Shown here: one piece after another, positions 1 through 64,000 of the stretch
Numbering within the stretch: position 1 is the stretch's first letter
Layout of the letters: every line of letters starts with the position of its first letter
From: Aeromicrobium massiliense JC14
GTDB lineage: Bacteria; Actinomycetota; Actinomycetes; Propionibacteriales; Nocardioidaceae
Assembly: GCF_000312105.1 (NCBI RefSeq)
Contig: NZ_HE978637.1
Coordinates: forward strand, 124,001-188,000
Length of the DNA stretch: 64,000 nucleotides
Direction of reading: 5' to 3'
Translations under genes and position numbers: made by a program
Notes under the pieces: generated by a model
Seen by the model: the letters and a program-made list of their open reading frames with translations, nothing else
Database searches by the model: none
What the model was told of the DNA's origin: nothing

Positions 1-194
1 GCCTGCCGGCCGAACGCGGCCTCGACGTCGAGCTCGTAGGCGGGGTCGACCGACGTGCTCGGGCCGCTGCGCGGGACGTCCAGCACGTAGCGTCCGGCCA
101 GCTCGTCCCAGGCGCTCTGCTGGCGCTCGTTCAGGCGGCCGCCACGGCGGGTGAAGGAGACCGGCTCGGTGCGGTACGGGGGCGCTTCGGACAC
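1..194 (-). CDS. trmB: tRNA (guanine-N7-)-methyltransferase TrmB, N-terminal part (cut by window edge)
   Basis: Only the first 64 codons are present; the rest lies left of the window. The frame starts at a GTG (194) and reads an arginine-rich opening followed by the motif SFTRRGGRLNERQQSAW, which matches the N-terminus of actinobacterial TrmB. TrmB is the SAM-dependent enzyme that methylates G46 of tRNA in the cytoplasm. The SAM-binding core is outside the window, so the call rests on the N-terminal signature alone. It is divergent from the DinB-like gene, with a 37-base gap. Confidence 0.7.
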   Translation of the reverse strand, partial: MSEAPPYRTEPVSFTRRGGRLNERQQSAWDELAGRYVLDVPRSGPSTSVDPAYELDVEAAFGRQ

Positions 195-219
195 CGCAGC
201 AGCCTACCGGCGGCTGTCG

Positions 220-225
220 TAGGGT
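220..225 (+). promoter_or_regulatory. -10 hexamer TAGGGT of a leaderless promoter for the DinB-like gene
   Basis: TAGGGT lies 6 bases before the ATG at 232. With transcription starting about 7 bases downstream of the hexamer, the mRNA would begin at the start codon. No Shine-Dalgarno sequence is present. The same arrangement recurs across the window. Confidence 0.55.
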
Positions 226-231
226 CTGGCC

Positions 232-756
232 ATGGCGATCACCCCCGACTCCAAGGACTGGACCTGGGTCCTGTCCGAGCCGTGCCCCGAGTGCGGCTTC
301 GACCCGGCCGGCCTGGACCCGCGGGAGGTGCCCGGGCTGGTGCGCCAGAGCGTCCCGCGCTGGCAGCTGGCGCTCGACCGCGGCGACGCCCACGAGCGTC
401 CGGACGAGCAGACCTGGTCGGTCGTCGAGTACGCCTGCCACGTGCGCGACGTCTTCACCGTCTTCTCCGAGCGGGTCGCGCTCATGCTCACCCAGGACGA
501 CCCGGTGTTCGAGAACTGGGACCAGGACGCCACCGCGCTCGAGCAGGACTACGCATCCCAGGACGCGGCGACGGTCGCGCCCCGGCTCGCCGCCACCGCC
601 GAGCTGGCCGCCGCCTCGTTCGAGTCGGTGCCCGACGACGCCTGGGAGCGCACCGGGCGCCGCAGCAACGGCTCGTCGTTCACGGTGGCCACGCTCGCGC
701 AGTACTTCTGGCACGACGTCGAGCACCACCTGCACGACGTCCGCGCGGACCAGTGA
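232..756 (+). CDS. DinB-superfamily protein
   Basis: 174 residues. It opens with PCPECGFD (residues 17-24), a common start of actinobacterial DinB-like four-helix proteins. The candidate metal-binding histidines are His70 (in ACHVRDVF) and His161/His165 in WHDVEHHLHDV near the C-terminus. Such proteins often act as thiol-dependent transferases or isomerases using mycothiol or bacillithiol, but the substrate cannot be read from sequence. The ATG is preceded by a leaderless-type -10. The TGA overlaps the GTG of mobA (GTGA), so the two are probably co-translated. Fold assignment is firm; function is not. Confidence 0.8.
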   Translation: MAITPDSKDWTWVLSEPCPECGFDPAGLDPREVPGLVRQSVPRWQLALDRGDAHERPDEQTWSVVEYACHVRDVFTVFSERVALMLTQDDPVFENWDQDATALEQDYASQDAATVAPRLAATAELAAASFESVPDDAWERTGRRSNGSSFTVATLAQYFWHDVEHHLHDVRADQ

Positions 757-1316
757 CCCCGGACGCCGTCGACGCGGTCGTCCTCGCCGGTGGGCGGGGG
801 ACGCGGCTCGGCGGCGTCGACAAGGGCGCGCTCGAGGTCGACGGCCGCACGTTGCTCGACGGGGTGCTGGACGCCGTCGCCGGCTGCGACCACGTGGTCG
901 TCGTCGGTGACGTCGCGCCGCGTCCGGGCCTGGTGGTGACGCGCGAGCAGCCGCCGTTCGCCGGCCCGGCCGCGGCCGTGGCCGCCGGGCTCGCCCTCGT
1001 CGAGGCGCCGTGGGTGCTGCTGCTGGCGTGCGACCTGCCGCGGGCGGTCGACGCCGTCCCGGCCCTGCTCGCCGCCGAGCGCGGGCCCGACGGCGTGGTC
1101 GCCGTCGACGGGACGGGTCGCCGTCAGCACCTGCTGTGCCTCGTCCGGACCGAGACGCTGCGGGCCGCGGCGGCCGCCGCGGGCGACCTGGAGGGTGCCG
1201 CGCTGCGCCGCCTGCTCGCCCCGCTCGACCTGGTCGAGCAGCCGCTGCCGGCTCGTCTGACGCAGGACGTCGACACGTGGCACGATCTCGAGAGAGCGAG
1301 AGGAGAGCACCGGTGA
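753..1316 (+). CDS. mobA: Molybdenum cofactor guanylyltransferase MobA-like
   Basis: 187 residues from a GTG that overlaps the preceding stop. The N-terminal nucleotidyltransferase signature LAGGRGTRLGGVDKG and the later ACDLP metal-site motif place it in the MobA family. MobA transfers GMP from GTP to molybdopterin to make the bis-MGD precursor of bacterial molybdoenzymes. It is coupled by GTGA overlaps to the DinB-like gene upstream and the DUF6457 gene downstream, and fdhD follows. This places it in a molybdoenzyme maturation cluster, although no formate dehydrogenase structural gene is in the window. Confidence 0.88.
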   Translation: MTPDAVDAVVLAGGRGTRLGGVDKGALEVDGRTLLDGVLDAVAGCDHVVVVGDVAPRPGLVVTREQPPFAGPAAAVAAGLALVEAPWVLLLACDLPRAVDAVPALLAAERGPDGVVAVDGTGRRQHLLCLVRTETLRAAAAAAGDLEGAALRRLLAPLDLVEQPLPARLTQDVDTWHDLERARGEHR

Positions 1317-1564
1317 GCGACATCTCCCTGGAGCAGTGGGCCACGGCCCTGGCCGCCGAGCTCGGTCTCGGCCCGGACGCCGTCGACGTCGAGCAGGTGC
1401 TCGACCTGGCCGCGGACGCCGCGCACGGCGTCGTGCGACCGGCCGCGCCCGTGACGACCTACCTGGTGGGCCTGGCCGCGGGCAAGGCCGGGGGCACCGA
1501 CGCCGACGTGGCCGACGCCGTGGCCCGTGCGGAGGCCCTGATCGACCGTCTCGGGGAGGAGTGA
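1313..1564 (+). CDS. DUF6457-like small helical protein
   Basis: 83 residues, GTG start overlapping the mobA stop. The sequence is acidic and alanine-rich and predicted to be almost entirely helical (EQWATALAAELGL opening, VADAVARAEALIDRL end). Proteins of this kind sit next to mobA and fdhD in many actinomycetes, so a role in molybdenum cofactor or formate dehydrogenase maturation is a guilt-by-association inference. No catalytic motif is visible. fdhD starts 1 base after its stop. Confidence 0.72.
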   Translation: MSDISLEQWATALAAELGLGPDAVDVEQVLDLAADAAHGVVRPAAPVTTYLVGLAAGKAGGTDADVADAVARAEALIDRLGEE

Positions 1565-1565
1565 C

Positions 1566-2393
1566 GTGGCCGGCCGCGTGACCCGCCGGCTGCGCGTCCA
1601 GCGGCACCGGCCCGACGGCACGGTCAGCCGCCGCGAGGACGTGCTCGCCGCCGAGGAGCCGCTCGAGGTCCGGCTGGGCGGACGCTCCTTCACCGTCACG
1701 ATGCGCACTCCCGGCGACGACTTCGACCTCGTGGCCGGGTTCCTGGTCTCCGAGGGCGTCATCTCCTCGCCGGACCACCTGGCCGCCCAGCGCTACTGCG
1801 CCGGCACCGACGAGGACGGCCTGCAGACCTACAACGTCATCGACGTCCAGCTCGCGCCGGGCGTCGCGCTGCCCGACACGTCCATGGAGCGGCACGTCTA
1901 CACGTCCAGCGCCTGCGGCATCTGCGGAACGGCCTCGATCGACGCGGTGCACAAGGCCGCGCACTTCGGCCGGGTCGACGACGCCACGACGTTCGACGCC
2001 GCGCTCGTCGGCCGGCTGCCCGAGCTGCTCCGCGCCGAGCAGAAGGTGTTCGACCGCACCGGGGGCGTCCACGCGGCCGGCCTGTTCGACGCGTCCGGCG
2101 AGCTGCTGTGCCTGCGCGAGGACGTCGGCCGGCACAACGCCGTCGACAAGGTGGTCGGCTGGGCGCTCGGCCAGGGACGTCTGCCGCTCGCCGACACGGT
2201 GCTGCAGGTGTCGGGCCGCGCCTCGTTCGAGCTGGTGCAGAAGGCCCACATGGCCGGCATCGCGATGCTGTCGGCCGTCTCGGCCCCGTCGTCGCTGGCC
2301 GTCGAGCTGGCCGAGTCGTCCGGCGTCACGCTGGTCGGCTTCAACCGCGGCGGCGGCTTCAACGTCTACGCCCACCCGCACCGCATCGCCTGA
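1566..2393 (+). CDS. fdhD: Formate dehydrogenase accessory sulfurtransferase FdhD
   Basis: 275 residues. The hallmark cysteine pair is present in SSACGICGTASID (Cys117 and Cys120). In the family these cysteines relay sulfur from a cysteine desulfurase to the Mo-bis-MGD cofactor of formate dehydrogenase. The conserved GGVHAAGLF and EDVGRHNAVDK segments follow. The GTG start is 1 base after the DUF6457 gene, so it is the last gene of the DinB-mobA-DUF6457-fdhD unit. It is full length for the family. No target enzyme is encoded nearby. Confidence 0.93.
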   Translation: MAGRVTRRLRVQRHRPDGTVSRREDVLAAEEPLEVRLGGRSFTVTMRTPGDDFDLVAGFLVSEGVISSPDHLAAQRYCAGTDEDGLQTYNVIDVQLAPGVALPDTSMERHVYTSSACGICGTASIDAVHKAAHFGRVDDATTFDAALVGRLPELLRAEQKVFDRTGGVHAAGLFDASGELLCLREDVGRHNAVDKVVGWALGQGRLPLADTVLQVSGRASFELVQKAHMAGIAMLSAVSAPSSLAVELAESSGVTLVGFNRGGGFNVYAHPHRIA

Positions 2394-2461
2394 GCCACCC
2401 GCACGCCATCGCGGTGCTCGTTCGTCCGCGGTAGTGCGTACTGCGTGGTACCGTCCGACGC

Positions 2462-2788
2462 ATGGATGCGACCCAGCTGCTCAAGGGTGTGCTCGACCTG
2501 GCCGTCCTGGCCGTCGTCGAGAAGGAGGACGGCTACGGCTACGACGTCGTGCGCCGCCTGCGGGCCGCCGGCCTGGAGGAGGTGGGCGAGGCGTCGGTCT
2601 ACGGGACGCTTCGCCGGCTCTACTCCGCCGGCGCGCTCACGTCGTACGTCGTCCCCTCCGAGGAGGGCCCGCACCGCAAGTACTACGGGATGAACGACCA
2701 AGGGCGGGCCACGCTCGCGGCGCAGCGCAAGGTCTGGGCCGACTTCACCGCCACCATGGAGCACGTGCTCACCGGGGAGGCAGCATGA
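2462..2788 (+). CDS. PadR-family transcriptional regulator
   Basis: 108 residues, a compact PadR winged helix: the N-terminal helix LLKGVLDLAVLAVV, the recognition region GEASVYGTLRRLYSAG, and the wing with HRKYYGMNDQG. PadR proteins are usually repressors of an adjacent membrane or efflux gene. The ATGA overlap with the downstream HAAS-type membrane gene is the standard PadR/HAAS pairing. A -10-like TACCGT lies 7 bases before the ATG (2449-2454), so the message is probably leaderless. The inducer is unknown. Confidence 0.9.
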   Translation: MDATQLLKGVLDLAVLAVVEKEDGYGYDVVRRLRAAGLEEVGEASVYGTLRRLYSAGALTSYVVPSEEGPHRKYYGMNDQGRATLAAQRKVWADFTATMEHVLTGEAA

Positions 2789-3789
2789 CCACCACGACCG
2801 TGCCGGCGCAGATCGCCGACTTCGCCCACCGCGTCCGCGCGGCCCTGTCCGACCTGCCGGCCGAGGAGGTCGACGAGCTCACCGACGGGCTCGAGGCCGA
2901 CCTCACCGAGAGCTTCGCCGAGGACCTGCGCCGCGAGCTGCCCGATCCGGCGGCCTACGCCGACGAGCTGCGTACCGCCGCCGGCTTCCCGCGCGCGGAG
3001 GAGACCACCCGCCGCCGGCTGAGCCCGGCCGAGGCGTGGACCGACCTGGTTTCCCGGGTCGGCGGCAGCCCGGCCGGGTCGGCGGTGCTGGACTTCCTGG
3101 AGGCGGTGCGCCCGGTCTGGTGGGTGCTCCGCGGGCTCGTCGTGGCCGGCTGGCTGATCATCCTGAGCGGCCGCGGCGGCGCTCCCGTGCCCGGGACCGC
3201 CGGCGAGTGGACGCTCACGGTGCTGCTGGTCGTCGCCAGCGTCCAGTGGAGCCGGGCCCGGTCGCGGGGGACCTGGTGGCGACGGGCTCTCGTGGGCGCG
3301 AACCTGGTCACGGCACTGGCGTTCTTCCCCCTCGTCGGCGAGGTCGCGTCCCAGACGGTGTCGTGGGACGAGATCGACGCAGCCGACTACTCCACCGGCA
3401 GCCTCGTGCTCGACGGCGAGCCGGTGACGAACGTCTTCGCCTACGACGCGCAGGGCAACCCGATCCAGGACGTCCAGCTGTTCGACCAGGACGGAGATCC
3501 GCTCACCGCGGAGGCGCCTCAGTACTCGGACTGCCTCGACGCGGACTGCACCACGTCCGGTGCGCTCACCTCTCGTGCGCTCGAGAACGGCCGCGTCGCT
3601 TGGAACGTGTTCCCGCTGCGGTCCGTCGAGTGGGCGCCCGACGAGTGGGGCGTCGAGTCACCGGTGGTCGGCGCACCGACGCGGGCCGTCGAGCCGCCGC
3701 TGCTCAAGGTGCCGGCTGTCGCGCCGCTCGCTCCCGCACCGTCCGCCGAGCCGATGGCGCCGCCTGAGGTTGCCCAGAACAACCGCTAG
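2785..3789 (+). CDS. HAAS-domain membrane protein, PadR partner
   Basis: 334 residues from an ATG overlapping the padR stop. Residues 8-70 resemble the HAAS/DUF1700 signalling-associated helical domain (FAHRVRAALSDLPAEEVDEL and an aromatic-poor acidic helix). Three membrane segments follow at about 110-128, 141-157 and 166-185. The C-terminal ~145 residues, with VTNVFAYDAQGNPIQDVQL, are probably outside the membrane. HAAS proteins co-occur with PadR regulators and are thought to transmit envelope signals. The outer domain is unrecognised. Confidence 0.75.
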   Translation: MTTTTVPAQIADFAHRVRAALSDLPAEEVDELTDGLEADLTESFAEDLRRELPDPAAYADELRTAAGFPRAEETTRRRLSPAEAWTDLVSRVGGSPAGSAVLDFLEAVRPVWWVLRGLVVAGWLIILSGRGGAPVPGTAGEWTLTVLLVVASVQWSRARSRGTWWRRALVGANLVTALAFFPLVGEVASQTVSWDEIDAADYSTGSLVLDGEPVTNVFAYDAQGNPIQDVQLFDQDGDPLTAEAPQYSDCLDADCTTSGALTSRALENGRVAWNVFPLRSVEWAPDEWGVESPVVGAPTRAVEPPLLKVPAVAPLAPAPSAEPMAPPEVAQNNR

Positions 3790-3859
3790 ATCGGGCACAA
3801 AGCCGCAGGTCACGACGTTCTATAGGGTGGACACACGTCCCGCCCGATCCGGAGGAACC

Positions 3860-4702
3860 ATGCAGAGCAGCAACCCCGTCTTCTCGCGCAGCGAGGAGTT
3901 CAACGGTCGCGGCCAGTTGCGCACCGACCCGTCGCAGTGGCAGATCGACCTCAACGGCGAGCCCACCACGTACGGCTCGCAGTCCGTCACCGACCAGCGC
4001 CGCATGACCATCGACTCGGTGGTGGAGAAGACGGCCATCACGCTCGGCCTCGTCGCCATCTCCGCGGCGGTCACCTGGTTCCTCATCGGTGACATCGCAG
4101 CCTCGGACGCGAACATCCAGAAGGCGTGGACGTTCGCCATGGGCGGCGCGCTCATCGGCTTCGTGCTGTCGATGGTCAACTCGTTCAAGAAGGTCATCAG
4201 CCCCGCGCTGGTCATGGCGTATGCCGTGGCCGAGGGCGCGTTCGTCGGCGCCTTCTCGAAGGTCATCGCGAACATGGTCGGCGACCAGACGATCGTCTTC
4301 CAGGCAGTGCTGGCCACCATCGTCGCCTTCGCGGCGACGCTGGGCGCGTACAAGTTCTTCGACATCCAGGTCACCGCGAAGTTCCGCAAGGTCGTCCTGA
4401 TCTCGATGTTCGCCTTCGTCGGCGTCATGCTGGTCAACTGGATCCTCAGCCTGACCGGCGTCCTGGAGTCCGGCGGCCTGCGCAGCTTCGACAACCCGGG
4501 CCTGTCGCTCCTGGTCTCCGGCATCGCGGTCGTCCTGGCCGTGTTCATGCTGATCCTCGACTTCGACTACGTCGAGCAGGGCGTCCGCGCCGGGCTCCCG
4601 GAGCGCGAGTCGTGGCGCGCGGCCTTCGGGCTCACCGTCACCCTCGTGTGGCTCTACCTGGAGCTCCTGCGCATCCTCGCGATCCTGCGCGGCGACGACT
4701 GA
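3860..4702 (+). CDS. Bax inhibitor-1/YccA family membrane protein
   Basis: 280 residues: about 50 soluble N-terminal residues, then seven hydrophobic segments. The family regions AYAVAEGAFVGAFSKV and the last transmembrane stretch with LYLELLRILAILRGDD are clear. Bacterial members (YccA/YetJ type) are multi-pass inner membrane proteins; YetJ conducts calcium in a pH-dependent way. The actinobacterial role is unproven. A strong GGAGG (3851-3855) precedes the ATG, and a TATAGGGT promoter element lies at 3821-3828. It is monocistronic and ends at a strong hairpin. Confidence 0.88.
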   Translation: MQSSNPVFSRSEEFNGRGQLRTDPSQWQIDLNGEPTTYGSQSVTDQRRMTIDSVVEKTAITLGLVAISAAVTWFLIGDIAASDANIQKAWTFAMGGALIGFVLSMVNSFKKVISPALVMAYAVAEGAFVGAFSKVIANMVGDQTIVFQAVLATIVAFAATLGAYKFFDIQVTAKFRKVVLISMFAFVGVMLVNWILSLTGVLESGGLRSFDNPGLSLLVSGIAVVLAVFMLILDFDYVEQGVRAGLPERESWRAAFGLTVTLVWLYLELLRILAILRGDD

Positions 4703-4718
4703 CCCCAGCACCACGCAC

Positions 4719-4753
4719 GACGGGCCGGTTCCCCCTCGGGGAGCCGGCCCGTC
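4719..4753. terminator. Bidirectional hairpin terminator
   Basis: A 16-base stem (4719-4734 with 4738-4753, one G-T type mismatch) closes on a 3-base loop. It lies between the convergent Bax inhibitor and SGNH hydrolase genes and can serve both. It lacks a U-tract, which is common in high-GC actinomycetes. Confidence 0.75.
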
Positions 4754-4770
4754 GGCGTTGGTGCGGGAGG

Positions 4771-5682
4771 TCAGCCGCGGCGGCGGCGGACGGTGGCCCA
4801 GCGGCCGGCGCCGACGACCTCGGTGCCGGACTCGTGCGACGCCTGGGCGGCCGCAGCCCCGAGCGGCATGAGGTCGCGCGGGACGTCGAAGAACGGCACG
4901 CGCCCGGTCTCGTGCTCGCGCAAGGCGCCGGTGATGGCGGGCAGCAGCACGCCGACCATGTTGGCGTAGCCGGTGGCCGACGGGTGGAAGCGGTCGGCGC
5001 CGAACATGACGTCGTGGTGCTCCAGGAACAGCCGGCCGAGCAGCTCGCCCAGCGACACGGCGCGTCCGCCGTTGCGGGCGACGGCCACGGTCTGCAGCTT
5101 GGCCAGCCGCGTGCTGATGCGGTGGGCGTACCAGCGCAGCGGCTGCTGCAGCGGCCGCACGAGTCCGAGGTCGGGGCAGGTACCGACGACGACCTCGATG
5201 TCGCGGGCCGTCAGGTCGCGCACCACCTCGCCGAGCTGGCGCGCCGCGAGGCCCGGCCGCACGCGGTGGGTGACGTCGTTCGCGCCGACGACGATGACGA
5301 CGACGTCCGGCTTGTGCTCCAGCCCCAGCTCGAGCTGGGCCGGCAGGTCGGCGGTGACGGCCCCGACGACGGCGACGCTTCGCACGTCCACGGGCGCGCC
5401 GAGCACGTGGGTGAGCCCGATGCCGATGAGGCCGGGCGGGGTCTGGTCGGCGCGCTCGGTGCCGTAGCCCACCGCCGCGGAGTCGCCGGCGACCAGGACG
5501 CGGACGGGCTCGCCCAGCAGGTCGTCACCGTACAGGCCGTCGGGGGAGGGCGGACGCTCGTCGGTCACGCCGATCGCCTTGCGCGCCAGGACAGCCTCGG
5601 CGAGCACGGTGCCGTAGAAGCCGGTCAGGGCGGCGGTGCTGCCCACGAGCGCGGTGGTGGCGACTTTCGTGGGCTTGGGCAC
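4771..5682 (-). CDS. SGNH/GDSL-family esterase/lipase
   Basis: 303 residues. An N-terminal hydrophobic segment (KVATTALVGSTAALTGFYG) may be a membrane anchor or signal. The SGNH blocks are visible: VAGDSAAVGYG (Ser), VVGANDVTH (Asn), and DRFHPSATGYA with the catalytic Asp and His. The substrate is probably an O-acyl ester on the cell surface or in the cytosol. I chose the GTG at 5682 rather than the ATG at 5691, because TATCAT (5690-5695) sits 7 bases before that GTG like the other leaderless promoters and overlaps the ATG. Confidence 0.85.
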   Translation of the reverse strand: MPKPTKVATTALVGSTAALTGFYGTVLAEAVLARKAIGVTDERPPSPDGLYGDDLLGEPVRVLVAGDSAAVGYGTERADQTPPGLIGIGLTHVLGAPVDVRSVAVVGAVTADLPAQLELGLEHKPDVVVIVVGANDVTHRVRPGLAARQLGEVVRDLTARDIEVVVGTCPDLGLVRPLQQPLRWYAHRISTRLAKLQTVAVARNGGRAVSLGELLGRLFLEHHDVMFGADRFHPSATGYANMVGVLLPAITGALREHETGRVPFFDVPRDLMPLGAAAAQASHESGTEVVGAGRWATVRRRRG

Positions 5683-5689
5683 GCCGCAC

Positions 5690-5695
5690 ATGATA
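5690..5695 (-). promoter_or_regulatory. -10 hexamer TATCAT deciding the SGNH hydrolase start
   Basis: On the minus strand TATCAT is followed by 7 bases and the GTG at 5682. The alternative ATG (5691) is inside this hexamer and would not be transcribed from it. Confidence 0.5.
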
Positions 5696-5775
5696 CGAGC
5701 ACCCACCCCCCTGGTTGCGAGTCGAGACGACGTGGGATCGGCCACGCTGTCGGATCCGGTGGCTAGGGTCGGGAC

Positions 5776-6462
5776 ATGACGACCTACCTGCCCAACCTGC
5801 GCGACGTCGGTGGGCTGCCGGTGCCCGGTGGCGGACGCGTGCGGGCCGGGCGGGTGCTGCGCAGCGCCGCGCCCATGGCCGGTGACGCGGTGCCCGAGGG
5901 TCTGGTCTGGCCGCCGGCGGTCGTGCTCGACCTGCGCTCGGCCGGCGAGCTGGGCAGCGTCCATCCCCTGGCCGGGCCGTCCACCCGGGTCGTCAACGTC
6001 CCGCTGCTCGAGGCGCTGCGGCCCGACGCGCACCCGGTGCGCGACCTCACCGACCTGTACCGGGTGATGCTCGACCACTCCAGCGAGCGCTTCGTCGACG
6101 TGCTGCGCGAGGTCGCCGACACCGACGGCCCGGCGCTGCTGCACTGCGCGGCCGGCAAGGACCGCACCGGTGTGAGCGTCGCGCTGGTGCTGCGCCTGCT
6201 CGACGTCGAGCACGAGCACGTCGTGGCCGACTACCTGGCCACGGAGAAGGAGTACGACGCGATCGACGCCCGGCTCAGCCAGGGCCCGGGCGCCGCGAAC
6301 CGGGCGAACCTGCCGGCCTCGTTCTTCACCACGCCGGTCGAGGCGATCGAGAGCGTCCTCGAGCGCTGGGACGCCGCCGACGGCGGGGTCGAGGGCTGGG
6401 CCGTGCGCGCCGGCGCCGACGAGAAGCTGCTCGACCGGCTCCGCACCTCGCTGGTCGGCTGA
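5776..6462 (+). CDS. Tyrosine-protein phosphatase (Y_phosphatase3 / PtpB-like)
   Basis: 228 residues. The phosphatase P-loop HCAAGKDRTG carries the catalytic Cys124 and Arg130 (CX5R). The N-terminal NLRDVGGLPVPGGG and DLRSAGEL are typical of the Mycobacterium PtpB/LipA-like group, which dephosphorylates phosphotyrosine and sometimes phosphoinositides. Preceded by TAGGGT at 5764-5769, 6 bases before the ATG, so probably leaderless and monocistronic. No signal peptide is seen. The physiological substrate is unknown. Confidence 0.88.
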   Translation: MTTYLPNLRDVGGLPVPGGGRVRAGRVLRSAAPMAGDAVPEGLVWPPAVVLDLRSAGELGSVHPLAGPSTRVVNVPLLEALRPDAHPVRDLTDLYRVMLDHSSERFVDVLREVADTDGPALLHCAAGKDRTGVSVALVLRLLDVEHEHVVADYLATEKEYDAIDARLSQGPGAANRANLPASFFTTPVEAIESVLERWDAADGGVEGWAVRAGADEKLLDRLRTSLVG

Positions 6463-6548
6463 GCCCGGCTCCGGCGGGCTCGGCCCTCGACACGGAGCGT
6501 TCACCGGGTGTCCGCCCCGATGACCTGTCGCCGTGCTGTCCTGAGGGC

Positions 6549-7703
6549 ATGAGCACTCGGGGGAGCCGCTCCACGCGGCTGCACGTCATCGGTCCACTCG
6601 CCGGCCTCGCACTCGCGGCCGGCCTCGTCCCACTCGGCGCGGGCAGCGCCGAGGCCCACGACCGTGGGTCCCACCACCAGGCCGCGCCGGTGGTCATCGC
6701 CCACCGCGGCGCGTCCGGGTACCGGCCCGAGCACACGCTCGAGGCCTACCGCGTCGCCATCCGCCAGGGCGCCGACTTCATCGAGCCCGACCTCGTGCCG
6801 ACCAAGGACGGCGTCCTCGTCGCCCGGCACGAGAACGAGATCAGCACGACGACGGACGTCGCGCAGCACCCGGAGTTCGCGGCCCGCCGGGCGACCAAGA
6901 CCATCGACGGCGTCACGGTCACCGGCTGGTTCACCGAGGACTTCACGCTGCGCGAGCTGAAGACGCTGCGAGCCAAGGAGCGCCTGCCCCAAGTCCGTCC
7001 GGGCAACACCGCCTACGACGGACGGTTCCAGGTGCCTACGCTCGAGGAGGTGCTCGACCTGGCGCAGCGGGCCTCGCGGCGTGAGGGGCGCACGATCTCG
7101 GTCTATCCCGAGACCAAGCACCCCACCTACTTCGACTCGATCGACCTGTCGCTGGAGGAGCCGCTCGTGCGCACGCTGAACCGGCACGGCCTGCGCGGGC
7201 CGAAGGCGCCGGTCATCGTCCAGTCCTTCGAGACCGGCAACCTGCGCGACCTGTCGCGCCTGACCCGCGTCCGTCTGGCGCAGCTCGTCGACGCCGCCGG
7301 CGCACCGTACGACCTGCGGGCCGCCGGAGATCCGCGCACGTACGCCGACCTCGTCACGCCTCGCGGCTTGCGCGAGATCGCGCGCTACGCCGACGGCATC
7401 GGTGCGGAGAAGAAGGTCGTGCTGCCCCGCGACGCGGACGGAGCGACCGGCGCGCCCAGCTCCGTCGTGCGCGACGCGCACCGGGTCGGGCTGGACGTGC
7501 ACGTCTGGACGGTCCGGGCGGAGAACCAGTTCCTGCCGACGAACTTCCGGCGGGGCACCGACCCGAACGCCCACGGCGACGTGCGCGGCGAGCTGCTGGC
7601 CCTGCTCGACACCGGGGTGGACGGCATCTTCTCGGACTTCCCCGACGAGGCCGTGCAGGCCCGCAAGGCGTGGCTGCGCGACCGCTACCGCCGCGCCGGC
7701 TGA
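6549..7703 (+). CDS. Secreted glycerophosphodiester phosphodiesterase (GlpQ-like)
   Basis: 384 residues. A signal peptide covers about residues 1-36 (basic start, hydrophobic core, AEA before HD). The GDPD signature AHRGASGYRPEHT gives the catalytic histidine, and EPDLVPTKDGVLVARHE supplies the metal-binding Glu and Asp and the second His. VHVWTVR near the C-terminus is also conserved. It hydrolyses glycerophosphodiesters to glycerol-3-phosphate outside the membrane, a phosphate and carbon scavenging role. The length suits periplasmic-type GlpQ. It is followed by a strong hairpin. Confidence 0.92.
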   Translation: MSTRGSRSTRLHVIGPLAGLALAAGLVPLGAGSAEAHDRGSHHQAAPVVIAHRGASGYRPEHTLEAYRVAIRQGADFIEPDLVPTKDGVLVARHENEISTTTDVAQHPEFAARRATKTIDGVTVTGWFTEDFTLRELKTLRAKERLPQVRPGNTAYDGRFQVPTLEEVLDLAQRASRREGRTISVYPETKHPTYFDSIDLSLEEPLVRTLNRHGLRGPKAPVIVQSFETGNLRDLSRLTRVRLAQLVDAAGAPYDLRAAGDPRTYADLVTPRGLREIARYADGIGAEKKVVLPRDADGATGAPSSVVRDAHRVGLDVHVWTVRAENQFLPTNFRRGTDPNAHGDVRGELLALLDTGVDGIFSDFPDEAVQARKAWLRDRYRRAG

Positions 7704-7709
7704 GTCTCC

Positions 7710-7750
7710 TCGACGGGCTCGGGGAGCTGGCGGCTCCCCGAGCCCGTCGA
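7710..7750. terminator. 17-bp perfect hairpin terminator after the phosphodiesterase
   Basis: Arms 7710-7726 and 7734-7750 are exact inverted copies around a 7-base loop, starting 6 bases after the stop codon. Confidence 0.8.
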
Positions 7751-7754
7751 CGGT

Positions 7755-7800
7755 CCTGTCGTGAGCCTGTCGAAGGTGCCTGTCCTGAGCCTGTCGAAGG
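7755..7800 (+). repeat. Two tandem copies of a CTTCGACAGG-type dispersed repeat
   Basis: Two 22-base units, 7755-7776 and 7779-7800, differ at one base (CCTGTCSTGAGCCTGTCGAAGG). Seventeen bases of the unit reappear inverted at 24489-24505, and a shorter piece is at 9346-9358. All lie between genes, as expected for a REP-like extragenic element. Confidence 0.75.
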
Positions 7801-7827
7801 GACCCCCGGTTCGCATACCGTGGGTAT

Positions 7828-9324
7828 GTGATTCACAACGACTGGTCGGGGCAGCCCTTCCCGCACCCACCGGGGCGCCGTCTGCTCACCGGCGACGTCG
7901 ACCCGGACCTGCGTGACACCCCGCTGCAGGGCATCATGCGGCGCGGCGAGGGTCTCGGCCCGATCTTCTCGGTGCGGGCCTTCCGCCAGCAGTTCGTCAT
8001 CGTGGCTGGCGCGAGCCTGTCGGCCGAGCTGTGCGACGAGCAGCGGTTCGAGAAGGCGTTGTCGCCGGCGCTGGAGTCGCTGCGCGAGCTCGGCGGCGCC
8101 GGCCTGTTCACGGCTCACAACGACGAGCCGGAGTGGCAGCTGGCCCACGACCTGCTGCGTCCGGCGTTCTCCAAGCAGGCGATGGAGCGCTACCACCCGG
8201 TGATGGTGCAGACGTCCGACGAGCTGTTCGCCCGCTGGGACGCGGCGCAGACGCCGGTCGACGTCTCGCGCGACATGACCAAGCTGACCCTCGAGACGCT
8301 GAGCCGCACCGCGTTCAGCCAGGACTTCGGCTCGTTCGCGAGCGACGAGCCGCACCCGTTCATCCCGGCGATGGTGGCCGCGCTGAAGGCGGCGCAGCGC
8401 AAGTCCGGCCTCGACGGGGTGCCCGGGGCGTCCCTGGTGCGCCGACGCATCGACCGCGCGAACGCGCCGCACGTGGCCTACCTCGACGACATGCTGGACG
8501 AGGTCGTGCGCACGCGCCGGGCGGCGGACGACGGGCGCGACGACGACCTGCTCGGCCTCATGCTGCAGACCGCGCACCCGGAGACGGGGGAGCGGCTGCC
8601 GGACGAGAACATCCGGCACCAGATCCTGACCTTCCTCATCGCCGGGCACGAGACGACGTCCGGCGCGCTGTCGTTCGCGCTCTACTACCTGTCGCGCCAC
8701 CCCGAGGTCGTGGCGCAGGCGCAGGCCGAGGTCGACGCGGTGCTCGGCCCGGACCCGGACGCCGCGCCGACCTTCGCCCAGGTGCCCAAGCTGCGCTACG
8801 TGCGCCGGGTGCTGGACGAGGCGCTGCGGCTGTGGCCCACCGCGCCCGGGTTCGCCCGCTCGCCGCGCGAGGAGACGACGATCGGCGGTCGCTGGCGGAT
8901 GCGTCCGCAGGACTGGGCGCTCGTGCTGCTGCCGCTCGTGCTGCTGCCGCTCGTGCACCGCGACCCGGAGGTCTGGGGCGAGGACGCGGAGGAGTTCGAC
9001 CCCGACCGCTTCCTCCCGGCCCGTAGCAAGGGCCGTCCGCCGCACGTCTACAAGCCGTTCGGCACGGGGGAGCGGGCCTGCATCGGGCGCCAGTTCGCGC
9101 TCCACGAGGCGGTGCTCGTGCTGGCGCGCCTGCTGCACCGCTACGACCTGTCCGGCGACCCGGGCTACGACCTGCGGATCGCCGAGCGGCTGACGATGAT
9201 GCCGCAGGGCTTCGAGGTCACGGTGTCGCGGCGGCGCCCGCAGGCGGTGCCCACGGGCGCTCCGGAGCCGGTCGACGAGCCGTCGGCCGAGGCCGGCGGC
9301 TGCCCCGTCCGCCACGCCCCCTGA
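7828..9324 (+). CDS. Cytochrome P450, CYP102-like stand-alone heme domain
   Basis: 498 residues, GTG start. The P450 marks are in order: I-helix FLIAGHETTSG, K-helix EALR, and the heme loop FGTGERACIGRQFA with the axial cysteine. The overall pattern (LFTAHNDEPEWQLAH early, then KPFGTGERACIGRQFALHEA) resembles the heme domain of P450-BM3-type fatty acid hydroxylases. Here it lacks the fused reductase, so separate electron-transfer partners are needed. A 15-base tandem duplication adds LVLLP next to the beta strand before HRDPEVWG. The C-terminal tail (about 40 residues, ending CPVRHAP) is extra. Confidence 0.93.
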   Translation: MIHNDWSGQPFPHPPGRRLLTGDVDPDLRDTPLQGIMRRGEGLGPIFSVRAFRQQFVIVAGASLSAELCDEQRFEKALSPALESLRELGGAGLFTAHNDEPEWQLAHDLLRPAFSKQAMERYHPVMVQTSDELFARWDAAQTPVDVSRDMTKLTLETLSRTAFSQDFGSFASDEPHPFIPAMVAALKAAQRKSGLDGVPGASLVRRRIDRANAPHVAYLDDMLDEVVRTRRAADDGRDDDLLGLMLQTAHPETGERLPDENIRHQILTFLIAGHETTSGALSFALYYLSRHPEVVAQAQAEVDAVLGPDPDAAPTFAQVPKLRYVRRVLDEALRLWPTAPGFARSPREETTIGGRWRMRPQDWALVLLPLVLLPLVHRDPEVWGEDAEEFDPDRFLPARSKGRPPHVYKPFGTGERACIGRQFALHEAVLVLARLLHRYDLSGDPGYDLRIAERLTMMPQGFEVTVSRRRPQAVPTGAPEPVDEPSAEAGGCPVRHAP

Positions 9325-9367
9325 GGCACGACGTCCGCTCCCGGGGCCTGTCGAAGGGCCGGACGCG

Positions 9368-9406
9368 ACGAAGGCCGCCGCCCTGCGTGAGGGTGGCGGC
9401 CTTCGT
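9368..9406. terminator. Hairpin terminator between P450 and Hsp20 genes
   Basis: A 17-base stem (9368-9384 with 9390-9406, one mismatch) with a 5-base loop lies between convergent genes and probably serves both. Confidence 0.78.
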
Positions 9407-9415
9407 GCGTGGGTG

Positions 9416-9907
9416 TCAGGACGCGTCGTCGGCGGTCTCGCCGCTGACCGTCTCGACGGCCTTGGGCGAGCTCGAGCTCACCGCGATGCGGGTGGGCTCG
9501 GTGCCGGCGTAGACGCCGGCGACCCGGATGCTCAGCACGCCGGCGTCGTAGCCGGCGCTGATCGCGTCGGGCCCGACGTGGGCCGGGAGCGCGAACGTGC
9601 GCTCGAAGCGTCCGTAGCGGATCTCGCGGACGTGACGCCCGCGATCGTCCTCGGCGCGCTCGTCGCGGCGCTCACCGCGGATGACGAGGCGTCCGGAGAC
9701 GGCCTCGACGGTGACGTCGTGCTCGACGTCGATGCCGGGCAGCTCGAGCCGGACGACGGCGTCATCGCCGTCGCGCAGGGTCTCGGCGGCCGGCATGAAG
9801 TCGGTGCGCTCGGTCGTCATCGGGGCGGTGCCGGCGAACGCGTTGCGCATCAGCGAGTCGAACTCGGCGAACGGGTCGCGGCGGTTGAAGAGGGAGAGCG
9901 TCGTCAT
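9416..9907 (-). CDS. Hsp20/alpha-crystallin family small heat-shock protein
   Basis: 163 residues. The alpha-crystallin domain runs from about residue 37 (RTDFMPAAETLRDGDDAVV) through LELPGIDVEHDVTVEA to the GVLSIRVAG segment that corresponds to the conserved G-x-L strand. It is an ATP-independent holdase chaperone. The ATG at 9907 has an AGGAGG (9917-9922 on the plus strand as CCTCCT) at good spacing; a TTG 9 bases upstream is less likely. An HspR-type inverted repeat lies 56-76 bases upstream, so heat-shock derepression through HspR is expected. Confidence 0.92.
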   Translation of the reverse strand: MTTLSLFNRRDPFAEFDSLMRNAFAGTAPMTTERTDFMPAAETLRDGDDAVVRLELPGIDVEHDVTVEAVSGRLVIRGERRDERAEDDRGRHVREIRYGRFERTFALPAHVGPDAISAGYDAGVLSIRVAGVYAGTEPTRIAVSSSSPKAVETVSGETADDAS

Positions 9908-9962
9908 GGAAACCAACCTCCTGGTCGATCAGGCCGGCCACCTCGGCCGGCACCCTGTTCAA

Positions 9963-9983
9963 CATGAGTCGATGCGACTCAAT
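9963..9983. promoter_or_regulatory. HAIR-like operator (HspR-associated inverted repeat) upstream of hsp20
   Basis: The site reads TTGAGT-N7-ACTCAT on the minus strand, against the HAIR consensus CTTGAGT-N7-ACTCAAG known from Streptomyces and Mycobacterium. The N7 spacer and the arms fit with few mismatches, and the location is right for repressing the small heat-shock gene. No hspR gene is in the window. Confidence 0.75.
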
Positions 9984-9999
9984 TCCCATGACAGAGATT

Positions 10000-10704
10000 C
10001 TAGGCATGGACGCGTTCGAGTCCAGCGGCGTCGGCGGCCTCGCCGTACGCCACGGCCAGGGACGCGACGGTCGCGTGGGCGTTGAGGCCGCTCGGGTTGG
10101 GGACGACCCACAGTCGCGCCGCGCCGATCGTCCGTGGTTGCTCGCCGGCGGACGCCTTCCGCTCGCCGAACGCCGTGCGGTACGCGGTGATTCCAGCGAC
10201 CGCCACGACCCGCGGGCGTTGCTCGGCCACGAGGCGCTCGAGCCGCGCCCGGCCCTCGCGCAGCTCCTGGTCGTCGAGCTCGTCGGCCCGGGCGGACGCC
10301 CGCGGCACGAGGTTCGTGATGCCGACGCCGCGCTCGAGCAGCGCCGGCACGGCGTCCTCGGGCGTCAGGACGTCCGGCGGGAGGATGCCGGCGGCCCGCA
10401 GCGCCGGGTAGAAGCGGTTGCCGTTGCGGGCGAAGTGCAGCCCGGTCGCCGCGCTCACCAGGCCGGGGTTGATGCCGACGAAGAGCAGGCGCAGGCCGGG
10501 CCCGACGAGGTCGGGGATGGTGCGGCCCGCGTACGACGAGAGTTCATCGCGCGTCCACCGGGACGCACTTGCCGTGGCCCTCTCGCGGCCTACGGTGGAC
10601 CCATGAGCTGGATCATCGTCGTGGCCGTCCTGTCGCTGACCATCGTCGCGGGCACCGTCGTCTTCGGTACGTCCGATCACGACCACATCGTCGTCTGACC
10701 GCAC
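10000..10704 (-). CDS. mug: G/U mismatch-specific uracil-DNA glycosylase (Mug family); start uncertain
   Basis: The C-terminal ~180 residues are a complete Mug/TDG domain: GRTIPDLVGPGLRLLFVGINPG with motif GINPG, FARNGNRFYPAL, ITNLVPR, and motif NPSGLNAH. It removes uracil or ethenocytosine from mismatched DNA. The start is a problem. The homologous region begins near RWTRDELSSYAG, but there is no in-frame ATG, GTG or TTG between there and the GTGs at 10680, 10686 and 10704. The extension overlaps a small plus-strand gene. Either it starts at one of those GTGs or it uses a non-standard codon. Confidence 0.85.
   Translation of the reverse strand: MRSDDDVVVIGRTEDDGARDDGQRQDGHDDDPAHGSTVGRERATASASRWTRDELSSYAGRTIPDLVGPGLRLLFVGINPGLVSAATGLHFARNGNRFYPALRAAGILPPDVLTPEDAVPALLERGVGITNLVPRASARADELDDQELREGRARLERLVAEQRPRVVAVAGITAYRTAFGERKASAGEQPRTIGAARLWVVPNPSGLNAHATVASLAVAYGEAADAAGLERVHA
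10591..10596 (+). promoter_or_regulatory. -10 hexamer TACGGT of a leaderless promoter for the 31-residue gene
   Basis: TACGGT lies exactly 6 bases before the ATG at 10603, the same spacing as at annotated genes in this window. Confidence 0.45.
10603..10698 (+). CDS. 31-residue single-span membrane peptide
   Basis: The ATG opens a 31-codon frame whose first 22 residues (MSWIIVVAVLSLTIVAGTVV) are one hydrophobic helix, followed by a short His/Asp-rich tail. It has a leaderless-type promoter and is followed 18 bases later by a perfect hairpin. These two signals make it more than a chance frame. It is antisense to the uncertain 5' end of mug. Function unknown; single-span miniproteins often modulate membrane complexes. 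Confidence 0.5.
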   Translation: MSWIIVVAVLSLTIVAGTVVFGTSDHDHIVV

Positions 10705-10716
10705 GCCCCACGCACC

Positions 10717-10750
10717 CCGGCGGGCGCCGGACCCGGTCGGCGCCCGCCGG
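10717..10750. terminator. Hairpin terminator
   Basis: A perfect 12-base stem (10717-10728 with 10739-10750) and a 10-base loop lie between the small plus-strand gene and the convergent alcohol dehydrogenase gene. Confidence 0.7.
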
Positions 10751-10761
10751 GCCCCGGACGC

Positions 10762-11808
10762 CTAGCGCGTGGGGTCGACCAGGACCTTCGCGTGCGAGGT
10801 CCGGCCCGAGTCGAGCTCGTCCATGAGGGCGGCCAGCTCGCCGAGCCCCACCGTGCCGGTGTGCAGCCCGGTGACGTCGACCGAGCCGTCGGCGATCGCG
10901 CGCATCGAGCCGAGGAAGTCCTCGTGGTTGTACGCGAGGGAACCGATCACGGTCAGCTCACGCACCTGCCAGTCGCCGTAGCTCACGGTCGAGTCGGTCA
11001 TCGGGAAGCCGAGCAGCGAGAGCGTGCCGCCGCGGCGCACCATCGCCGCCGACGGCTGCAGCAGCGCGGCGACCCCCGTGCACTCGTACAGCACGTCGGC
11101 GCCCAGGCCTTCGGTGATCTCGGCCAGGTGCGCGGCGACCTCGTCGCCCGGGGCGAAGACCTCGGTGAAGCCGAGCGCCTCAGCGGCGGCGCGACGCTGC
11201 TCGTTCGGCTCGATCACGACGAGCCGACCGGCGCCGGCGTGCCGCGCGTGCTGGGCGGCCAGCAGGCCGATCGGACCGGCGCCCTGGACGACCACGACGG
11301 CGCCCAGCGGCTGCTTCGTGCGCTTGACCGCGTGGTAGGTGACGGCGGAGGGCTCGACCATCGCGGCCTGGACGTCCGAGACGCCCGGCAGCACCTTCAT
11401 GACGCGCCGGACGGGGACGACCAGGCGCTGCGCGAAGCCGCCGTGGGTCGGGCTGTCGGGCGTGACGCCGTTGGCCTCGGCGAAGGCGGTGTCGCAGTGC
11501 TCGGGGTGGCCGGCGACGCACATGGCGCAGGTGCCGCAGGCCGGCCCGACGCAGGCCACGACCCGGTCGCCGACGGCCACGGACGTGACGTCGTCCGCGA
11601 CCCGGGCGATCGTGCCGGTCCACTCGTGGCCGAACACCGAGGCGGGGATGGGGCCGGGGCCGGACGTGTAGTTGTGCGTGTCGGTGGCGCAGACGCCGCA
11701 GTAGGTGATCGCCACCTCGACGCGGCCCGGCGGCAGCGTCTCGGCGTCGGGCTCCTCGACCAGGTCCACAGCGCTCGGTCCCGAGACCCGCGCGACAAGA
11801 TTGTTCAT
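10762..11808 (-). CDS. Zinc-dependent medium-chain alcohol/polyol dehydrogenase
   Basis: 348 residues. Catalytic zinc ligands are in YCGVCATD and GHEW. The structural zinc site has four cysteines in GPACGTCAMCVAGHPEHC. The NAD(P) fold shows VVVQGAGPIGLLAAQHA. The layout fits sorbitol, threonine or galactitol-type dehydrogenases. The substrate is not resolvable. The ATG has TATGGT 6 bases upstream (11815-11820), so it is probably leaderless. No pathway genes lie beside it. Confidence 0.9.
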   Translation of the reverse strand: MNNLVARVSGPSAVDLVEEPDAETLPPGRVEVAITYCGVCATDTHNYTSGPGPIPASVFGHEWTGTIARVADDVTSVAVGDRVVACVGPACGTCAMCVAGHPEHCDTAFAEANGVTPDSPTHGGFAQRLVVPVRRVMKVLPGVSDVQAAMVEPSAVTYHAVKRTKQPLGAVVVVQGAGPIGLLAAQHARHAGAGRLVVIEPNEQRRAAAEALGFTEVFAPGDEVAAHLAEITEGLGADVLYECTGVAALLQPSAAMVRRGGTLSLLGFPMTDSTVSYGDWQVRELTVIGSLAYNHEDFLGSMRAIADGSVDVTGLHTGTVGLGELAALMDELDSGRTSHAKVLVDPTR

Positions 11809-11843
11809 GCTTCAACCATATGCCTCGGTCGAAGCGCGCTCCG

Positions 11844-12131
11844 TCAGAGCAGGTCGGCAGTCGCCCGTCCGCGCCGGTGGCGGTGCCACTCGGCGTCCGT
11901 CCGGTCCTTGTTCACCGCCCAGACGACGATCCACACCACCGGCACGAGCCCGGCCGCGAGGGCGACCAGCATGCTGTGCGGGACCGAGTAGCCGCTGAGG
12001 TGCCGGCAGCGCCGGAAGCACGCGACGGCCACGGCGAGGCTGAGCGCGACGGCGAGGACGGTGCTGACGGCCGACAGCACCAGCTCGGCCCGCTCCACGG
12101 GCAGCGGCTCGGCGGCGCGCGGGCCGTCCAT
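11844..12131 (-). CDS. Small two-span membrane protein
   Basis: 95 residues. Two hydrophobic helices (about 18-38 and 52-72) are separated by a Cys/Arg-rich loop CFRRCRHLSG; the tail is basic (HRHRRGRATADLL). It is not a family I recognise. Its ATG is 8 bases downstream of the stop of the next minus-strand gene, so the two small membrane proteins probably form an operon. Function unknown. Confidence 0.55.
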   Translation of the reverse strand: MDGPRAAEPLPVERAELVLSAVSTVLAVALSLAVAVACFRRCRHLSGYSVPHSMLVALAAGLVPVVWIVVWAVNKDRTDAEWHRHRRGRATADLL

Positions 12132-12139
12132 GCCGGTCG

Positions 12140-12385
12140 TCAGCCCGCGTGCCGGAGGCGACTGGTGGCCGTGACCAGCGACCCGGCGAGCAGCCCCAGC
12201 AGCCCCCCGACGGCGGCCGCCGGCACGCCGACCTCGAGCACGGCGAACCACGCCGTGGCCGGGTGGGCCAGCAGGCCGAGCACGAGACCGGCGACGGCGC
12301 CGAGCACGCCGGCGACGAAGCCCGCGATCACGCCCCAGCGCAGCGGGCGGGGAAGGTCGCCGAGGATGGCACGCACGTCGTCCAT
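12140..12385 (-). CDS. Small two-span membrane protein
   Basis: 81 residues starting MDDVRAILGDLPRPLRWG. Two glycine/alanine-rich helices cover about 17-40 and 47-70. A CAGGCT hexamer 6 bases before the ATG resembles the leaderless promoters nearby. It is followed at once by the 95-residue membrane gene. No recognised family. Confidence 0.55.
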   Translation of the reverse strand: MDDVRAILGDLPRPLRWGVIAGFVAGVLGAVAGLVLGLLAHPATAWFAVLEVGVPAAAVGGLLGLLAGSLVTATSRLRHAG

Positions 12386-12448
12386 GCCGGCAGCCTGCCA
12401 CGCGCGCCGGGCGCGTGGGAGCGGAACACGTCCGTCTGCCCGAATGAC

Positions 12449-12483
12449 GAGGGCCCCGCAGACCATCGGTCTGCGGGGCCCTC
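12449..12483. terminator. 16-bp perfect hairpin terminator after msrA
   Basis: Arms 12449-12464 and 12468-12483 are exact inverted copies with a 3-base loop. It lies 15 bases after the msrA stop and upstream of the next minus-strand unit. Confidence 0.85.
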
Positions 12484-12497
12484 CTGTGCCGGGACGA

Positions 12498-13133
12498 TCA
12501 GGCGTACGAGACGCCCGTCGCGTGCAGCGGGCAGTAGCCGAACGGGTTCTTCACCAGGTACTGCTGGTGGTACTCCTCGGCGTAGTAGTAGTCCTGCAGT
12601 GGCTTGATCTCGGTGGTGATGCGTCCGTAGCCGGACTTGGTCATCTGCTCCTGGTAGCGGTCGCGCGACGCCTCGGCCTTGGCCTGCTGCTCGGGCGACG
12701 TGGTCAGCAGCACCGAGCGGTACTGGCTGCCGCGGTCGTTGCCCTGGCGCATGCCCTGCGTCGGGTCGTGGTTCTCCCAGAACACCTTGAGCAGGTCGTC
12801 GTAGGACGTCACGCTCGGGTCGAAGACCACGCGGACGACCTCGGCGTGGCCGGTGCGTCCGGTGCAGGTCTCCTCGTACGTGGGGTTGGGCGTGTAGCCA
12901 CCCGCGTAGCCCACGGACGTGGACCAGACGCCGGGCTGCTCCCAGAACGTCTTCTCCTCGCCCCAGAAGCAGCCGAGGCCGAGCACGGCGACCTCGAAGC
13001 CCTCGGGGCCGTCGGTCTCGATCGGGTTGCCGGTGACGAGGTGCTTGTCGCCGACCGCGAACTCGCGGGTCGGGCGGCCCGGGAGCGCCTTCTCGCGCTC
13101 GGGCATGGCGGTCTTGTCGAAGCCGAAGATCAT
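12498..13133 (-). CDS. msrA: Peptide-methionine (S)-S-oxide reductase MsrA
   Basis: 211 residues. The catalytic motif [13 protein letters not shown] and the following [21 protein letters not shown] are diagnostic. NDRGSQYRS and the C-terminal [10 protein letters not shown], with a likely resolving cysteine, complete the family. It reduces methionine-S-sulfoxide in oxidised proteins. I prefer the ATG at 13133, which has a GAAAGG a few bases upstream, over the GTG 6 bases earlier. It is monocistronic and ends at a strong hairpin. Confidence 0.95.
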
Positions 13134-13216
13134 GGTCACCTTTCCGCCGGCCGGGAAGCCGGTCCACGACTGTCAACCGCCGAGCGGCTTGCGGTGTTCC
13201 CGATAGTGTCGCCGGT

Positions 13217-14353
13217 GTGAGCGAGCGACGAGACGCCGGGCGCCCGACCTTCCCGCGCGGCATGGAGATCGCGACCGGCTGGGCGTGGCGGCTGCTGCTG
13301 CTCGGCGTCGCCACCTACGCGCTGCTGTGGGTGCTCAACTTCTTCTCGGCCATCACCGTGCCGATCGCGGTCGCCCTGCTGCTGACCGCGCTCACGTCCG
13401 GGCTGGTGGACCGCCTGCAGGGGTGGCGCGTCCCGCGGTCGGTGGGCACGCTCGCGGTCGTCCTGGGCTTCCTGGCCGTCGTGACGGGGCTCGTGCTCGT
13501 CGTCGGCACCCAGGTCTCGCGCCAGTTCGACGACCTGCGCCGTCGCGTCGTCGACGGCATCGCCGACCTGCAGGACTGGCTGCAGACCGGTCCGCTGCGC
13601 CTGACCGACGCCCAGCTGCAGCGCTACATCGACACCGCGCAGGAGAAGATCGCGCAGGCGGACGGCGTCCTGTTCACGACCGCGGGCGAGGTCGGGGTGA
13701 CCGTCAGTCACTTCGTCGCCGGGCTGTTCGTGGTGCTGTTCGCGACGATCTTCTTCCTCTACGACGGCAAGCGGATCTGGGCCTGGATCGTGCTGCTGTT
13801 CCCGCGCTCGTCCCGCGACCGCGTGCACTCGTCGGGCGAGACCGCGTGGCACTCGCTCACCGCGTTCGTCCGGGCCACCATCGTCGTCGCGCTCGTGGAC
13901 GCCATCGGCATCGCCCTGGCCGCGTCGCTGCTGAACGTCCCGCTGGCACTGGCGATCGGCGTGCTGGTGTTCCTGGGTGCGTTCGTGCCGATCATCGGTG
14001 CCTTCACGTCCGGGCTCGTGGCGGTCGGCATCGCGCTGGTCGCCCAAGGGCCGTGGACCGCGCTGTTCATGCTCATCGCCGTGCTGGCGGTGCAGCAGAT
14101 CGAGAGCCACGTGCTGCAGCCGTTCGTCATGGGACGCATCGTCTCGGTGCACCCGCTCGGCGTGATCCTGGCGATCGTCGCGGGCATCACCGTCGGCGGC
14201 GTGGTGGGCGCGCTCGTGGCCGTCCCGATCGCCGCGTGCCTGAACGGCGTCGTCCGGCACCTGGCCACGGACGAGGGGGAGCGGTTCGCCTCCGACGGGC
14301 TGCCCGCCGACGAGCAGCATCCACCGGTCGAGCCGGCTCCCGAGCAGGCCTAG
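13217..14353 (+). CDS. AI-2E family transporter (UPF0118)
   Basis: 378 residues with about eight hydrophobic segments: a pair at 22-60, a third near 75-95, a large soluble helical loop at about 95-150, and the rest C-terminal. Conserved segments include GAFVPIIGAFTSGLVAVGIA and IESHVLQPFVMGR, typical of AI-2E exporters. Some family members are Na+/H+ antiporters, so autoinducer export is not certain. The GTG is preceded 7 bases upstream by TAGTGT (13204-13209). It is followed by ilvA after 40 bases. Confidence 0.88.
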   Translation: MSERRDAGRPTFPRGMEIATGWAWRLLLLGVATYALLWVLNFFSAITVPIAVALLLTALTSGLVDRLQGWRVPRSVGTLAVVLGFLAVVTGLVLVVGTQVSRQFDDLRRRVVDGIADLQDWLQTGPLRLTDAQLQRYIDTAQEKIAQADGVLFTTAGEVGVTVSHFVAGLFVVLFATIFFLYDGKRIWAWIVLLFPRSSRDRVHSSGETAWHSLTAFVRATIVVALVDAIGIALAASLLNVPLALAIGVLVFLGAFVPIIGAFTSGLVAVGIALVAQGPWTALFMLIAVLAVQQIESHVLQPFVMGRIVSVHPLGVILAIVAGITVGGVVGALVAVPIAACLNGVVRHLATDEGERFASDGLPADEQHPPVEPAPEQA

Positions 14354-14393
14354 CGTCCGCCGGCGGCGGCCTGCGCCGCCGTAGGGTGGCCGG

Positions 14394-15584
14394 GTGCAGC
14401 TCAGCGACGTCGTCACCGCCCGGTCCCTGCTCGACGGGGTCGCCACCACGACCCCCTGCGTCAGCTCGCGCTGGCTCAGCGACCTGGCCGGGACGACCGT
14501 CCGGCTCAAGTGCGAGAACCTGCAGCGCACCGGCTCGTTCAAGATCCGCGGCGCGTACGTGCGCATCGCGCGGCTCAGCACCGAGGAGCGCTCGCGCGGC
14601 GTCGTCGCCGCCAGTGCCGGCAACCACGCGCAGGGCGTCGCGCTCGCCGCGGCGATGCTCGACACGAAGGCGCGCATCTTCATGCCCGAGGGTGCGGCCA
14701 TCCCGAAGGTCAGCGCGACGCGCGGCTACGGCGCCGACATCGAGTTCGTCCACGGCGGCGTGACCGAGGCGGTCAAGGAGGCCCAGGCCTACGCGCAGCG
14801 CACCGGGGCCGAGTTCATCCACCCGTTCGACCACGACGACATCCTGGCCGGCCAGGGCACCGTGGGCCTGGAGATCGTCGAGCAGGTGCCCGACGTCCGC
14901 ACGATCCTCGTGCCGATCGGCGGCGGCGGGCTCGCGGCCGGCATCGCGCTGCTGCGCGAGAAGCACCCGGACGTCCGCATCGTCGGCGTGCAGGCCGAGG
15001 CGGCGTCCACGTACGTCCCGTCACTGAGCTCCGGCGCCCCGGTCGAGGTCGACCTGGGCCCGACGATGGCCGACGGCATCGCGGTCTCCCGGCCGGGCCA
15101 GATCCCGTTCGACGTCATCGCCGAGCACCTGGACGAGGTGCTCACGGTCAGCGAGGAGGCGATGAGCCAGGCGCTGCTGCAGCTGCTCGAGCGCACCAAG
15201 ATGCTGGTCGAGCCGTCCGGCGCCGCCGGCGTCGCCGCGCTCATGGAGCACCCCGGACGCTTCGAGGGCCCCGTCGTCACGGTGCTGTCGGGCGGCAACA
15301 TCGACGCGCTCGTGCTCATGGAGGTCATCCGGCACGGACTCAACGCGGCCGGCCGCTTCCTGGCCTTCCGGGTGCGCATCCCCGACCGTCCGGGCGAGCT
15401 GATGCGCCTGCTCGTGGCGCTCGCCGACCTGCAGGTGAACATCCTCAACGTGCAGCACGACCGCACGTCGGAGTCGCTGGGCGTCCGCCAGGTCGAGGTG
15501 GCCCTGCAGGTCTCGACCCGCGGCACCGACCAGCAGGCGCAGGTGCGCGAGACGCTCACCGGCCTGGGCTACGACCTGCTCTGA
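14394..15584 (+). CDS. ilvA: Threonine ammonia-lyase (threonine deaminase) with C-terminal ACT domain
   Basis: 396 residues. The PLP lysine is in SFKIRGAYVR, the phosphate-binding glycine loop is PIGGGGLAAG, and the active-site SAGNHAQG motif follows the lysine as usual. Residues ~322-396 form one ACT-like regulatory domain (FRVRIPDRPGELMRLLVALA). It converts threonine to 2-oxobutanoate. The single short ACT domain resembles the catabolic-length enzymes rather than the 500-residue two-ACT IlvA. TAGGGT (14382-14387) is 6 bases before the GTG, so it is leaderless. It ends in a long hairpin. Confidence 0.93.
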   Translation: MQLSDVVTARSLLDGVATTTPCVSSRWLSDLAGTTVRLKCENLQRTGSFKIRGAYVRIARLSTEERSRGVVAASAGNHAQGVALAAAMLDTKARIFMPEGAAIPKVSATRGYGADIEFVHGGVTEAVKEAQAYAQRTGAEFIHPFDHDDILAGQGTVGLEIVEQVPDVRTILVPIGGGGLAAGIALLREKHPDVRIVGVQAEAASTYVPSLSSGAPVEVDLGPTMADGIAVSRPGQIPFDVIAEHLDEVLTVSEEAMSQALLQLLERTKMLVEPSGAAGVAALMEHPGRFEGPVVTVLSGGNIDALVLMEVIRHGLNAAGRFLAFRVRIPDRPGELMRLLVALADLQVNILNVQHDRTSESLGVRQVEVALQVSTRGTDQQAQVRETLTGLGYDLL

Positions 15585-15613
15585 CCCTCACCCGAGCCCG
15601 GCGCTCCCGAGAA

Positions 15614-15664
15614 GTGTGAAGAAAAGGACCACTTCCGCGAAGGAAGTGGTCCTTTTCTTCACAC
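15614..15664. terminator. 23-bp perfect hairpin terminator with A/T-rich flanks
   Basis: Arms 15614-15636 and 15642-15664 are exact inverted copies with a 5-base loop. Each arm has an A-rich outer part that would give U-rich RNA on either strand, so it should work as an intrinsic terminator for both ilvA and the convergent greA. Confidence 0.9.
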
Positions 15665-15693
15665 GTCGCGGCGGAGCCGCGGGGCGGTGAGGC

Positions 15694-16194
15694 TCAGAAC
15701 GGGACGGCGTCGACGATCTCGACCTCGATGGTGCGGCCGTTGGGCGCCTCGTAGGACGCCGAGTCGCCGCGCTTCTTGCCCATGATCGCCGCGCCGAGCG
15801 GGGACGTGGGGGAGAAGACGTCGAGGTCGACGCTGGAGTCCATGCTGAGCAGCTCACGCGAGCCGAGCAGGAAGGTCTCGGTGTCGGAGTCGCCGGCGAA
15901 CTTGATCGTCACCTTCATGCCGGCCTCGACCAGGCCGTCGTCGGCGGGGGCGTCGCCCACCTCGGCGCGACGGAGCATGTCCTCGAGCTGGCGGATGCGG
16001 GCCTCGGTCTTGCCCTGCTCCTCGCGGGCGGCGTGGTAGCCACCGTTCTCCTTGAGGTCGCCCTCGTCGCGGGCGGCGGCGATCTTGGCCGTGATGTCGG
16101 CCCGGACCTCGCCCTTGAGGTGCGCGAGCTCGGCCTGGAGACGGTCGAACGCCTCCTGCGTCACCCAGATGGTGTCCTGCGTCGGCTGCGTCAT
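15694..16194 (-). CDS. greA: Transcription elongation factor GreA
   Basis: 166 residues. The N-terminal coiled coil carries the GreA tip motif EGDLKENGGYHAARE (residues about 44-58), which reaches into the RNA polymerase secondary channel to stimulate transcript cleavage. The C-terminal FKBP-like domain ends with SPLGAAIMGKKRGD. The ATG at 16194 has AAGGAGG (16201-16207 as CCTCCTT) at 6 bases. It lies convergent to ilvA and upstream of nothing coupled. Full length for the family. Confidence 0.96.
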   Translation of the reverse strand: MTQPTQDTIWVTQEAFDRLQAELAHLKGEVRADITAKIAAARDEGDLKENGGYHAAREEQGKTEARIRQLEDMLRRAEVGDAPADDGLVEAGMKVTIKFAGDSDTETFLLGSRELLSMDSSVDLDVFSPTSPLGAAIMGKKRGDSASYEAPNGRTIEVEIVDAVPF

Positions 16195-16260
16195 GGCATG
16201 CCTCCTTCTACGTACGGCACCCCGGGCGCCCGCCCGGGGTGAATACGCAAGGCTACCAGT

Positions 16261-16635
16261 TCAGCGGACTTCCCGGCAGGTGCGCAGGACGCCGTTCACC
16301 GCGCGCTCCTGGGTGCGCACCGCCACCGAGAGCGCCTGCTCGCGGTCGTCAGAGTCGAGCCGGACGGTCTTCTCGCCGACGACGGCGTGGTTCATGTTCT
16401 GGGCGTAGACGGTGCACTCGACCGGCTCGTCGGTGTTGACCACGACGTCCACGCGGACGACGACCTCGGTGTTGCTGACGACGTCGTAGCTGTGCAGCGA
16501 GGCACTGACCGGCTTCTCGGCCGTGGCCACCCAGGCGGCCCAGGCGACGCCGAGCACGATGCCGACGGCGGCGAACGCCCACCAGAACCAGGTGGGCTTG
16601 GTGCGGCGGCCGTAGCGGGCGTCCAGGTTCGTCAC
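16261..16635 (-). CDS. DUF4307 family membrane protein
   Basis: 124 residues from a GTG. YGRRTKPTWFWW is followed by one transmembrane helix (about residues 18-38), then an extracytoplasmic beta-rich domain (SYDVVSNTEVVVRVDVVV, CTVYAQN) with a C-terminal cysteine. DUF4307 genes usually sit beside greA and divergent from mca in actinomycetes, as here. Function unknown. GACAAT, 6 bases before the GTG, is a possible leaderless -10. Confidence 0.82.
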   Translation of the reverse strand: MTNLDARYGRRTKPTWFWWAFAAVGIVLGVAWAAWVATAEKPVSASLHSYDVVSNTEVVVRVDVVVNTDEPVECTVYAQNMNHAVVGEKTVRLDSDDREQALSVAVRTQERAVNGVLRTCREVR

Positions 16636-16725
16636 GTCCCCATTGTCCCAGGTGCGGGAAGCGGGACGGGGGTCGGTGACGTTGCATGGAAGGATGGCCC
16701 CGGCCGAACGACGGACAGGAGAGAC

Positions 16726-17592
16726 GTGAGCGAGAAGCTGCGACTCATGCACGTGCACGCCCACCCGGACGACGAGTCCAGCAAGGGCGCTGCGTCGACC
16801 GCGAGGTACGTCGCCGAGGGGGTGGACGTCCACGTCGCCACCTGCACCGGCGGTGAGCGCGGCTCGATCCTCAACCCCTCCTTCCAGCACCCCGGTCTGG
16901 AGGACAACCCCGAGCTGATCAGCGAGATCCGTCGCGACGAGATGGCGCGTGCCCGCGACATCCTCGGCATCAAGCAGGACTGGCTCGGCTTCGTCGACTC
17001 CGGCTGGCCCGAGGGCGACCCGAAGCCGCCGCTGCCCGAGGGCTGCTTCGCGCTCGTGCCGATCGAGGAGGCCGCCGCGCCCCTGGTGAGGCTGATCCGC
17101 TCGTTCCGTCCGCACGTCCTGACGACGTACGACGAGAACGGCGGCTACCCGCACCCGGACCACATCAAGTGCCACGAGATCAGCGTCTACGCCTTCGAGG
17201 CCGCCGCCGACCCCGAGCGCTACCCCGACCTCGGCGAGCCGTGGCAGGTGCAGAAGCTCTACTACCACGTCGGCTGGAGCGTGGCCCGGCACGAGGCCAT
17301 CTCGAAGGCGCTGGACGAGCACGGGCTGGAGAACCCGTACAAGGAGCGCGCGAGCTGGCTCGACCCCGAGCGCGACAAGCGCATGACCACGCGGGTCGAG
17401 TGCGCCGACTACTTCCACGTCCGCGACGAGGCTCTCATCGCGCACGCCACGCAGATCGACCCGGACGGCTTCTGGTTCGCCGTGCCCCGCGAGATCCAGG
17501 CCGAGGTGTGGCCCACGGAGGACTTCGAGCTGGTGAAGTCGTTCGTCGAGACCACGACGCCCGAGGACGACCTCTTCGCCGGCCTGCGCTGA
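16726..17592 (+). CDS. mca: Mycothiol S-conjugate amidase Mca
   Basis: 288 residues of the MshB/Mca LmbE-like zinc hydrolase family. Zinc ligands lie in HVHAHPDDESSKGA and GGYPHPDHIKCHE. Mca cleaves mycothiol S-conjugates to a mercapturic acid and GlcN-inositol, the detoxification step of mycothiol-producing actinomycetes. The longer form with WLDPERDKRMTTRVECADYF favours Mca over MshB. The GTG at 16726 has AGGAGA 7 bases upstream. It is followed by a small membrane gene often found there. Confidence 0.93.
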   Translation: MSEKLRLMHVHAHPDDESSKGAASTARYVAEGVDVHVATCTGGERGSILNPSFQHPGLEDNPELISEIRRDEMARARDILGIKQDWLGFVDSGWPEGDPKPPLPEGCFALVPIEEAAAPLVRLIRSFRPHVLTTYDENGGYPHPDHIKCHEISVYAFEAAADPERYPDLGEPWQVQKLYYHVGWSVARHEAISKALDEHGLENPYKERASWLDPERDKRMTTRVECADYFHVRDEALIAHATQIDPDGFWFAVPREIQAEVWPTEDFELVKSFVETTTPEDDLFAGLR

Positions 17593-17641
17593 CGCCCGCC
17601 TGCGCGGCCGGGCTCCTGAGCCCGCCGCGTAGGCTGGGGGC

Positions 17642-17890
17642 ATGCGCACGTACGTCCTGCTGGCCTCGTCCGGCTCCCGTCCCAACATCGACCCCGACAT
17701 CGTCAAGCCGGGGTGGGGCGCGCTCGGACTCGTGGTGCTGCTCGGCATCGTGCTGGCCCTGCTGCTGTGGAACTTCACCAAGCAGCTGAAGAAGGTCGAC
17801 TTCGTCGAGGAGCCCGACCCGCGCGCCGACCGGACGGCGTCCACCGACGCCACCGACGAGTCGCGCGACGAGCCCCGCTCGGACGCCTGA
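17642..17890 (+). CDS. Small single-span membrane protein downstream of mca
   Basis: 82 residues. A short N-terminal segment, then one transmembrane helix (about 25-45, LGLVVLLGIVLALLLWNF), a basic patch KQLKK and an acidic Ser/Thr/Asp-rich tail. TAGGCT (17630-17635) lies 6 bases before the ATG, so it is probably leaderless with its own promoter. Similar small genes follow mca in related genomes. Function unknown. It converges on the glycosyltransferase gene with a 1-base gap. Confidence 0.65.
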   Translation: MRTYVLLASSGSRPNIDPDIVKPGWGALGLVVLLGIVLALLLWNFTKQLKKVDFVEEPDPRADRTASTDATDESRDEPRSDA

Positions 17891-17891
17891 C

Positions 17892-19367
17892 CTACGACCG
17901 CACGCGGTAGACGTGCCGGTCGCCGATGACGGCGGCCACGTCGTAGTCGCGGTCGAGCACGGTCTGCGCCGACGCCGCGTCCACGCCCCACGTCCGGAGC
18001 GTCGGGCCGGTCACGAGCACCCAGGTCGGTCGTTCGCGCTCGAGCACCCGCCGCAGCTCGTCCAGCCGCGGGTCCCGCACGCGGACGGGCAGGCTCCACA
18101 GGTGCTCGTACGGGCTGTCGAGCCCGGCCTCGCGCAGCAGCGCCGGGTCGCCGAACGCGGTCACCGCGGTGTCGCCCGGACCGGCGCTCGCCTGCAGGTA
18201 CGCCACGAGCCGGTCGTCGTCGCTCGGTGCCTGGGCCGTCGCGAGCGACGGGACGAGGGCGACGAGCGCCGACGCCGCCGTCCCGGTGACCGCGAGCCGG
18301 ACCAGCCGGCTCGGTCGCGGTGAGCGCTCCAGCGTCGCGGCGAGCAGCAGCGCCAGGCCCGGGATCGTCCCCACGAGGTAGTGCCGCCAGTAGCTGCCGC
18401 CGCCCGCGACCACGACGAGCTCGGTGGTGAGCACCGCGACGGCCAGCACGAGCGGGAGCGACGGACGCCGGAGCCCGCCGGACCGCGGGAGCAGGCACGC
18501 GAGCAGCACCACCGCGGCCCCGCTGGCCACGAACGCCAGCACGAGGCCGGCGGCGCGAGCGTCGGTGGCGCTCGTCGACGAGCTGCCGATGACGTGGGCG
18601 GCGTCCAGCCGGAACCGCACCGTGGCGTCCCACAGGTCCAGGGGACCGGTGCCGCGCGCGGCGGCCCAGCCCAGCAGCAGACCCAGCGTCGCGACCGCGC
18701 CGAGGGCGGCGGACGCGATCAGGCGCGCCGCCTCGATCGGCCGGGTGCGCGCGACCCAGACGGTCGCGACCAGCCCGGCCACGACCAGCTCGACGACGGA
18801 CTGCTTCACCGCCACGGCGCACGCGGCCAGCACGCCGGCGGCGGCCCAGGCCAGCGCGTGCGACCGGTCGGGCCCGGTCCCGGCCACCAGGGCGACCAAG
18901 CCGGCGAGGACGAGCGGCAGCGCGAGCAGCTCGCCGTTGACGTCCTGCGCCCCATGCAGCGGGGTGGATGCCAGCGCGGCCACCGTGACCGCCACGAGCA
19001 CCGGGGCCGACGGCCGTCCGGGGGCGACGAGCACCGCCAGCCGAGCGGCCAGCAGCACCGAGCCGAGCACCGCCGCGGCGCCGATCAGCCGCAGCGGGAC
19101 GGTGCCGCCCAGTGCGTCCGCGACGGCGAAGACTCCGATCAGCAGCGGCGGCCGGTCGACCCAGTAGTCGCCGTAGAGCGAGGAGCCCGGCGCCCACTGC
19201 GCGGCGACCATGAGGAAGCCGCCCTCGTCGGGCGACAGCGGGGCGTCCAGCCCGGGCAGGCGCACGAACACGGCCGCGAGCCCGGCCAGGACGACGAGCG
19301 GCCCCGACCGCAGGGACCGTGCGACCGTCGTGAGCCGGCTCGTCCGCGGGGGCGTGCGCTGGAGCAT
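17892..19367 (-). CDS. GT-C type membrane glycosyltransferase (ArnT/PMT-like)
   Basis: 491 residues and about 11 hydrophobic segments. After the first helix comes the outer loop SPDEGGFLMVAAQW; the aspartate-glutamate pair is the usual catalytic site of polyprenyl-phosphate-sugar dependent GT-C enzymes. YWVDRPPLLIG matches the next conserved loop. The C-terminal ~120 residues form a soluble domain. It probably moves a sugar from a lipid donor to an envelope acceptor. The donor is unknown. TAGCGT (19375-19380) is 7 bases before the ATG at 19367. Confidence 0.8.
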   Translation of the reverse strand: MLQRTPPRTSRLTTVARSLRSGPLVVLAGLAAVFVRLPGLDAPLSPDEGGFLMVAAQWAPGSSLYGDYWVDRPPLLIGVFAVADALGGTVPLRLIGAAAVLGSVLLAARLAVLVAPGRPSAPVLVAVTVAALASTPLHGAQDVNGELLALPLVLAGLVALVAGTGPDRSHALAWAAAGVLAACAVAVKQSVVELVVAGLVATVWVARTRPIEAARLIASAALGAVATLGLLLGWAAARGTGPLDLWDATVRFRLDAAHVIGSSSTSATDARAAGLVLAFVASGAAVVLLACLLPRSGGLRRPSLPLVLAVAVLTTELVVVAGGGSYWRHYLVGTIPGLALLLAATLERSPRPSRLVRLAVTGTAASALVALVPSLATAQAPSDDDRLVAYLQASAGPGDTAVTAFGDPALLREAGLDSPYEHLWSLPVRVRDPRLDELRRVLERERPTWVLVTGPTLRTWGVDAASAQTVLDRDYDVAAVIGDRHVYRVRS

Positions 19368-19687
19368 GGGCGTGACGCTAGGCAGGCCACGTGACCCGTG
19401 CGCGACGCCCGGTCGACGCGTCGGCGAACGTCTCGGAACCCCCGCCACGCGGCACCCGGCGGCTCGCCTGGACACCCCGGCGGAGCCGACCTAGGGTGAA
19501 AAACACCGCGGAATCGCAGCAGACACGACGGTGGCCTCGCTCCACCGTCCTCTTCCAGGATGCAGCACCCCCACACCGCGCGGCGCCCCGACCACGGTCG
19601 CCCCGCCGCGCTCCAGCGGACTCGCCTTCGTCGCGCCCGACGCCCTGCCGCGCCGCCCCCTCGGACCTGTCCGGAGCCGGAGGGCTC
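19368..19687 (+). other. 320-base intergenic region upstream of the GH3 gene
   Basis: No credible gene. It contains a divergent pair of promoters: the minus-strand TAGCGT for the glycosyltransferase and TAGGGT at 19492-19497 on the plus strand. The latter would give the GH3 mRNA a leader of roughly 185 bases. An 8-base hairpin (19527-19534 with 19542-19549) lies in that leader. I see no known riboswitch or clear operator. Confidence 0.5.
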
Positions 19688-22396
19688 ATGTTCTTGCCAC
19701 GCAGAATCCGAGCACGCCACACCACGGTCCTGATCGTCGCGACGTCCGTCGTCGCGCTGATGGGATCCACCGTCACCACCGCCACGGCGGCACGTGACGA
19801 CCAGGACCAGCGCAGCCGCTTCGGCGGACCACGCTTCACCGCACCCAGGGTCGACACCTCCCGCGTGGACGCGCCGCGGACGCCCAGCTGGGACACGTCG
19901 CCGGCGGTCGAGCGCCGGGTCGAGCAGATCCTGGCCCAGATGACCACCGAGGAGAAGGCGGACCTCGCGACCGGCCAGATCAACAACAACTATGGCTTCT
20001 ACAACAACCCGATCGAGCGGCTCGGCATCCCCGCCCAGACCATGGCCGACGGCCCGGTGGGCGTCCGCGTCGCCAACCCGAACATCGACCAGCGGTCGAC
20101 CCAGCTGCCGTCCGCGTCCAGCCTGGCGGCCACGTTCGACCTGCGCCTGGCCGAGACGTTCGGTGACGTGCTGGGCCGCGAGGCGTTCCGCACCGGCCAC
20201 AACTTCGAGCTGGCGCCGTCCGCCGACGTCGCCCGCACACCGCTGTGGGGCCGCGCCTTCGAGGGCTTCGGCGAGGACCCGCTGCTGATCGGCTCGATGG
20301 CCGCACAGGTGATCCGGGGCATCCAGGCCAGTCCGGTCGTGGCGTCGCTCAAGCACCCGTTCGCCTACAACCAGGAGACCGACCGCTTCGACGTCGACGC
20401 CCAGGTGGACGAGCGCGCGCTGCAGGAGATCTACTCGCGCCCGTTCGGCATCGCCATCGACCGCGGCCGGCCCGGCTCGGCGATGTGCTCGTTCAACCGG
20501 GTCAACGGCATCAGCGCCTGCGAGAACCCGCTCATGACGACGATCCTGAAGGAGCAGTTCGGGCTCCGCGGTTTCATCATGAGCGACTACAACGCGACGC
20601 CCAGCACCGTCCAGGCGGCGAACGCCGGCTTGGACCAGGAGCAGCCCGGCGACCAGGGTCCGGGCTCGGCGAACTTCGGCGAGCGTCTCGTCGCCGCGGT
20701 CGCGGCCGGCCAGGTCAGCATGGCCCGGCTCGACGACATGGCCCGTCGCATCCTGCGGCCGATGGTCGGCCTGGGGCTGTTCGACCGGCTGCCGGTGGTG
20801 CAGCCGATCCAGGTCGAGCGGGACGCCCGCGTCGCCCGTGAGGTGGCCGCGAACGGCATGGTGCTGCTGAAGAACCAGCGCGGCGTCCTGCCGCTGAACC
20901 GGCGCGCCCGGTCGATCGCGGTGATCGGCCCCGACGCCGACAACACGTCGGCCCAGGGCGGCGGCTCGGCCACCGTCTCGCGCCCGACGCGCTCGGTGTC
21001 CCCGCTGCAGGGGATCGAGCAGCGTGCCGGCGGCGGCACGGACGTGACGTACTCGGCGGGCACCGACGGCATCTCCGAGGGCGACCTGCTCCCGGGTGCC
21101 GCACCGGTCCCGTCGTCGGTGCTGACCCCGTCGCAGGGGGACGGGAACGGGCTGTCGGCGACGTACTGGAGCAACCGGACGTTCTCCGGCGACCCGCACC
21201 TGACGCAGGTCGACCCCAACGTGAACGTCAACTTCGGGTTCCAGAACTTCCCGGGGTTCAACGTCGCGTCGCCCAAGATCCCCACGGCGCGCGGTGACTT
21301 CGCGCTCCTGGGCGACCTGTCGGCGCGGTGGACGGGCACGCTGACCGCTCCGGCCACGGCCTCGTACCAGCTCGGGCTCACGGCCCGCGGCGACGCCCGG
21401 CTCTACCTGGACGGCGAGCTGCTGGTCGAGCACACCGGCGACCTGTCGTCGGTCGGCCGCCGGGTCACGCTGCGGCAGGGCGAGCCGCACGAGGTGCGCA
21501 TCGAGTACAGCGCGCCGGCGCTGAACTCCTACCAGGGCGGCCAGGTGCGGCTGTTCTGGCAGCACCCCGAGGACGTGGTGTCGCCGGCGATGGCCGAGGC
21601 CGTCGCGACCGCACGCGCCGCCGACACCGCCGTGGTGGTCGTCCGTGACTACGAGACCGAGGGCTACGACCGGCCCGACCTGGCCCTGCCGAAGGAGCAG
21701 GAGCAGCTCATCCGCCAGGTAGCTCGGGTCAACCCCCGGACCGTCGTGGTGGTCGAGACCGGTGCCGTCAGCCGGACCGAGCCGTGGTCGGCACGGGTCC
21801 GGGGCATCGTCCAGGCCTGGTACCCCGGGCAGGAGCAGGGCCACGCCATCGCCGACGTGCTGTGGGGTGACGTGAACCCGTCGGGCAAGCTGCCGGCGAC
21901 CCTGCCGCGCAACGAGCGCCAGGTGCCCGGCACGCCGCCGGGGGTGGCTCGGTTCCGTGAGTCGATCTACGTCGGCTACCGAGGCTTTCTCGAGGACCGC
22001 GTCCGGCCGAGCTACCCGTTCGGCTTCGGCCTGTCGTACACGACGTTCGCCTACCGCAACCTGAGCGTCTCGTCGGGCAACCGGCGCGGCGACCGGGTGA
22101 CGGCGACGTTCACCGTCCGGAACACCGGCCGGCGGACCGGCTCGGAGGTGGCCCAGGTCTACGTCGGGCGGCTGCCCGGTGCCGTCGCCACGCCGCCGCG
22201 CCAGCTCGCCGGGTTCGCCAAGGTGAGGCTCGCGCCGGGACAGTCGCGGCGCGTCACGGTGCGCATCCCGAAGGAGGCGCTGTCGTACTGGGACACGGGC
22301 GACGACGCCTGGGTCACGCCGTCCGGCCGCACGCGGATCCTGGTCGGACCGTCGTCGGCCCGCGTCGTGCTGGGGGGCTCGGTGCAGGTCCGCTGA
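19688..22396 (+). CDS. Secreted glycoside hydrolase family 3 beta-glucosidase with PA14 domain
   Basis: 902 residues. A signal peptide covers about residues 1-35. The GH3 N-terminal barrel has the nucleophile Asp in FIMSDYNATPS and substrate residues in MADGPVGVR and FEGFGEDP. The alpha/beta sandwich domain starts at NGMVLLKNQRG. It is interrupted by a PA14 carbohydrate-binding insert (about 475-625, SARWTGTLTAPATASYQLGL), as in PA14-type beta-glucosidases. A fibronectin III-like domain ends the protein (SYPFGFGLSYTTFAY onward). It likely trims plant or microbial beta-glucans outside the cell. The exact sugar is unknown. Confidence 0.9.
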   Translation: MFLPRRIRARHTTVLIVATSVVALMGSTVTTATAARDDQDQRSRFGGPRFTAPRVDTSRVDAPRTPSWDTSPAVERRVEQILAQMTTEEKADLATGQINNNYGFYNNPIERLGIPAQTMADGPVGVRVANPNIDQRSTQLPSASSLAATFDLRLAETFGDVLGREAFRTGHNFELAPSADVARTPLWGRAFEGFGEDPLLIGSMAAQVIRGIQASPVVASLKHPFAYNQETDRFDVDAQVDERALQEIYSRPFGIAIDRGRPGSAMCSFNRVNGISACENPLMTTILKEQFGLRGFIMSDYNATPSTVQAANAGLDQEQPGDQGPGSANFGERLVAAVAAGQVSMARLDDMARRILRPMVGLGLFDRLPVVQPIQVERDARVAREVAANGMVLLKNQRGVLPLNRRARSIAVIGPDADNTSAQGGGSATVSRPTRSVSPLQGIEQRAGGGTDVTYSAGTDGISEGDLLPGAAPVPSSVLTPSQGDGNGLSATYWSNRTFSGDPHLTQVDPNVNVNFGFQNFPGFNVASPKIPTARGDFALLGDLSARWTGTLTAPATASYQLGLTARGDARLYLDGELLVEHTGDLSSVGRRVTLRQGEPHEVRIEYSAPALNSYQGGQVRLFWQHPEDVVSPAMAEAVATARAADTAVVVVRDYETEGYDRPDLALPKEQEQLIRQVARVNPRTVVVVETGAVSRTEPWSARVRGIVQAWYPGQEQGHAIADVLWGDVNPSGKLPATLPRNERQVPGTPPGVARFRESIYVGYRGFLEDRVRPSYPFGFGLSYTTFAYRNLSVSSGNRRGDRVTATFTVRNTGRRTGSEVAQVYVGRLPGAVATPPRQLAGFAKVRLAPGQSRRVTVRIPKEALSYWDTGDDAWVTPSGRTRILVGPSSARVVLGGSVQVR

Positions 22397-22406
22397 GCAC
22401 AGGGAC

Positions 22407-22441
22407 GGCGCAGGCCCGGGCCGGTCGCCCGGGCCTGCGCC
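22407..22441. terminator. 14-bp perfect hairpin terminator after the GH3 gene
   Basis: Arms 22407-22420 and 22428-22441, 7-base loop, starting 10 bases after the stop. Confidence 0.8.
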
Positions 22442-22495
22442 GCGCCCGGAGGTCTCGCCCGGCGTCCGGGCGTCGTGCTCGCTAGCGTGGCGGGC

Positions 22496-24487
<1,992 letters not shown>

Positions 24488-24488
24488 C

Positions 24489-24505
24489 CCTTCGACAGGC
24501 TCAGG
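24489..24505 (-). repeat. Copy of the CTTCGACAGG dispersed repeat
   Basis: Seventeen bases identical, in reverse orientation, to part of the unit at 7779-7800. It lies immediately after the DUF255 stop codon. Confidence 0.7.
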
Positions 24506-24545
24506 GAGCGGTGCGCGAGCTGAGGGAGGACGGTGCCCCTGCGGC

Positions 24546-25247
24546 TCAGTAGCCGCTGTAGGCCAGGATGCTGACGCCGACGTAGTGGACGACGAACGCC
24601 GCGATGGTGAACGAGTGGAAGATCTCGTGGAAGCCGAACCAGCGCGGCCACGGGTCGGGCTTCTTGAAGCCGTAGACCGCCGCGCCCAGCGAGTACAGGA
24701 CGCCGCCGACGATCATCAGCACGAACACCGACGTGGGCGCCTCGCGGGCGAACTCGGGCAGGTAGATGACCGCCGCCCAGCCCAGCGCGAGGTACAGCGG
24801 CACGTACAGCCAGCGCGGAGCGCCGACCCAGAAGATGCGGAAGAACACGCCCAGCAGCGCGCCGCCCCAGACCAGCGTCATCATGATCGCGGCGTGGTCG
24901 GGATCGAGCAGCATGAGCGAGAACGGCGTGTACGAGCCGGCGATCATCACGAAGATGTTGGCGTGGTCGAAGCGCTTCCAGACCACGCGAGCCTGGTCCG
25001 ACCAGGTGCGCGTGTGGTACAGCGCGCTGACCGTGAACAGCAGCAGCGCCGACACCATGAACACGGCCGCGCCGACCCGCAGGCGGGTGTCGTCGGCCAG
25101 CACCAGCAGGACGATGAAGCTGAAGAAGGCCAGCGGCGACGTGGCGGCGTGCAGCCACCCTCGAAGGCGCGGCTTGATCTCCTGCGCCGTGTCCCGGATC
25201 CGGTCACCGAGCTCGTGGGCGGCGTCCGGGGTCCTGGTCTCTGGCAT
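24546..25247 (-). CDS. Hemolysin III / PAQR-family membrane protein
   Basis: 233 residues with seven membrane segments. The family's metal-binding features are present: SALYHTRTW in the second helix region, FDHANIFVMIAGSYTPF, and HEIFHSFTIAAFVVHY with its histidines near the C-terminus. The family includes bacterial YqfA and eukaryotic adiponectin receptors with a zinc-hydrolase site; the bacterial role is linked to membrane lipid homeostasis. The start is the ATG at 25247, with TACTCT 6 bases upstream. Only 18 bases separate it from the divergent uppS start. Confidence 0.9.
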   Translation of the reverse strand: MPETRTPDAAHELGDRIRDTAQEIKPRLRGWLHAATSPLAFFSFIVLLVLADDTRLRVGAAVFMVSALLLFTVSALYHTRTWSDQARVVWKRFDHANIFVMIAGSYTPFSLMLLDPDHAAIMMTLVWGGALLGVFFRIFWVGAPRWLYVPLYLALGWAAVIYLPEFAREAPTSVFVLMIVGGVLYSLGAAVYGFKKPDPWPRWFGFHEIFHSFTIAAFVVHYVGVSILAYSGY

Positions 25248-25252
25248 GGCCC

Positions 25253-25259
25253 TAGAGTA
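25253..25259. promoter_or_regulatory. Overlapping divergent -10 hexamers of two leaderless genes
   Basis: TAGAGT (25253-25258, plus) is 7 bases before the uppS ATG. TACTCT (25254-25259, minus) is 6 bases before the hemolysin III ATG. The two hexamers share 5 base pairs, so polymerase can open only one at a time. Confidence 0.55.
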
Positions 25260-25265
25260 GCCCGC

Positions 25266-26027
25266 ATGGGCCTGAACCACCTCGTCTACCAGCTGTACGA
25301 GCGCAGGCTCCAGCGCGAGATCCGGCCCGACCGTCTGCCCCGTCACGTCGGTGCGATCGTCGACGGGAACCGGCGGTGGGCGAAGGGAGCCGGGGCCGAC
25401 CTGGTGGGTGGTTACCGGGCGGGCGCGGACAAGATCGTGGAGTTCGTCGGGTGGTGCGACGAGCTCGGCATCGAGATCGTCACGCTGTGGGTGCTGTCCA
25501 CCGACAACCTCGCGCGTCCGGCCGACGAGCTGCGCGGTCTGCTCGCCGTCATCGAGCAGCTCGCCGAGACCCTGGCCGGCACCGGACGCCGCCGGGTGCA
25601 GCTGCTCGGCAGCCTGGACCTGCTGCCTCCCGACACCGCCGAGCGGCTCAAGCGCACCGCGGAGTCCACCAGCGGGGTCGAGGGCTCGGTCGTCAACGTG
25701 TGCGTCGGGTACGGCGGACGCCAGGAGCTGACCGACGCCATCCGCTCGCTGCTCCTGACCGAGGCCGAGGCCGGACGCAGCCTGGCCGACGTGGCCCACA
25801 CGCTCGACGTCGACGACATCGCCGAGCACCTCTACACCAAGGGCATGCCCGACCCCGACCTCGTCATCCGCACGTCCGGCGAGCAGCGGCTGTCGGGCTT
25901 CCTGCTGTGGCAGAGCGTCCACTCGGAGTTCTACTTCTGCGACGCGCTGTGGCCGGCGTTCCGGCGGGTCGACTTCCTGCGTGCGCTGCGCTCGTACGCC
26001 GGGCGCGAGCGCCGCTTCGGCCGCTGA
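25266..26027 (+). CDS. uppS: Isoprenyl transferase (cis-prenyltransferase, UppS family)
   Basis: 253 residues. The family motif is VDGNRRWAKG (usually MDGNGRWA), with the catalytic Asp and the diphosphate-binding residues. The C-terminal IRTSGEQRLSGFLLWQS and the EFYFCDALWPAF region are diagnostic. It condenses isopentenyl diphosphate in cis to make the polyprenyl carrier, or in actinomycetes a short Z-farnesyl precursor, for cell wall synthesis. Which chain length it makes is not evident. The ATG at 25266 is set by TAGAGT 7 bases upstream. Confidence 0.92.
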   Translation: MGLNHLVYQLYERRLQREIRPDRLPRHVGAIVDGNRRWAKGAGADLVGGYRAGADKIVEFVGWCDELGIEIVTLWVLSTDNLARPADELRGLLAVIEQLAETLAGTGRRRVQLLGSLDLLPPDTAERLKRTAESTSGVEGSVVNVCVGYGGRQELTDAIRSLLLTEAEAGRSLADVAHTLDVDDIAEHLYTKGMPDPDLVIRTSGEQRLSGFLLWQSVHSEFYFCDALWPAFRRVDFLRALRSYAGRERRFGR

Positions 26028-26103
26028 GACGCGTGGGACGACTGTTCACCTGACGGCAACGCACGACACGCGCACAATGCCGTGTCGCGGCGCGGCGCGG
26101 TCG

Positions 26104-26170
26104 TACGTTCGTCCTGTGACGCCCGCCCCGGAGCCGAAGGTTCAGGTCCCCCCTACCGAGTAAGGGGACC
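26104..26170 (+). promoter_or_regulatory. phoH leader with a possible leaderless 15-codon upstream ORF and hairpin
   Basis: TACGTT (26104-26109) lies 6 bases before a GTG that opens a 15-codon frame (26116-26163, [15 protein letters not shown]). Its end overlaps a 7-base hairpin (26145-26151 with 26164-26170). The phoH RBS follows. Mycobacterial phoH2 is preceded by a small antitoxin-like ORF (phoAT), so this may be a counterpart or a translational attenuator. It is not proven to be expressed. Confidence 0.35.
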
Positions 26171-26206
26171 GGCGAGGGCGCGCGCGGGTCCCACGAGGAG
26201 CACATC

Positions 26207-27514
26207 GTGGCCGACAGCATGAGCACCCCTCGCACGTACGTCCTGGACACCAGCGTCCTGCTGGCCGACCCCGGCGCCGTGACACGCTTCCACGAGCACG
26301 AGGTCGTCATTCCCGTCGTGGTCATCACCGAGCTGGAGGCCAAGCGCCACCACCCCGAGCTCGGCTACTTCGCCCGTCAGGCGCTGCGGCTGCTGGACGA
26401 CCTGCGCACCCAGCACGGTGGTCTCGACCGTCCGCTGCCGATCGGCGACGAGGGCGGCACGCTGCGGGTCGAGCTCAACCACGTGGACGTGTCCTCGCTG
26501 CCGGCCGGCTTCCGGCTCGGCGACAACGACACCCGCATCCTCGCCGTGGCCAGGAACCTGGCCGACGAGGGGCGCGCGGTGACGCTCGTGTCGAAGGACC
26601 TGCCGATGCGGGTCAAGGCGTCCGCGTCCGGGCTGGCCGCCGAGGAGTACCGCGCCGAGCTCGCGGTCGAGACCGGCTGGACCGGCATGGTCGAGCTCGA
26701 GGTCGACTCGCTCGACCTCGACGACCTGTACGAGCAGGGCCGCATCGACCTCGAGGCGGCTCGCGAGCTGCCGATCCACACCGGCCTGGTGCTGCTGAGC
26801 GACAAGGGCTCGGGCCTGGGACGCGTCACCGCCGACAAGCAGGTGCAGCTCGTGCGCGGCGACCGCGAGGCGTTCGGCGTCCACGGCCGCTCGGCCGAGC
26901 AGCGCGTCGCGCTGGACCTGCTGCTCGACCCCGAGGTGGGCATCGTCTCGCTCGGCGGCCGGGCCGGCACCGGCAAGTCGGCGATGGCGCTGTGCGCCGG
27001 GCTCGAGGCGGTCATGGAGCGCCACCAGCACAAGAAGGTGGTCGTGTTCCGGCCCCTGTACGCCGTCGGTGGGCAGGAGCTGGGCTACCTGCCGGGCAGC
27101 GAGTCCGAGAAGATGGGGCCCTGGGCGCAGGCGGTGTTCGACACGCTCGGCGCCGTGGCCAGCGAGTACGTGGTCGAGGAGATCGTCGAGCGGGGGATGC
27201 TCGAGGTGCTGCCGCTGACCCACATCCGCGGACGCTCGCTGCACGACGCGTTCGTCATCGTCGACGAGGCGCAGTCGCTGGAGCGCAACGTGCTGCTGAC
27301 GGTGCTCTCGCGCATCGGTGCCAACTCCAAGGTCGTCCTGACCCACGACGTCGCGCAGCGCGACAACCTGCGGGTCGGACGCTACGACGGCGTGGTCGCG
27401 GTGGTCGAGAAGCTCAAGGGCCACCCGTTGTTCGCGCACGTGACGCTGAGCCGGTCCGAGCGCTCGCCGGTGGCGGCGCTGGTCACCGAGATGCTGGAGG
27501 ACGTCACCCTCTGA
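26207..27514 (+). CDS. phoH: PIN-domain plus PhoH ATPase (PhoH2-type RNase/helicase)
   Basis: 435 residues. The N-terminal PIN nuclease domain (about 8-150) has the acidic residues in YVLDTSVLL and in GDNDTRILA. The C-terminal PhoH domain has Walker [13 protein letters not shown] and Walker [10 protein letters not shown]. This is the PhoH2 architecture, an ATP-dependent RNA helicase and RNase in mycobacteria. The GTG at 26207 has GAGGAG 6 bases upstream; an ATG 4 codons later is less well placed. It lies after uppS and converges with the kinase gene by 11 bases. Confidence 0.94.
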
Positions 27515-27995
27515 CGTCGGGCTGCCGCTCCGGGTCGTCGGCGACGACCCGGAGCGGTCCCTCGTCCGGGGTCGGCACCTCGAAGGTGTCGAAGTGGCGG
27601 GCGGCCACGTCGGCGTCCAGCACCAGGTCGTCGCCGTCGCGGCCGGTGCGCCCGCGCAGGCGGGCCAGCGCGGTGGCGCGGTCGGTGGCCAGGAAGACCG
27701 TCTCGGGCACGATGCCGGACGGGGCGAGCAGCGCGCGGTACTCGTCGCGCAGGGCCCGGGTGGAGAAGGAGAAGTCGAGCACGACGTCGGTGCCGGCCGC
27801 GACGAGCGCGAGCAGGCGGGCGCGCAGCTCGGCCTCGATCTCGGCAGCGGCCGCCGCGGTCAGCGGGGCGGTGAGGCCGCGCCGCCACGTCTCGTGGTCG
27901 AACGAGAGCCGCACCATGCCGTCGGCCTCGAGCCGCCGGGCGTACGTGGACTTGCCCGACCCCGACGGCCCGCACATGAGGATGACCCGGCTCAT
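27504..27995 (-). CDS. P-loop ATPase / kinase-like protein
   Basis: 163 residues. It opens with the Walker A motif [16 protein letters not shown]. An arginine-rich lid ([14 protein letters not shown]) follows. The fold is like zeta toxin, shikimate-type or nucleoside kinases, small AAA_33 proteins that phosphorylate small molecules. The substrate is unknown. TAGGGT (28002-28007 as ACCCTA) is 6 bases before the ATG, so it is leaderless. Its 3' end overlaps the phoH stop by 11 bases. Confidence 0.8.
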
Positions 27996-28033
27996 GAGCG
28001 GACCCTACGACGTCCCGTGACAGGATCGGGGCG

Positions 28034-29413
28034 ATGAGCGCCTCGACCACCGGACGCGTGCGCCGCGGCGCCTCACTGGTCGCCGCGGCGCCGGTCGTCG
28101 TGGCCGTGCTGACGAGCCTGGCGCTCGGCGTCCTCTCGCTGCGCCGGTTCGCGCGGTTCGAGCCCTCGTCGTGGGACAACGCCATCTTCGAGCAGGCGCT
28201 GCAGTCGTACGTCGACCGCGGCTGGCCGCTCGTGGAGATCAAGGGTCCGGGCTACAACCTGCTCGGCGACCACTTCCACCCGGTGATCGCGCTGCTGGCG
28301 CCGGTCTACGCGCTGGTGCCGTCGGCCCAGACGCTGCTGGTGGCGCAGGTCGTGGCGATCGGCGTGGGGGTGGCGGTGGTCGGACGCCTGGCCGCGCGGG
28401 AGCTGGGACCGTGGAGCGGCGTGGCCGTCGCGCTGGCTATGGGGCTGTCGTTCGGCGTGCAGTCGGCCGTGGTCGCCGACTTCCACGAGGTCGCGCTGGG
28501 CGTGCCGCTGCTGGCGCTCGCGGGGGCGGCGTACGTGCGACGCGACTGGCGAGCGGTGGCGCTGTGGTCGCTGCCGCTGCTGCTGGTCAAGGAGGACCTC
28601 GGCCTGACTGTCGCGATGATCGGCTTCGTGGTCTGGCTCGGGGGAGCGCGCCGGCTCGGGGCGGCGCTGGCCGCGGCCGGGGTGCTCGGATGGCTGCTCG
28701 TGGTGACCGTGCTGCTGCCGCTCCTCAACTCGTCCGGCGGCTACGACTACACCGGCAACCTCGGCGGCGACGACGGCGTGATCGGCACGCTGCTGACCGA
28801 CGTGGACGTCAAGCTCGGCACGGTGCTGCTGACCCTCGGTGTCACCGCGTTCGCGGCCTGCTGGTCGCCGTGGGTGCTGCTGGTGCTGCCGACGTTCGCG
28901 TGGCGGTTCGTCGGGGGCGTGCCGTTCTACTGGGGCACCGAGTGGCACTACTCGCTGCTGCTCATGCCCGTCGTGTTCGTGGCGATGGTCGACGGGCTGG
29001 CCCGCGTCCGGCGGCGGTCGAGCCCGGTCGTCTGGCAGGTCGCCCGGTGGGCGCCCGCGGTGGCCGTCGCGGTCGCGCTGGTGCGGCTGCCGACGTCCCC
29101 GCTGGGCGACCTCGCGGACCCGGCGACGTACGAGACGTCGCCGCGCGCGCAGGCCGCGCAAGGGGCGGTCGACCTGGTGCCTGCCGGCGCGTCCGTCGTC
29201 GCCGACATCGCGACGCTGACCCACCTGGTCACCGACCGTGACGCCTACTGGATCGGCACCGTGATGCCCGACGCGCGTCCGGACTACGTGCTCGTCGAGG
29301 CCGGCCAGTACGGCTCACCCACGGACGCCGCGGCCTGGGCCACCGAGACCTTCGGCGTCCCCTACGACCTCGTCCTCATCGACGGCGGCTTCCAGCTCGC
29401 GTCGAGGCGGTAG
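28034..29413 (+). CDS. DUF2079 multi-pass membrane protein
   Basis: 459 residues with about 10 hydrophobic segments. WDNAIFEQALQSYVDRGWP and GDHFHPVIALLAPVYALVPS are the DUF2079 N-terminal signature, with an outer-loop aspartate/histidine arrangement like GT-C glycosyltransferases. The C-terminal ~90 residues (ADIATLTHLVTDRDAYWIG) are soluble. It may be a sugar transferase of the envelope, by analogy. The donor and acceptor are unknown. It is followed by a dense cluster of hairpins. Confidence 0.85.
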   Translation: MSASTTGRVRRGASLVAAAPVVVAVLTSLALGVLSLRRFARFEPSSWDNAIFEQALQSYVDRGWPLVEIKGPGYNLLGDHFHPVIALLAPVYALVPSAQTLLVAQVVAIGVGVAVVGRLAARELGPWSGVAVALAMGLSFGVQSAVVADFHEVALGVPLLALAGAAYVRRDWRAVALWSLPLLLVKEDLGLTVAMIGFVVWLGGARRLGAALAAAGVLGWLLVVTVLLPLLNSSGGYDYTGNLGGDDGVIGTLLTDVDVKLGTVLLTLGVTAFAACWSPWVLLVLPTFAWRFVGGVPFYWGTEWHYSLLLMPVVFVAMVDGLARVRRRSSPVVWQVARWAPAVAVAVALVRLPTSPLGDLADPATYETSPRAQAAQGAVDLVPAGASVVADIATLTHLVTDRDAYWIGTVMPDARPDYVLVEAGQYGSPTDAAAWATETFGVPYDLVLIDGGFQLASRR

Positions 29414-29425
29414 CGCTGTCTCCTT

Positions 29426-29461
29426 CTGGCGGTTTCCCTGGGGCCCCAGGGAAACCGCCAG
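29426..29461. terminator. 36-bp perfect palindrome, terminator
   Basis: Arms 29426-29443 and 29444-29461 are exact inverted copies with no spacer. As RNA it folds with a small loop. It lies 12 bases after the DUF2079 stop. A further GC-rich hairpin overlaps its right end (about 29462-29484). Confidence 0.8.
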
Positions 29462-29545
29462 ACCCCGGGGAAGCATCCCCGGGGTTCGGCAGGATGCCCG
29501 GGGTCTGCCGCGGAACGGACGCGACGAGGCCCGTGGCGTGGACGC

Positions 29546-29583
29546 GACGAGGCCCCCGGTCCGTGGGGACCGGGGGCCTCGTC
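29546..29583. terminator. 17-bp perfect hairpin terminator for fumC
   Basis: Arms 29546-29562 and 29567-29583, 4-base loop, 18 bases beyond the fumC stop on the minus strand. The left arm's GACGCGACGAGGCCC core is duplicated just upstream (starts at about 29519). Confidence 0.85.
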
Positions 29584-29601
29584 GGTGGCGTCAGGGACGC
29601 G

Positions 29602-30987
29602 TCACGGGTGGGTCATGCTCATGACGTCCAGCGCCTTGTCGAGGTCGGCCTCGCTGATCTCGCCGCGCTCGACGAAGCCGGACTCGATGACGACCTCGCG
29701 GATCGTCTTCTGCTCCTTGACCGCGGTCTTGGCCACCTTGGCCGCGTTCTCGTAGCCGATGAAGCGGTTGAGCGGCGTCACGACCGACGGCGACGACTCG
29801 GCCAGGCGCTTGCAGTGCTCGACGTTCGCGGTGGTGCCGTCGATGCAGCGGTCGGCCAGGACGCGCGAGGCGTTGCCCAGCAGGCGCATCGACTCCAGCA
29901 GGTTGCGGCCCATGACCGGCAGCATGACGTTGAGCTCGAAGCTGCCCGTCGTGCCCGAGAACGCGATCGCCGCGTCGTTGCCGATGACCTGCGCGCAGAC
30001 CTGCAGCGTCGCCTCCGGCAGCACCGGGTTCACCTTGCCCGGCATGATGCTCGAGCCCGGCTGCAGGTCGGGCAGCGCGATCTCGCCCAGGCCAGTGCGC
30101 GGGCCCGAGCCCATCCAGCGCAGGTCGTTGCAGATCTTCACGAGGCTGACCGCGATCGTGCGCAGCTGGCCGGACATCTCGACCAGGCCGTCGCGGGCGC
30201 CCTGCGCCTCGAAGTGGTCGACCGCCTCGGTCAGCGGCAGGCCGGTGTCCTCGGCCAGGATCGCGATGACCCGCTGCGGGAAGCCCTGCGGCGTGTTGAT
30301 GCCGGTGCCGACCGCGGTGCCGCCCAGCGGAACCTCGGCCGTGGCCGGGACGGCCTGCTGGACGCGCGCGATGCCCTTGCGGATCTGCGCGGCGTACCCG
30401 GCGAACTCCTGGCCGAGCGTGACCGGCGTGGCGTCCATGAGGTGGGTGCGGCCGGACTTGACGACGTCCTTGAACTCCTCGGCCTTGCGCTCCAGCGACT
30501 CTGCCAGGTGCGTCAGGTCGGGGACGAGGTTCTCCAGCGCGTACGCCGTGGCGGCCACGTGGATGGACGTCGGGAAGACGTCGTTGGACGACTGCGAGGC
30601 GTTCACCTTGTCGTTCGGGTGCACCTCGCGGCCGAGCGCCTTGGAGGCCAGGGTCGCGATGACCTCGTTGGTGTTCATGTTCGACGACGTGCCCGAGCCG
30701 GTCTGGAAGACGTCGATCGGGAACTGGTCGTCGTGCTGGCCGGACGCGACCTCGGCCGCCGCGGCGACGATGGCGTCCGCCTCGTCCTGCGGGAGGATGC
30801 CGAGCTCGGCGTTCGCCTTCGCGCACGCGGCCTTGATCTGCGCGAGCGCCTTGATCTGGGCCGACTCGATGGGGGTGCCGGAGATCGGGAAGTTCTCGAC
30901 GGCGCGCTGGGTCTGGGCCCGCCACAGGGCGTCGGCCGGGACCTTGACCTCGCCCATGGTGTCGTGCTCGATGCGGTATTCGGTCAT
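29602..30987 (-). CDS. fumC: Class II fumarate hydratase
   Basis: 461 residues. The fumarase/aspartase signature [11 protein letters not shown] is present with its active-site serine and lysine loop. [17 protein letters not shown] and [13 protein letters not shown] mark the substrate-binding regions. It interconverts fumarate and malate in the TCA cycle. GTGINT and HLMDATPVT favour FumC over aspartase or argininosuccinate lyase. I start it at the ATG 30987 ([16 protein letters not shown]), because TATGGT is 7 bases upstream (30995-31000). The upstream in-frame start at 31011 is less likely. Confidence 0.96.
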
Positions 30988-31053
30988 GCTCGGCACCATA
31001 TCCGACCGCATCCGGACAGGCCTGTGGGCTTCTTCACCCGGCCTGCGCCGGGG

Positions 31054-31704
31054 TCAGCCGGCGAGCCGCGGACGTGACCCGGTGAGCACCCAGTAGGTCT
31101 CGTCGCGGCCCTGCAGGTCGACCGGCACGGACGTGGCGGTGACCTCCTCGAAGCGGTCGTCGAGCAGGGCGCGGACGTCGGCGGAGTCGGCCATGGACCA
31201 GATCGACAGGTGCCCGCCGGCGCGCAGCCGGGACGCGCACACGTCGGCGAACCCGGGCTCGTAGACGGCGGCGTTCTGGTCGTGGACGAGGAAGTCCGGC
31301 CCGTTGTCGACGTCGAGCACGATCGCGTCGAGGGACGCGGCGGGCTGCGCGGCCACGACGTCGCGCACGTCGCCGACGACGACCTGCAGGCGAGGGTCGG
31401 TCAGCAGGTCGGCACCGGGCAGCGTGCCGTCGCGCATCCAGGCGACGATCTCGCCGTGCAGCTCGGCCACGACGACGCGCTGCACCGACGGCGCCGACAG
31501 CAGCTCGCGGGCGGTGAAGCCGAGCCCGAGCCCCCCGACCAGCACCTCGGACGCACCCAGGTCGACCACGGCGCGCGCGAGCAGCCGCTCGCTGCTCGTC
31601 TCCACGTCGTCCATGACGAAGACGCCGTTGACCCGCAGCTCGACCGAGCCGTCCTCGCGCCGCCGCACGGTGACCTCGTCTGCTCGCTCGCTGCGCTCGC
31701 TCAT
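31054..31704 (-). CDS. Spermidine synthase-like SAM-dependent methyltransferase
   Basis: 216 residues. The nucleotide-binding strand VLVGGLGLGFTARELL and DAIVLDVDNGPDFLVHDQN resemble the catalytic domain of spermidine synthases. The N-terminal tetramerisation part and the usual polyamine-site residues are not obvious, so polyamine synthesis is not claimed. It may be an alternative methyltransferase. Its ATG overlaps the upstream stop (ATGA), giving a two-gene unit with the maleylpyruvate-isomerase-like gene. Confidence 0.7.
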   Translation of the reverse strand: MSERSERADEVTVRRREDGSVELRVNGVFVMDDVETSSERLLARAVVDLGASEVLVGGLGLGFTARELLSAPSVQRVVVAELHGEIVAWMRDGTLPGADLLTDPRLQVVVGDVRDVVAAQPAASLDAIVLDVDNGPDFLVHDQNAAVYEPGFADVCASRLRAGGHLSIWSMADSADVRALLDDRFEEVTATSVPVDLQGRDETYWVLTGSRPRLAG

Positions 31705-32354
31705 GCGTCCCCATCGTGGAACGCGGACACGACACGCGGTGCCCGCTGCGGACGGCTGAGGGTGCGCATCAGGGCCGCCTGGCCGTGCCGCTCGACGGCC
31801 AGGTTCGTGAGCAGCGCGAGGACGGGACCGACGACGCGCTCGGGCATCGGCGGCGTGCGCAGGCCGACGCTGCTGGCCAGGTCGTCGCTGTGCACCACGA
31901 GCTCGAGCGAGCGGGTGAGCAGGAAGTCGTCGGACGTCAGCGTCCAGCCCTGCCACGGGACGCGCACGACGTCGGGGGAGCGGTGTGCTGACAGCACGTC
32001 GGGCAGGTCGTCGAGCACCTCGCGGGCGTGAGCCAGCACGGCGTCGTGGCCCGCCGTGGCGGCGTCGTCCGCGCTCGTGCGGATCTCGATGTTGACCTCC
32101 GCCTCCGGATCGCTCTGCACCCACGCGGCCCGGCGGTAGTGCTCGATCGCCGGGATCGGGTCGCCCTCGGGCGCGGCGGAGAGGAGCTGCACCACCCGCT
32201 CGGGCTGCGCCAGCAGGTGCTGGGCGAGCCCGCCGACGGTCATGCCCTCGCAGCTGCTCTCGGACGTCCACGCGTCCGCGACCTCGGGCCGCGACGCCAG
32301 GTCGAAGGCGGTGCGGCAGGCGGCGACGAAGGCGATGCGGTCGATCCGGTCCAT
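31701..32354 (-). CDS. Maleylpyruvate isomerase-like (DinB-fold) mycothiol-dependent protein
   Basis: 217 residues. It has the N-terminal four-helix metal-binding domain of the TIGR03083/mycothiol-dependent maleylpyruvate isomerase family, with the TVGGLAQHLLAQPERVV segment and the later LTRSLELVVHSDDLASSVG containing the histidine-aspartate pair. Members use mycothiol as cofactor or remain uncharacterised. TACGGT (32362-32367) is 7 bases before the ATG 32354. It is the first gene of a coupled pair with the methyltransferase-like gene. Confidence 0.75.
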   Translation of the reverse strand: MDRIDRIAFVAACRTAFDLASRPEVADAWTSESSCEGMTVGGLAQHLLAQPERVVQLLSAAPEGDPIPAIEHYRRAAWVQSDPEAEVNIEIRTSADDAATAGHDAVLAHAREVLDDLPDVLSAHRSPDVVRVPWQGWTLTSDDFLLTRSLELVVHSDDLASSVGLRTPPMPERVVGPVLALLTNLAVERHGQAALMRTLSRPQRAPRVVSAFHDGDA

Positions 32355-32374
32355 GACCGGCACCGTACCGAGCC

Positions 32375-33274
32375 TCAGGTGCGCGGAGGGTCGCCGGCGC
32401 GGGCGGCGGTGCGCGCGACGACGTCCACGAACGTGCGCCACAGCGGGGCGGGCAGGTCGTGGCCCATGCCGGCGAGCTCGAGCAGCTCGGCGCCGGGGAT
32501 CGCCGCAGCGGTGGCGCGCCCGCCCGACTTGTCGACGAGCGGGTCGCGCAGGCCGTGCACCACGGCGACCGGCATCGTCAGGTCGCCGAGGTCACGGGTG
32601 CGGTCGGGCTGGGTCAGCACCGCCAGCGTGTGGCGCAGCGACCCGCCGCGGATCCAGCCGCGGTCGTACGTCTCCTCGGCCCGGGTGCGGTGCACGTCCT
32701 CGGTGGTGGGGAACCCCGGCGAGCCGATGAGCGCGCTGCCCCGGATCGTGCGGGTGACGTACGCGTCGCGGTCGAGCGGGACGTTCGCCAGGAACGGCTT
32801 CAGCACGCTGGGGTGCTGGTAGCCGACCCGCCGGCGTCCGGTCGTGGACGACATCGACACCAGCGAGGCGACCCGCTCGGGGTGGGCGATGGCCATGGTC
32901 TGGCCGATCATCCCGCCCATCGACACCCCCACGACGTGCGCCCGGTCGACCCCCAGGTGGTCGAGCAGGCCGAGCGCGTCGTCGGCGAGGTCGTCGAGGC
33001 CGTACGGCGCCTTGCCCAGGCCGAGCCAGGCGCGGACGAGGTCGACCCGCGTCACCTCGAAGCCCTCGAGCTTGGTCGAGCGTCCGGTGTCACGGTTGTC
33101 GTAGCGGACGACCCGGTAGCCGCGGTCGGCGAGCATCCGGCAGAAGTCGGTGTCCCACCAGCCCATCGGCCCGCCCACGCCCATGACGAGCAGCACGGTC
33201 GGATCGCCGTCGTCGCCGAACGTCTCGAAGCACAGGTCGATGCCCGACGGCAGGGCCGCGACGCGCTCGGTCAT
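32375..33274 (-). CDS. Alpha/beta hydrolase
   Basis: 299 residues. The nucleophile elbow is GVSMGG, the acid is in GLRDPLVD, and the base is in GMGHDLP. The oxyanion region is MGVGGPMGWW. It is a cytosolic esterase or lipase-like enzyme of the HppC/EstA sort, and the substrate is not readable. Its ATG is 1 base after the glpX stop, so it is probably expressed from the glpX promoter. Confidence 0.85.
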   Translation of the reverse strand: MTERVAALPSGIDLCFETFGDDGDPTVLLVMGVGGPMGWWDTDFCRMLADRGYRVVRYDNRDTGRSTKLEGFEVTRVDLVRAWLGLGKAPYGLDDLADDALGLLDHLGVDRAHVVGVSMGGMIGQTMAIAHPERVASLVSMSSTTGRRRVGYQHPSVLKPFLANVPLDRDAYVTRTIRGSALIGSPGFPTTEDVHRTRAEETYDRGWIRGGSLRHTLAVLTQPDRTRDLGDLTMPVAVVHGLRDPLVDKSGGRATAAAIPGAELLELAGMGHDLPAPLWRTFVDVVARTAARAGDPPRT

Positions 33275-33275
33275 C

Positions 33276-34289
33276 TCAGCTGTTGTAGTCGATGGCCGAG
33301 TACGCTTGGAGCTTGGTGAGCCGGTGCTCGGAGGTGATCTTGCGGATCGTGCCGCTGCGCGAGCGCATGACGATCGACTCGGTCACCGCCCGGCCGGGCA
33401 GGTAGCGGACGCCGTCCATGAGCTCGCCGTCGGTGATGCCCGTGGCGACGAAGAACGCGTCGTCGCCGGTGACCAGGTCGTCGGTGTAGAGCACGCGGTC
33501 CAGGTCGTGGCCGGCGTCGATCGCGCGCTGGCGCTCGTCGTCGTCGGTGGGCCACAGCCGGCCCTGGATGACGCCGTCGACACACTTCATGGCGCACGCG
33601 GCGATGATGCCCTCCGGCGTGCCGCCGATGCCGACCAGCAGGTCGACGCCGGTGCCCGGACGCGCGGCGGTGATGGCGCCGGCGACGTCGCCGTCGGTGA
33701 TGAACTTGATGCGGGCGCCGGTGGCGCGGATCTGGTCGACCAGCTCGTCGTGGCGCGGACGGTCCAGGACGCAGACGGTGATGTCGCCGGCCGAGACGCC
33801 CTTGGCCTTGGCGACGAGGCGGATGTTCTCCGAGATCGGCAGCCGGATGTCGACGACGTCCGCGGCCTCGGGGCCGGTGACCAGCTTCTCCATGTAGAAC
33901 ACGGCGGACGGGTCGTACATCGAGCCGCGCGGCGCCACGGCCATGACCGAGACGGCGTTGGGCATGCTCTTGGCGGTCAGCGTGGTGCCGTCGATCGGGT
34001 CGACCGCGACGTCGCACTCGGGGCCGGTGCCGTCGCCGACCTCCTCGCCGTTGAACAGCATGGGCGCGTCGTCCTTCTCGCCCTCGCCGATGACCACGAC
34101 GCCGCGCATCGTGACGGTGTTGATGAGGCTGCGCATCGCGTTGACGGCCACGCCGTCGGCACCGTTCTTGTCACCGCGTCCGACCCAGCGGCCGGCGGCC
34201 AGCGCTCCCGCCTCCGTCACGCGCACGAGGTCGAGCGCGAGGTTGCGATCGGGGGCTTGGGCGGCCGGCTGCAGGCTGTGCTCAGTCAT
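33276..34289 (-). CDS. glpX: Class II fructose-1,6-bisphosphatase GlpX
   Basis: 337 residues. The metal-binding signature VDPIDGTTL, the [10 protein letters not shown] motif and the GIGGTPEGI loop identify GlpX, which hydrolyses fructose-1,6-bisphosphate in gluconeogenesis. Mycobacteria and related actinomycetes rely on it as their main FBPase. TAGCAT (34296-34301) is 6 bases before the ATG 34289. It forms a two-gene unit with the alpha/beta hydrolase. Full length. Confidence 0.95.
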
Positions 34290-34403
34290 GGCGGCATGCT
34301 ACCGGCGTCACGGCGGTGCGCCAGGTCGGTCGCGGCGGGCGGACGGTCGGGCGCTGTGCCCGCCCCCGTAGGCTGACCGGCGGCGACGACGAAGGAGACG
34401 GAC

Positions 34404-34973
34404 GTGAGTGGACGCGGCTACAGCGGTGGCAACCCGGCGATGGGGGACATCCTGCGCTCGGTGCTCGTGCTGGGTCTCGCGCTCGTCGTCATCTACGGCG
34501 TCGGCCAGCTGATCTACGGTCGCGACCCCGAGTCGCCGGCCCCGAAGGTCGACTACGCGACGGCCGCCCAGACCGCCCAGCGTGCCGCCGACTTCGGCCT
34601 GCTGGTGCCGGGCGAGCTGCCCCAGGGGTGGCAGTCGAACTCGGCCCGCTTCGAGCCGGGCGAGCGCGGCGGCTGGCACCTGGGCGTGCTCACGGACGAC
34701 GACGAGTACATCGGCGTCGAGCAGTTCAAGCGCACCGAGGACGACCTCGTCCGCGACTTCGCCGAGGGCGCGAAGGACGCCGGCACGGTCGACATCGACG
34801 GTCGGTCGTGGCGCGTGCTGAAGGGGGCCGAGAACCCGGTGGTGCTCGTGACGACGATCGACAACACGTCCGTGCTCGTCACCGCGACCGCGCCCAGGAG
34901 CCAGGTCGAGGACTACGTGGCCACGCTGCGGCCGGCCGGTCAGCCGGCGTCGGCCGCGCCCTCCGCGGGCTGA
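34404..34973 (+). CDS. DUF4245 membrane-anchored protein
   Basis: 189 residues, GTG start with GAAGGAG upstream and a TAGGCT promoter element near 34369. One transmembrane helix covers about 16-36 (ILRSVLVLGLALVVIYGVG). The outer domain contains VPGELPQGWQSNSARFEPG and ends in a low-complexity tail. DUF4245 genes lie near xseA/xseB and glpX in many actinomycetes. Function unknown. Its 3' end overlaps the convergent xseB gene by 34 bases. Confidence 0.85.
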   Translation: MSGRGYSGGNPAMGDILRSVLVLGLALVVIYGVGQLIYGRDPESPAPKVDYATAAQTAQRAADFGLLVPGELPQGWQSNSARFEPGERGGWHLGVLTDDDEYIGVEQFKRTEDDLVRDFAEGAKDAGTVDIDGRSWRVLKGAENPVVLVTTIDNTSVLVTATAPRSQVEDYVATLRPAGQPASAAPSAG

Positions 34974-35164
34974 CCCGAGGCCGCGGCCAGGCGCGTGCGG
35001 GCGCCGTCGAGCCACTGCTGGCAGATCGCGGCCAGCTCCTCGCCGCGCTCCCACAGCGCCAGCGACTCCTCCAGGGACGTGCCGCCGGTCTCGAGCCGCT
35101 GCACGACCGAGATCAGCTCGTCGCGGGCCTGCTCGTAGGGGATGGCGGGAGCCTCGTCGCTCAT
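34940..35164 (-). CDS. xseB: Exodeoxyribonuclease VII small subunit
   Basis: 74 residues. IPYEQARDELISVVQRLE and GGTSLEESLALWERGEELA match XseB. It assembles with XseA to degrade single-stranded DNA. Its ATG overlaps the xseA stop (ATGA), so the subunits are co-translated. The 3' end overlaps the DUF4245 gene. Confidence 0.95.
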   Translation of the reverse strand: MSDEAPAIPYEQARDELISVVQRLETGGTSLEESLALWERGEELAAICQQWLDGARTRLAAASGQPAEGAADAG

Positions 35165-36399
35165 GGTGCCTCCTGGGCGGGGTGGGGGTCGGGGGTGACG
35201 GCGGTGCTGGTGACGCTCACGTGGCCGTCGGCCAGCCGCAGCACGAACTCGGTGCCCACCGGGGCCTGCTCGATCGACGTGACGACGTGGCCGTCGGGGG
35301 TCTGGGCGACGGCGTAGCCGCGCTGCAGCGTGTTGAGCGGCGACAGCGCACGGACCCGGGCCAGGTGGTGCCCGACCTCGTCGTGGGCGCGGTCGAGCCG
35401 ATGGCCCAGCGAGCGGCGGGCGCGGTCGCGAGCCTCCAGCACGACGTTCTGCTGCAGGTCGACGAGCGTCGTGGGCGTGGCCATGACCGGCCGCGAGCGC
35501 AGCGCCGTCAGGCCGTGGTGCTCGCGCTGCAGGAAGTGGTGCAGGGCGAAGCGGGCGCGCTCGCGCATGGCCTCGACGCCGGCGAGCTCCTCGGCGACGT
35601 CGGGCACGATGCGCTTGGCCGCGTCGGTGGGGGTGGACGCGCGCAGGTCGGCGACCAGGTCGAGCAGCGGGGTGTCGGGCTCGTGGCCGATGGCGCTCAC
35701 GACCGGCGTGGTCGCGGCGTGGACCGCGCGCACGAGGGCCTCGTCGGAGAACGGGAGCAGGTCCTCCACCGAGCCGCCGCCGCGGGCGATCACGATGAGG
35801 TCGATGCCGGGGGCGGCGTCCGCCTCGCGCAGCGCGGCGATGACCTCGCGGGCCGACGACGCGCCCTGCATGAGCGCGTGGCGCACGTGCAGCGGCGCGG
35901 ACGGCCAGCGGAGCCGGACGTTCTCGACCACGTCCCGCTCGGCGGCGGACTGCTTGCCGGTGATGAGCGCGATGCCGCGGGGCAGGACGGGCAGGGGGCG
36001 CTTGAGCCGCGGGTCGAACAGGCCCTCGGCCGCGAGCAGCTGCTTGCGCCGCTCGAGCTGGGCCAGCAGCTCGCCCTCGCCGACCGGACGGATCTCGCGG
36101 ACGTCCAGCGACAGCGAGCCGTTGGGGGAGTAGAAGGTGGGCTTGGCGTGGACGACCACGCGGCTTCCCTCGGTGACCGGGGCGACGCACGCGTCCAGCA
36201 CCCGGCTGTGGCACTTGAGGCTGATGGAGATCTTGGCCTGCAGGTCGCGCAGGGTCAGGAAGCTGATGCCCTGACGGCGGGTCATCTGGGCGATCTCGCC
36301 CTCGACCCAGATGGCGCCGAGGCGGCCGACGTAGCCCTCGATGAGCTGCGAGACCTGCCGCAACGGCGCGGGGGCGTCGGCCGTGGTCTCCAAGGGCAT
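35161..36399 (-). CDS. xseA: Exodeoxyribonuclease VII large subunit
   Basis: 412 residues. The N-terminal OB-fold has GRLGAIWVEGEIAQM, then YSPNGSLSLDVREIRPVGEG. The catalytic core contains GIALITGKQSAAERDVVENV and the IDLIVIARGGGSVEDLLPF and SAIGHEPDTPLLDLVAD motifs. A coiled-coil region and ALSPLNTLQRGYAV follow. I take the ATG at 36399 because TAGGGT (36407-36412) is 7 bases upstream, which excludes the GTG at 36408. xseB follows with an ATGA overlap. Confidence 0.95.
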   Translation of the reverse strand: MPLETTADAPAPLRQVSQLIEGYVGRLGAIWVEGEIAQMTRRQGISFLTLRDLQAKISISLKCHSRVLDACVAPVTEGSRVVVHAKPTFYSPNGSLSLDVREIRPVGEGELLAQLERRKQLLAAEGLFDPRLKRPLPVLPRGIALITGKQSAAERDVVENVRLRWPSAPLHVRHALMQGASSAREVIAALREADAAPGIDLIVIARGGGSVEDLLPFSDEALVRAVHAATTPVVSAIGHEPDTPLLDLVADLRASTPTDAAKRIVPDVAEELAGVEAMRERARFALHHFLQREHHGLTALRSRPVMATPTTLVDLQQNVVLEARDRARRSLGHRLDRAHDEVGHHLARVRALSPLNTLQRGYAVAQTPDGHVVTSIEQAPVGTEFVLRLADGHVSVTSTAVTPDPHPAQEAP

Positions 36400-36406
36400 G
36401 GTGATC

Positions 36407-36412
36407 ACCCTA
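36407..36412 (-). promoter_or_regulatory. -10 hexamer TAGGGT deciding the xseA start
   Basis: TAGGGT is followed by 7 bases and the ATG at 36399. It overlaps the possible GTG at 36408, which would therefore be outside the transcript. Confidence 0.5.
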
Positions 36413-36456
36413 GAGGCCGGGGCCGACACCCCCGCGAGCTGATGGTCCGTGTGTCG

Positions 36457-36903
36457 TCAGGGGCGACGCACGACGTACCGCGAGCTCCAGATCTTGGTCT
36501 TCTTGACCTTGGTGCCCGGACGCTGGGCCTCCCAGATCTTGCCCTTGCCGGCGTAGAGCGCCGCGTGGTAGGCGCGACCGTTCTTGAGGAAGACCAGGAT
36601 GTCGCCGGCGCGACGGTTCTTCTTCGAGACCTTCTTGTACTTCAGCATCGACGCGGACGTGCGCGAGAGCTTCTTGCCGGCCTTCTTGTAGGAGTACTGC
36701 ACCAGGCCCGAGCAGTCGAAGCCGCTGGGACCGGCGCCGCCGCGGCGGTAGGGGTCGCCCTTCTGCTTCGCGGCGACCTTGAGGGCCTTGGCCGCGGTCT
36801 TCTTCGACGCGGCGTCGGCGTGGTCGGCGCCCGGTCCGGCGAGTCCGCCGAGCAGGAGTCCGCCGGCGAGCATGGCAGTGGTGATGACACGAATGAAGCG
36901 CAT
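36457..36903 (-). CDS. Secreted NlpC/P60 peptidoglycan hydrolase
   Basis: 148 residues. A signal peptide covers about 1-31, ending HADAAS. The NlpC/P60 domain has the catalytic cysteine in FDCSGLVQYS and a histidine in RAYHAALYAGKG. It cuts peptide stems of peptidoglycan. The domain is very basic (many Lys), which may help wall binding. The ATG has GAAGGAA at 6 bases. The c-di-AMP riboswitch in its leader is the standard way this enzyme class is controlled in actinomycetes. Confidence 0.9.
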   Translation of the reverse strand: MRFIRVITTAMLAGGLLLGGLAGPGADHADAASKKTAAKALKVAAKQKGDPYRRGGAGPSGFDCSGLVQYSYKKAGKKLSRTSASMLKYKKVSKKNRRAGDILVFLKNGRAYHAALYAGKGKIWEAQRPGTKVKKTKIWSSRYVVRRP

Positions 36904-36914
36904 GGATTCCTTCA

Positions 36915-37053
36915 GATCCGCCTGCGAAAGATGACCTGTCGGGTTCAGGCGTGAAGGTTGCCTGCCGCTCGACACGAGCGGTTCACCCCAAGGCTCCTCA
37001 GGGGGAGGAGCCGTACTGCTGGGTCTTCCGTGCCCATCCCTGTGTTGCGGATC
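36915..37053 (-). ncRNA. ydaO/yuaA-type c-di-AMP riboswitch in the NlpC/P60 leader
   Basis: The minus-strand leader has the class signature: GGGTGAACCGC in the middle and CCTGAACCCGACAGGTCAT followed by CGCAGGCG at the 3' end. The outer stem pairs GATCCGC (plus 37047-37053 complement) with GCGGATC (36915-36921). The ribosome site follows within 10 bases. In Streptomyces such riboswitches lower expression of wall hydrolases when c-di-AMP rises. The rest of the 334-base gap to ispH (37054-37224) holds nothing I recognise except the ispH promoter. Confidence 0.85.
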
Positions 37054-37224
37054 GTCATGTCCCGATGGGCCTCGGCGAGGACACGACAACGCCCCCGGTG
37101 GGGGGCGCCGCGGTGACGTTACAGACACGTTTCAACGCCGACCAAGCGCCAAACCGCTTTTGTGACAAGTCCCTCATCGAATCCCCGCGTGGGTGTGACG
37201 CAGGACTCAGGTTTCGCGGGCCCG

Positions 37225-37230
37225 TAGGAT
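37225..37230 (+). promoter_or_regulatory. -10 hexamer TAGGAT of a leaderless ispH promoter
   Basis: TAGGAT is 7 bases before the ATG at 37238. The alternative ATG at 37229 falls inside the hexamer. Confidence 0.5.
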
Positions 37231-37237
37231 GGGCGCC

Positions 37238-38227
37238 ATGTCCTCCTCCGTCACCCTCGGCATGCCCACGATCGGCGGCAGCGTGCTGCTGGCCGACCCG
37301 CGCGGCTACTGCGCCGGTGTCGACCGCGCCGTCATCACCGTCGAGAAGGCGCTCGACCTCTACGGGCCCCCGGTGTACGTGCGCAAGCAGATCGTGCACA
37401 ACAAGCACGTCGTGCAGAACCTGTCCGAGCGCGGCGCGGTGTTCGTCGAGGAGCTCGACGAGGTGCCCGAGGGCGCGACGGTCGTGTTCTCCGCCCACGG
37501 CGTCTCCCCGTCGGTGCACGCCGAGGCGGCCGAGCGCAGCCTGAAGACGATCGACGCCACCTGCCCGCTGGTCACCAAGGTGCACCACGAGGCGCGCCGC
37601 TTCGCCGCCGACGACTACCGCATCCTGCTCATCGGCCACGCCGGCCACGAGGAGGTCGAGGGCACCGCGGGCGAGGCGCCCGAGCACATCACGCTGGTCG
37701 AGACGCCCGAGGACGTCGACACGCTCGAGATCGATCCCGGCGTGAAGCTGTCGTGGCTGTCGCAGACCACGCTGAGCGTCGACGAGACGATGGAGATCGT
37801 CCGCCGGCTGCGCGCGAAGTTCCCGCACCTGGAGGACCCGCCCAGCGACGACATCTGCTACGCCACGCAGAACCGTCAGGTCGCGGTCAAGCAGATCGCC
37901 GCGGACGCCGACCTGGTCATCGTCGTCGGCTCGGCGAACTCCTCGAACTCGGTGCGCCTGGTCGAGGTCGCGCTCGAGGCGGGCGCCAAGGCGTCCTACC
38001 GCATCGACGACGTCAGTGAGATCGACGAGCGCTGGCTCGACGGGGTCGAGACGGTCGGCGTCACGTCCGGCGCCTCGGTGCCCGACGACCTCGTGCAGGA
38101 CGTGCTGAGCTACCTGGCCGAGCGGGGCCACGAGGGCGCCACGGCCGTCCGCACCGCCGACGAGAGCCTGGTCTTCGCGCTGCCGCCCGAGCTGCGCCGC
38201 GACCTCAAGGCCGCCGGCCGGGCCTGA
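37238..38227 (+). CDS. ispH: 4-hydroxy-3-methylbut-2-enyl diphosphate reductase IspH (LytB)
   Basis: 329 residues. The three cluster-binding cysteines are in [20 protein letters not shown] and [24 protein letters not shown] is the substrate-binding motif, and the catalytic Glu is in the ATQNRQ region. IspH is the last enzyme of the MEP pathway and makes isopentenyl and dimethylallyl diphosphate, which also feeds the prenyl transferase encoded at 25266-26027. The start at 37238 is set by the TAGGAT hexamer. It ends at an 18-bp hairpin. Confidence 0.96.
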
Positions 38228-38238
38228 CCCCCAGCCGC

Positions 38239-38287
38239 ACACGACGACGGCGCGCCATCCCTCGCGGGTGGCGCGCCGTCGTCGTGT
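38239..38287. terminator. 18-bp perfect hairpin terminator between ispH and ggt
   Basis: Arms 38239-38256 and 38270-38287 are exact inverted copies with a 13-base loop, between convergent genes. Confidence 0.82.
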
Positions 38288-38307
38288 CCGGCGTCGCTGG
38301 CCGGTGA

Positions 38308-40146
38308 CTAGCGGCGGCTGGGCCTCACCACCGCGGCGCTGCCCCCGCCACGCCGGCTCGGCTCGGCCGCGGCGGTCAGGCGTCCGCGCCGGTCGACCTC
38401 GATGGCGGCGACCGCCCCGATCTCGCTGGCCGACGTGAACGAGTCGCCCGACGGGGTCAGCTGCTGGCCGTACGCGGCGAGCGCGTCGCCGTACGCCTCG
38501 ATGAACGCCGGCTCCGCGGTCGTGGACGCGGTGTTGCGCTGCGAGGCGCGCGGCGCGGCCACCGCCTCCGGCAGCGTCATGCCGAGGTCGAGCCGGTTGA
38601 GCAGCACCTGCAGGACGGTGGTGATGATGGTCGATCCGCCGGGCGAGCCGACGACGAACCGGACGCCGCGGCGGTCGGTGACGATGGTCGGCGACATCGA
38701 CGAGCGCGGACGCTTGCCCGGCTCGATGCGGTTCGGGTCGTCGGCGTCGTAGACGGTGCTGAAGTCGGTCAGCTCGTTGTTGAGCAGGAAGCCCCGGCCC
38801 GGCACGGTCATGCCCGAGCCGCCGGTCTGCTCGATGGTGAGCGTGTACGCGACCGCGTTGCCCCAGCGGTCGACGACCGACAGGTGCGTGGTCGAGACGT
38901 TCTCGGTGTCGCTCTCGTCGACCGTCGGCTGGGCCGGGGTGCACGCGGCGCCGTCGAGCGCGCCGGGTGCGACGGGGCGCGGCGTCGCCTGGTCGGGATC
39001 GATGGTGCACGCCCGGGTGTCGGCGAAGCGCTGGCTGAGCAGCGTCCGGGTCGGGACGTCGACGAACGCCGGGTCGCCGACGTGCTCGGCGCGGTCGGCG
39101 AACGCGCGGGCTGACGCCTCCAGGTACAGGTGCAGGGCCTGGGGCAGCGGCAGCGCACCGAGGTCGTAGTTCTCCAGGATGTTGAGCCCCTCGCCGACGG
39201 CGATGCCGCCGGACGACGACGGCGCCATGCCGTGCACGGTGAGTCCGCGGTACTGGACGGACGTCGGCTTCTGGTCGACCACGCGGTACCGAGCGAGGTC
39301 GCGCGTGGTCATGGAGCCGGCGGGCGCGGGCAGGCCGGACGCGGGATCGACCCGCGGCGACCGTACGACGTCCGCGATCTCGGCGGCGAGCCGGCCGCGG
39401 TAGAACGCCTCGGGGCCGCGCTGGGCGATGGACTCCAGCGTGCGGGCCAGCTCGGGGTTGCGGAAACGGGTGCCGACCTGCGGTGCGTCGCCGCCGGGCA
39501 GGAAGAGGCGGGCGGTGTCCGGGAACGCTGCGAACCGCTTGGCGTTGTCGAGCGTCTGGCCGCGGAACGTCTGGTCGACCACGAAGCCGCGGCGGGCCAG
39601 GTCGATGGACGGCTTGAGCGCCTGCTTCAGGCTGAGCCGGCCGAAACGGTCCAGGGCCCGGTCCCAGGTGGCGACGGTGCCGGGCACGCCGACGGCGACG
39701 CCGGAGCTCACCAGCTCGGGCGTGAAGCGGTACGGCTGGCCGGTGGCCGGGTCGATGAACGCGTCGGGCTTGATGCCGGCCGGGGCGGTCTCGCGCCCGT
39801 CGATGGTCGAGACCTTGCCGGTGCGCGCGTCGTAGTGGACGAAGTAGCCGCCCCCGCCGATGCCGGCGCTGTACGGCTCGGAGACACCCAGCGCGGAGGC
39901 GGTGGCGACGGCGGCGTCGGCCGCGTTGCCGCCGCGGCGGAGCACGTCCAGGCCGATGCGGGTGGCGTTGGCGTCGACGGACGTGACGGCGCCGCCGTAG
40001 CCGTAGGCCGTGGCCGAGTCCGGCAGCGGTGGACGTGGGTCGCGCCGGTCGGCGTCCGCGGTCGTGCCGGTGCTGACGAGCAGCGCGGCGGTGAGCGCGG
40101 CGACGGCCGCCGTGCTGGTGGCGCGCAGTCGAGTGCGAGCAGTCAT
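38308..40146 (-). CDS. ggt: Gamma-glutamyltransferase (secreted)
   Basis: 612 residues. A signal peptide covers about 1-32. GGNAADAAVATASALGVSEP and SAGIGGGGYFVHYD are the large-subunit signatures. The autocatalytic threonine nucleophile is in NVSTTHLSVVD, which also marks the subunit cleavage site. GSPGGSTIITTVLQ near the C-terminus completes it. It cleaves gamma-glutamyl amides outside the cell. Because this lineage makes mycothiol rather than glutathione, its substrate is probably imported gamma-glutamyl peptides or environmental glutathione. Single gene. Confidence 0.94.
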   Translation of the reverse strand: MTARTRLRATSTAAVAALTAALLVSTGTTADADRRDPRPPLPDSATAYGYGGAVTSVDANATRIGLDVLRRGGNAADAAVATASALGVSEPYSAGIGGGGYFVHYDARTGKVSTIDGRETAPAGIKPDAFIDPATGQPYRFTPELVSSGVAVGVPGTVATWDRALDRFGRLSLKQALKPSIDLARRGFVVDQTFRGQTLDNAKRFAAFPDTARLFLPGGDAPQVGTRFRNPELARTLESIAQRGPEAFYRGRLAAEIADVVRSPRVDPASGLPAPAGSMTTRDLARYRVVDQKPTSVQYRGLTVHGMAPSSSGGIAVGEGLNILENYDLGALPLPQALHLYLEASARAFADRAEHVGDPAFVDVPTRTLLSQRFADTRACTIDPDQATPRPVAPGALDGAACTPAQPTVDESDTENVSTTHLSVVDRWGNAVAYTLTIEQTGGSGMTVPGRGFLLNNELTDFSTVYDADDPNRIEPGKRPRSSMSPTIVTDRRGVRFVVGSPGGSTIITTVLQVLLNRLDLGMTLPEAVAAPRASQRNTASTTAEPAFIEAYGDALAAYGQQLTPSGDSFTSASEIGAVAAIEVDRRGRLTAAAEPSRRGGGSAAVVRPSRR

Positions 40147-40264
40147 CTGTCATCCCCCCGGAAGCAGCGTGGACCTCGACCGTAGGCACAGCCGGGCTCG
40201 GTCGGCAACGGGACGGCCGGACCTGGCGGTGCCGGTGCGGGCTCGGTGCGGGCATGCTGGGGCG

Positions 40265-40606
40265 ATGCCTCACCTGGAGATCGAGCACACCGACAACATC
40301 GACCTCGTCGCCGACCACCTGCTGGCCGCGGCGGTCGACGCGCTGCACGACCTCGGCGAGTACGACATGGCGGCCACCAAGGCGCGCGTGCGTCGGCTCG
40401 ACGTGTACTCGGTCGACCGGCCCGACTCGGGCGGCGCGTTCGTGGCGGTGACGCTGAGCATCCTGCCCGGACGCTCGGAGGAGCTGCGGCTGCGGACGTC
40501 CCAGGCGCTCACCGAGGCGGTGGCGACCGCGGCGACGTACCCGGCGGGCACCCAGATCACGACGCAGGTGCGGGAGCTGGAGGCCTACAGCAAGGTCGTG
40601 GTCTGA
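40265..40606 (+). CDS. 5-carboxymethyl-2-hydroxymuconate isomerase-like protein (tautomerase fold)
   Basis: 113 residues starting MPHLEIEHTDNIDL; Pro2 becomes the catalytic N-terminal proline after Met removal in this family. The C-terminal VAVTLSILPGRSEELR is typical of CHMI enzymes of homoprotocatechuate degradation. The rest of that pathway is not nearby, so it may be an unrelated tautomerase. A CATGCT hexamer (40253-40258) is 6 bases before the ATG, a weaker leaderless signature. Confidence 0.75.
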   Translation: MPHLEIEHTDNIDLVADHLLAAAVDALHDLGEYDMAATKARVRRLDVYSVDRPDSGGAFVAVTLSILPGRSEELRLRTSQALTEAVATAATYPAGTQITTQVRELEAYSKVVV

Positions 40607-40618
40607 GCGGGGGCTGCG

Positions 40619-41062
40619 TCAGGTGGCGCGGGGCTCGGCCTTCGCACTGGCGGCCCGGAACGCCAGGACGAGCAGCGCGCCGATCTGGCCCACGACCAGC
40701 GGGGTCGCGTGGTCGATGAAGCCGGCGAGGACGTGCTCGAGCGCGCCGGCGCCGGCCTCGACGTCCTGGCCGTGCAGCTGGTCGGGGGCGAGCAGGCCGA
40801 AGCCGACGACCACGACGGTCATGAGCAGCGGCGGGAGGATGCCGGCGACGAAGAAGCCGCGCGGCCGGACGGTCAGCGGGACGGTCCAGGCGACGAGCAC
40901 GAAGGCGACGCCGAACAGGATCGCGAGGCGTCCCTCGACCAGCAGCTCGAGCGCGATGACGACCGCGAGCGCGAGGACGGCGAGCACGACGGCCTGCCCG
41001 GGCAGCAGGTCCTGGGACGCCAGGCTGCCGCGGGGGCGAGGGGACCGTGCCGCCGTCGACAT
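40619..41062 (-). CDS. DUF6542-like multi-span membrane protein
   Basis: 147 residues with four hydrophobic segments, starting STAARSPRPRGSLASQDLLPG and containing a PLTVRPRGFFVAGILPPLLM segment. Its ATG is 2 bases from the rmuC stop, so it probably shares a transcript with rmuC. I do not know its function. The family name is a tentative match. Confidence 0.6.
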   Translation of the reverse strand: MSTAARSPRPRGSLASQDLLPGQAVVLAVLALAVVIALELLVEGRLAILFGVAFVLVAWTVPLTVRPRGFFVAGILPPLLMTVVVVGFGLLAPDQLHGQDVEAGAGALEHVLAGFIDHATPLVVGQIGALLVLAFRAASAKAEPRAT

Positions 41063-41063
41063 G

Positions 41064-42134
41064 TCAGGAAGATAGCCGCTCGACGAGCTCGGGAGCCGTA
41101 GGCGCACGGTGCCCTGTCTCGACCCGTCGCGGGGCGGTGACCTCGCGGGTGCCGATGTCGAGGTCGTGCAGGCGGCGGGCGGTCACGAGCAGGCGCGACT
41201 CGACCGAGCCGACGGTGTCGTTGTAGCTGGTGACGGCGTTGGCCAGCGCCTTGCCCAGGGCGTCCACGTGACCGCCGACGACGCCGATGCGCTCGTACAG
41301 CTCGGCGGCGACGCGCTGGATCTCGCGGGCGTTGTCGGCCAGGCGCTCCTGGGTCCAGGCGTGGGCGACGGTGCGCAGCAGGGCGATGAGCGTCGTGGGG
41401 GTGGCGAGCACGACCTGCTTGGCCGCGGCGTGCTCGAGCAACGACGGATCGTGCGCGAGCGCCTCGGCCAGGAACGCCTCGGCCGGCACGAACAGCACGA
41501 CGAACTCGGGGGAGTGCTCGAGCCGGCTCCAGTACGACTTGGCCGCGAGCTGGTCGACGTGGGTGCGCAGCTGGCGGACGTGGCGCTGCACGTGCACCTG
41601 GGCGACGTCGGGATCGCTGGCCTCGACCGCGTCCAGGTAGGCGTCGAGCGGCACCTTGGCGTCGACGACGACGTTCTTGCCGCCGGCCAGGTGCACGACC
41701 ATGTCGGGGCGCAGCGTGCCGTCGGCGGTGGTGACCTGCAGGTCGAAGTCGCAGTGCTCGACGAGGCCGGCGAGCTCGGCGGTGCGCTTGAGGTGCATCT
41801 CGCCCCAGCGTCCGCGAACCTGCGGGCGGCGCAGCGCGGTGGCCAGCGACGCGGTCTCGCGGCGCAGCGAGTCGGACGTGGTGCGCACGGCCTCGACCTG
41901 CTCGCGCAGCTGGCTGTGCCACTCGATGCGGCTGGCCTCGAGCTGGCGCAGGCGGGCGTCGAAGCGGTCGAGGCTCTCGCGGACGGGAGCGACGGCGCGG
42001 GCAGTGGCCTCGGCGGCGGGCGCGGAGACGTCCGGCGGCGCGGCGGCGGGGGAGCGGCGGCCGAGGGCCAGGCCGATGCCGATGCCCGCGGCCAGCGCGA
42101 GGACGGCGGTCAGCAGGAGGGGGAAGGCATCCAT
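41064..42134 (-). CDS. rmuC: DNA recombination protein RmuC
   Basis: 356 residues. One N-terminal transmembrane helix (about 5-22, LLLTAVLALAAGIGIGLAL), a coiled-coil region to about 100, and then the RmuC nuclease-like domain: GRWGEMHLKRTAELAGL, GKNVVVDAKVPLDAYLDA and EFVVLFVPAEAFLAEA. RmuC limits recombination between short inverted repeats. It may share a transcript with the small membrane gene. Full length. Confidence 0.93.
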   Translation of the reverse strand: MDAFPLLLTAVLALAAGIGIGLALGRRSPAAAPPDVSAPAAEATARAVAPVRESLDRFDARLRQLEASRIEWHSQLREQVEAVRTTSDSLRRETASLATALRRPQVRGRWGEMHLKRTAELAGLVEHCDFDLQVTTADGTLRPDMVVHLAGGKNVVVDAKVPLDAYLDAVEASDPDVAQVHVQRHVRQLRTHVDQLAAKSYWSRLEHSPEFVVLFVPAEAFLAEALAHDPSLLEHAAAKQVVLATPTTLIALLRTVAHAWTQERLADNAREIQRVAAELYERIGVVGGHVDALGKALANAVTSYNDTVGSVESRLLVTARRLHDLDIGTREVTAPRRVETGHRAPTAPELVERLSS

Positions 42135-42204
42135 GACGTCAGGATGCCCGCCCCCACCGACAGAACCGCGCACGTCGACCTCACCCGTGCCCCGCGTTGC
42201 CGAG

Positions 42205-42259
42205 GTGTGGACGCAAACCGACCACGATCAGCGCGAACGTGGTGCTTTCGCGTCCACAC
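42205..42259. repeat. Nested inverted repeat, possible structured RNA or REP-like element
   Basis: The outer arms GTGTGGACGC (42205-42214) and GCGTCCACAC (42250-42259) flank an inner pair ACCACG/CGTGGT (42221-42226 with 42238-42243). The folded element would span 55 bases in the 170-base gap between rmuC and the monooxygenase-like gene. Nothing else is in the gap. Confidence 0.45.
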
Positions 42260-42304
42260 ATCGCGGCGGAGCTGGGCTCGGGTGCGGGACGGCGAGGAGG
42301 CGGG

Positions 42305-42664
42305 TCAGGCGCGGCGGTCGAGCGCAGTCTCGTACGACCACAGCTCGGCGCCGGTGCCGACCGGCTTGCGGCGGTGGCCCTCGCCGTTCTCGTCGGTGCC
42401 GCCGCCGTGAGCGCCGGCGTCCGCGCCACCGTGACCGTGGCTGCGTCCGAACGCCTCGGACGCGGTCCAGGCCTCGAACGACGCCTCGTCGGTCCAGCGC
42501 GTGACGACGAGCCACACGTGGCGGTCGTCGGTGGGCTTCAGCAGCTCGAAGCCCTCGAAGCCGGGGGTGCCGTCCATCGAGTCGCCGCGGGCGGCGAAGC
42601 GGTGGGCCAGCTCGTCGCCGGAGTCGGCCGGGACGGTGATCGCGTTGATCTTGACGATGCTCAT
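42305..42664 (-). CDS. Antibiotic biosynthesis monooxygenase-like (ABM/heme-degrading MhuD-like) protein
   Basis: 119 residues. The N-terminal ~75 residues have the ABM dimeric ferredoxin-like fold: VKINAITVPADSGDELAHRF, then PGFEGFELLKPTDDRHVWLVV and TRWTDEASFEAW. Actinobacterial relatives include MhuD-like heme oxygenases, but the heme-binding histidine cannot be placed. The C-terminal part is a His/Gly-rich tail (GHGGADAGAHGGG). TAGCCT (42671-42676) is 6 bases before the ATG. Confidence 0.75.
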   Translation of the reverse strand: MSIVKINAITVPADSGDELAHRFAARGDSMDGTPGFEGFELLKPTDDRHVWLVVTRWTDEASFEAWTASEAFGRSHGHGGADAGAHGGGTDENGEGHRRKPVGTGAELWSYETALDRRA

Positions 42665-42673
42665 GGCCCGAGG

Positions 42674-43093
42674 CTACCGACGGTGCGTGGGGGACAGCAG
42701 CCCGTGCGCGAGGACCAGGAGGCTCGTGCCCGCCGCCGTCATGACGACGGCCGCGACCCACGGACCGGTCGGGTCGGGCAGGGTGCCGTCCGTGCTGCGC
42801 GCGGTCGTCCAGGCAAGCGCCCAGAGGGGCGCGAGGACGAGCAGCGTCCCCACGGACGCCAGCAGGCAGCCACGGTCGCCGCGGCGGGCGCCGGCGCCCC
42901 GAGGTCCGGCCGCCCCGGCGAACAGCCCGACGACCACTGCCGGGACGGCACAGATGGCCCAGAACAGGAGATGCCGAGACCACGAGACCTCGGTGGCGAA
43001 CGCGTAGAGCGCGATCATCATCCCGATCGCGATCGGCACCACGACGGCGGTCGTGAGCACAGCGATCGCGACGAGCGTCCGCCCCGGTCGCAC
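42674..43093 (-). CDS. Small membrane protein, divergent fourth member of a tandem paralogous set
   Basis: 139 residues from a GTG. It has four hydrophobic segments, and its loop YAFATEVSWSRHLLFWAI sits where the three neighbours have an M-x-NDS motif. It is 2 bases after the 131-residue gene stop, so all four are probably one transcript. Function unknown. Confidence 0.6.
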   Translation of the reverse strand: MRPGRTLVAIAVLTTAVVVPIAIGMMIALYAFATEVSWSRHLLFWAICAVPAVVVGLFAGAAGPRGAGARRGDRGCLLASVGTLLVLAPLWALAWTTARSTDGTLPDPTGPWVAAVVMTAAGTSLLVLAHGLLSPTHRR

Positions 43094-43095
43094 CC

Positions 43096-43491
43096 TCAGT
43101 CCTCGAGCAGGATGCGGCCGGCGCGGAAGGACAGGACGGCCAGGCCGCCGAGCACGGCCACGCCGACGACGTGGGCGGGGAGGTCGGTGAGTCCGCCGGT
43201 CAGCAGCGCCACGACGGGACCCACCACCAGTGGCGGAGCGGCGGCCACCAGGACTCCGGCCACGACCGCCCGGACGAGCGGCACCTTCAGCGCCACGCGC
43301 GACAGCACCCCGCTGAGCAGACCGACGCCCAGTGCCACCAGCGCGAACGGCCCGGCCAACGCACCTTGGCCCGCGCTGTCGTTCATGAAGAACGACGACA
43401 CGAACAGCCACGGCGCGATCGCGACCAAGGCAGCGCTGCTGAGTGCCAGCGTCAGGACGACCGCGGACGACGAGGTGCTCGTCCGCGTCAT
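43096..43491 (-). CDS. Small four-span membrane protein with FFMNDS loop (tandem paralogue)
   Basis: 131 residues. After the first helix is SSFFMNDSAGQG, then helices, then PPLVVGPVVALLTGGLTDL and a last helix ending RAGRILLED. The layout matches the two upstream genes. It starts at an ATG overlapping the upstream stop (ATGA). Function unknown. Confidence 0.65.
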   Translation of the reverse strand: MTRTSTSSSAVVLTLALSSAALVAIAPWLFVSSFFMNDSAGQGALAGPFALVALGVGLLSGVLSRVALKVPLVRAVVAGVLVAAAPPLVVGPVVALLTGGLTDLPAHVVGVAVLGGLAVLSFRAGRILLED

Positions 43492-43931
43492 GCGGCGACC
43501 TCGGCGCGAGCGGGCCGGCTCAGGATCCGGTGGGCACCCCAGAGGCCAGCGGCGCCGGTGAGGAAGAGCCCGAGCGCCAGCAACGTGTTCGGCAGGTCCG
43601 TCTCGGGTGTCGAGTAGCCCAGCTCGTTGAACGGCAGCACCGACTCCACCCAGATCGGGCCGAGCAGCAACGGCGCAGCCGGGGCGGCAATCAGGCACGC
43701 GAGCACGGCGGAGGCCTTGCGACAGGCGAGCCCGCAGAGCAGACCCGCGGCGAGCGTCGGCGTCAGCACGGTGACGGCGAACATACGGTTCTCGCTCGCC
43801 GTCACCGAGTCGTTCAGCATGTAGCACGAGAAGAACCCGTAGGGCACCGAGACGAACAGCGTCCCCAGCCCGAGGAACGCGGTCAGCGCGACCGTGCCCC
43901 ACGGCGTCATCGACGACGGGTGGGACGTCAC
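43488..43931 (-). CDS. Small four-span membrane protein with YMLNDS loop (tandem paralogue)
   Basis: 147 residues from a GTG overlapping the upstream stop. SCYMLNDSVTASE follows the first helix, and PLLLGPIWVESVLPFNELG precedes the last helix. It is clearly related to the 143-residue neighbour (GPVWVFSILPFDRWDD). Function unknown. Confidence 0.68.
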   Translation of the reverse strand: MTSHPSSMTPWGTVALTAFLGLGTLFVSVPYGFFSCYMLNDSVTASENRMFAVTVLTPTLAAGLLCGLACRKASAVLACLIAAPAAPLLLGPIWVESVLPFNELGYSTPETDLPNTLLALGLFLTGAAGLWGAHRILSRPARAEVAA

Positions 43932-44359
43932 CACCGGGGGATCCGCTCGTCGCGCAGCAGGCGTGAGGCGCTCCGGAGGCACGCGCAGCCCGCCAGAAGC
44001 AGGACGAGCGAGAGGGCAACGTTCTGCAGCGTCGTGTCGGGGGCCGGGTCGTCCCACCGGTCGAACGGCAGGATCGAGAAGACCCAGACGGGCCCGGCCA
44101 GCAGCGGCGGTGCGAGGGCAGCGAGCAGGCCTCCCGGTACGGCACGAGCCTCGGGGACGTCGCCGCGTGAGCCGATGGTCGTCCCGCACACGAGCCCGAC
44201 GACGAGCGCGGCGGCGACGACGAGCGCGACGAACTGAAGGTGGTCGCCCCACGACGGGGAGTCGTTGAACATGTACGCGGGCGCGAACGCGAGGGGCACC
44301 ACCACGACCAGCGTGAGGACGGACACGCCGGCCGTCGTCGCCACGCTCGCACTCGTCAT
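43928..44359 (-). CDS. Small four-span membrane protein with YMFNDS loop (first of four tandem paralogues)
   Basis: 143 residues. Helix 1 is followed by PAYMFNDSPSWGDH. The family core PPLLAGPVWVFSILPFDRW lies before the final helix. Its CACGAT hexamer is 6 bases before the ATG (44359), so it probably drives the unit. Divergent from the GNAT gene by 53 bases. No domain name recognised. Confidence 0.68.
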   Translation of the reverse strand: MTSASVATTAGVSVLTLVVVVPLAFAPAYMFNDSPSWGDHLQFVALVVAAALVVGLVCGTTIGSRGDVPEARAVPGGLLAALAPPLLAGPVWVFSILPFDRWDDPAPDTTLQNVALSLVLLLAGCACLRSASRLLRDERIPRW

Positions 44360-44412
44360 GGCGGCATCGTGGCACCGGCGGGCACCGCAGCGCAGGCGTT
44401 TACGCTCGCGGG

Positions 44413-44955
44413 GTGATCATCGAGACCGAGCGACTCGTCCTGCGTCCGTACACCGACGCGGACGCCGAGCGGGTGCTCGACATCCACTCGCGGCTCGAGG
44501 TCATCCGCTGGCTGGACGACCCGCCGTGGACGCCGATGGCCGACCTGGACGAGGCGCGGGCCTGGATCGCCAACTGGGAGCGCATCCACGAGAAGGACGA
44601 GCGTGACGTCGGGCTGGCCATCGAGGTGCGCGAGACGGGCGTCGTGGCCGGCACGATCATGTGCGTCCCGCTGCCGAAGTCCCAGAACGGCGAGAAGCAG
44701 ATCGGCTGGCACCTGCACCCCGACAGCGTCGGCCACGGGTACGTCACCGAGGCGGCGTCCGCGCTGCTCGACCACGTCCTGCCGCTCGTCGGCAACCTGT
44801 GGTGCGACATGTTCGCCGACAACGCCCCGTCGGCCGCCGTCGCGCGCCGGCTGGGGCTGCGCGAGCTCGGCGTGCGTCCCGACCCCTGGTACGGCGGGGA
44901 GTCGCTGATGTTCCACGTCACCCGCGACGAGTGGCAGGCGCGCCGGCCCGCGTAG
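44413..44955 (+). CDS. GNAT N-acetyltransferase (RimJ/RimL type)
   Basis: 180 residues. IIETERLVLRPYTDADAERV is the RimJ/RimL-like start; the acetyl-CoA loop region is HPDSVGHGYVTEAASALLDH. The C-terminal [16 protein letters not shown] is typical. It acetylates a small molecule, peptide or protein N-terminus. The target is unknown. TACGCT (44401-44406) lies 6 bases before the GTG. Its TAG stop is part of the TAGGCT hexamer of ychF. Confidence 0.87.
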   Translation: MIIETERLVLRPYTDADAERVLDIHSRLEVIRWLDDPPWTPMADLDEARAWIANWERIHEKDERDVGLAIEVRETGVVAGTIMCVPLPKSQNGEKQIGWHLHPDSVGHGYVTEAASALLDHVLPLVGNLWCDMFADNAPSAAVARRLGLRELGVRPDPWYGGESLMFHVTRDEWQARRPA

Positions 44956-44966
44956 GCTTGCCTCCC

Positions 44967-46055
44967 GTGGCTCTCTCCATCGGCATCGTCGGACTCCCGA
45001 ACGCAGGCAAGTCGACGCTCTTCAACGCCCTGACCAAGAACGACGTCCTCGCGGCGAACTACCCGTTTGCAACGATCGAGCCGAACGTCGGCGTGGTCGG
45101 CGTGCCCGACTCGCGGCTGGAGAAGCTCGCCGAGATCTTCGGGTCGGAGAAGATCCTCCCCGCGACCGTGCAGTTCGTGGACATCGCCGGCATCGTCCGC
45201 GGCGCGTCCGAGGGCGAGGGCATGGGCAACGCGTTCCTCAGCCACATCCGCGAGTCGGACGCGATCTGCCAGGTGACCCGTGTCTTCCGCGACGAGGACG
45301 TCACGCACGTCGACGGCAAGGTCGACCCGGGCAGCGACATCGAGACGATCTCGACCGAGCTGATCCTCGCCGACCTGCAGACCGTCGAGAAGGCGCTGCC
45401 GCGACTCGAGAAGGACGCGCGCCGCGACAAGTCGCTCGCCGCCCAGCTCGCCGAGGTCGAGAAGGCCAAGGAGGCGCTCGAGGCGGGCACCGGCGTCTTC
45501 CAGGCCGGCCTGGACCTGGAGCTGCTGCGCGACCTGCACCTGCTGACCGGCAAGAAGCTGCTGTACGTCTTCAACTGCGACCTCGACGAGCTCGCCGACG
45601 AGGACCTCAAGGCCAAGATGCGCGAGATCGTCGCGCCGGCCGAGGCGATCTTCCTGGACGCCAAGAGCGAGGCCGAGCTGGCCGAGCTCGGCGACGACGA
45701 GGAGTCCCAGGAGCTGCGCACCCAGATGCTCGAGGAGATGGGCATCACCGAGCCCGGCCTGGACGCCCTCGCGCGCGTCGGCTTCGACACGCTCGGCCTG
45801 CAGACCTACCTGACGGCGGGCCCGAAGGAGGCGCGCGCCTGGACGATCAAGAAGGGCGCGACCGCTCCCGAGGCCGCCGGCGTCATCCACACCGACTTCC
45901 AGCGCGGCTTCATCAAGGCCGAGATCGTCTCGTACGACGACCTGGTGGAGGCCGGCACCATGGCCGCGGCGAAGTCCGCCGGCAAGGTGCGCATGGAGGG
46001 CAAGGACTACGTGATGGCCGACGGCGACGTCGTGGAGTTCCGGTTCAACGTGTGA
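44967..46055 (+). CDS. ychF: Redox-regulated ATPase/GTPase YchF (OLA1-type)
   Basis: 362 residues. The G1 motif is GLPNAGKSTLFN, then NYPFATIEPNVGVV and the G3 region VDIAGIVRGASEGEG. A coiled-coil insert and the C-terminal TGS domain (ending GDVVEFRFNV) follow. YchF binds ATP more than GTP and associates with the 50S or 70S ribosome. A TAGGCT hexamer (44953-44958) is 8 bases before the GTG at 44967. Confidence 0.95.
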   Translation: MALSIGIVGLPNAGKSTLFNALTKNDVLAANYPFATIEPNVGVVGVPDSRLEKLAEIFGSEKILPATVQFVDIAGIVRGASEGEGMGNAFLSHIRESDAICQVTRVFRDEDVTHVDGKVDPGSDIETISTELILADLQTVEKALPRLEKDARRDKSLAAQLAEVEKAKEALEAGTGVFQAGLDLELLRDLHLLTGKKLLYVFNCDLDELADEDLKAKMREIVAPAEAIFLDAKSEAELAELGDDEESQELRTQMLEEMGITEPGLDALARVGFDTLGLQTYLTAGPKEARAWTIKKGATAPEAAGVIHTDFQRGFIKAEIVSYDDLVEAGTMAAAKSAGKVRMEGKDYVMADGDVVEFRFNV

Positions 46056-46102
46056 GGTGGTTCCGTCGAGGAAGTGACGGACCTTCCGCCAATGCTCTGG
46101 AC

Positions 46103-46288
46103 ATGACGCAGGACCGACGACGCGAGCTCATCGAAGACATCATCGAAGGCCTCGTCCACGGGGAGGTCGGAGAATCTCTGCCGACGTTCGACATCCAGCG
46201 CGTCGACGATGGTTCGATCACGTTCGACCTGGGTGACCCGGACCGGATCTACGTCGTGACGGTCACGAGCTCCCTGCGGTCGGGATAG
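46103..46288 (+). CDS. Hypothetical 61-residue acidic protein
   Basis: From the ATG at 46103: RRRELIEDIIEGLVHGEV then a short beta-like region DIQRVDDGSITFDLGDPDR. An in-frame GTG at 46052 overlapping the ychF stop (GTGA) would give 78 residues (starting RWFRRGSDG), so the true start is open. Base composition is lower in GC than ychF. No family recognised. Confidence 0.5.
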   Translation: MTQDRRRELIEDIIEGLVHGEVGESLPTFDIQRVDDGSITFDLGDPDRIYVVTVTSSLRSG

Positions 46289-46412
46289 GTCCTTCCCGCT
46301 CGCTTGTTGGCTCGCGAGTTCCTGAGCGCTACCTCCTGAGCGAGGACCGCAGCGTCCGCACACTGTCCGCAACGCGGGGGCCGGACGCCGTCCGCGCACC
46401 TAGCCTTCGTCC

Positions 46413-46823
46413 ATGCAGGACTTTCTGCTCGTCGCCGGCCTGGTGCTCTTCCTGCTGGGACTGCTGACCGGCTTGGTCGTCCCCGCGCTGAAGAACCCGC
46501 GCATGGGAGTGGTCAGTCACCTCCAGGGGATGACGAACGGGCCGTTCCTCGTCGTCGTCGGGCTGCTGTGGCCGATGCTCGCGCTGTCGCGTGCGTGGGA
46601 GGTCGTCGCGGTCGTGCTGCTGGTCTACGGCACGTATGCGAACTGGCTCGGGACGCAGCTCGGCGCGCTGTGGGGTGCGGGCGGCCGGTTCGCCCCGCAC
46701 GCGACCGGCGACCATCGCGCGTCCGCCGGGCAGGAACGGGTCGTGGACGCGCTGCTCGTGACGCTCGCCCCGGCGATCATCGTCGCCACGGTGATCCTGA
46801 TCGTGGGTCTCCTGCTCAGTTGA
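46413..46823 (+). CDS. Four-span membrane protein resembling hydroxylaminobenzene mutase/styrene-oxide isomerase
   Basis: 136 residues with four hydrophobic segments. PRMGVVSHLQGMTNGPFLVV and YGTYANWLGTQLGALWGAGG recall the HabA/HabB and StyC heme-binding isomerase fold. A catalytic or heme-binding His-Tyr-Asn set would be expected there (SHLQG, YANW). TAGCCT (46401-46406) is 6 bases before the ATG. Its 3' end overlaps the convergent Arr gene by 8 bases. Family assignment is tentative. Confidence 0.55.
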   Translation: MQDFLLVAGLVLFLLGLLTGLVVPALKNPRMGVVSHLQGMTNGPFLVVVGLLWPMLALSRAWEVVAVVLLVYGTYANWLGTQLGALWGAGGRFAPHATGDHRASAGQERVVDALLVTLAPAIIVATVILIVGLLLS

Positions 46824-47232
46824 TGATCTCGGCCCGGGTCTGCCGCATGATCGCGAGCCGCTCGGCCCACGTCGCCAGGGCCTCGGGGGTCAGTCGCGTC
46901 CAGTCGGTGACCTCCTCGACGACGACCAGCGGGTCCGTCGTGCGGAAGGACCGGGTCGGGTTGCCGGGGAACTTCTTGTCGGTGACGTTCGGGTCGTCCT
47001 CGAACGGTCCGGTCGGCTCGACGACGTACACGTGCGGCTCGGCGTCGTCCGGCCCGAGCATGGCGGCGATCTCGGCGGCCAGGCCTGCTCCGTCGCGCAG
47101 CGCGGTGAAGTAGACGTGGTTCATGACCACCTCGGGCCGGTAGTTCGACGGCCGCCCGGCGGTCAGCCGGTCGCCCGGCTGAAGGAGCGCACGGGTGCCG
47201 TGGAAGAACGGACCGTCCGGCGTCCCGCTCAG
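46816..47232 (-). CDS. arr: Rifampin ADP-ribosyltransferase Arr, probable CTG start
   Basis: 138 residues if started at the CTG (47232). The Arr catalytic triad is visible: His in PFFHGTRALL, Tyr in NHVYFTAL, Asp in EPTGPFEDDPN, followed by KKFPGNPTRSFRT. Arr transfers ADP-ribose from NAD+ to rifamycins. No ATG, GTG or TTG gives the His-containing N-terminus; the first standard start (GTG 47130) would remove it. The CTG overlaps the DUF2277 stop (CTGA), so translation is probably coupled. Confidence 0.88.
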   Translation of the reverse strand: MSGTPDGPFFHGTRALLQPGDRLTAGRPSNYRPEVVMNHVYFTALRDGAGLAAEIAAMLGPDDAEPHVYVVEPTGPFEDDPNVTDKKFPGNPTRSFRTTDPLVVVEEVTDWTRLTPEALATWAERLAIMRQTRAEIIN

Positions 47233-47525
47233 ACGTCCGCCGTCCGGATGCGGACCTCGCGCTCCATCCGCTTCTCGTGCCGCGCGCGTCCCTTGATCGC
47301 CTCGAGCTCGCGGCTCTTCGGCGGTGCGTTCGTCACGAGCTCGTCGAGCATGCGACGGGTCGCCGCCGCGATCTCGTCGATGGCCCGCTCGAACGCCTCG
47401 GTGTTCGCCTTGGACGGCTTCGTGGAGCCGCTCACCTTCCGCACGAACTGCAGCGCCGCCTCGCGGACCTCGTCATCGGTGGTCGGCGGCTCGAAGTTGT
47501 GGAGCTGTCGGATGTTCCTGCACAT
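47229..47525 (-). CDS. DUF2277 family protein
   Basis: 98 residues. It starts MCRNIRQLHNFEPPTTDDEV and continues RKVSGSTKPSKAN, the DUF2277 signature. It is small, helical and of unknown function, often beside other small enzymes in actinomycetes. TACCGT (47532-47537) is 6 bases before the ATG. Its stop overlaps the start of arr (CTGA), which makes it the upstream partner in translation. Confidence 0.92.
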   Translation of the reverse strand: MCRNIRQLHNFEPPTTDDEVREAALQFVRKVSGSTKPSKANTEAFERAIDEIAAATRRMLDELVTNAPPKSRELEAIKGRARHEKRMEREVRIRTADV

Positions 47526-47669
47526 GGATCGACGGTAGTCCCGACTGGCCGCATCCGGACAGGTCCGAGCCGATTCCCGCCAGGCCCAGCGGGGTAGGAC
47601 GAACGCGTCGTACCCGTCGGTAGGGCGGCCGTGTCGCTAGCCTTCACGGACCGTCACGGAGGAGGAACC

Positions 47670-48095
47670 ATGCTGAAGAACATCGTCGTCGGAGTGGACG
47701 ACAGCGAGAGCGCCCTCAAGGCCGCTCAGCGGGCCGCCGAGCTCGCCGCCACCACCGGCGCCGTCCTGCACGTGGTCTCCGCGGTGGACGACCGCCGCCC
47801 GCTCCCGGACTCCACCGACGTGCCCGAGGGTGTCGGCACCACCCCGGGCGAGCAGGCCGAGGCCATCGCCGCCGGCGTCGCCAACGCGCTCAGCGACACC
47901 ACCACCCAGGTGCACGCCTCACCGCACCCGGGACGTCCCGGCGACGCGCTGGTCAGCGTGGCCAAGGAGGTCGACGCCGACCTCATCGTCGTCGGCAACC
48001 GCCGGGTCCAGGGCCTCGCCCGCGTGCTCGGCAGCGTCGCCACGGACGTCCTGCACCACGCTCCCTGCGACGTCTACATCGTCAAGACCGTCTGA
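47670..48095 (+). CDS. Universal stress protein (UspA family)
   Basis: 141 residues. NIVVGVDDSESALKAAQ opens it, and GNRRVQGLARVLGSVATD is the G-x2-G-x9-G(S/T) nucleotide-binding motif. It is a single-domain Usp that probably binds ATP and acts in stress survival or dormancy. The ATG at 47670 has GGAGG 5 bases upstream; the longer in-frame start at 47631 has none. TAGCCT at 47638-47643 is a probable promoter. Confidence 0.93.
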   Translation: MLKNIVVGVDDSESALKAAQRAAELAATTGAVLHVVSAVDDRRPLPDSTDVPEGVGTTPGEQAEAIAAGVANALSDTTTQVHASPHPGRPGDALVSVAKEVDADLIVVGNRRVQGLARVLGSVATDVLHHAPCDVYIVKTV

Positions 48096-48141
48096 CGCGT
48101 CGCACGCCGCAGGCGGGCCGCCCGTCTGGCAGCGTGGGGGC

Positions 48142-49041
48142 ATGAGCACGATCGACGAAGCCCTGGCCGTCGCGGCCGAGCACGGGCTCGAGCTGTCCGC
48201 CCACGACGCCACGGTCAACGAGGCCGGGCTCGACTACCGGGTCGTCATGGCGTCGGACGCCGACGGCGTCCGATGGGTGCTGCGACTGCCGCGACGCGAG
48301 GACGTCTCGGAGGGGATGGCCGACGAGGTGCGCATCCTCGACCTGGTGGCGCCGGTTCTGGCGGCCGACGGGATCGCGGTGCCCGACTGGCAGGTGCGGG
48401 CGCCGGAGCTAATCGCCTACCGCGCCCTGCCCGGCGCACCCGGCCTGACCCTTACGGACGCGAGTGAGGTGGTCTGGCACATGGACCCCGCCAGCCCCGA
48501 CTACGCCGAGCGTCTCGGACGTCTGCTCGCGCGCCTGCACTCGATCGGCGCGGAGGAGGCCCGCTCGGCCGGGGTCGAGGTGCGCACGCCCGCGGAGGTC
48601 CGCCAGGCCTGGCTCGACGACGTCAGCCGTGTGCGCGAGGCGTTCACGGTGGCGCCGTCCCTCTCCGACGCGTGGCAGGCCTGGCTGGACGACGACGCGT
48701 GCTGGCCCGAGCGGACGGTGATGACGCACGGCGAGATCTACCCGGCGCACGTCCTGCTCGCCGACGACGGCACGTTCACGGGCGTTCTCGACTGGACGAC
48801 GGCGCGGGTGGACGACCCGGCGCGCGACCTGTCCGCCCAGTACGGAGCCGGCGGCGAGGAGATGCTGCAGCTGACCCTGCGTGCGTACGAGCAGGCCGGC
48901 GGGCACGTCCATCCCGGGCTGGCGGCGCAGGCACAGCACCTGTGGGACGCCTCGCCCATCGGCTACGGCCTGTACGCGCTGACGACCGGTGCGGATGCCG
49001 ACCTGGCGACCGCCGCGGCCCTGCTCGACCCCCAGGAATGA
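48142..49041 (+). CDS. mph: Macrolide 2'-phosphotransferase-like (Mph/APH family)
   Basis: 299 residues. The N-terminal lobe (NEAGLDYRVVMASDADGVRW then VLRLPRR) matches Mph(A)-type enzymes, and WQAWLDDDACWPERTVMTHG precedes the catalytic loop. The Brenner-type loop is HGEIYPAHVLL; Mph(A) has Asp where this has Glu, as I recall it. The magnesium motif DWTTARVDDPARD follows. It would phosphorylate the 2'-OH of macrolide desosamine, but the Glu could mean a different substrate. An ATGA overlap couples the next gene. Confidence 0.8.
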   Translation: MSTIDEALAVAAEHGLELSAHDATVNEAGLDYRVVMASDADGVRWVLRLPRREDVSEGMADEVRILDLVAPVLAADGIAVPDWQVRAPELIAYRALPGAPGLTLTDASEVVWHMDPASPDYAERLGRLLARLHSIGAEEARSAGVEVRTPAEVRQAWLDDVSRVREAFTVAPSLSDAWQAWLDDDACWPERTVMTHGEIYPAHVLLADDGTFTGVLDWTTARVDDPARDLSAQYGAGGEEMLQLTLRAYEQAGGHVHPGLAAQAQHLWDASPIGYGLYALTTGADADLATAAALLDPQE

Positions 49042-49487
49042 GCGGAGCGGCGCGTCTGGACGCGTTCGAGGACGAGCTGCGGAGTCGGCTCGACGGTCTT
49101 GCGACCGTGACGCGCGAGCACGTCCACAACTATCCGAAGCCTGACCTGTACGACGTCGTCGTGACGATCGAGCCGGTCAATCCGGCGAGCGCCCCGATCT
49201 CGTGGATCGCGTCCGACGTGGACGTCGTCCTGTCCGTCGGCCGCGGGAACTGGCCGCGGTGGGAGCTCGCTCTCGACGATCTGGGCTTCGACGAGCTCGA
49301 CAACCTCGTGAAGGCTGCCATCGACGGTCGGGTGCGCGAGACGTTCGGCTGGCACCGGTCGTTCGTCGAGGTGCTGCACGAGGACGGTCAGGTCGAACGC
49401 TCGACCGGCGGCGGCCTGCTGGGCCTGGTGCCCTTGCCCGGCTGGAAGTGGTGGGGGCGGCACGTCCGGTACGAGCCGTACGCCTGA
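49038..49487 (+). CDS. Hypothetical protein coupled to mph
   Basis: 149 residues, starting from an ATG overlapping the mph stop. It looks like a single alpha/beta domain: REHVHNYPKPDLYDVVVTIE, then VDVVLSVGRGNWPRWELALD and a final tryptophan-rich segment PGWKWWGRHVRY. I do not recognise a family. The tight coupling suggests co-expression with the phosphotransferase, not a shared reaction. Confidence 0.6.
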   Translation: MSGAARLDAFEDELRSRLDGLATVTREHVHNYPKPDLYDVVVTIEPVNPASAPISWIASDVDVVLSVGRGNWPRWELALDDLGFDELDNLVKAAIDGRVRETFGWHRSFVEVLHEDGQVERSTGGGLLGLVPLPGWKWWGRHVRYEPYA

Positions 49488-49576
49488 ACGGGGGAGCGGC
49501 GGCGCGGTCGCGTCCTTGCCGCTGCACCGGGGCGGCTGCCAGGCTCCGGAGCACCATCGACGGGACGAGGTTCTGC

Positions 49577-49990
49577 ATGCAGGTGACACAGGTGGGGGCG
49601 GCCTTCGCGGTCGAGGATCCAGCGGCCGCCGGGAGCTGGTTCGCCCAGCACCTCGGGTTCGGTGTGCTGGTGGACCTCGGCTGGTTCGTGAGCACGCAGC
49701 ACCCGGACCAGCCGGACCTGCGGATCGACTTCGTCAGCGCCGACCACGAGACCTGGGTCGAGCGCACGCCGGGCGTCCGCGGCTCGATGATCGCGCTCGT
49801 GATCGGCGACGTCGACGAGCAGCACGGGCGACTCGTGGCCGCCGGTGTCCCGATCCTGAAGCCGCTGGTGACCGAGCCGTGGGGGCAGCGCCGCTTCCAG
49901 GTGCTCGCTCCGGGAGGGCTCGTCGTCGAGCTCGTGCAGCCGGTCGAGCCAGACTCCGCCTGGATGGAGTCCCAGGGCCTCGGGACCTGA
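49577..49990 (+). CDS. VOC/glyoxalase family protein
   Basis: 137 residues from the ATG 49577. VGAAFAVEDPAAAGSWFAQH and the repeated beta-alpha-beta-beta unit with LVVELVQPVEPD match vicinal oxygen chelate proteins. A possible earlier start cannot be excluded. Members include glyoxalases and drug-binding proteins. The metal ligands are incomplete, so it may be a binding protein. Confidence 0.72.
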   Translation: MQVTQVGAAFAVEDPAAAGSWFAQHLGFGVLVDLGWFVSTQHPDQPDLRIDFVSADHETWVERTPGVRGSMIALVIGDVDEQHGRLVAAGVPILKPLVTEPWGQRRFQVLAPGGLVVELVQPVEPDSAWMESQGLGT

Positions 49991-50021
49991 GCTTCCCCAC
50001 GGCGAACCGCCCGGCGGCCGG

Positions 50022-50474
50022 CTAGCGCTCGGCGTCCATCAGGCGCCAGGTGAGGGCCGGGATCACCACGGCGGCGGCGACGAGGTGCAGGCCGACGAGG
50101 GTGAGGATCGTGGCGATGTCCGCGCCCGACAGCGTCGCGGGCACCAGCGAGACCAGTGTCAGCACGACCGTCGTGCGCAGGAACCAGGTGGACGGTCGTG
50201 CGCTCCATCGGCGCAGCGCGACGGCCAGGACGACGCCGAGCAGCGACGCGAACGCGGTGACCACCGCGAACCCCGACAGCGGGATCTTCTCCTCGCCGTC
50301 AGGCACCTCGAAGTCGACGCCGGCCGCGCGGGCGAGGGCCGCGATCGCGGTCGTCAGCACCACCGCGCCGAGGGTGGCGAGCAGGCCGGTGACGACGAGC
50401 TCCCGCTGCGGATGCCGGTGGTCGTGCCCGGGTGTCTCGCCGGTGGTGAGGGTGGGTCCGTCGATGCTGTTCAT
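50022..50474 (-). CDS. DUF6069-like membrane protein
   Basis: 150 residues. A histidine-rich N-terminus (PGHDHRHPQREL) is followed by four hydrophobic segments (about 26-50, 68-86, 95-115, 120-145) with RRWSARPSTWFLRTTVVLTL between. The ATG at 50474 has GGAGG at 6 bases. The family name is tentative and the function unknown. About 100 bases separate it from the SRPBCC gene, with no clear terminator. Confidence 0.65.
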   Translation of the reverse strand: MNSIDGPTLTTGETPGHDHRHPQRELVVTGLLATLGAVVLTTAIAALARAAGVDFEVPDGEEKIPLSGFAVVTAFASLLGVVLAVALRRWSARPSTWFLRTTVVLTLVSLVPATLSGADIATILTLVGLHLVAAAVVIPALTWRLMDAER

Positions 50475-50574
50475 GTCGTGCCTCCATCTTTCGCGGTTCG
50501 CGCAGGGGCGGTGGCGTCGGGCCAGCGTCGTGGTCGGTGATCGCCGTGGCATCCGCAGGGGACGCCGCGATCCC

Positions 50575-51369
50575 TCAGTCTGCGTCAGGCAGGGTGTCGA
50601 GCCAGTCCTGCCAGGCCGGCTCCTCGCGCTTCGCGTAGTCGGCGGCGTCGGCGCCGAACAGGTAGGCGCGGACGCCGACGGTGGCCTTGTCGTCGTCCCA
50701 CGGGAAGGTGAAGAAGCTGAGCATCCCGGGCACGGGGTCGGTGACCCGGACCAGCGTCTGCCGCTCGCCAATGCGCTCGACGACGCCCGTGGAGCCGCGG
50801 ACGTCCACGGTCTCGCCGACGTCCGTGAGCCCGAGCCGCTCGTGCAGCGTCGCCCACAGCGTCTTCGGGTCGCCGGGGTGCGTCGAGCTGATCTCGAGCG
50901 GCGTCGCCTGCTGGCCGGGGAAGTGCGACAGGTACAGGCGCAGGTTGTCGAACCACGGGCGCCAGCTGATGTCCATGTCCTCCCACCACTCGGACTCCCA
51001 GTCGGCGCCGGTGCCGTACCCGCTGGTGGTGACGCGGACGACGCACGTGCCGCCGGACGTGGCCTCGACGAGGTACTCCGACGTCATCGGGCTGAGCTCG
51101 TCCGGCTCCTTGCCCATGAGGGCGGCCCAGTCCTCCTGGTACTCGAGCCGGCGCGGCGGCTCCCAGGCGGTGACCTCGCCGTCCGAGCCCATGTCGGGGC
51201 CCATGGAGATGTGCAGCGAGCCGCCGACGCGCTCGTCGATCTGGGTCGGGAGGAACCAGGCGGTCATGCCCTTGCCGGTGGCGATCGCCTCCCAGACCTG
51301 CTCGGGCGTGCCGGGCACCTCGACGCTGAACTGCAGGCGGTACGGGACGTTCGGGGTGGTGGTGCTCAT
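50575..51369 (-). CDS. SRPBCC/AHSA1-like domain protein coupled to an ArsR regulator
   Basis: 264 residues. YRLQFSVEVPGTPEQVWEAI starts an Aha1/START-like hydrophobic-ligand domain; GGSLHISMGPDMGSDGEVTA lies in the core. A second, less conserved half follows with DDDKATVGVRAYLFG. Such proteins are commonly encoded with ArsR-type regulators. The ligand is unknown. It starts at an ATG overlapping the arsR stop (ATGA). Confidence 0.78.
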   Translation of the reverse strand: MSTTTPNVPYRLQFSVEVPGTPEQVWEAIATGKGMTAWFLPTQIDERVGGSLHISMGPDMGSDGEVTAWEPPRRLEYQEDWAALMGKEPDELSPMTSEYLVEATSGGTCVVRVTTSGYGTGADWESEWWEDMDISWRPWFDNLRLYLSHFPGQQATPLEISSTHPGDPKTLWATLHERLGLTDVGETVDVRGSTGVVERIGERQTLVRVTDPVPGMLSFFTFPWDDDKATVGVRAYLFGADAADYAKREEPAWQDWLDTLPDAD

Positions 51370-51944
51370 CTCTTCTCCTCGGGTAGTGGGTGGGAGGCGA
51401 CGACCAACCGGTGCGGACGTCCGTCGTCGTGGTGGTACTTGGCGGTCAGGTCGATCACCGCGGCGGTGAGCTCGTCGGCGAACGCGGCGCGGTCCTCGGC
51501 GGAGCGGAACCCGACGCGGGTGTCGATGGTCAGGGTGGGAAGGCGCTTCCCGGACGATCCGGCTCGGCGGGCGAGCGCGCCGACCTCGCGCACGACGCGT
51601 CCGGCCAGGGCGACGAGGTAGCCGGCGGACTGCTGGTCGGCGTTGGCGTCGGGGTCGGCGGCGGACGCGCTGACGACGGCGGGGGAGACGACGTATGTGG
51701 CGGCGGACGCCTGCAGGACCCGCTCGGTGATGCCGCCGTGGCGCCGCTCCTCGGCGAGCGTGACCAGGCCGCGCGCCTCGAGCGCCTTGAGGTGGTAGTT
51801 GACCTTCTGCCGGGCCAGGCCGACCCGGCTGGCGAGCTCGGCGGCGGAGGCGGGCGTGGCCAGCTCGCCCAGCAGCCGGGCCCGGATGGGCTCCAGCGCG
51901 GCGGCGGCCGTGCCCGCGTCCTCGATGACTTCGACGTCCTGCAT
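51366..51944 (-). CDS. ArsR-family HTH transcriptional regulator
   Basis: 192 residues from the ATG 51944. The winged helix has PASAAELASRVGLARQKVNY and HLKALEARGLVTLAEERRHG. It lacks an obvious cysteine metal site, so it probably senses something else. It is coupled to the SRPBCC gene. An upstream TTG (51980) would start within its palindromic operator, which is unlikely. Confidence 0.83.
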   Translation of the reverse strand: MQDVEVIEDAGTAAAALEPIRARLLGELATPASAAELASRVGLARQKVNYHLKALEARGLVTLAEERRHGGITERVLQASAATYVVSPAVVSASAADPDANADQQSAGYLVALAGRVVREVGALARRAGSSGKRLPTLTIDTRVGFRSAEDRAAFADELTAAVIDLTAKYHHDDGRPHRLVVASHPLPEEKR

Positions 51945-51959
51945 GGCCTCAGCCTGCGC

Positions 51960-51981
51960 CTTGACAAGAAAACTTGTCAAG
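51960..51981. promoter_or_regulatory. Palindromic operator CTTGACAAG-N4-CTTGTCAAG
   Basis: Two exact 9-base inverted arms (51960-51968 and 51973-51981) are separated by 4 A/T bases. It begins 16 bases upstream of the arsR ATG and contains TTGACA in both directions, overlapping a -35. It is the obvious autoregulation site, perhaps also affecting the divergent DUF2231 gene. Confidence 0.72.
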
Positions 51982-52053
51982 GGTGTCCGCGAGCGCCTGC
52001 GGAGGCCCGCAAACGTCCGGGCCGGCGGGCATGAACAGGCTTACGCTGACGAG

Positions 52054-52578
52054 GTGTCCACGACGTCCTTGGCGCGGCGTGCGGCCCGGACGGTGGGCGA
52101 GAGCCCGGCTGCGGGCCGGGTCGCGGACGCGCAGGAGGCGCTCTACCGGCCAGTGCTCGCGTGGTTGGGTCACAGCCCCTTCCACACGGACGTGCTCGGC
52201 CACTCGATCCATCCGATGCTCACCGACGTCACCCTGGGGTGCTGGCTCAGCGCGTCGATCCTCGATGCGAGCCGGGGGAGGAGCGCTCGGGGAAGCGCGA
52301 CGGTGCTGGTCGCCAGCGGCCTGGTCGCGTCGGTGCCCACCGCGTTCGCGGGAGCTGCGGACTGGGCGGGGATGTCGGGCAGCGATCGCCGCATCGGCGC
52401 GATCCACTCGCTGGGCACCGACGTCGCGACGTTCCTGTTCCTCGGCTCCCTCGTCGCGCGCCTGCGAGGCCGGGACTCCACGGGGATGAGGCTGGCGATC
52501 GCGGGCAACCTCGTCCTGGTCGGCGCCGGCTTCCTCGGTGGGCACCTGGCGCTCAGCCGCGGCACCGCGAAGCGGTAG
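52054..52578 (+). CDS. DUF2231 membrane protein
   Basis: 174 residues. HSPFHTDVLGHSIHPMLTDV and the SGSDRRIGAIHSLGTDVATF helix region belong to the DUF2231 family of 4-helix membrane proteins whose histidines may bind heme or metal. The GTG at 52054 is set by TACGCT (52042-52047), 6 bases upstream. It is divergent from arsR. Confidence 0.82.
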   Translation: MSTTSLARRAARTVGESPAAGRVADAQEALYRPVLAWLGHSPFHTDVLGHSIHPMLTDVTLGCWLSASILDASRGRSARGSATVLVASGLVASVPTAFAGAADWAGMSGSDRRIGAIHSLGTDVATFLFLGSLVARLRGRDSTGMRLAIAGNLVLVGAGFLGGHLALSRGTAKR

Positions 52579-52647
52579 TGCTGGGTGGCCGGGCGTCAGC
52601 CGTCCGTCCGGAGGCGGACCGGCGCTCGTCGGCGTAGCGTGCCGGGC

Positions 52648-52860
52648 ATGACGAGCGACGCTGACGCCCAGGTGGAATGGCCGACCCACTGCCCCGAGTG
52701 CGGCACCGAGCTGCAGTCGGAGGTACTGGAGTCGGTCGTGACGAACGACTGGAACGAGGGCTCGCCGATGCCCGTCCTGGCGGTCGACGTCTGCCCGAAC
52801 CCGGACTGCCCGGCGAAGACCGTCGGTCCGGGTGGCGGTGCTGAGGGCGTCGAGCTCTGA
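52648..52860 (+). CDS. Small zinc-ribbon-like protein
   Basis: 70 residues with CPECGTELQSEV at the N-terminal side and CPNPDC later, a CxxC plus CxxxxC pair that probably binds zinc. TAGCGT (52635-52640) is 7 bases before the ATG. No wider family recognised. It converges with the VOC gene. Confidence 0.65.
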   Translation: MTSDADAQVEWPTHCPECGTELQSEVLESVVTNDWNEGSPMPVLAVDVCPNPDCPAKTVGPGGGAEGVEL

Positions 52861-52863
52861 GCC

Positions 52864-53304
52864 TCAGCCGATCCGCTCGGCGAGCGAGGCGATGATGCCC
52901 TCGGGGCCGCGGACGTAGGCCATGAGCCAGACGTCCTCGTAGCGTCCGATGCCACCGACGAGCCCGAACCCGTCGGCGGCGAGGCGCTCGACCGTCCCCT
53001 CGAGGTCGTCGATCTCGAAGCAGACGTTGCGCAGGCCGAGCTCGGTCGCCATCGCGGTGGGGGAGCCGGGCTGGTGGTCAGGACGTACGAACGTCGACAG
53101 CTCGAGCGCGGTCTCGCCGCCGGGCGGACGCAGCATGACGATCTCGGTGCGCGCGTCCGGGATGCCGATGACGGTGTCGAGGAACTCGCCCTCCACGAAC
53201 GTCCGGCCCTCCGCCTCCAGCCCGAGCTTCTCGAAGAAGGCGAGGGCGGCGTCGAGGTCGGCGACGGTGATGCCCACGTGGTCGAACCGGCGGATCGGAG
53301 TCAT
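52864..53304 (-). CDS. VOC family protein (methylmalonyl-CoA epimerase/glyoxalase-like)
   Basis: 146 residues. RRFDHVGITVADLDAALAFF and FEKLGLEAEGRTF are the first metal-ligand half; RNVCFEIDDLEGTVERL starts the second. Histidine and glutamate positions fit a two-repeat glyoxalase fold. The reaction is not identifiable. It converges with the zinc-ribbon gene with a 3-base gap. Confidence 0.82.
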   Translation of the reverse strand: MTPIRRFDHVGITVADLDAALAFFEKLGLEAEGRTFVEGEFLDTVIGIPDARTEIVMLRPPGGETALELSTFVRPDHQPGSPTAMATELGLRNVCFEIDDLEGTVERLAADGFGLVGGIGRYEDVWLMAYVRGPEGIIASLAERIG

Positions 53305-53329
53305 GGGGTCATGCTCCGCCGCCGGTGGG

Positions 53330-54799
53330 TCAGGGCAGGGCCGGCCAGCTTGCGCGGAAGTCGTCGGCAGCGGCATGGGTCCTGAACTCAAGAACCGCGA
53401 CGTTGTGCTGTTGCAGCGCGTCCAGGACTGCCTGAGGCTCGACGCGGAAGAACTCCTTGCGAAGGTTGACCTTGTTCAAGCGTTGCGCGGCGAACTCCCG
53501 ATGCAGCATCGCTTCCACGCCGACCGCGTCGTCGCTGAAGAACAACGCGTGGACGTCGAAGATGAAGGGAACGGACGCGTCGCCCAGCTCTCGCACTCGA
53601 TCCATCGGGTCGAGTCTTCGGGTCATGCCGATCTTCACCACCCCTTCTCCGAACGCCCCGATGTTGGAGATGACGTAGACGTAACCGGCGCGGATGTTCG
53701 CAACGCGGTAGTCCGCTTCGGCGATTGCCGCGTCGATGCGTACGAGCTCCGACTCGAGCTTGAGTGCGCCGTCCTCATCGCCGGCAGCGCGAAGGCGTTC
53801 GATGGAGTTCGTGTAGTGCGCGCGCTCCTTTTCGAGCCTTTCCTTCTCGCGGGTGATCTCGGCCTCTAGAGCCTTCTGCTCACGCAGCTCAGCGCGACGC
53901 TCGCGTTCGAGCTCCTTGGCAGTCGCGACGGCCTTCAGATGCCGGGCGGCAAGCTCCAGCTCTAGGAGTCGAAGGTGGTGGTAGCGCGTGGTCACCGCGA
54001 GATCGATCATGGTGCCCTGCTTGGCGATCTGTTCACGCGCAACCGACAGCCGCTTCTGCGCGGAGGCTAGATTGCCAGCCTTGACGCTCTTGACTGCATT
54101 CTCCGCCTCGGCGTTGTAGGCACGGAGCATGATCCGGCTCATCTGATTGACGAAAGTCTTGCCCTTCGCCGTCGAGCCGTTGAACGTGAAGCCGGACGTG
54201 GCCGTGATCGCGGTGCCGATCTTGTTGGCCTGGCGGATCTGGGAGCGGAGCGCTTCAAGCTCGGTTGCAAGGCTAGCCGAGGCTTCCGCTGGATGCTCGA
54301 AGTCGAAGAGCCCGAGCTCCTCCAGCGAGATTCGGTCGCGGGCCACCAAGATGTCGGACTCGACCCGCTCCTTCTCAGCAGAAAGTTCCTGGACTTCTGC
54401 CCGCAAAGCGGTCTCGAGCTCTTGCTGCTCTGCGATCCGTGTCGCGCGCTCGACCGCGTCTAGGGCACCCAACTCCGCCAACAGACGGGTGAGACGGGCG
54501 TTTTCGGACTGAAGCTTTGTCGCGATCTTCTTGGCGTTGAATGCCGTGACCTTCTCGGGCTCACGAGTTGCCGCGGACGGCATCGGGTCTGGCTCATCGA
54601 TGGCCGGGGCTTCCGCAACTGGTGTTTCGTGCGTCGGCTGGGCCTTGTCCGTTTCGCCTACCGCCGGTTGAGGAGGCAGGGCGTCCTGATGACGCTGACC
54701 GTTCGTAGCCACGTGCTCGGTCCATCGAGCGCCGTCCCAGTAGCGAAACTCGTAACGTCCAGTCGGGTCGCGGTACCAATCGGCGACGGTCGTTCCCAT
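53330..54799 (-). CDS. DUF2510-DUF4041-GIY-YIG (T5orf172) protein
   Basis: 489 residues. Residues 5-28 (ADWYRDPTGRYEFRYWDG) are a DUF2510 repeat. Residues ~85-330 are DUF4041, with long coiled coils and the FNGSTAKGKTFVNQMSRIM core. Residues ~375-470 form a T5orf172/GIY-YIG nuclease-like domain (GYVYVISNIGAFGEGVVKIG, then RRLDPMDRVREL). This layout is common in phages and mobile islands, and may cut or bind DNA. GC is clearly lower than the flanking genes, which suggests transfer. Confidence 0.85.
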   Translation of the reverse strand: MGTTVADWYRDPTGRYEFRYWDGARWTEHVATNGQRHQDALPPQPAVGETDKAQPTHETPVAEAPAIDEPDPMPSAATREPEKVTAFNAKKIATKLQSENARLTRLLAELGALDAVERATRIAEQQELETALRAEVQELSAEKERVESDILVARDRISLEELGLFDFEHPAEASASLATELEALRSQIRQANKIGTAITATSGFTFNGSTAKGKTFVNQMSRIMLRAYNAEAENAVKSVKAGNLASAQKRLSVAREQIAKQGTMIDLAVTTRYHHLRLLELELAARHLKAVATAKELERERRAELREQKALEAEITREKERLEKERAHYTNSIERLRAAGDEDGALKLESELVRIDAAIAEADYRVANIRAGYVYVISNIGAFGEGVVKIGMTRRLDPMDRVRELGDASVPFIFDVHALFFSDDAVGVEAMLHREFAAQRLNKVNLRKEFFRVEPQAVLDALQQHNVAVLEFRTHAAADDFRASWPALP

Positions 54800-54855
54800 G
54801 ATTCATCGTCCTTTGCTCATCGGGACCGTATGACATTGCGTCAGAGAGATGGGGC

Positions 54856-55044
54856 GTTTCGACGGACCTGCTCCTGAGAACCGTCCTGGATTCCGCCGCG
54901 GAACCCGTTCAGGACCTGGTGCCCTACGACGAGGACGCCCAGCAGGTGCTGGCTCGCGCGTTCGACGTCGCGATCGCGGCGGAGGCCGAGATGGTCGACG
55001 TCCCGCACGTCGTGACGGCCCTCGGCGACGACTTCGCGGCGTAG
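54856..55044 (+). pseudogene. C-terminal remnant of a Clp-N-domain-like protein
   Basis: An open frame without a start begins directly beside the DUF4041 gene and ends at TAG 55042. It reads GVSTDLLLRTVLDSAAEPV, then a PYDEDAQQVLARAFDVA helix and MVDVPHVVTALGDDFAA, similar to the helical repeats of Clp N-domain proteins. The 5' part is missing, so it looks like a truncated gene, perhaps cut when the DUF4041 gene arrived. The rest of the 304-base gap (54800-55103) holds this and the 55062 palindrome. Confidence 0.5.
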
Positions 55045-55061
55045 GCGCGTCGCCACAACGA

Positions 55062-55079
55062 GGTGCTAGGCCTAGCACC
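55062..55079. promoter_or_regulatory. 18-bp perfect palindrome GGTGCTAGGCCTAGCACC
   Basis: Both arms (55062-55070 and 55071-55079) are exact inverted copies. It lies 24 bases upstream of the hydrolase ATG (55104) and is a likely operator. Its protein is not identified; the XRE regulator next door is one candidate. Confidence 0.6.
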
Positions 55080-55103
55080 CCTGTGGCACGGCACCATGGC
55101 GTC

Positions 55104-55922
55104 ATGACGGACGCACCCCGAGCCCGGCCCGCTGCCCACGTCGTGCGACGGGGCGAGGGGATGCCGCTCGTCGCGCTGCACGGCAACGGCGTCGACCACC
55201 GGATGCTGCTCGGCCTGGACGACGTGCTGGCCGCGTCGGGCGGGTGGGAGCGGATCTACCCGGACCTCGCCGGCTTCGGGCGCACCCCGGCGCTGGACGC
55301 ACCGGGTGGCCTGCCCGAGCTGGCCGACTGGACGGTCGCGACGGTGCGCGACGTCGTCGGCGATCGTCCGTTCGCGCTGATCGCGAGCTCGCTCGGCGGA
55401 CTGCTGGCCCGGCACGTCGTCGCCGCGATGCCTGACCAGGTGCGCGGACTCGCGCTGCTCGCTCCGGTGGTCGATCCGGTCCCGTCGCGTCGCTCGCTGC
55501 CGCCGTTCTAGGTGCGTGAGCGCGACGAGGAGCTGGTCGCATCGCTCGACGCCGGCGACCGCCTGGAGTTCGAGGGCCTCACGACGCGTCAGGTGCGCGA
55601 CGTCTGGGAGCTGTTCCGCGACACCGTCCTGCCCGGCGTCCGGGTCGCCGACGCGGAGGCAGGTGCGCGGCTGTGGGAGAACTACGTGCTGGACATGCCG
55701 GAGACGTCCCTCGTGGAGCCGTGCGAGGCGCCGACGCTCATCGTCACCGGACGCCAGGATCACATCGTCGGCTTCCGAGACCAGCTCGCCCTGCTCGAGC
55801 ACTACCCGCGGGCCACGTACCTGCTGCTCGACGACGCCGGTCACAACCCGCAGCTCGAGCAGCCGACGCTCGTCGCGGCCGCGCTGCAGGACTGGTCGCG
55901 CCGCGTCCACGCGGCGGAGTAG
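55104..55922 (+). pseudogene. Alpha/beta hydrolase split by an in-frame TAG
   Basis: The ATG at 55104 gives 135 residues with the nucleophile loop IASSLGGLLARHV, then stops at TAG (55509-55511). The same frame continues from VRERDEELVASLDAGD to a complete C-terminal half with GRQDHIVGF and DDAGHNPQLEQ (acid and base residues). Together they make a full hydrolase of about 272 residues. So this is either a nonsense mutation or amber read-through. The rest of the frame shows no other damage. Confidence 0.8.
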
Positions 55923-55926
55923 CGCC

Positions 55927-56715
55927 TCAGCCGAAGGCGGCGCGGGTGGTGGCGTCGGCGGGGAGGAACGTCTCCAGGTGCAGGCCGGCGAGGGTGACGT
56001 CCGTGGCGGTGTCGAGCTGGGCGGACGTGCTGAAGAAGCGCAGCACGCCCGCGTCCGTCTCGAGCTCGAGGGTGAGGACGGGTCCGGACGTGCGTGGCGG
56101 TGAGGGCGTCCCGCCGAGGTAGCCGGTGACCTCCTCGACGAGTGCGCGATGCCGCGGGTCATGGGTGTGCGCGGCCCGGTGTGCGACCTGGTGGAACAGG
56201 TGGGCGGCCCAGTCGTCGCGGTTGCGGATGCGGGCGCCGATGCCGTCCGGGTGCAGGCAGATCCGCAGCACGTTGAGCGGCGGCTCGAGCAGCGCCGGTG
56301 AGCATCCGACCAGCAGAGCGTCCACCGCGGCATTGGCGTCGACGACGTCCCACGCGTCATCGAGCAGCAGCGCCGGGTACGGCAGGTGGGCGTCGAGCAG
56401 GTGACGTAGGCCGTCCATGACGTCCGCGACGGAGCCGTCGTCGAGCGGCTGGTCGTGGAACCGCGGCGCGTACCCGGCGGCGAGCAGCATCGCGTTGCGC
56501 TCGCGCAGCGGGACCTCCAGGTGGTCGGCGAGGTGCAGCACCATGTCGGCGGTCGGTCGGGCGCGGCCGGTCTCGACCCGGCTGAGGTGGCGGGTGCTGA
56601 CGCGCGACAGGTTCGACAGCTCCTGCTGGCTGAAGCGGCGACGCTCGCGCCAGGTGCGCAGCATCGGCCCGACCCCGGCCGGGGGCGCGTCCTCGACGGT
56701 GGCGAGCAGTGTCAT
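55927..56715 (-). CDS. XRE-family HTH regulator with MmyB-type ligand domain
   Basis: 262 residues. The HTH is LRTWRERRRFSQQELSNLS then VSTRHLSRVETGRARP. The C-terminal half (LLDAHLPYPALLLDDAWDVV and later) is the MmyB-like PAS-type domain, which can bind small or fatty-acid-like ligands. TAGGCT (56723-56728) is 7 bases before the ATG. Members of this class sit beside a dehydrogenase or SnoaL gene that they repress; here the SnoaL-DUF1330 pair is divergent. Confidence 0.86.
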   Translation of the reverse strand: MTLLATVEDAPPAGVGPMLRTWRERRRFSQQELSNLSRVSTRHLSRVETGRARPTADMVLHLADHLEVPLRERNAMLLAAGYAPRFHDQPLDDGSVADVMDGLRHLLDAHLPYPALLLDDAWDVVDANAAVDALLVGCSPALLEPPLNVLRICLHPDGIGARIRNRDDWAAHLFHQVAHRAAHTHDPRHRALVEEVTGYLGGTPSPPRTSGPVLTLELETDAGVLRFFSTSAQLDTATDVTLAGLHLETFLPADATTRAAFG

Positions 56716-56748
56716 GGCGGTGAGCCTAGGGACGCGCGAGTCCACCGC

Positions 56749-56769
56749 CCATGACCTCGGAGGTCATGG
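56749..56769. promoter_or_regulatory. Palindromic operator CCATGACCTC-G-GAGGTCATGG
   Basis: The arms 56749-56758 and 56760-56769 are exact 10-base inverted copies around one G. It lies between the XRE gene and the divergent SnoaL gene, so it is probably the XRE binding site for both. The sequence CATGACCTC repeats nowhere else that I noticed. Confidence 0.7.
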
Positions 56770-56840
56770 ACCGTCCGCCGCGACGGCACGAGGCTCCTGG
56801 TGTCGGGCCGATCGCCGGCCGATGTCGGAAGGAGATCCTC

Positions 56841-57191
56841 ATGAGTGACGTGACCGAGCAGTACCTGGCGACGTGGAACGCGACCGGGTCCGAGCGCGAC
56901 CGGCTGCTGGCCGAGCACTGGGCGGCGGACTTGGTCTACGTCGACCCCATGGCCGCGGTCGAGGGACGCGAGGCGATGAGTGCGCTCATCGACGCCGTCC
57001 ACGCGCAGTTCCCCGGCTTCGTGTTCACCCGCGCGTCCGAGGCCGACGCGCACCACCAGCAGGTGCGCTTCACCTGGGGGCTCGGACCGGCCGGGCAGGA
57101 GCCGGTCGTCGTCGGGTTCGACGTGCTGATGCTGGACGACGACGGACGCATCCGGGACGTCCGTGGCTTCCTCGACCGGGTGCCGGCGTGA
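56841..57191 (+). CDS. SnoaL-like/NTF2-fold protein
   Basis: 116 residues. EQYLATWNATGSERDRLLAE then FPGFVFTRASEADAHHQQVR and a C-terminal GFDVLMLDDDGRIRDVRGF are typical of SnoaL-like polyketide cyclase or NTF2-fold proteins. GGAAGGAGA at 56828-56836 precedes the ATG. It is coupled by GTGA to the DUF1330 gene. The reaction is unknown. Confidence 0.82.
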   Translation: MSDVTEQYLATWNATGSERDRLLAEHWAADLVYVDPMAAVEGREAMSALIDAVHAQFPGFVFTRASEADAHHQQVRFTWGLGPAGQEPVVVGFDVLMLDDDGRIRDVRGFLDRVPA

Positions 57192-57532
57192 GCGGACGCC
57201 GCGGGTACGCGATCGGGCACCTGCGCGGGGTGCGTCTGGGGCCGGACATCCGTCGCTACCTGGAGGAGATCGAGGCGACCATGGCGCCGTTCGGCGGCGA
57301 GTTCCTCGTGCACGGCACGACCGCGGAGGTGCTCGAAGGGCCGCCGGTCGGCGACGTCATTCTCATCGGTTTCCCGTCGGTGCAGGCGGCGCGCGACTGG
57401 TACGCGTCGCCGGCCTATCAGGCGATCCTGCCGCTGCGCACCGAGCACGCGCAGTCGAACGTCGTCCTGCTCGAGGGCGTGTCCGAGGGGTACCGCGCGG
57501 CCGAGACGGTGGCGAAGGTCTTCGGCAGCTGA
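57188..57532 (+). CDS. DUF1330 family protein
   Basis: 114 residues from a GTG overlapping the SnoaL stop. GYAIGHLRGVRLGPDIRRYL, then LVHGTTAEVLEGPPVGDVIL and FPSVQAARDWYASPAYQAIL match DUF1330, a ferredoxin-like dimeric fold of unknown function. It is the second gene of the XRE-controlled unit. The family call is firm. Confidence 0.87.
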   Translation: MSGRRGYAIGHLRGVRLGPDIRRYLEEIEATMAPFGGEFLVHGTTAEVLEGPPVGDVILIGFPSVQAARDWYASPAYQAILPLRTEHAQSNVVLLEGVSEGYRAAETVAKVFGS

Positions 57533-57544
57533 GTGAGGGATGAG

Positions 57545-58027
57545 TCAGCGAACACGATTCCCGCAGAGCGCCAGGACAGAACCGAAGTCTGTTGCCAGAT
57601 TTCCCATCTCGCCAATCGCGACGATCAGTGCTGGGACATCGATGGTGATCGCGTCGAACGATCCGCCTGCGGACTTGCGCGATGGTTTGTGCCCCCAGAC
57701 GGTGCCGTCAGTAGCCGTCGGGTACGCGCTGTGGACAAGAGAGTTTCGTTTATCTAGTACCCCCTCGACGGCGACCAGATACTCATGCACACGAGGCCGG
57801 GCGTACGCAGGGAGTTCCTCAACGAGTTTCAGACATCTCTGAACGCATTCAGATGCAGGAAGCTGCTTGCCCACCGGCGACCCCCGCAGGGCCATCTGCT
57901 CGTAGAGCGCCTCGAGTTGTTGTTCAAGCACTGCCGAGACGCAGACAACCCGTCCCAGACAGGAGAAGAAGTCGTCGGGCAATGGTCCCAGGACTCCCTG
58001 CGGTAGCCCGTACTTGTCGGTACCCAT
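57545..58027 (-). CDS. Unknown low-GC protein with a HEPN-like RNSLVH motif
   Basis: 160 residues. It is helical; the motif GVLDKRNSLVHSAYPTATDG contains R-x4-H (RNSLVH), which recurs in HEPN-domain RNases of toxin and defence systems. The rest is not recognised. GC is lower than neighbours, and it stands alone on the minus strand between DUF1330 and the LLM oxidoreductase. HEPN assignment is an inference from one motif. Confidence 0.5.
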   Translation of the reverse strand: MGTDKYGLPQGVLGPLPDDFFSCLGRVVCVSAVLEQQLEALYEQMALRGSPVGKQLPASECVQRCLKLVEELPAYARPRVHEYLVAVEGVLDKRNSLVHSAYPTATDGTVWGHKPSRKSAGGSFDAITIDVPALIVAIGEMGNLATDFGSVLALCGNRVR

Positions 58028-58122
58028 GGCTGGATTCTGCCCGCTCCAGAATCTGACGGTCCGAATTTCTCTGTCAGGCTCTGCAAGGGAAGCGCTACGC
58101 GCTCGAACGCGTTGCCCCTAAC

Positions 58123-59088
58123 GTGAGGCTTTCGCTGCTCGACCGCTCCCGGACCCGCGCCGGACGTCCCGACGCCGAGGCGCTGGAGGGGACGATCGCC
58201 CGGGCGGCGCACGCCGAGCAGCTCGGGTACGAGCGGTTCTGGGTCGCCGAGCACCACGCCGTCCCCGGCATCGCGTCCGGCACGCCGGCGGTGCTGGTCG
58301 CCGCAGTCGGCGCCGCGACGTCCCGCATCCGGATCGGTTCCGGCGGCGTGATGCTGCCGCTGCACCAGCCGCTCGTCGTGGCCGAGCAGTTCCTGGTCCT
58401 GGAGGCGCTGCACCCCGGACGTGTCGATCTCGGACTCGGACGCTCGCTCGGCTTCACCCCGCCCGTCCGGCGGGCACTGCGCCGCGAGCTGGATGCCGTG
58501 GACGAGTTCGAGGACGACCTGGTCGAGCTGCGCTCGTATCTCGACGGCACCGGCGGCGTCACCGCCCGTCCCGCTTCCGGACCCGTGCAGATGCACCTAC
58601 TCGCGACCGGTCGCGGCATCGACATCGCCGCGCGACTCGGCCTCCCGGTCGTCCTCGGTGGTCCCGTGCTCGACTCCGACGAGCTGCCGGACGTCCTGGC
58701 GCGCTACCGCCGGACGTTCCAGCCGCACGAGGGGAGCGAGCCGTCGGTCACGATCTCGCTCGACGTCACGGTCGCCGACGACGACGCGACCGCACGCGAG
58801 CTCGCGCTGCCCGAGGCGTACGCGATGGCGATGTCGCGGCAGACGGGGGAGTTCGGACCGCTCGAGTCAGTGGCGGACATTCGTTCGCGTGACTGGCCGG
58901 ACATCGTCAGCCGCCGCGTCGAGGAGTCGCTCGACCGCGCCGTCGCCGGGAGCCCCGCCACCGTCCGCAAGCGTCTCGAGCAGCTCGCCGAGCGCACCGG
59001 TGCCGACGAGCTCCTGGCGAGCACGTCCACCCACGACCGTGACGCCCTGTTCGCGTCCGACACCATGCTGCGCGACCTGATGGGCTGA
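58123..59088 (+). CDS. LLM-class flavin-dependent oxidoreductase
   Basis: 321 residues. HAEQLGYERFWVAEHHAVPG and GSGGVMLPLHQPLVVAEQF are the luciferase-like monooxygenase signature of the MsnO8-type group. It probably uses FMNH2 or F420. The substrate is unknown. The GTG 58123 begins MRLSLLDRSRTR. No RBS is clear; the upstream 95 bases contain a 7-bp hairpin (58033-58039 with 58047-58053). Confidence 0.86.
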   Translation: MRLSLLDRSRTRAGRPDAEALEGTIARAAHAEQLGYERFWVAEHHAVPGIASGTPAVLVAAVGAATSRIRIGSGGVMLPLHQPLVVAEQFLVLEALHPGRVDLGLGRSLGFTPPVRRALRRELDAVDEFEDDLVELRSYLDGTGGVTARPASGPVQMHLLATGRGIDIAARLGLPVVLGGPVLDSDELPDVLARYRRTFQPHEGSEPSVTISLDVTVADDDATARELALPEAYAMAMSRQTGEFGPLESVADIRSRDWPDIVSRRVEESLDRAVAGSPATVRKRLEQLAERTGADELLASTSTHDRDALFASDTMLRDLMG

Positions 59089-59123
59089 CGCGATTGGTCA
59101 GTCGCGAGCGACCAGCCCGCGGC

Positions 59124-59501
59124 TCAGCTCGGCTCGAACGTCAGCACGACAGTCGGGTGCTGAACCTCCAACCGTCCCCAGCTACCATCGAGCACCCAGG
59201 ATCCATCACGGTCAGCGGGCCCGAAGGCGTCGATCTGGCCGAGATCGAGCTCACCGTTCGCGTCGATGGCTGGCCGATTCCCCGACAGAGCGAGTTCGGC
59301 GTCCTCGCTGTGTACGACCATCCATCCGCGGCGATAGCAGTGCTGCTCGCCGGTACGCGGTGCCCGATAGTCAGGGTGATCGGGAGTCAGCACCACGTCC
59401 ATCAAGAACGCGACGCCTGCCGATGACGGCACGATCTCGAGGACCCACGACTCGGTCAGGTCGACGGCCCTCAGGTCCGCGAAGGCCTCCCAGTACTCCA
59501 T
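59124..59501 (-). CDS. Hypothetical protein
   Basis: 125 residues with a mixed, mainly beta pattern (SWVLEIVPSSAGVAFLMDVV, then RGWMVVHSEDAEL and GRLEVQHPTVVLTFEPS). No motif recognised. It is 14 bases downstream of the 415-residue unknown gene, so the two may be expressed together. Confidence 0.55.
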   Translation of the reverse strand: MEYWEAFADLRAVDLTESWVLEIVPSSAGVAFLMDVVLTPDHPDYRAPRTGEQHCYRRGWMVVHSEDAELALSGNRPAIDANGELDLGQIDAFGPADRDGSWVLDGSWGRLEVQHPTVVLTFEPS

Positions 59502-59515
59502 GCCAAGGGCCTTCG

Positions 59516-60763
59516 TCAGTCCTCATCTGCCGACGACTCGTCGCCGTTCTTTCGTGTGCCGCGCTCGCTGACACGACGTGACACCTTGTCTTTCGCCGAT
59601 CGCGCCCGGACGATCGCATGAGTGCCGAGTCGCTTGGAGGCATCGAAGCCTCCTGAGCCGGCCTCGAGCATGCGGTCCCTGACGTCCGTGGCAGCGTCCG
59701 ACCAGGGACGCGCCTCGAGCGCGGATCGCTCGGACTCGATCCCGAGCCGTCCGTGAAGCTCCGACACGACTTCTGAGACTCGTTCGGTGGAGTTCACGAC
59801 CGTGGGCGAGGCAGACGGGTGAAACAGCACCTTCGTGTTCGCCTTCGTCGCGGCTGTCTGCATGCGTGCGAGCAGGCCGTGGGTCGACCGGGTGATGCTG
59901 TCGAGTCGCTTCTGGCGGGCGGCGCGCAGCCCGCGCCGGTGTCCGTCGAGGCCCTCCGGTGATGCCTCGGCCACGCGGTCGATCTCGAGGATGGCGATCG
60001 CGTCCTGCAGCTGGAAGCAGCGGGCGAGCACGGCGAGCCAGCTCTGCACGTCCGCCTCGATCTTCTCGGCGGTGTCGGCCAGTCCGCGGATGCCCGACTG
60101 GCTCTCGAGCTTGTCGGCGAGAGCATCGAGCCTGAGCAGGGCGTACGCCTGAGTGCGGGCGATGGTCGCTGACGAGGCCTGGACTTTGGACCAGGTGACC
60201 TCGTTGACACCGCCGCCGTGCTCGCGGATGACCATGGCCTCGTCGATGTCGAGCCCGACACCGATCATCCCGGCGATGACCTCGTCCTTCTGGGCACGCA
60301 GCAGGTCGTCGACCTTCTCGTCGATCGTGGCGAGGTAGTCGGTCAGCTCGCTCATCGTCTGCTGCATCGCGAGCTGCGCCATGACACCGGCAGCACCGGC
60401 GAGCAACGCGGGGTTCGCGGCGATCGAGCCGGGTGCCTTGGAGACCTGGAGCCACGACTTCACGGCACCGGGCTTTCCCACCATCGCGTGAGTGACGCCG
60501 GGGTCCTTGCCCTGCATGAGCCCGTACTTCTTGACCTGCTCGGCCGACTCCGCCGTCAGCTTGAGCCACCTACCAGAGTTCGCGGCGACCTGTGATCCGG
60601 CTTGCGCGGCGCTGCTGCCGGCACCCAGGACGGTGCTCAGCTTCGGCATGGCGACGGCCTGGGACGTCAGGTTCTCCGAGACGAGGAACTGCTCCACGGC
60701 GTTGGGGTCGCCGATGACGGCCAAGCCATCTCCGTCGCTGATCAGCTGAATCTCGTCGTTCAA
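59516..60763 (-). CDS. Unknown 415-residue protein with a central hydrophobic helix
   Basis: I start it at the TTG 60763, because GAGGAG is 5 bases upstream and TAGCAT (60819-60824) is a possible promoter. A GTG at 60865 overlapping the merR stop is in frame and would add 34 residues. It has a beta-like opening (LISDGDGLAVIGDP), a hydrophobic helix (LLAGAAGVMAQLAMQQTM) and then long helices with TIDEKVDDLLRAQKDEV. No family recognised. Possible envelope or contact-effector protein, by layout only. Confidence 0.6.
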   Translation of the reverse strand: MNDEIQLISDGDGLAVIGDPNAVEQFLVSENLTSQAVAMPKLSTVLGAGSSAAQAGSQVAANSGRWLKLTAESAEQVKKYGLMQGKDPGVTHAMVGKPGAVKSWLQVSKAPGSIAANPALLAGAAGVMAQLAMQQTMSELTDYLATIDEKVDDLLRAQKDEVIAGMIGVGLDIDEAMVIREHGGGVNEVTWSKVQASSATIARTQAYALLRLDALADKLESQSGIRGLADTAEKIEADVQSWLAVLARCFQLQDAIAILEIDRVAEASPEGLDGHRRGLRAARQKRLDSITRSTHGLLARMQTAATKANTKVLFHPSASPTVVNSTERVSEVVSELHGRLGIESERSALEARPWSDAATDVRDRMLEAGSGGFDASKRLGTHAIVRARSAKDKVSRRVSERGTRKNGDESSADED

Positions 60764-60861
60764 GTCCGCTCCTCGCGTGGGTCCTGCCGGAGCCGCATGG
60801 CTTGCGGAATCCTCGACGATGCTAAGCGTGACGGGTCGATGGTGAGCCGTGTTCGGCGAAC

Positions 60862-61635
60862 TCACCCCACCCGCACCGGCACCCGCTTCAGGTGCGTCCA
60901 ACCCGTCCAGCCGCGCTGCTCGATCAGCCGCATCAGCTCGCGGCCGCACGGCACCGAGTCGATGAAGACGCGATCCAGCAACGCGATGAGCTCGGGGGCG
61001 AGCGGGAAGTCGTCCTCGTCGCCGTCGGGCTCCGGGGACGCCTCGAAGATCGCGACGAGCTTGTCGGCGACGGCGGGCAGGCGCGGGTCGTCCGGCGTCC
61101 AGTCGACGATGTCCCACAGGTCGCGGTACATCTCCACGACGCCGGGCTGGTCGAGCTGGGCCTGCTTGAGGTCCATGAGCATCGTCATGTGCTCGGGCAG
61201 CTGGGCGGCGACGAGGATCCAGGCGTCCCGCTCGGCGTCGACCATCCGGTCGTGCAGACCGAGCTTGCGCAGCCGGTCCAGGTAGGCGACGGCCTCGGCG
61301 GGCAGCGCGAGGCTGTCGCCGGCGGCGAGCCGGGCGATGCGGCGGCGGTGCTCCTGCTTCTGGGCGATCTCGCGCCGCAGGCGGCGGTCGATGTCGTCGA
61401 CCGCCGCCGCGAACGTCGCCTCGTCCGCCCCGAGCAGCTCGCGCACCCGGGCCAGCGGCACCCCGGCGTCCGCGAGCGCCCGGATGCGGATGAGCTCGAC
61501 GACGGCCTCGGCGCCGTACCGGCGGTACCCCGAGACGTCCCGCTCGGGCTCGGGCAGCAGGCCCTTCTGGTGGTACAGCCGCACCGCGCGCGGCGTGACG
61601 CCGGCGTAGGTGGCGAGCTGTCCGATCGTCAGCAT
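60862..61635 (-). CDS. MerR-family transcriptional regulator
   Basis: 257 residues. The HTH MLTIGQLATYAGVTPRAVRL is followed by YHQKGLLPEPERDVSGYRRY and a dimerisation helix. The C-terminal ~130 residues are a ligand-sensing domain with no cysteine metal site. It follows the ABC permease by 14 bases and probably controls the operon through a promoter with an unusually long spacer. Drug or lipid sensing is likely but not shown. Confidence 0.88.
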   Translation of the reverse strand: MLTIGQLATYAGVTPRAVRLYHQKGLLPEPERDVSGYRRYGAEAVVELIRIRALADAGVPLARVRELLGADEATFAAAVDDIDRRLRREIAQKQEHRRRIARLAAGDSLALPAEAVAYLDRLRKLGLHDRMVDAERDAWILVAAQLPEHMTMLMDLKQAQLDQPGVVEMYRDLWDIVDWTPDDPRLPAVADKLVAIFEASPEPDGDEDDFPLAPELIALLDRVFIDSVPCGRELMRLIEQRGWTGWTHLKRVPVRVG

Positions 61636-61649
61636 GGCGACACCCTGCC

Positions 61650-62417
61650 TCAGGCCGAGCGCCGGTGGAAGACCGCCATCGCGCCCCAGTAGGCCACCGC
61701 GAGCAGTCCGATGCACCAGGCGAGTGCGATCCACAGCTCGTCCCCGACCGGCTGCTCGGCGAGCAGGCTGCGCAGGACGTCCACGATGGACGTGACCGGC
61801 TGGTGCTCGGCGAACGCGGCGACCGGCGCGGGCATGGTGTCGGTCGGGACGAACGCCGAGCTGAGGAACGGCAGGAACAGCAGCGGGTAGGCGAAGCCGC
61901 TGGCGCCGTCGACGGACTTGGCGGTGAGGCCGGGGATGACCGCCAGCCAGGTCAGCGCCAGCGTGAACAGCGCCAGGATGCCGACGACGCCGAGCCAGGC
62001 GAGCGGGCTCGCGCCGGAGCGGAAGCCCATCAGCAGCGCCACCGCGATGACGACGACGAGCGCGACCGCGTTGGCCACCAGGGACGTCAGCACGTGCGCC
62101 CACAGCACGGACGAGCGCGCGACCGGCATCGTCTGGAAGCGCTCGAAGATGCCGGCGGACAGGTCCGTGAAGAGCCGGAACGCGGTGTACGAGATGCCCG
62201 AGACGACGGTGATCAGCAGGATGCCCGGCAGCAGGTACGCGACGTACGACTCGCTGCCGGTGTCACCCTCGATCGCGCCGCCGAAGACGTAGACGAACAG
62301 CAGCAGCATCGCCACGGGCATGACCGCGGTGGTGATGATCGTGTCGGGGCTGCGCAGGATGTGGCGCAGCGACCGGCCGGTCAGGGCGGCGGTGTCGCCG
62401 GCGAAGTGGGTGGTCAT
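61650..62417 (-). CDS. ABC-2 type transporter permease (DrrB-like)
   Basis: 255 residues with six hydrophobic segments. RSPDTIITTAVMPVAMLLLF and LFTDLSAGIFERFQTMPVAR are typical of ABC-2 drug or lipid exporters such as daunorubicin DrrB. It pairs with the ATPase gene 1 base upstream. The substrate is unknown. Confidence 0.9.
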   Translation of the reverse strand: MTTHFAGDTAALTGRSLRHILRSPDTIITTAVMPVAMLLLFVYVFGGAIEGDTGSESYVAYLLPGILLITVVSGISYTAFRLFTDLSAGIFERFQTMPVARSSVLWAHVLTSLVANAVALVVVIAVALLMGFRSGASPLAWLGVVGILALFTLALTWLAVIPGLTAKSVDGASGFAYPLLFLPFLSSAFVPTDTMPAPVAAFAEHQPVTSIVDVLRSLLAEQPVGDELWIALAWCIGLLAVAYWGAMAVFHRRSA

Positions 62418-62418
62418 G

Positions 62419-63225
62419 TCACTGCTCCTTCGTGGTGGTGGGGGAGTCGGCCGGCGCGGCGGGGTCGTCGCCGACGATGGCGAGGAAGACCTCCTCGAGC
62501 GTCGGCTGCTTCTCGACGTACTCGACGCGTGCGGGCGGCAGCAGCGCCTTGAGCTCGGCGAGCGTGCCGTCGGCGATGATGCGGCCGCGGTGCAGGATCG
62601 CGATGCGGTCGGCGAGCCGCTCGGCCTCCTCCAGGTACTGGGTGGTGAGCAGCACGGTGGCGCCGCCGGACGCGAGCCGCTCGACCGTGGCCCAGACCTC
62701 CTGCCGTGCCTGCGGGTCGAGGCCGGTGGTGGGCTCGTCGAGCAGGACGACCGGCGGGTCGCCGATGAGGCTCATGGCGATGTCGAGCCGGCGCCGCATG
62801 CCGCCGGAGTACGTCCCGGCGCGGCGTCCGCCTGCCTCGGTGAGCGAGAAGCGGTCGAGCAGCTCGTCGGCGACGGCGCCGGGGTCGGGCAGGTGCCGCA
62901 GCCGGGCGACGAGGGCGAGGTTCTCGCGTCCGGTGAGGATCTCGTCCACGGCGGCGAACTGCCCGGTGAGGCTGAACGACTCGCGGACGCGAGCGGGATC
63001 GTTGGCGACGTCGAAGCCGGCGACGCGGGCGGTGCCGGCGTCGGACTTCAGCAGCGTCGCGAGGATCTTGACGAGCGTGGTCTTGCCGACACCGTTGGAG
63101 CCGAGCAGGGCGAAGATGCTGCCGCGGGCGACGTCGAGGTCGACCCCGCGCAGCACGTGGACGTCCCCGAACGACTTCTCCAGGCCCCGGACCTCGATGG
63201 CGGAAGTGGGTGTGTCAGTGGTCAT
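62419..63225 (-). CDS. ABC transporter ATP-binding protein (DrrA-like)
   Basis: 268 residues. Walker A is GSNGVGKTTLVK (usually GPNGAGKTT), the signature is YSGGMRRRLD and Walker B is VVLLDEPTTGLD. The C-terminal extension PPARVEYVEKQPTLEEVFLA is that of daunorubicin-resistance DrrA proteins. It energises the permease encoded next. The promoter is at 63232-63263. Confidence 0.93.
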   Translation of the reverse strand: MTTDTPTSAIEVRGLEKSFGDVHVLRGVDLDVARGSIFALLGSNGVGKTTLVKILATLLKSDAGTARVAGFDVANDPARVRESFSLTGQFAAVDEILTGRENLALVARLRHLPDPGAVADELLDRFSLTEAGGRRAGTYSGGMRRRLDIAMSLIGDPPVVLLDEPTTGLDPQARQEVWATVERLASGGATVLLTTQYLEEAERLADRIAILHRGRIIADGTLAELKALLPPARVEYVEKQPTLEEVFLAIVGDDPAAPADSPTTTKEQ

Positions 63226-63231
63226 GCAGGG

Positions 63232-63263
63232 AGCCTGAAGGGTTGCCCCTGCGTCAAGGTCAA
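63232..63263 (-). promoter_or_regulatory. MerR-type promoter with 20-base spacer
   Basis: On the minus strand TTGACC (63258-63263) and CAGGCT (63232-63237, 6 bases before the ATG) are separated by 20 bases, longer than the usual 17. Such spacing is the hallmark of MerR-activated promoters, where the regulator twists DNA. It drives drrA-drrB-merR. Confidence 0.6.
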
Positions 63264-63437
63264 GGGTCGGGAGAAGCGTCGGGACGAGTCATTAATTCGC
63301 GACTCCGCCTATGCAGGTGACCTGCTGCCCGTCAGGTGCTCATCCGATCCGCTACGTGGCCACGGCGCGAAGCGGTCCAGGCGACACCGGTCCGTGCTTC
63401 CATGTCCCCAGACACTCACGTCACCAGGAGGCCCACC

Positions 63438-63818
63438 GTGGAACAGCGCAAAACTGTGTTTTTGGCATTTGCGAAAGAGGACGAGACGTCCAAGAACCTC
63501 TTCATTGGTCAACGGAAACTTGGTAATACGCCGTACGACTGGACTGATATGGCGGTTAAGCAACCTTATGAGACCGCTTGGAAGGACCGCGTGCGCACGC
63601 GAGTGCGTCGTTCCGACGGGGTTATCGCGCTAATCAGTAGCAGCACCCCGGACGCAGATGGCCAGCTCTGGGAAATTGAGTGCGCGGTAGAAGAGCAAGT
63701 ACCGGTTCTTGGCGTGTGGATCGAAGACGGCTACCGGACCAAGCCGACGGAGCTGGGTAGCGCGAAGTGCGTGAGTTGGACCTGGGATAACATCGCCAAT
63801 TTCATCGACTCTCTCTGA
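63438..63818 (+). CDS. TIR-like domain protein (ThsB-type, MTH538 TIR-like family)
   Basis: 126 residues, all one TIR-like domain. KTVFLAFAKEDETSKNLF is the first strand and loop. WTDMAVKQPYETAWKDRVR, RRSDGVIALISSSTPDADGQ and LWEIECAVEEQVPVLGVWI match the TIR-like domain of Thoeris ThsB proteins. The Glu in WEIECA is the candidate NADase residue. The GTG has AGGAGG (63426-63431) 6 bases upstream. Low GC. Its stop is 2 bases before the caspase-like gene, so it is co-expressed with it. Confidence 0.85.
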   Translation: MEQRKTVFLAFAKEDETSKNLFIGQRKLGNTPYDWTDMAVKQPYETAWKDRVRTRVRRSDGVIALISSSTPDADGQLWEIECAVEEQVPVLGVWIEDGYRTKPTELGSAKCVSWTWDNIANFIDSL

Positions 63819-63820
63819 TC

Positions 63821-64000
63821 ATGAAGCGCGCACTGTTGGTCGGCAATGACACGTATAAGTCGTTTGGAAACTTGAGTGGCTGTGTCGAAGATGTTAAGGC
63901 GTTGCAACCGCTGCTCGCCCGTCACGAGAACGGTGAGCCAAATTTTGAGTGCGTCACAGAGACCGACCTAACACGAGATGAACTGATCGGCGCTATCGGT
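63821..64000 (+). CDS. Caspase-like (peptidase C14) protein, N-terminal part, cut by window edge
   Basis: 60 codons from the ATG 63821. KRALLVGNDTYKSFGNLSG, then CVEDVKALQPLLARHENG and NFECVTETDLTRDELIGA match the start of bacterial caspase-like p20 domains. The catalytic His and Cys would lie beyond the window. The pairing with a TIR gene suggests a defence effector. The continuation is unseen, so further domains cannot be excluded. Confidence 0.8.
   Translation, partial: MKRALLVGNDTYKSFGNLSGCVEDVKALQPLLARHENGEPNFECVTETDLTRDELIGAIG

Follow-up and report, generated by a model that had tools for sequence, protein, structure and literature searches.

Does the gene pair at the right end of the window (the whole 64,000-nucleotide stretch of DNA analyzed here) form a type IV Thoeris antiphage system, as an earlier note on this DNA proposed, or does it belong to a distinct variant? 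The sequence to the right of position 64000 was obtained from the continuation of the window in its own genome (locus L009 of genome G000, in which the window is G000:C2:124001-188000; window position = L009 position + 62500). The operon consists of three co-directional, closely spaced genes, encoding a TIR protein (126 amino acids [aa]), a caspase-like protease (313 aa), and a SLOG-type protein (163 aa).

63426 to 63431, + strand: AGGAGG, probable ribosome-binding site for TIR translation, from the sequence
63438 to 63818, + strand: ThsB-like TIR protein, 126 aa, GTG start, candidate catalytic glutamate E78 in WEIECA (ORF, Pfam, PADLOC)
63821 to 64000, + strand: C14 caspase-like protease, initial 60 codons (ORF, Pfam, PADLOC)
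L009 1321 to 2262, + strand: full caspase gene, 313 aa, with H77 and C123, its 3' end equivalent to window position 64762 (genome continuation)
L009 2259 to 2750, + strand: SLOG-type gene, 163 aa, GTG start, equivalent to 64759 to 65250 and wholly beyond the window

Operon structure and protein families

The TIR stop codon ends at 63818 and the caspase ATG lies at 63821, reproducing the 2-nt spacing reported earlier, and the GTG start of the SLOG gene overlaps the caspase stop by 4 nt. A convergent transporter-permease gene is located 3' of the SLOG gene, and the genes flanking the operon read as ABC transporter genes. The earlier note had described a gene pair; TIR and caspase are indeed adjacent, but the window edge hid the third gene.

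The TIR protein matched Pfam ThsB_TIR (PF08937) above the cutoff (E = 1.3e-5, 25.9 bits; cutoff, 21.2), and PADLOC ThsB models matched it as well (from E = 2e-5), which bears out its description as ThsB-like; the two motifs quoted for it, WEIECAVEE and SDGVIALIS, are both found in the protein. E78 was invariant across 17 aligned TIRs. Two TIR subtypes were distinguished by eye, “FAKEDE” (the window's type) and “FDFDH.” By analogy, the TIR protein is expected to make an alarm molecule from NAD+.

The identity of the second gene product as a C14 caspase-like protease was upheld by Pfam Peptidase_C14 (E = 1.8e-15, 57.7 bits; cutoff, 21.4) and by the PADLOC “caspase” model (E = 5.7e-17). The earlier note had tied its proposal to a His/Cys dyad, and the gene is intact, with H77 (in AGHG) and C123 (in LDCC) both present. 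The closest NCBIfam caspase model was NF047832, that of EACC1-caspase (PMC7159879), which scored 93.4 bits, under its cutoff of 140; the neighbor of the window's caspase is a TIR and not EACC1. A search of solved structures with the caspase profile returned 20 matches at E ≤ 0.01, which were metacaspases and MALT1, with no bacterial TIR-caspase effector among them.

The SLOG fold was seen in a model of a Rhodococcus homologue 43.5% identical to the window's SLOG protein. The closest folds were YpsA and DprA, with YpsA the nearest (the VIA list for this model was a second look at the Foldseek ranking). SLOG profiles compared by sequence with solved structures gave weak or chance matches only, so that the fold was assigned from the model. 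The window's SLOG protein scored 13.7 bits against Pfam YpsA (PF06908; cutoff, 27.7 bits), YpsA matches at E ≤ 0.1 were found in 2 of 20 SLOG homologues, and a YpsA reference search gave a match in only 1 of 149 genomes. A SLOG protein of this kind could be a base-releasing, LOG-like enzyme that makes a signal and feeds the caspase, alone or with the TIR. Such a role is very doubtful, since the invariant motif is GGTxD and not the GGxGTxxE of LOG, and since neither YpsA nor DprA, the nearest folds, is known to be a hydrolase.

A SLOG domain next to TIR signaling is also a property of type I Thoeris, in which the SLOG domain of the SIR2-SLOG effector ThsA binds 3'cADPR (PMC11204291). The window's SLOG, in contrast, is a separate protein with YpsA as its nearest fold, and the killer is a caspase and not SIR2. 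No SIR2-SLOG effector was found at the window's locus, with no SIR2 match at E ≤ 1 in the caspase or SLOG protein (Pfam scan). Related SLOG proteins are found in SLOG-SLATT (2TM effector) genes, where the effector is a membrane protein, unlike the caspase of the window. Two large genomes of the phylum each encode a SLOG homologue next to a 2TM gene (L038, 6585 to 7505, − strand; L039, 7038 to 8123, − strand), the 2TM gene being assigned to SLATT_1, SLATT_3, and DUF4231 by Pfam in the former and judged by eye in the latter. SLOG proteins of this kind may therefore work with membrane effectors as well.

Base composition and origin

GC content drops from about 0.72 to 0.73 around the operon to 0.55 to 0.60 within it, and the low GC noted earlier for the TIR and caspase genes was recovered (0.55 to 0.60 versus about 0.73). 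A search with the caspase matched 6 of 58 genomes, counting G000, at E ≤ 0.001; among the 36 other genomes of the same genus, only G027 matched, weakly (27% identity, E = 1.3e-6). A search of relatives for an empty site yielded no cleanly orthologous junction; in G017, the two flanking transporter genes have their best matches 12 kb apart. The low GC and the near absence of the caspase from other genomes of the genus fit horizontal acquisition, the origin suggested earlier, and the operon was probably acquired in this way.

Distribution of TIR-caspase loci

Conservation of the pair in other genomes was a further point on which the earlier proposal turned, and TIR-caspase pairs recurred on plasmids, on viral contigs, and in distant genomes, namely, of bacteria and one archaeon. 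PLSDB contained caspase relatives in 58 records (43 covering at least 80% of the query), TIR relatives in 51, and SLOG relatives in 44. A profile scan of one genome per species (84,980 species) gave 366 confirmed relatives, the best 80 of which were used, and the best 17 of 39 loci on viral contigs (L142 to L158) were annotated. This patchy and mobile occurrence, which spans plasmids, viral contigs, and genomes, together with the ties of the TIR and caspase families to antiphage defense, makes a stress-triggered death or housekeeping operon with no defense role barely credible.

Removal of 3 ORFs under 280 aa and 9 identical ORFs from 117 caspase ORFs left 105 rows. A SLOG gene lay within 1.6 kb of the caspase gene in 28 rows and was absent from 73; the other 4 could not be scored because the contig ends too close by. 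Looser cases are counted among the 28, in which the SLOG gene was on the opposite strand (L139), a fragment (L093), after a TIR (L094), or upstream (L034). These frequencies are no census, because the loci were selected for their similarity to an alignment headed by the window's caspase. Of 396 genomes drawn evenly from the phylum, 7 (counting G000) contained such a caspase at E ≤ 1e-25, and a SLOG match lay directly 3' of the caspase in 4 of these (G000, G192, G293, and G409).

Two loci had unusual surroundings. On Agrobacterium plasmid pTiCFBP5877 (L032), a TIR-caspase-SLOG set was located amid CHAT-domain, metallophosphoesterase, and S8 peptidase genes. In the archaeon Methanocorpusculum (L114, 1779 to 4874), the caspase locus had no TIR-profile match, but the caspase lies behind a gene of approximately 1,031 aa, the start of which was DUF4062-like by eye; the DUF4062 family is termed TIR-like NADases in the abstract of a preprint (PMC13174449).

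TIR-caspase defense is an already known kind. No TIR-caspase-SLOG or caspase-SLOG operon was described in the titles and abstract openings searched, a body of literature outside which lie Rousset et al. 2025 (type IV Thoeris; doi 10.1126/science.adu2262), Burroughs 2015, and most subscription papers.

Covariation of caspase and SLOG

A quick tree of the 105 caspases contained a clade of 16 rows that included the window's caspase (SLOG in 15, the other being at a contig edge), a clade of 62 rows (no SLOG in 58, SLOG in 1, and 3 at a contig edge), and 27 remaining rows (12 with SLOG and 15 without). Among scorable rows, the SLOG gene was thus present in 15 of 15 in the window's clade and absent from 58 of 59 in the large clade. 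In a more careful tree of 63 rows (all 16 were kept, and the 42 left out were mostly near relatives), this clade formed one side of a branch with support of 100/96 that appeared in all 200 bootstrap trees. The window's caspase therefore belongs to a supported clade separate from the large two-gene clade, which is taken as typical type IV Thoeris. The H/C dyad was conserved in every row of both clades (62 of 62 in the large clade and 16 of 16 in the SLOG clade).

Pairwise distances of caspase and SLOG proteins were correlated (r = 0.68, n = 26 after near-duplicate L099 was dropped from 27, P = 1e-4). At the 19 loci with a TIR, the correlation was 0.68 for caspase and SLOG, 0.19 for caspase and TIR (P = 0.014), and 0.22 for SLOG and TIR (P = 0.007), with shared descent left in and the nearest TIR taken regardless of subtype. 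Caspase distances track SLOG more than TIR (r = 0.68 versus 0.19). An ordinary type IV Thoeris system, with an independent defense or accessory gene sitting behind it by chance, would account for the near absence of SLOG from the large clade and for SLOG homologues that occur without a caspase. It is improbable in view of the unbroken presence of SLOG in the window's clade, the start-stop overlap, and the distance correlation.

Both system types occur side by side in Rhodococcus erythropolis NBRC 15567 (L060), in which a TIR-caspase-RyR set (1204 to 2845) and a TIR-caspase-SLOG set (4588 to 6433) lie about 1.7 kb apart, a natural internal comparison.

Genes preceding the caspase in the SLOG clade

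Of the 16 SLOG-clade rows, 7 had a same-strand TIR gene upstream (the window, L060, L063, L065, L066, L069, and L070) and 2 had a convergent one behind SLOG (L059 and L061); no TIR was found within 1.6 kb in the other 7 (L040, L062, L064, L067, L068, L071, and L072). No TIR match was seen in 12 of the 89 rows outside this clade, of which some lie at contig ends or adjoin other TIR-like genes. At L062, L064, L068, and L071, four of the seven TIR-less loci in the clade, tblastn detected a CATRA gene upstream; it detected none at the window's locus. The two CATRA genes scanned consisted of CATRA-N, CATRA-C, and EAD1. An SNF2/Helicase_C gene of approximately 1,183 aa abuts the caspase start in L059 and L061. 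CATRA caspase ternary systems are named in PMC8195603. The four SLOG-clade loci resemble them in having CATRA upstream of the caspase, a position occupied by a TIR at the window's locus. In the papers found, SLOG was not described as the partner.

TIR genes were also searched for across six genomes with TIR-less caspase-SLOG loci (L062, L064, L067, L068, and L072 of the clade, with L040 and L071 left out, and L085). The TIR profile gave no match in five and a weak match (7e-5) in one, and both control genomes were recovered. TIR_2 proteins were present in all six, and two had weak ThsB_TIR matches, so that a TIR may act in trans at these loci.

The anatomy of the operon fits type IV Thoeris, in which the TIR makes the signal and the caspase executes (PMC12847820): the TIR gene is directly 5' of the caspase gene, the dyad is intact, and the set recurs on mobile elements. 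That part of the earlier reading stands, but it is incomplete. Because SLOG is constant and TIR inconstant in the window's clade, a description as TIR plus caspase misses the most unusual part of the system.

Occupants of the third position

At 7 of the 73 SLOG-less loci and 0 of the 28 SLOG loci, the gene right after the caspase encoded a 92- to 102-aa RyR-like protein with an EHxRWxHW motif. Of three such proteins scanned, two matched Pfam RyR below the cutoff (E = 0.0025 and 0.015) and the third did not match. Other third positions at SLOG-less loci held a second TIR, a two-helix membrane protein (by eye), an unrelated gene, or nothing near; three of the two-helix proteins had no Pfam match, and the protein at L091 matched 8xMP. 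RyR-like genes with the motif were seen behind the caspase at L052, L054, L055, L057, L058, L060, L119, L130, L131, L133, L134, and L136.

The phage RyR protein RyDEP cleaves 2'/3'cADPR, some relatives sequester it, and H75 and W78 lie in the pocket of a phage RyR protein (PMC13232231). Given that RyR proteins of phages break down or bind cADPR signals, some host operons may, by analogy, encode a signal-handling gene of their own. For SLOG proteins, cleavage or sensing of ADPR derivatives has been predicted (PMC9503650), and the filling of one position by two ADP-ribose-signal families suggests that the third gene handles the signal.

The main rival explanation builds on this pattern: SLOG would be an off-switch that breaks down or sequesters the signal made by the TIR, guarding against accidental suicide, much as RyR-domain proteins remove the signal for phages, with signal clearing assigned to SLOG in some lineages and to RyR-like proteins in others. 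It is considered rather unlikely, because SLOG covaries more with caspase than with TIR and is retained at loci without a TIR of the window's family, and because the mutual exclusion of RyR and SLOG was not significant (Fisher two-sided P = 0.19, with related rows).

Proposed mechanism

The operon is judged somewhat more probably than otherwise to be a horizontally acquired abortive-infection antiphage system of the type IV Thoeris kind, in a distinct variant with SLOG as a nucleotide-binding caspase regulator. The regulatory role is inferred from co-inheritance, overlapping genes, and the fold. Infection would switch on the TIR, which would convert NAD+ to a cyclic ADP-ribose-type signal by analogy with type IV Thoeris, whose signal is N7-cADPR. 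SLOG, translated in step with the caspase, would bind a nucleotide (either the signal itself or a metabolite, for example, a derivative of ADP-ribose) and, as a regulatory partner, license or restrain the caspase; the activated caspase would degrade cell proteins, stopping the phage.

Caspase and SLOG would then constitute a conserved execution module with a swappable trigger: a TIR of either subtype, CATRA-EAD1, or possibly an SNF2-type helicase. A stronger version, in which caspase-SLOG is a self-standing death cassette with exchangeable triggers, gated by a separate SLOG receptor (a split receptor) and distinct from two-gene type IV Thoeris, is put forward tentatively and is less probable than the regulator reading.

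The approximately 95 C-terminal residues of the caspase share invariant residues with the two-gene systems (E251, Q269, P279, A289, T298, G301, and Y304 are common to both clades). Since these are kept, direct signal sensing by the caspase itself is possible, with SLOG as a second check. Replacement of the caspase sensing part by SLOG was also considered and is unsupported, the same residues being kept in both clades.

A SLOG partner that is conserved even at loci lacking the TIR or carrying a substitute for it would offer a direct handle on the silencing and activation of bacterial caspases, and it raises the question of whether the caspase, SLOG, or both read the alarm. The suggested rule is that the third position of TIR-caspase operons is often taken by an ADP-ribose-signal family (SLOG or RyR).

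Other genes near the operon

Two orphan genes in the window (57545 to 58027 and 59516 to 60781, both − strand) have GC contents of about 0.60 and 0.67, respectively, and no family match above the cutoff. A gene at 53330 to 54799 (− strand; GC, about 0.63), possibly also acquired, encodes a 489-aa coiled-coil-like protein with a C terminus of the GIY-YIG/T5orf172 type by eye. Approximately 3 kb past the SLOG gene, a 429-aa Schlafen/AlbA_2 protein (above the Pfam cutoff) is encoded at L009 5557 to 6846 (− strand), with a GC content of about 0.61.
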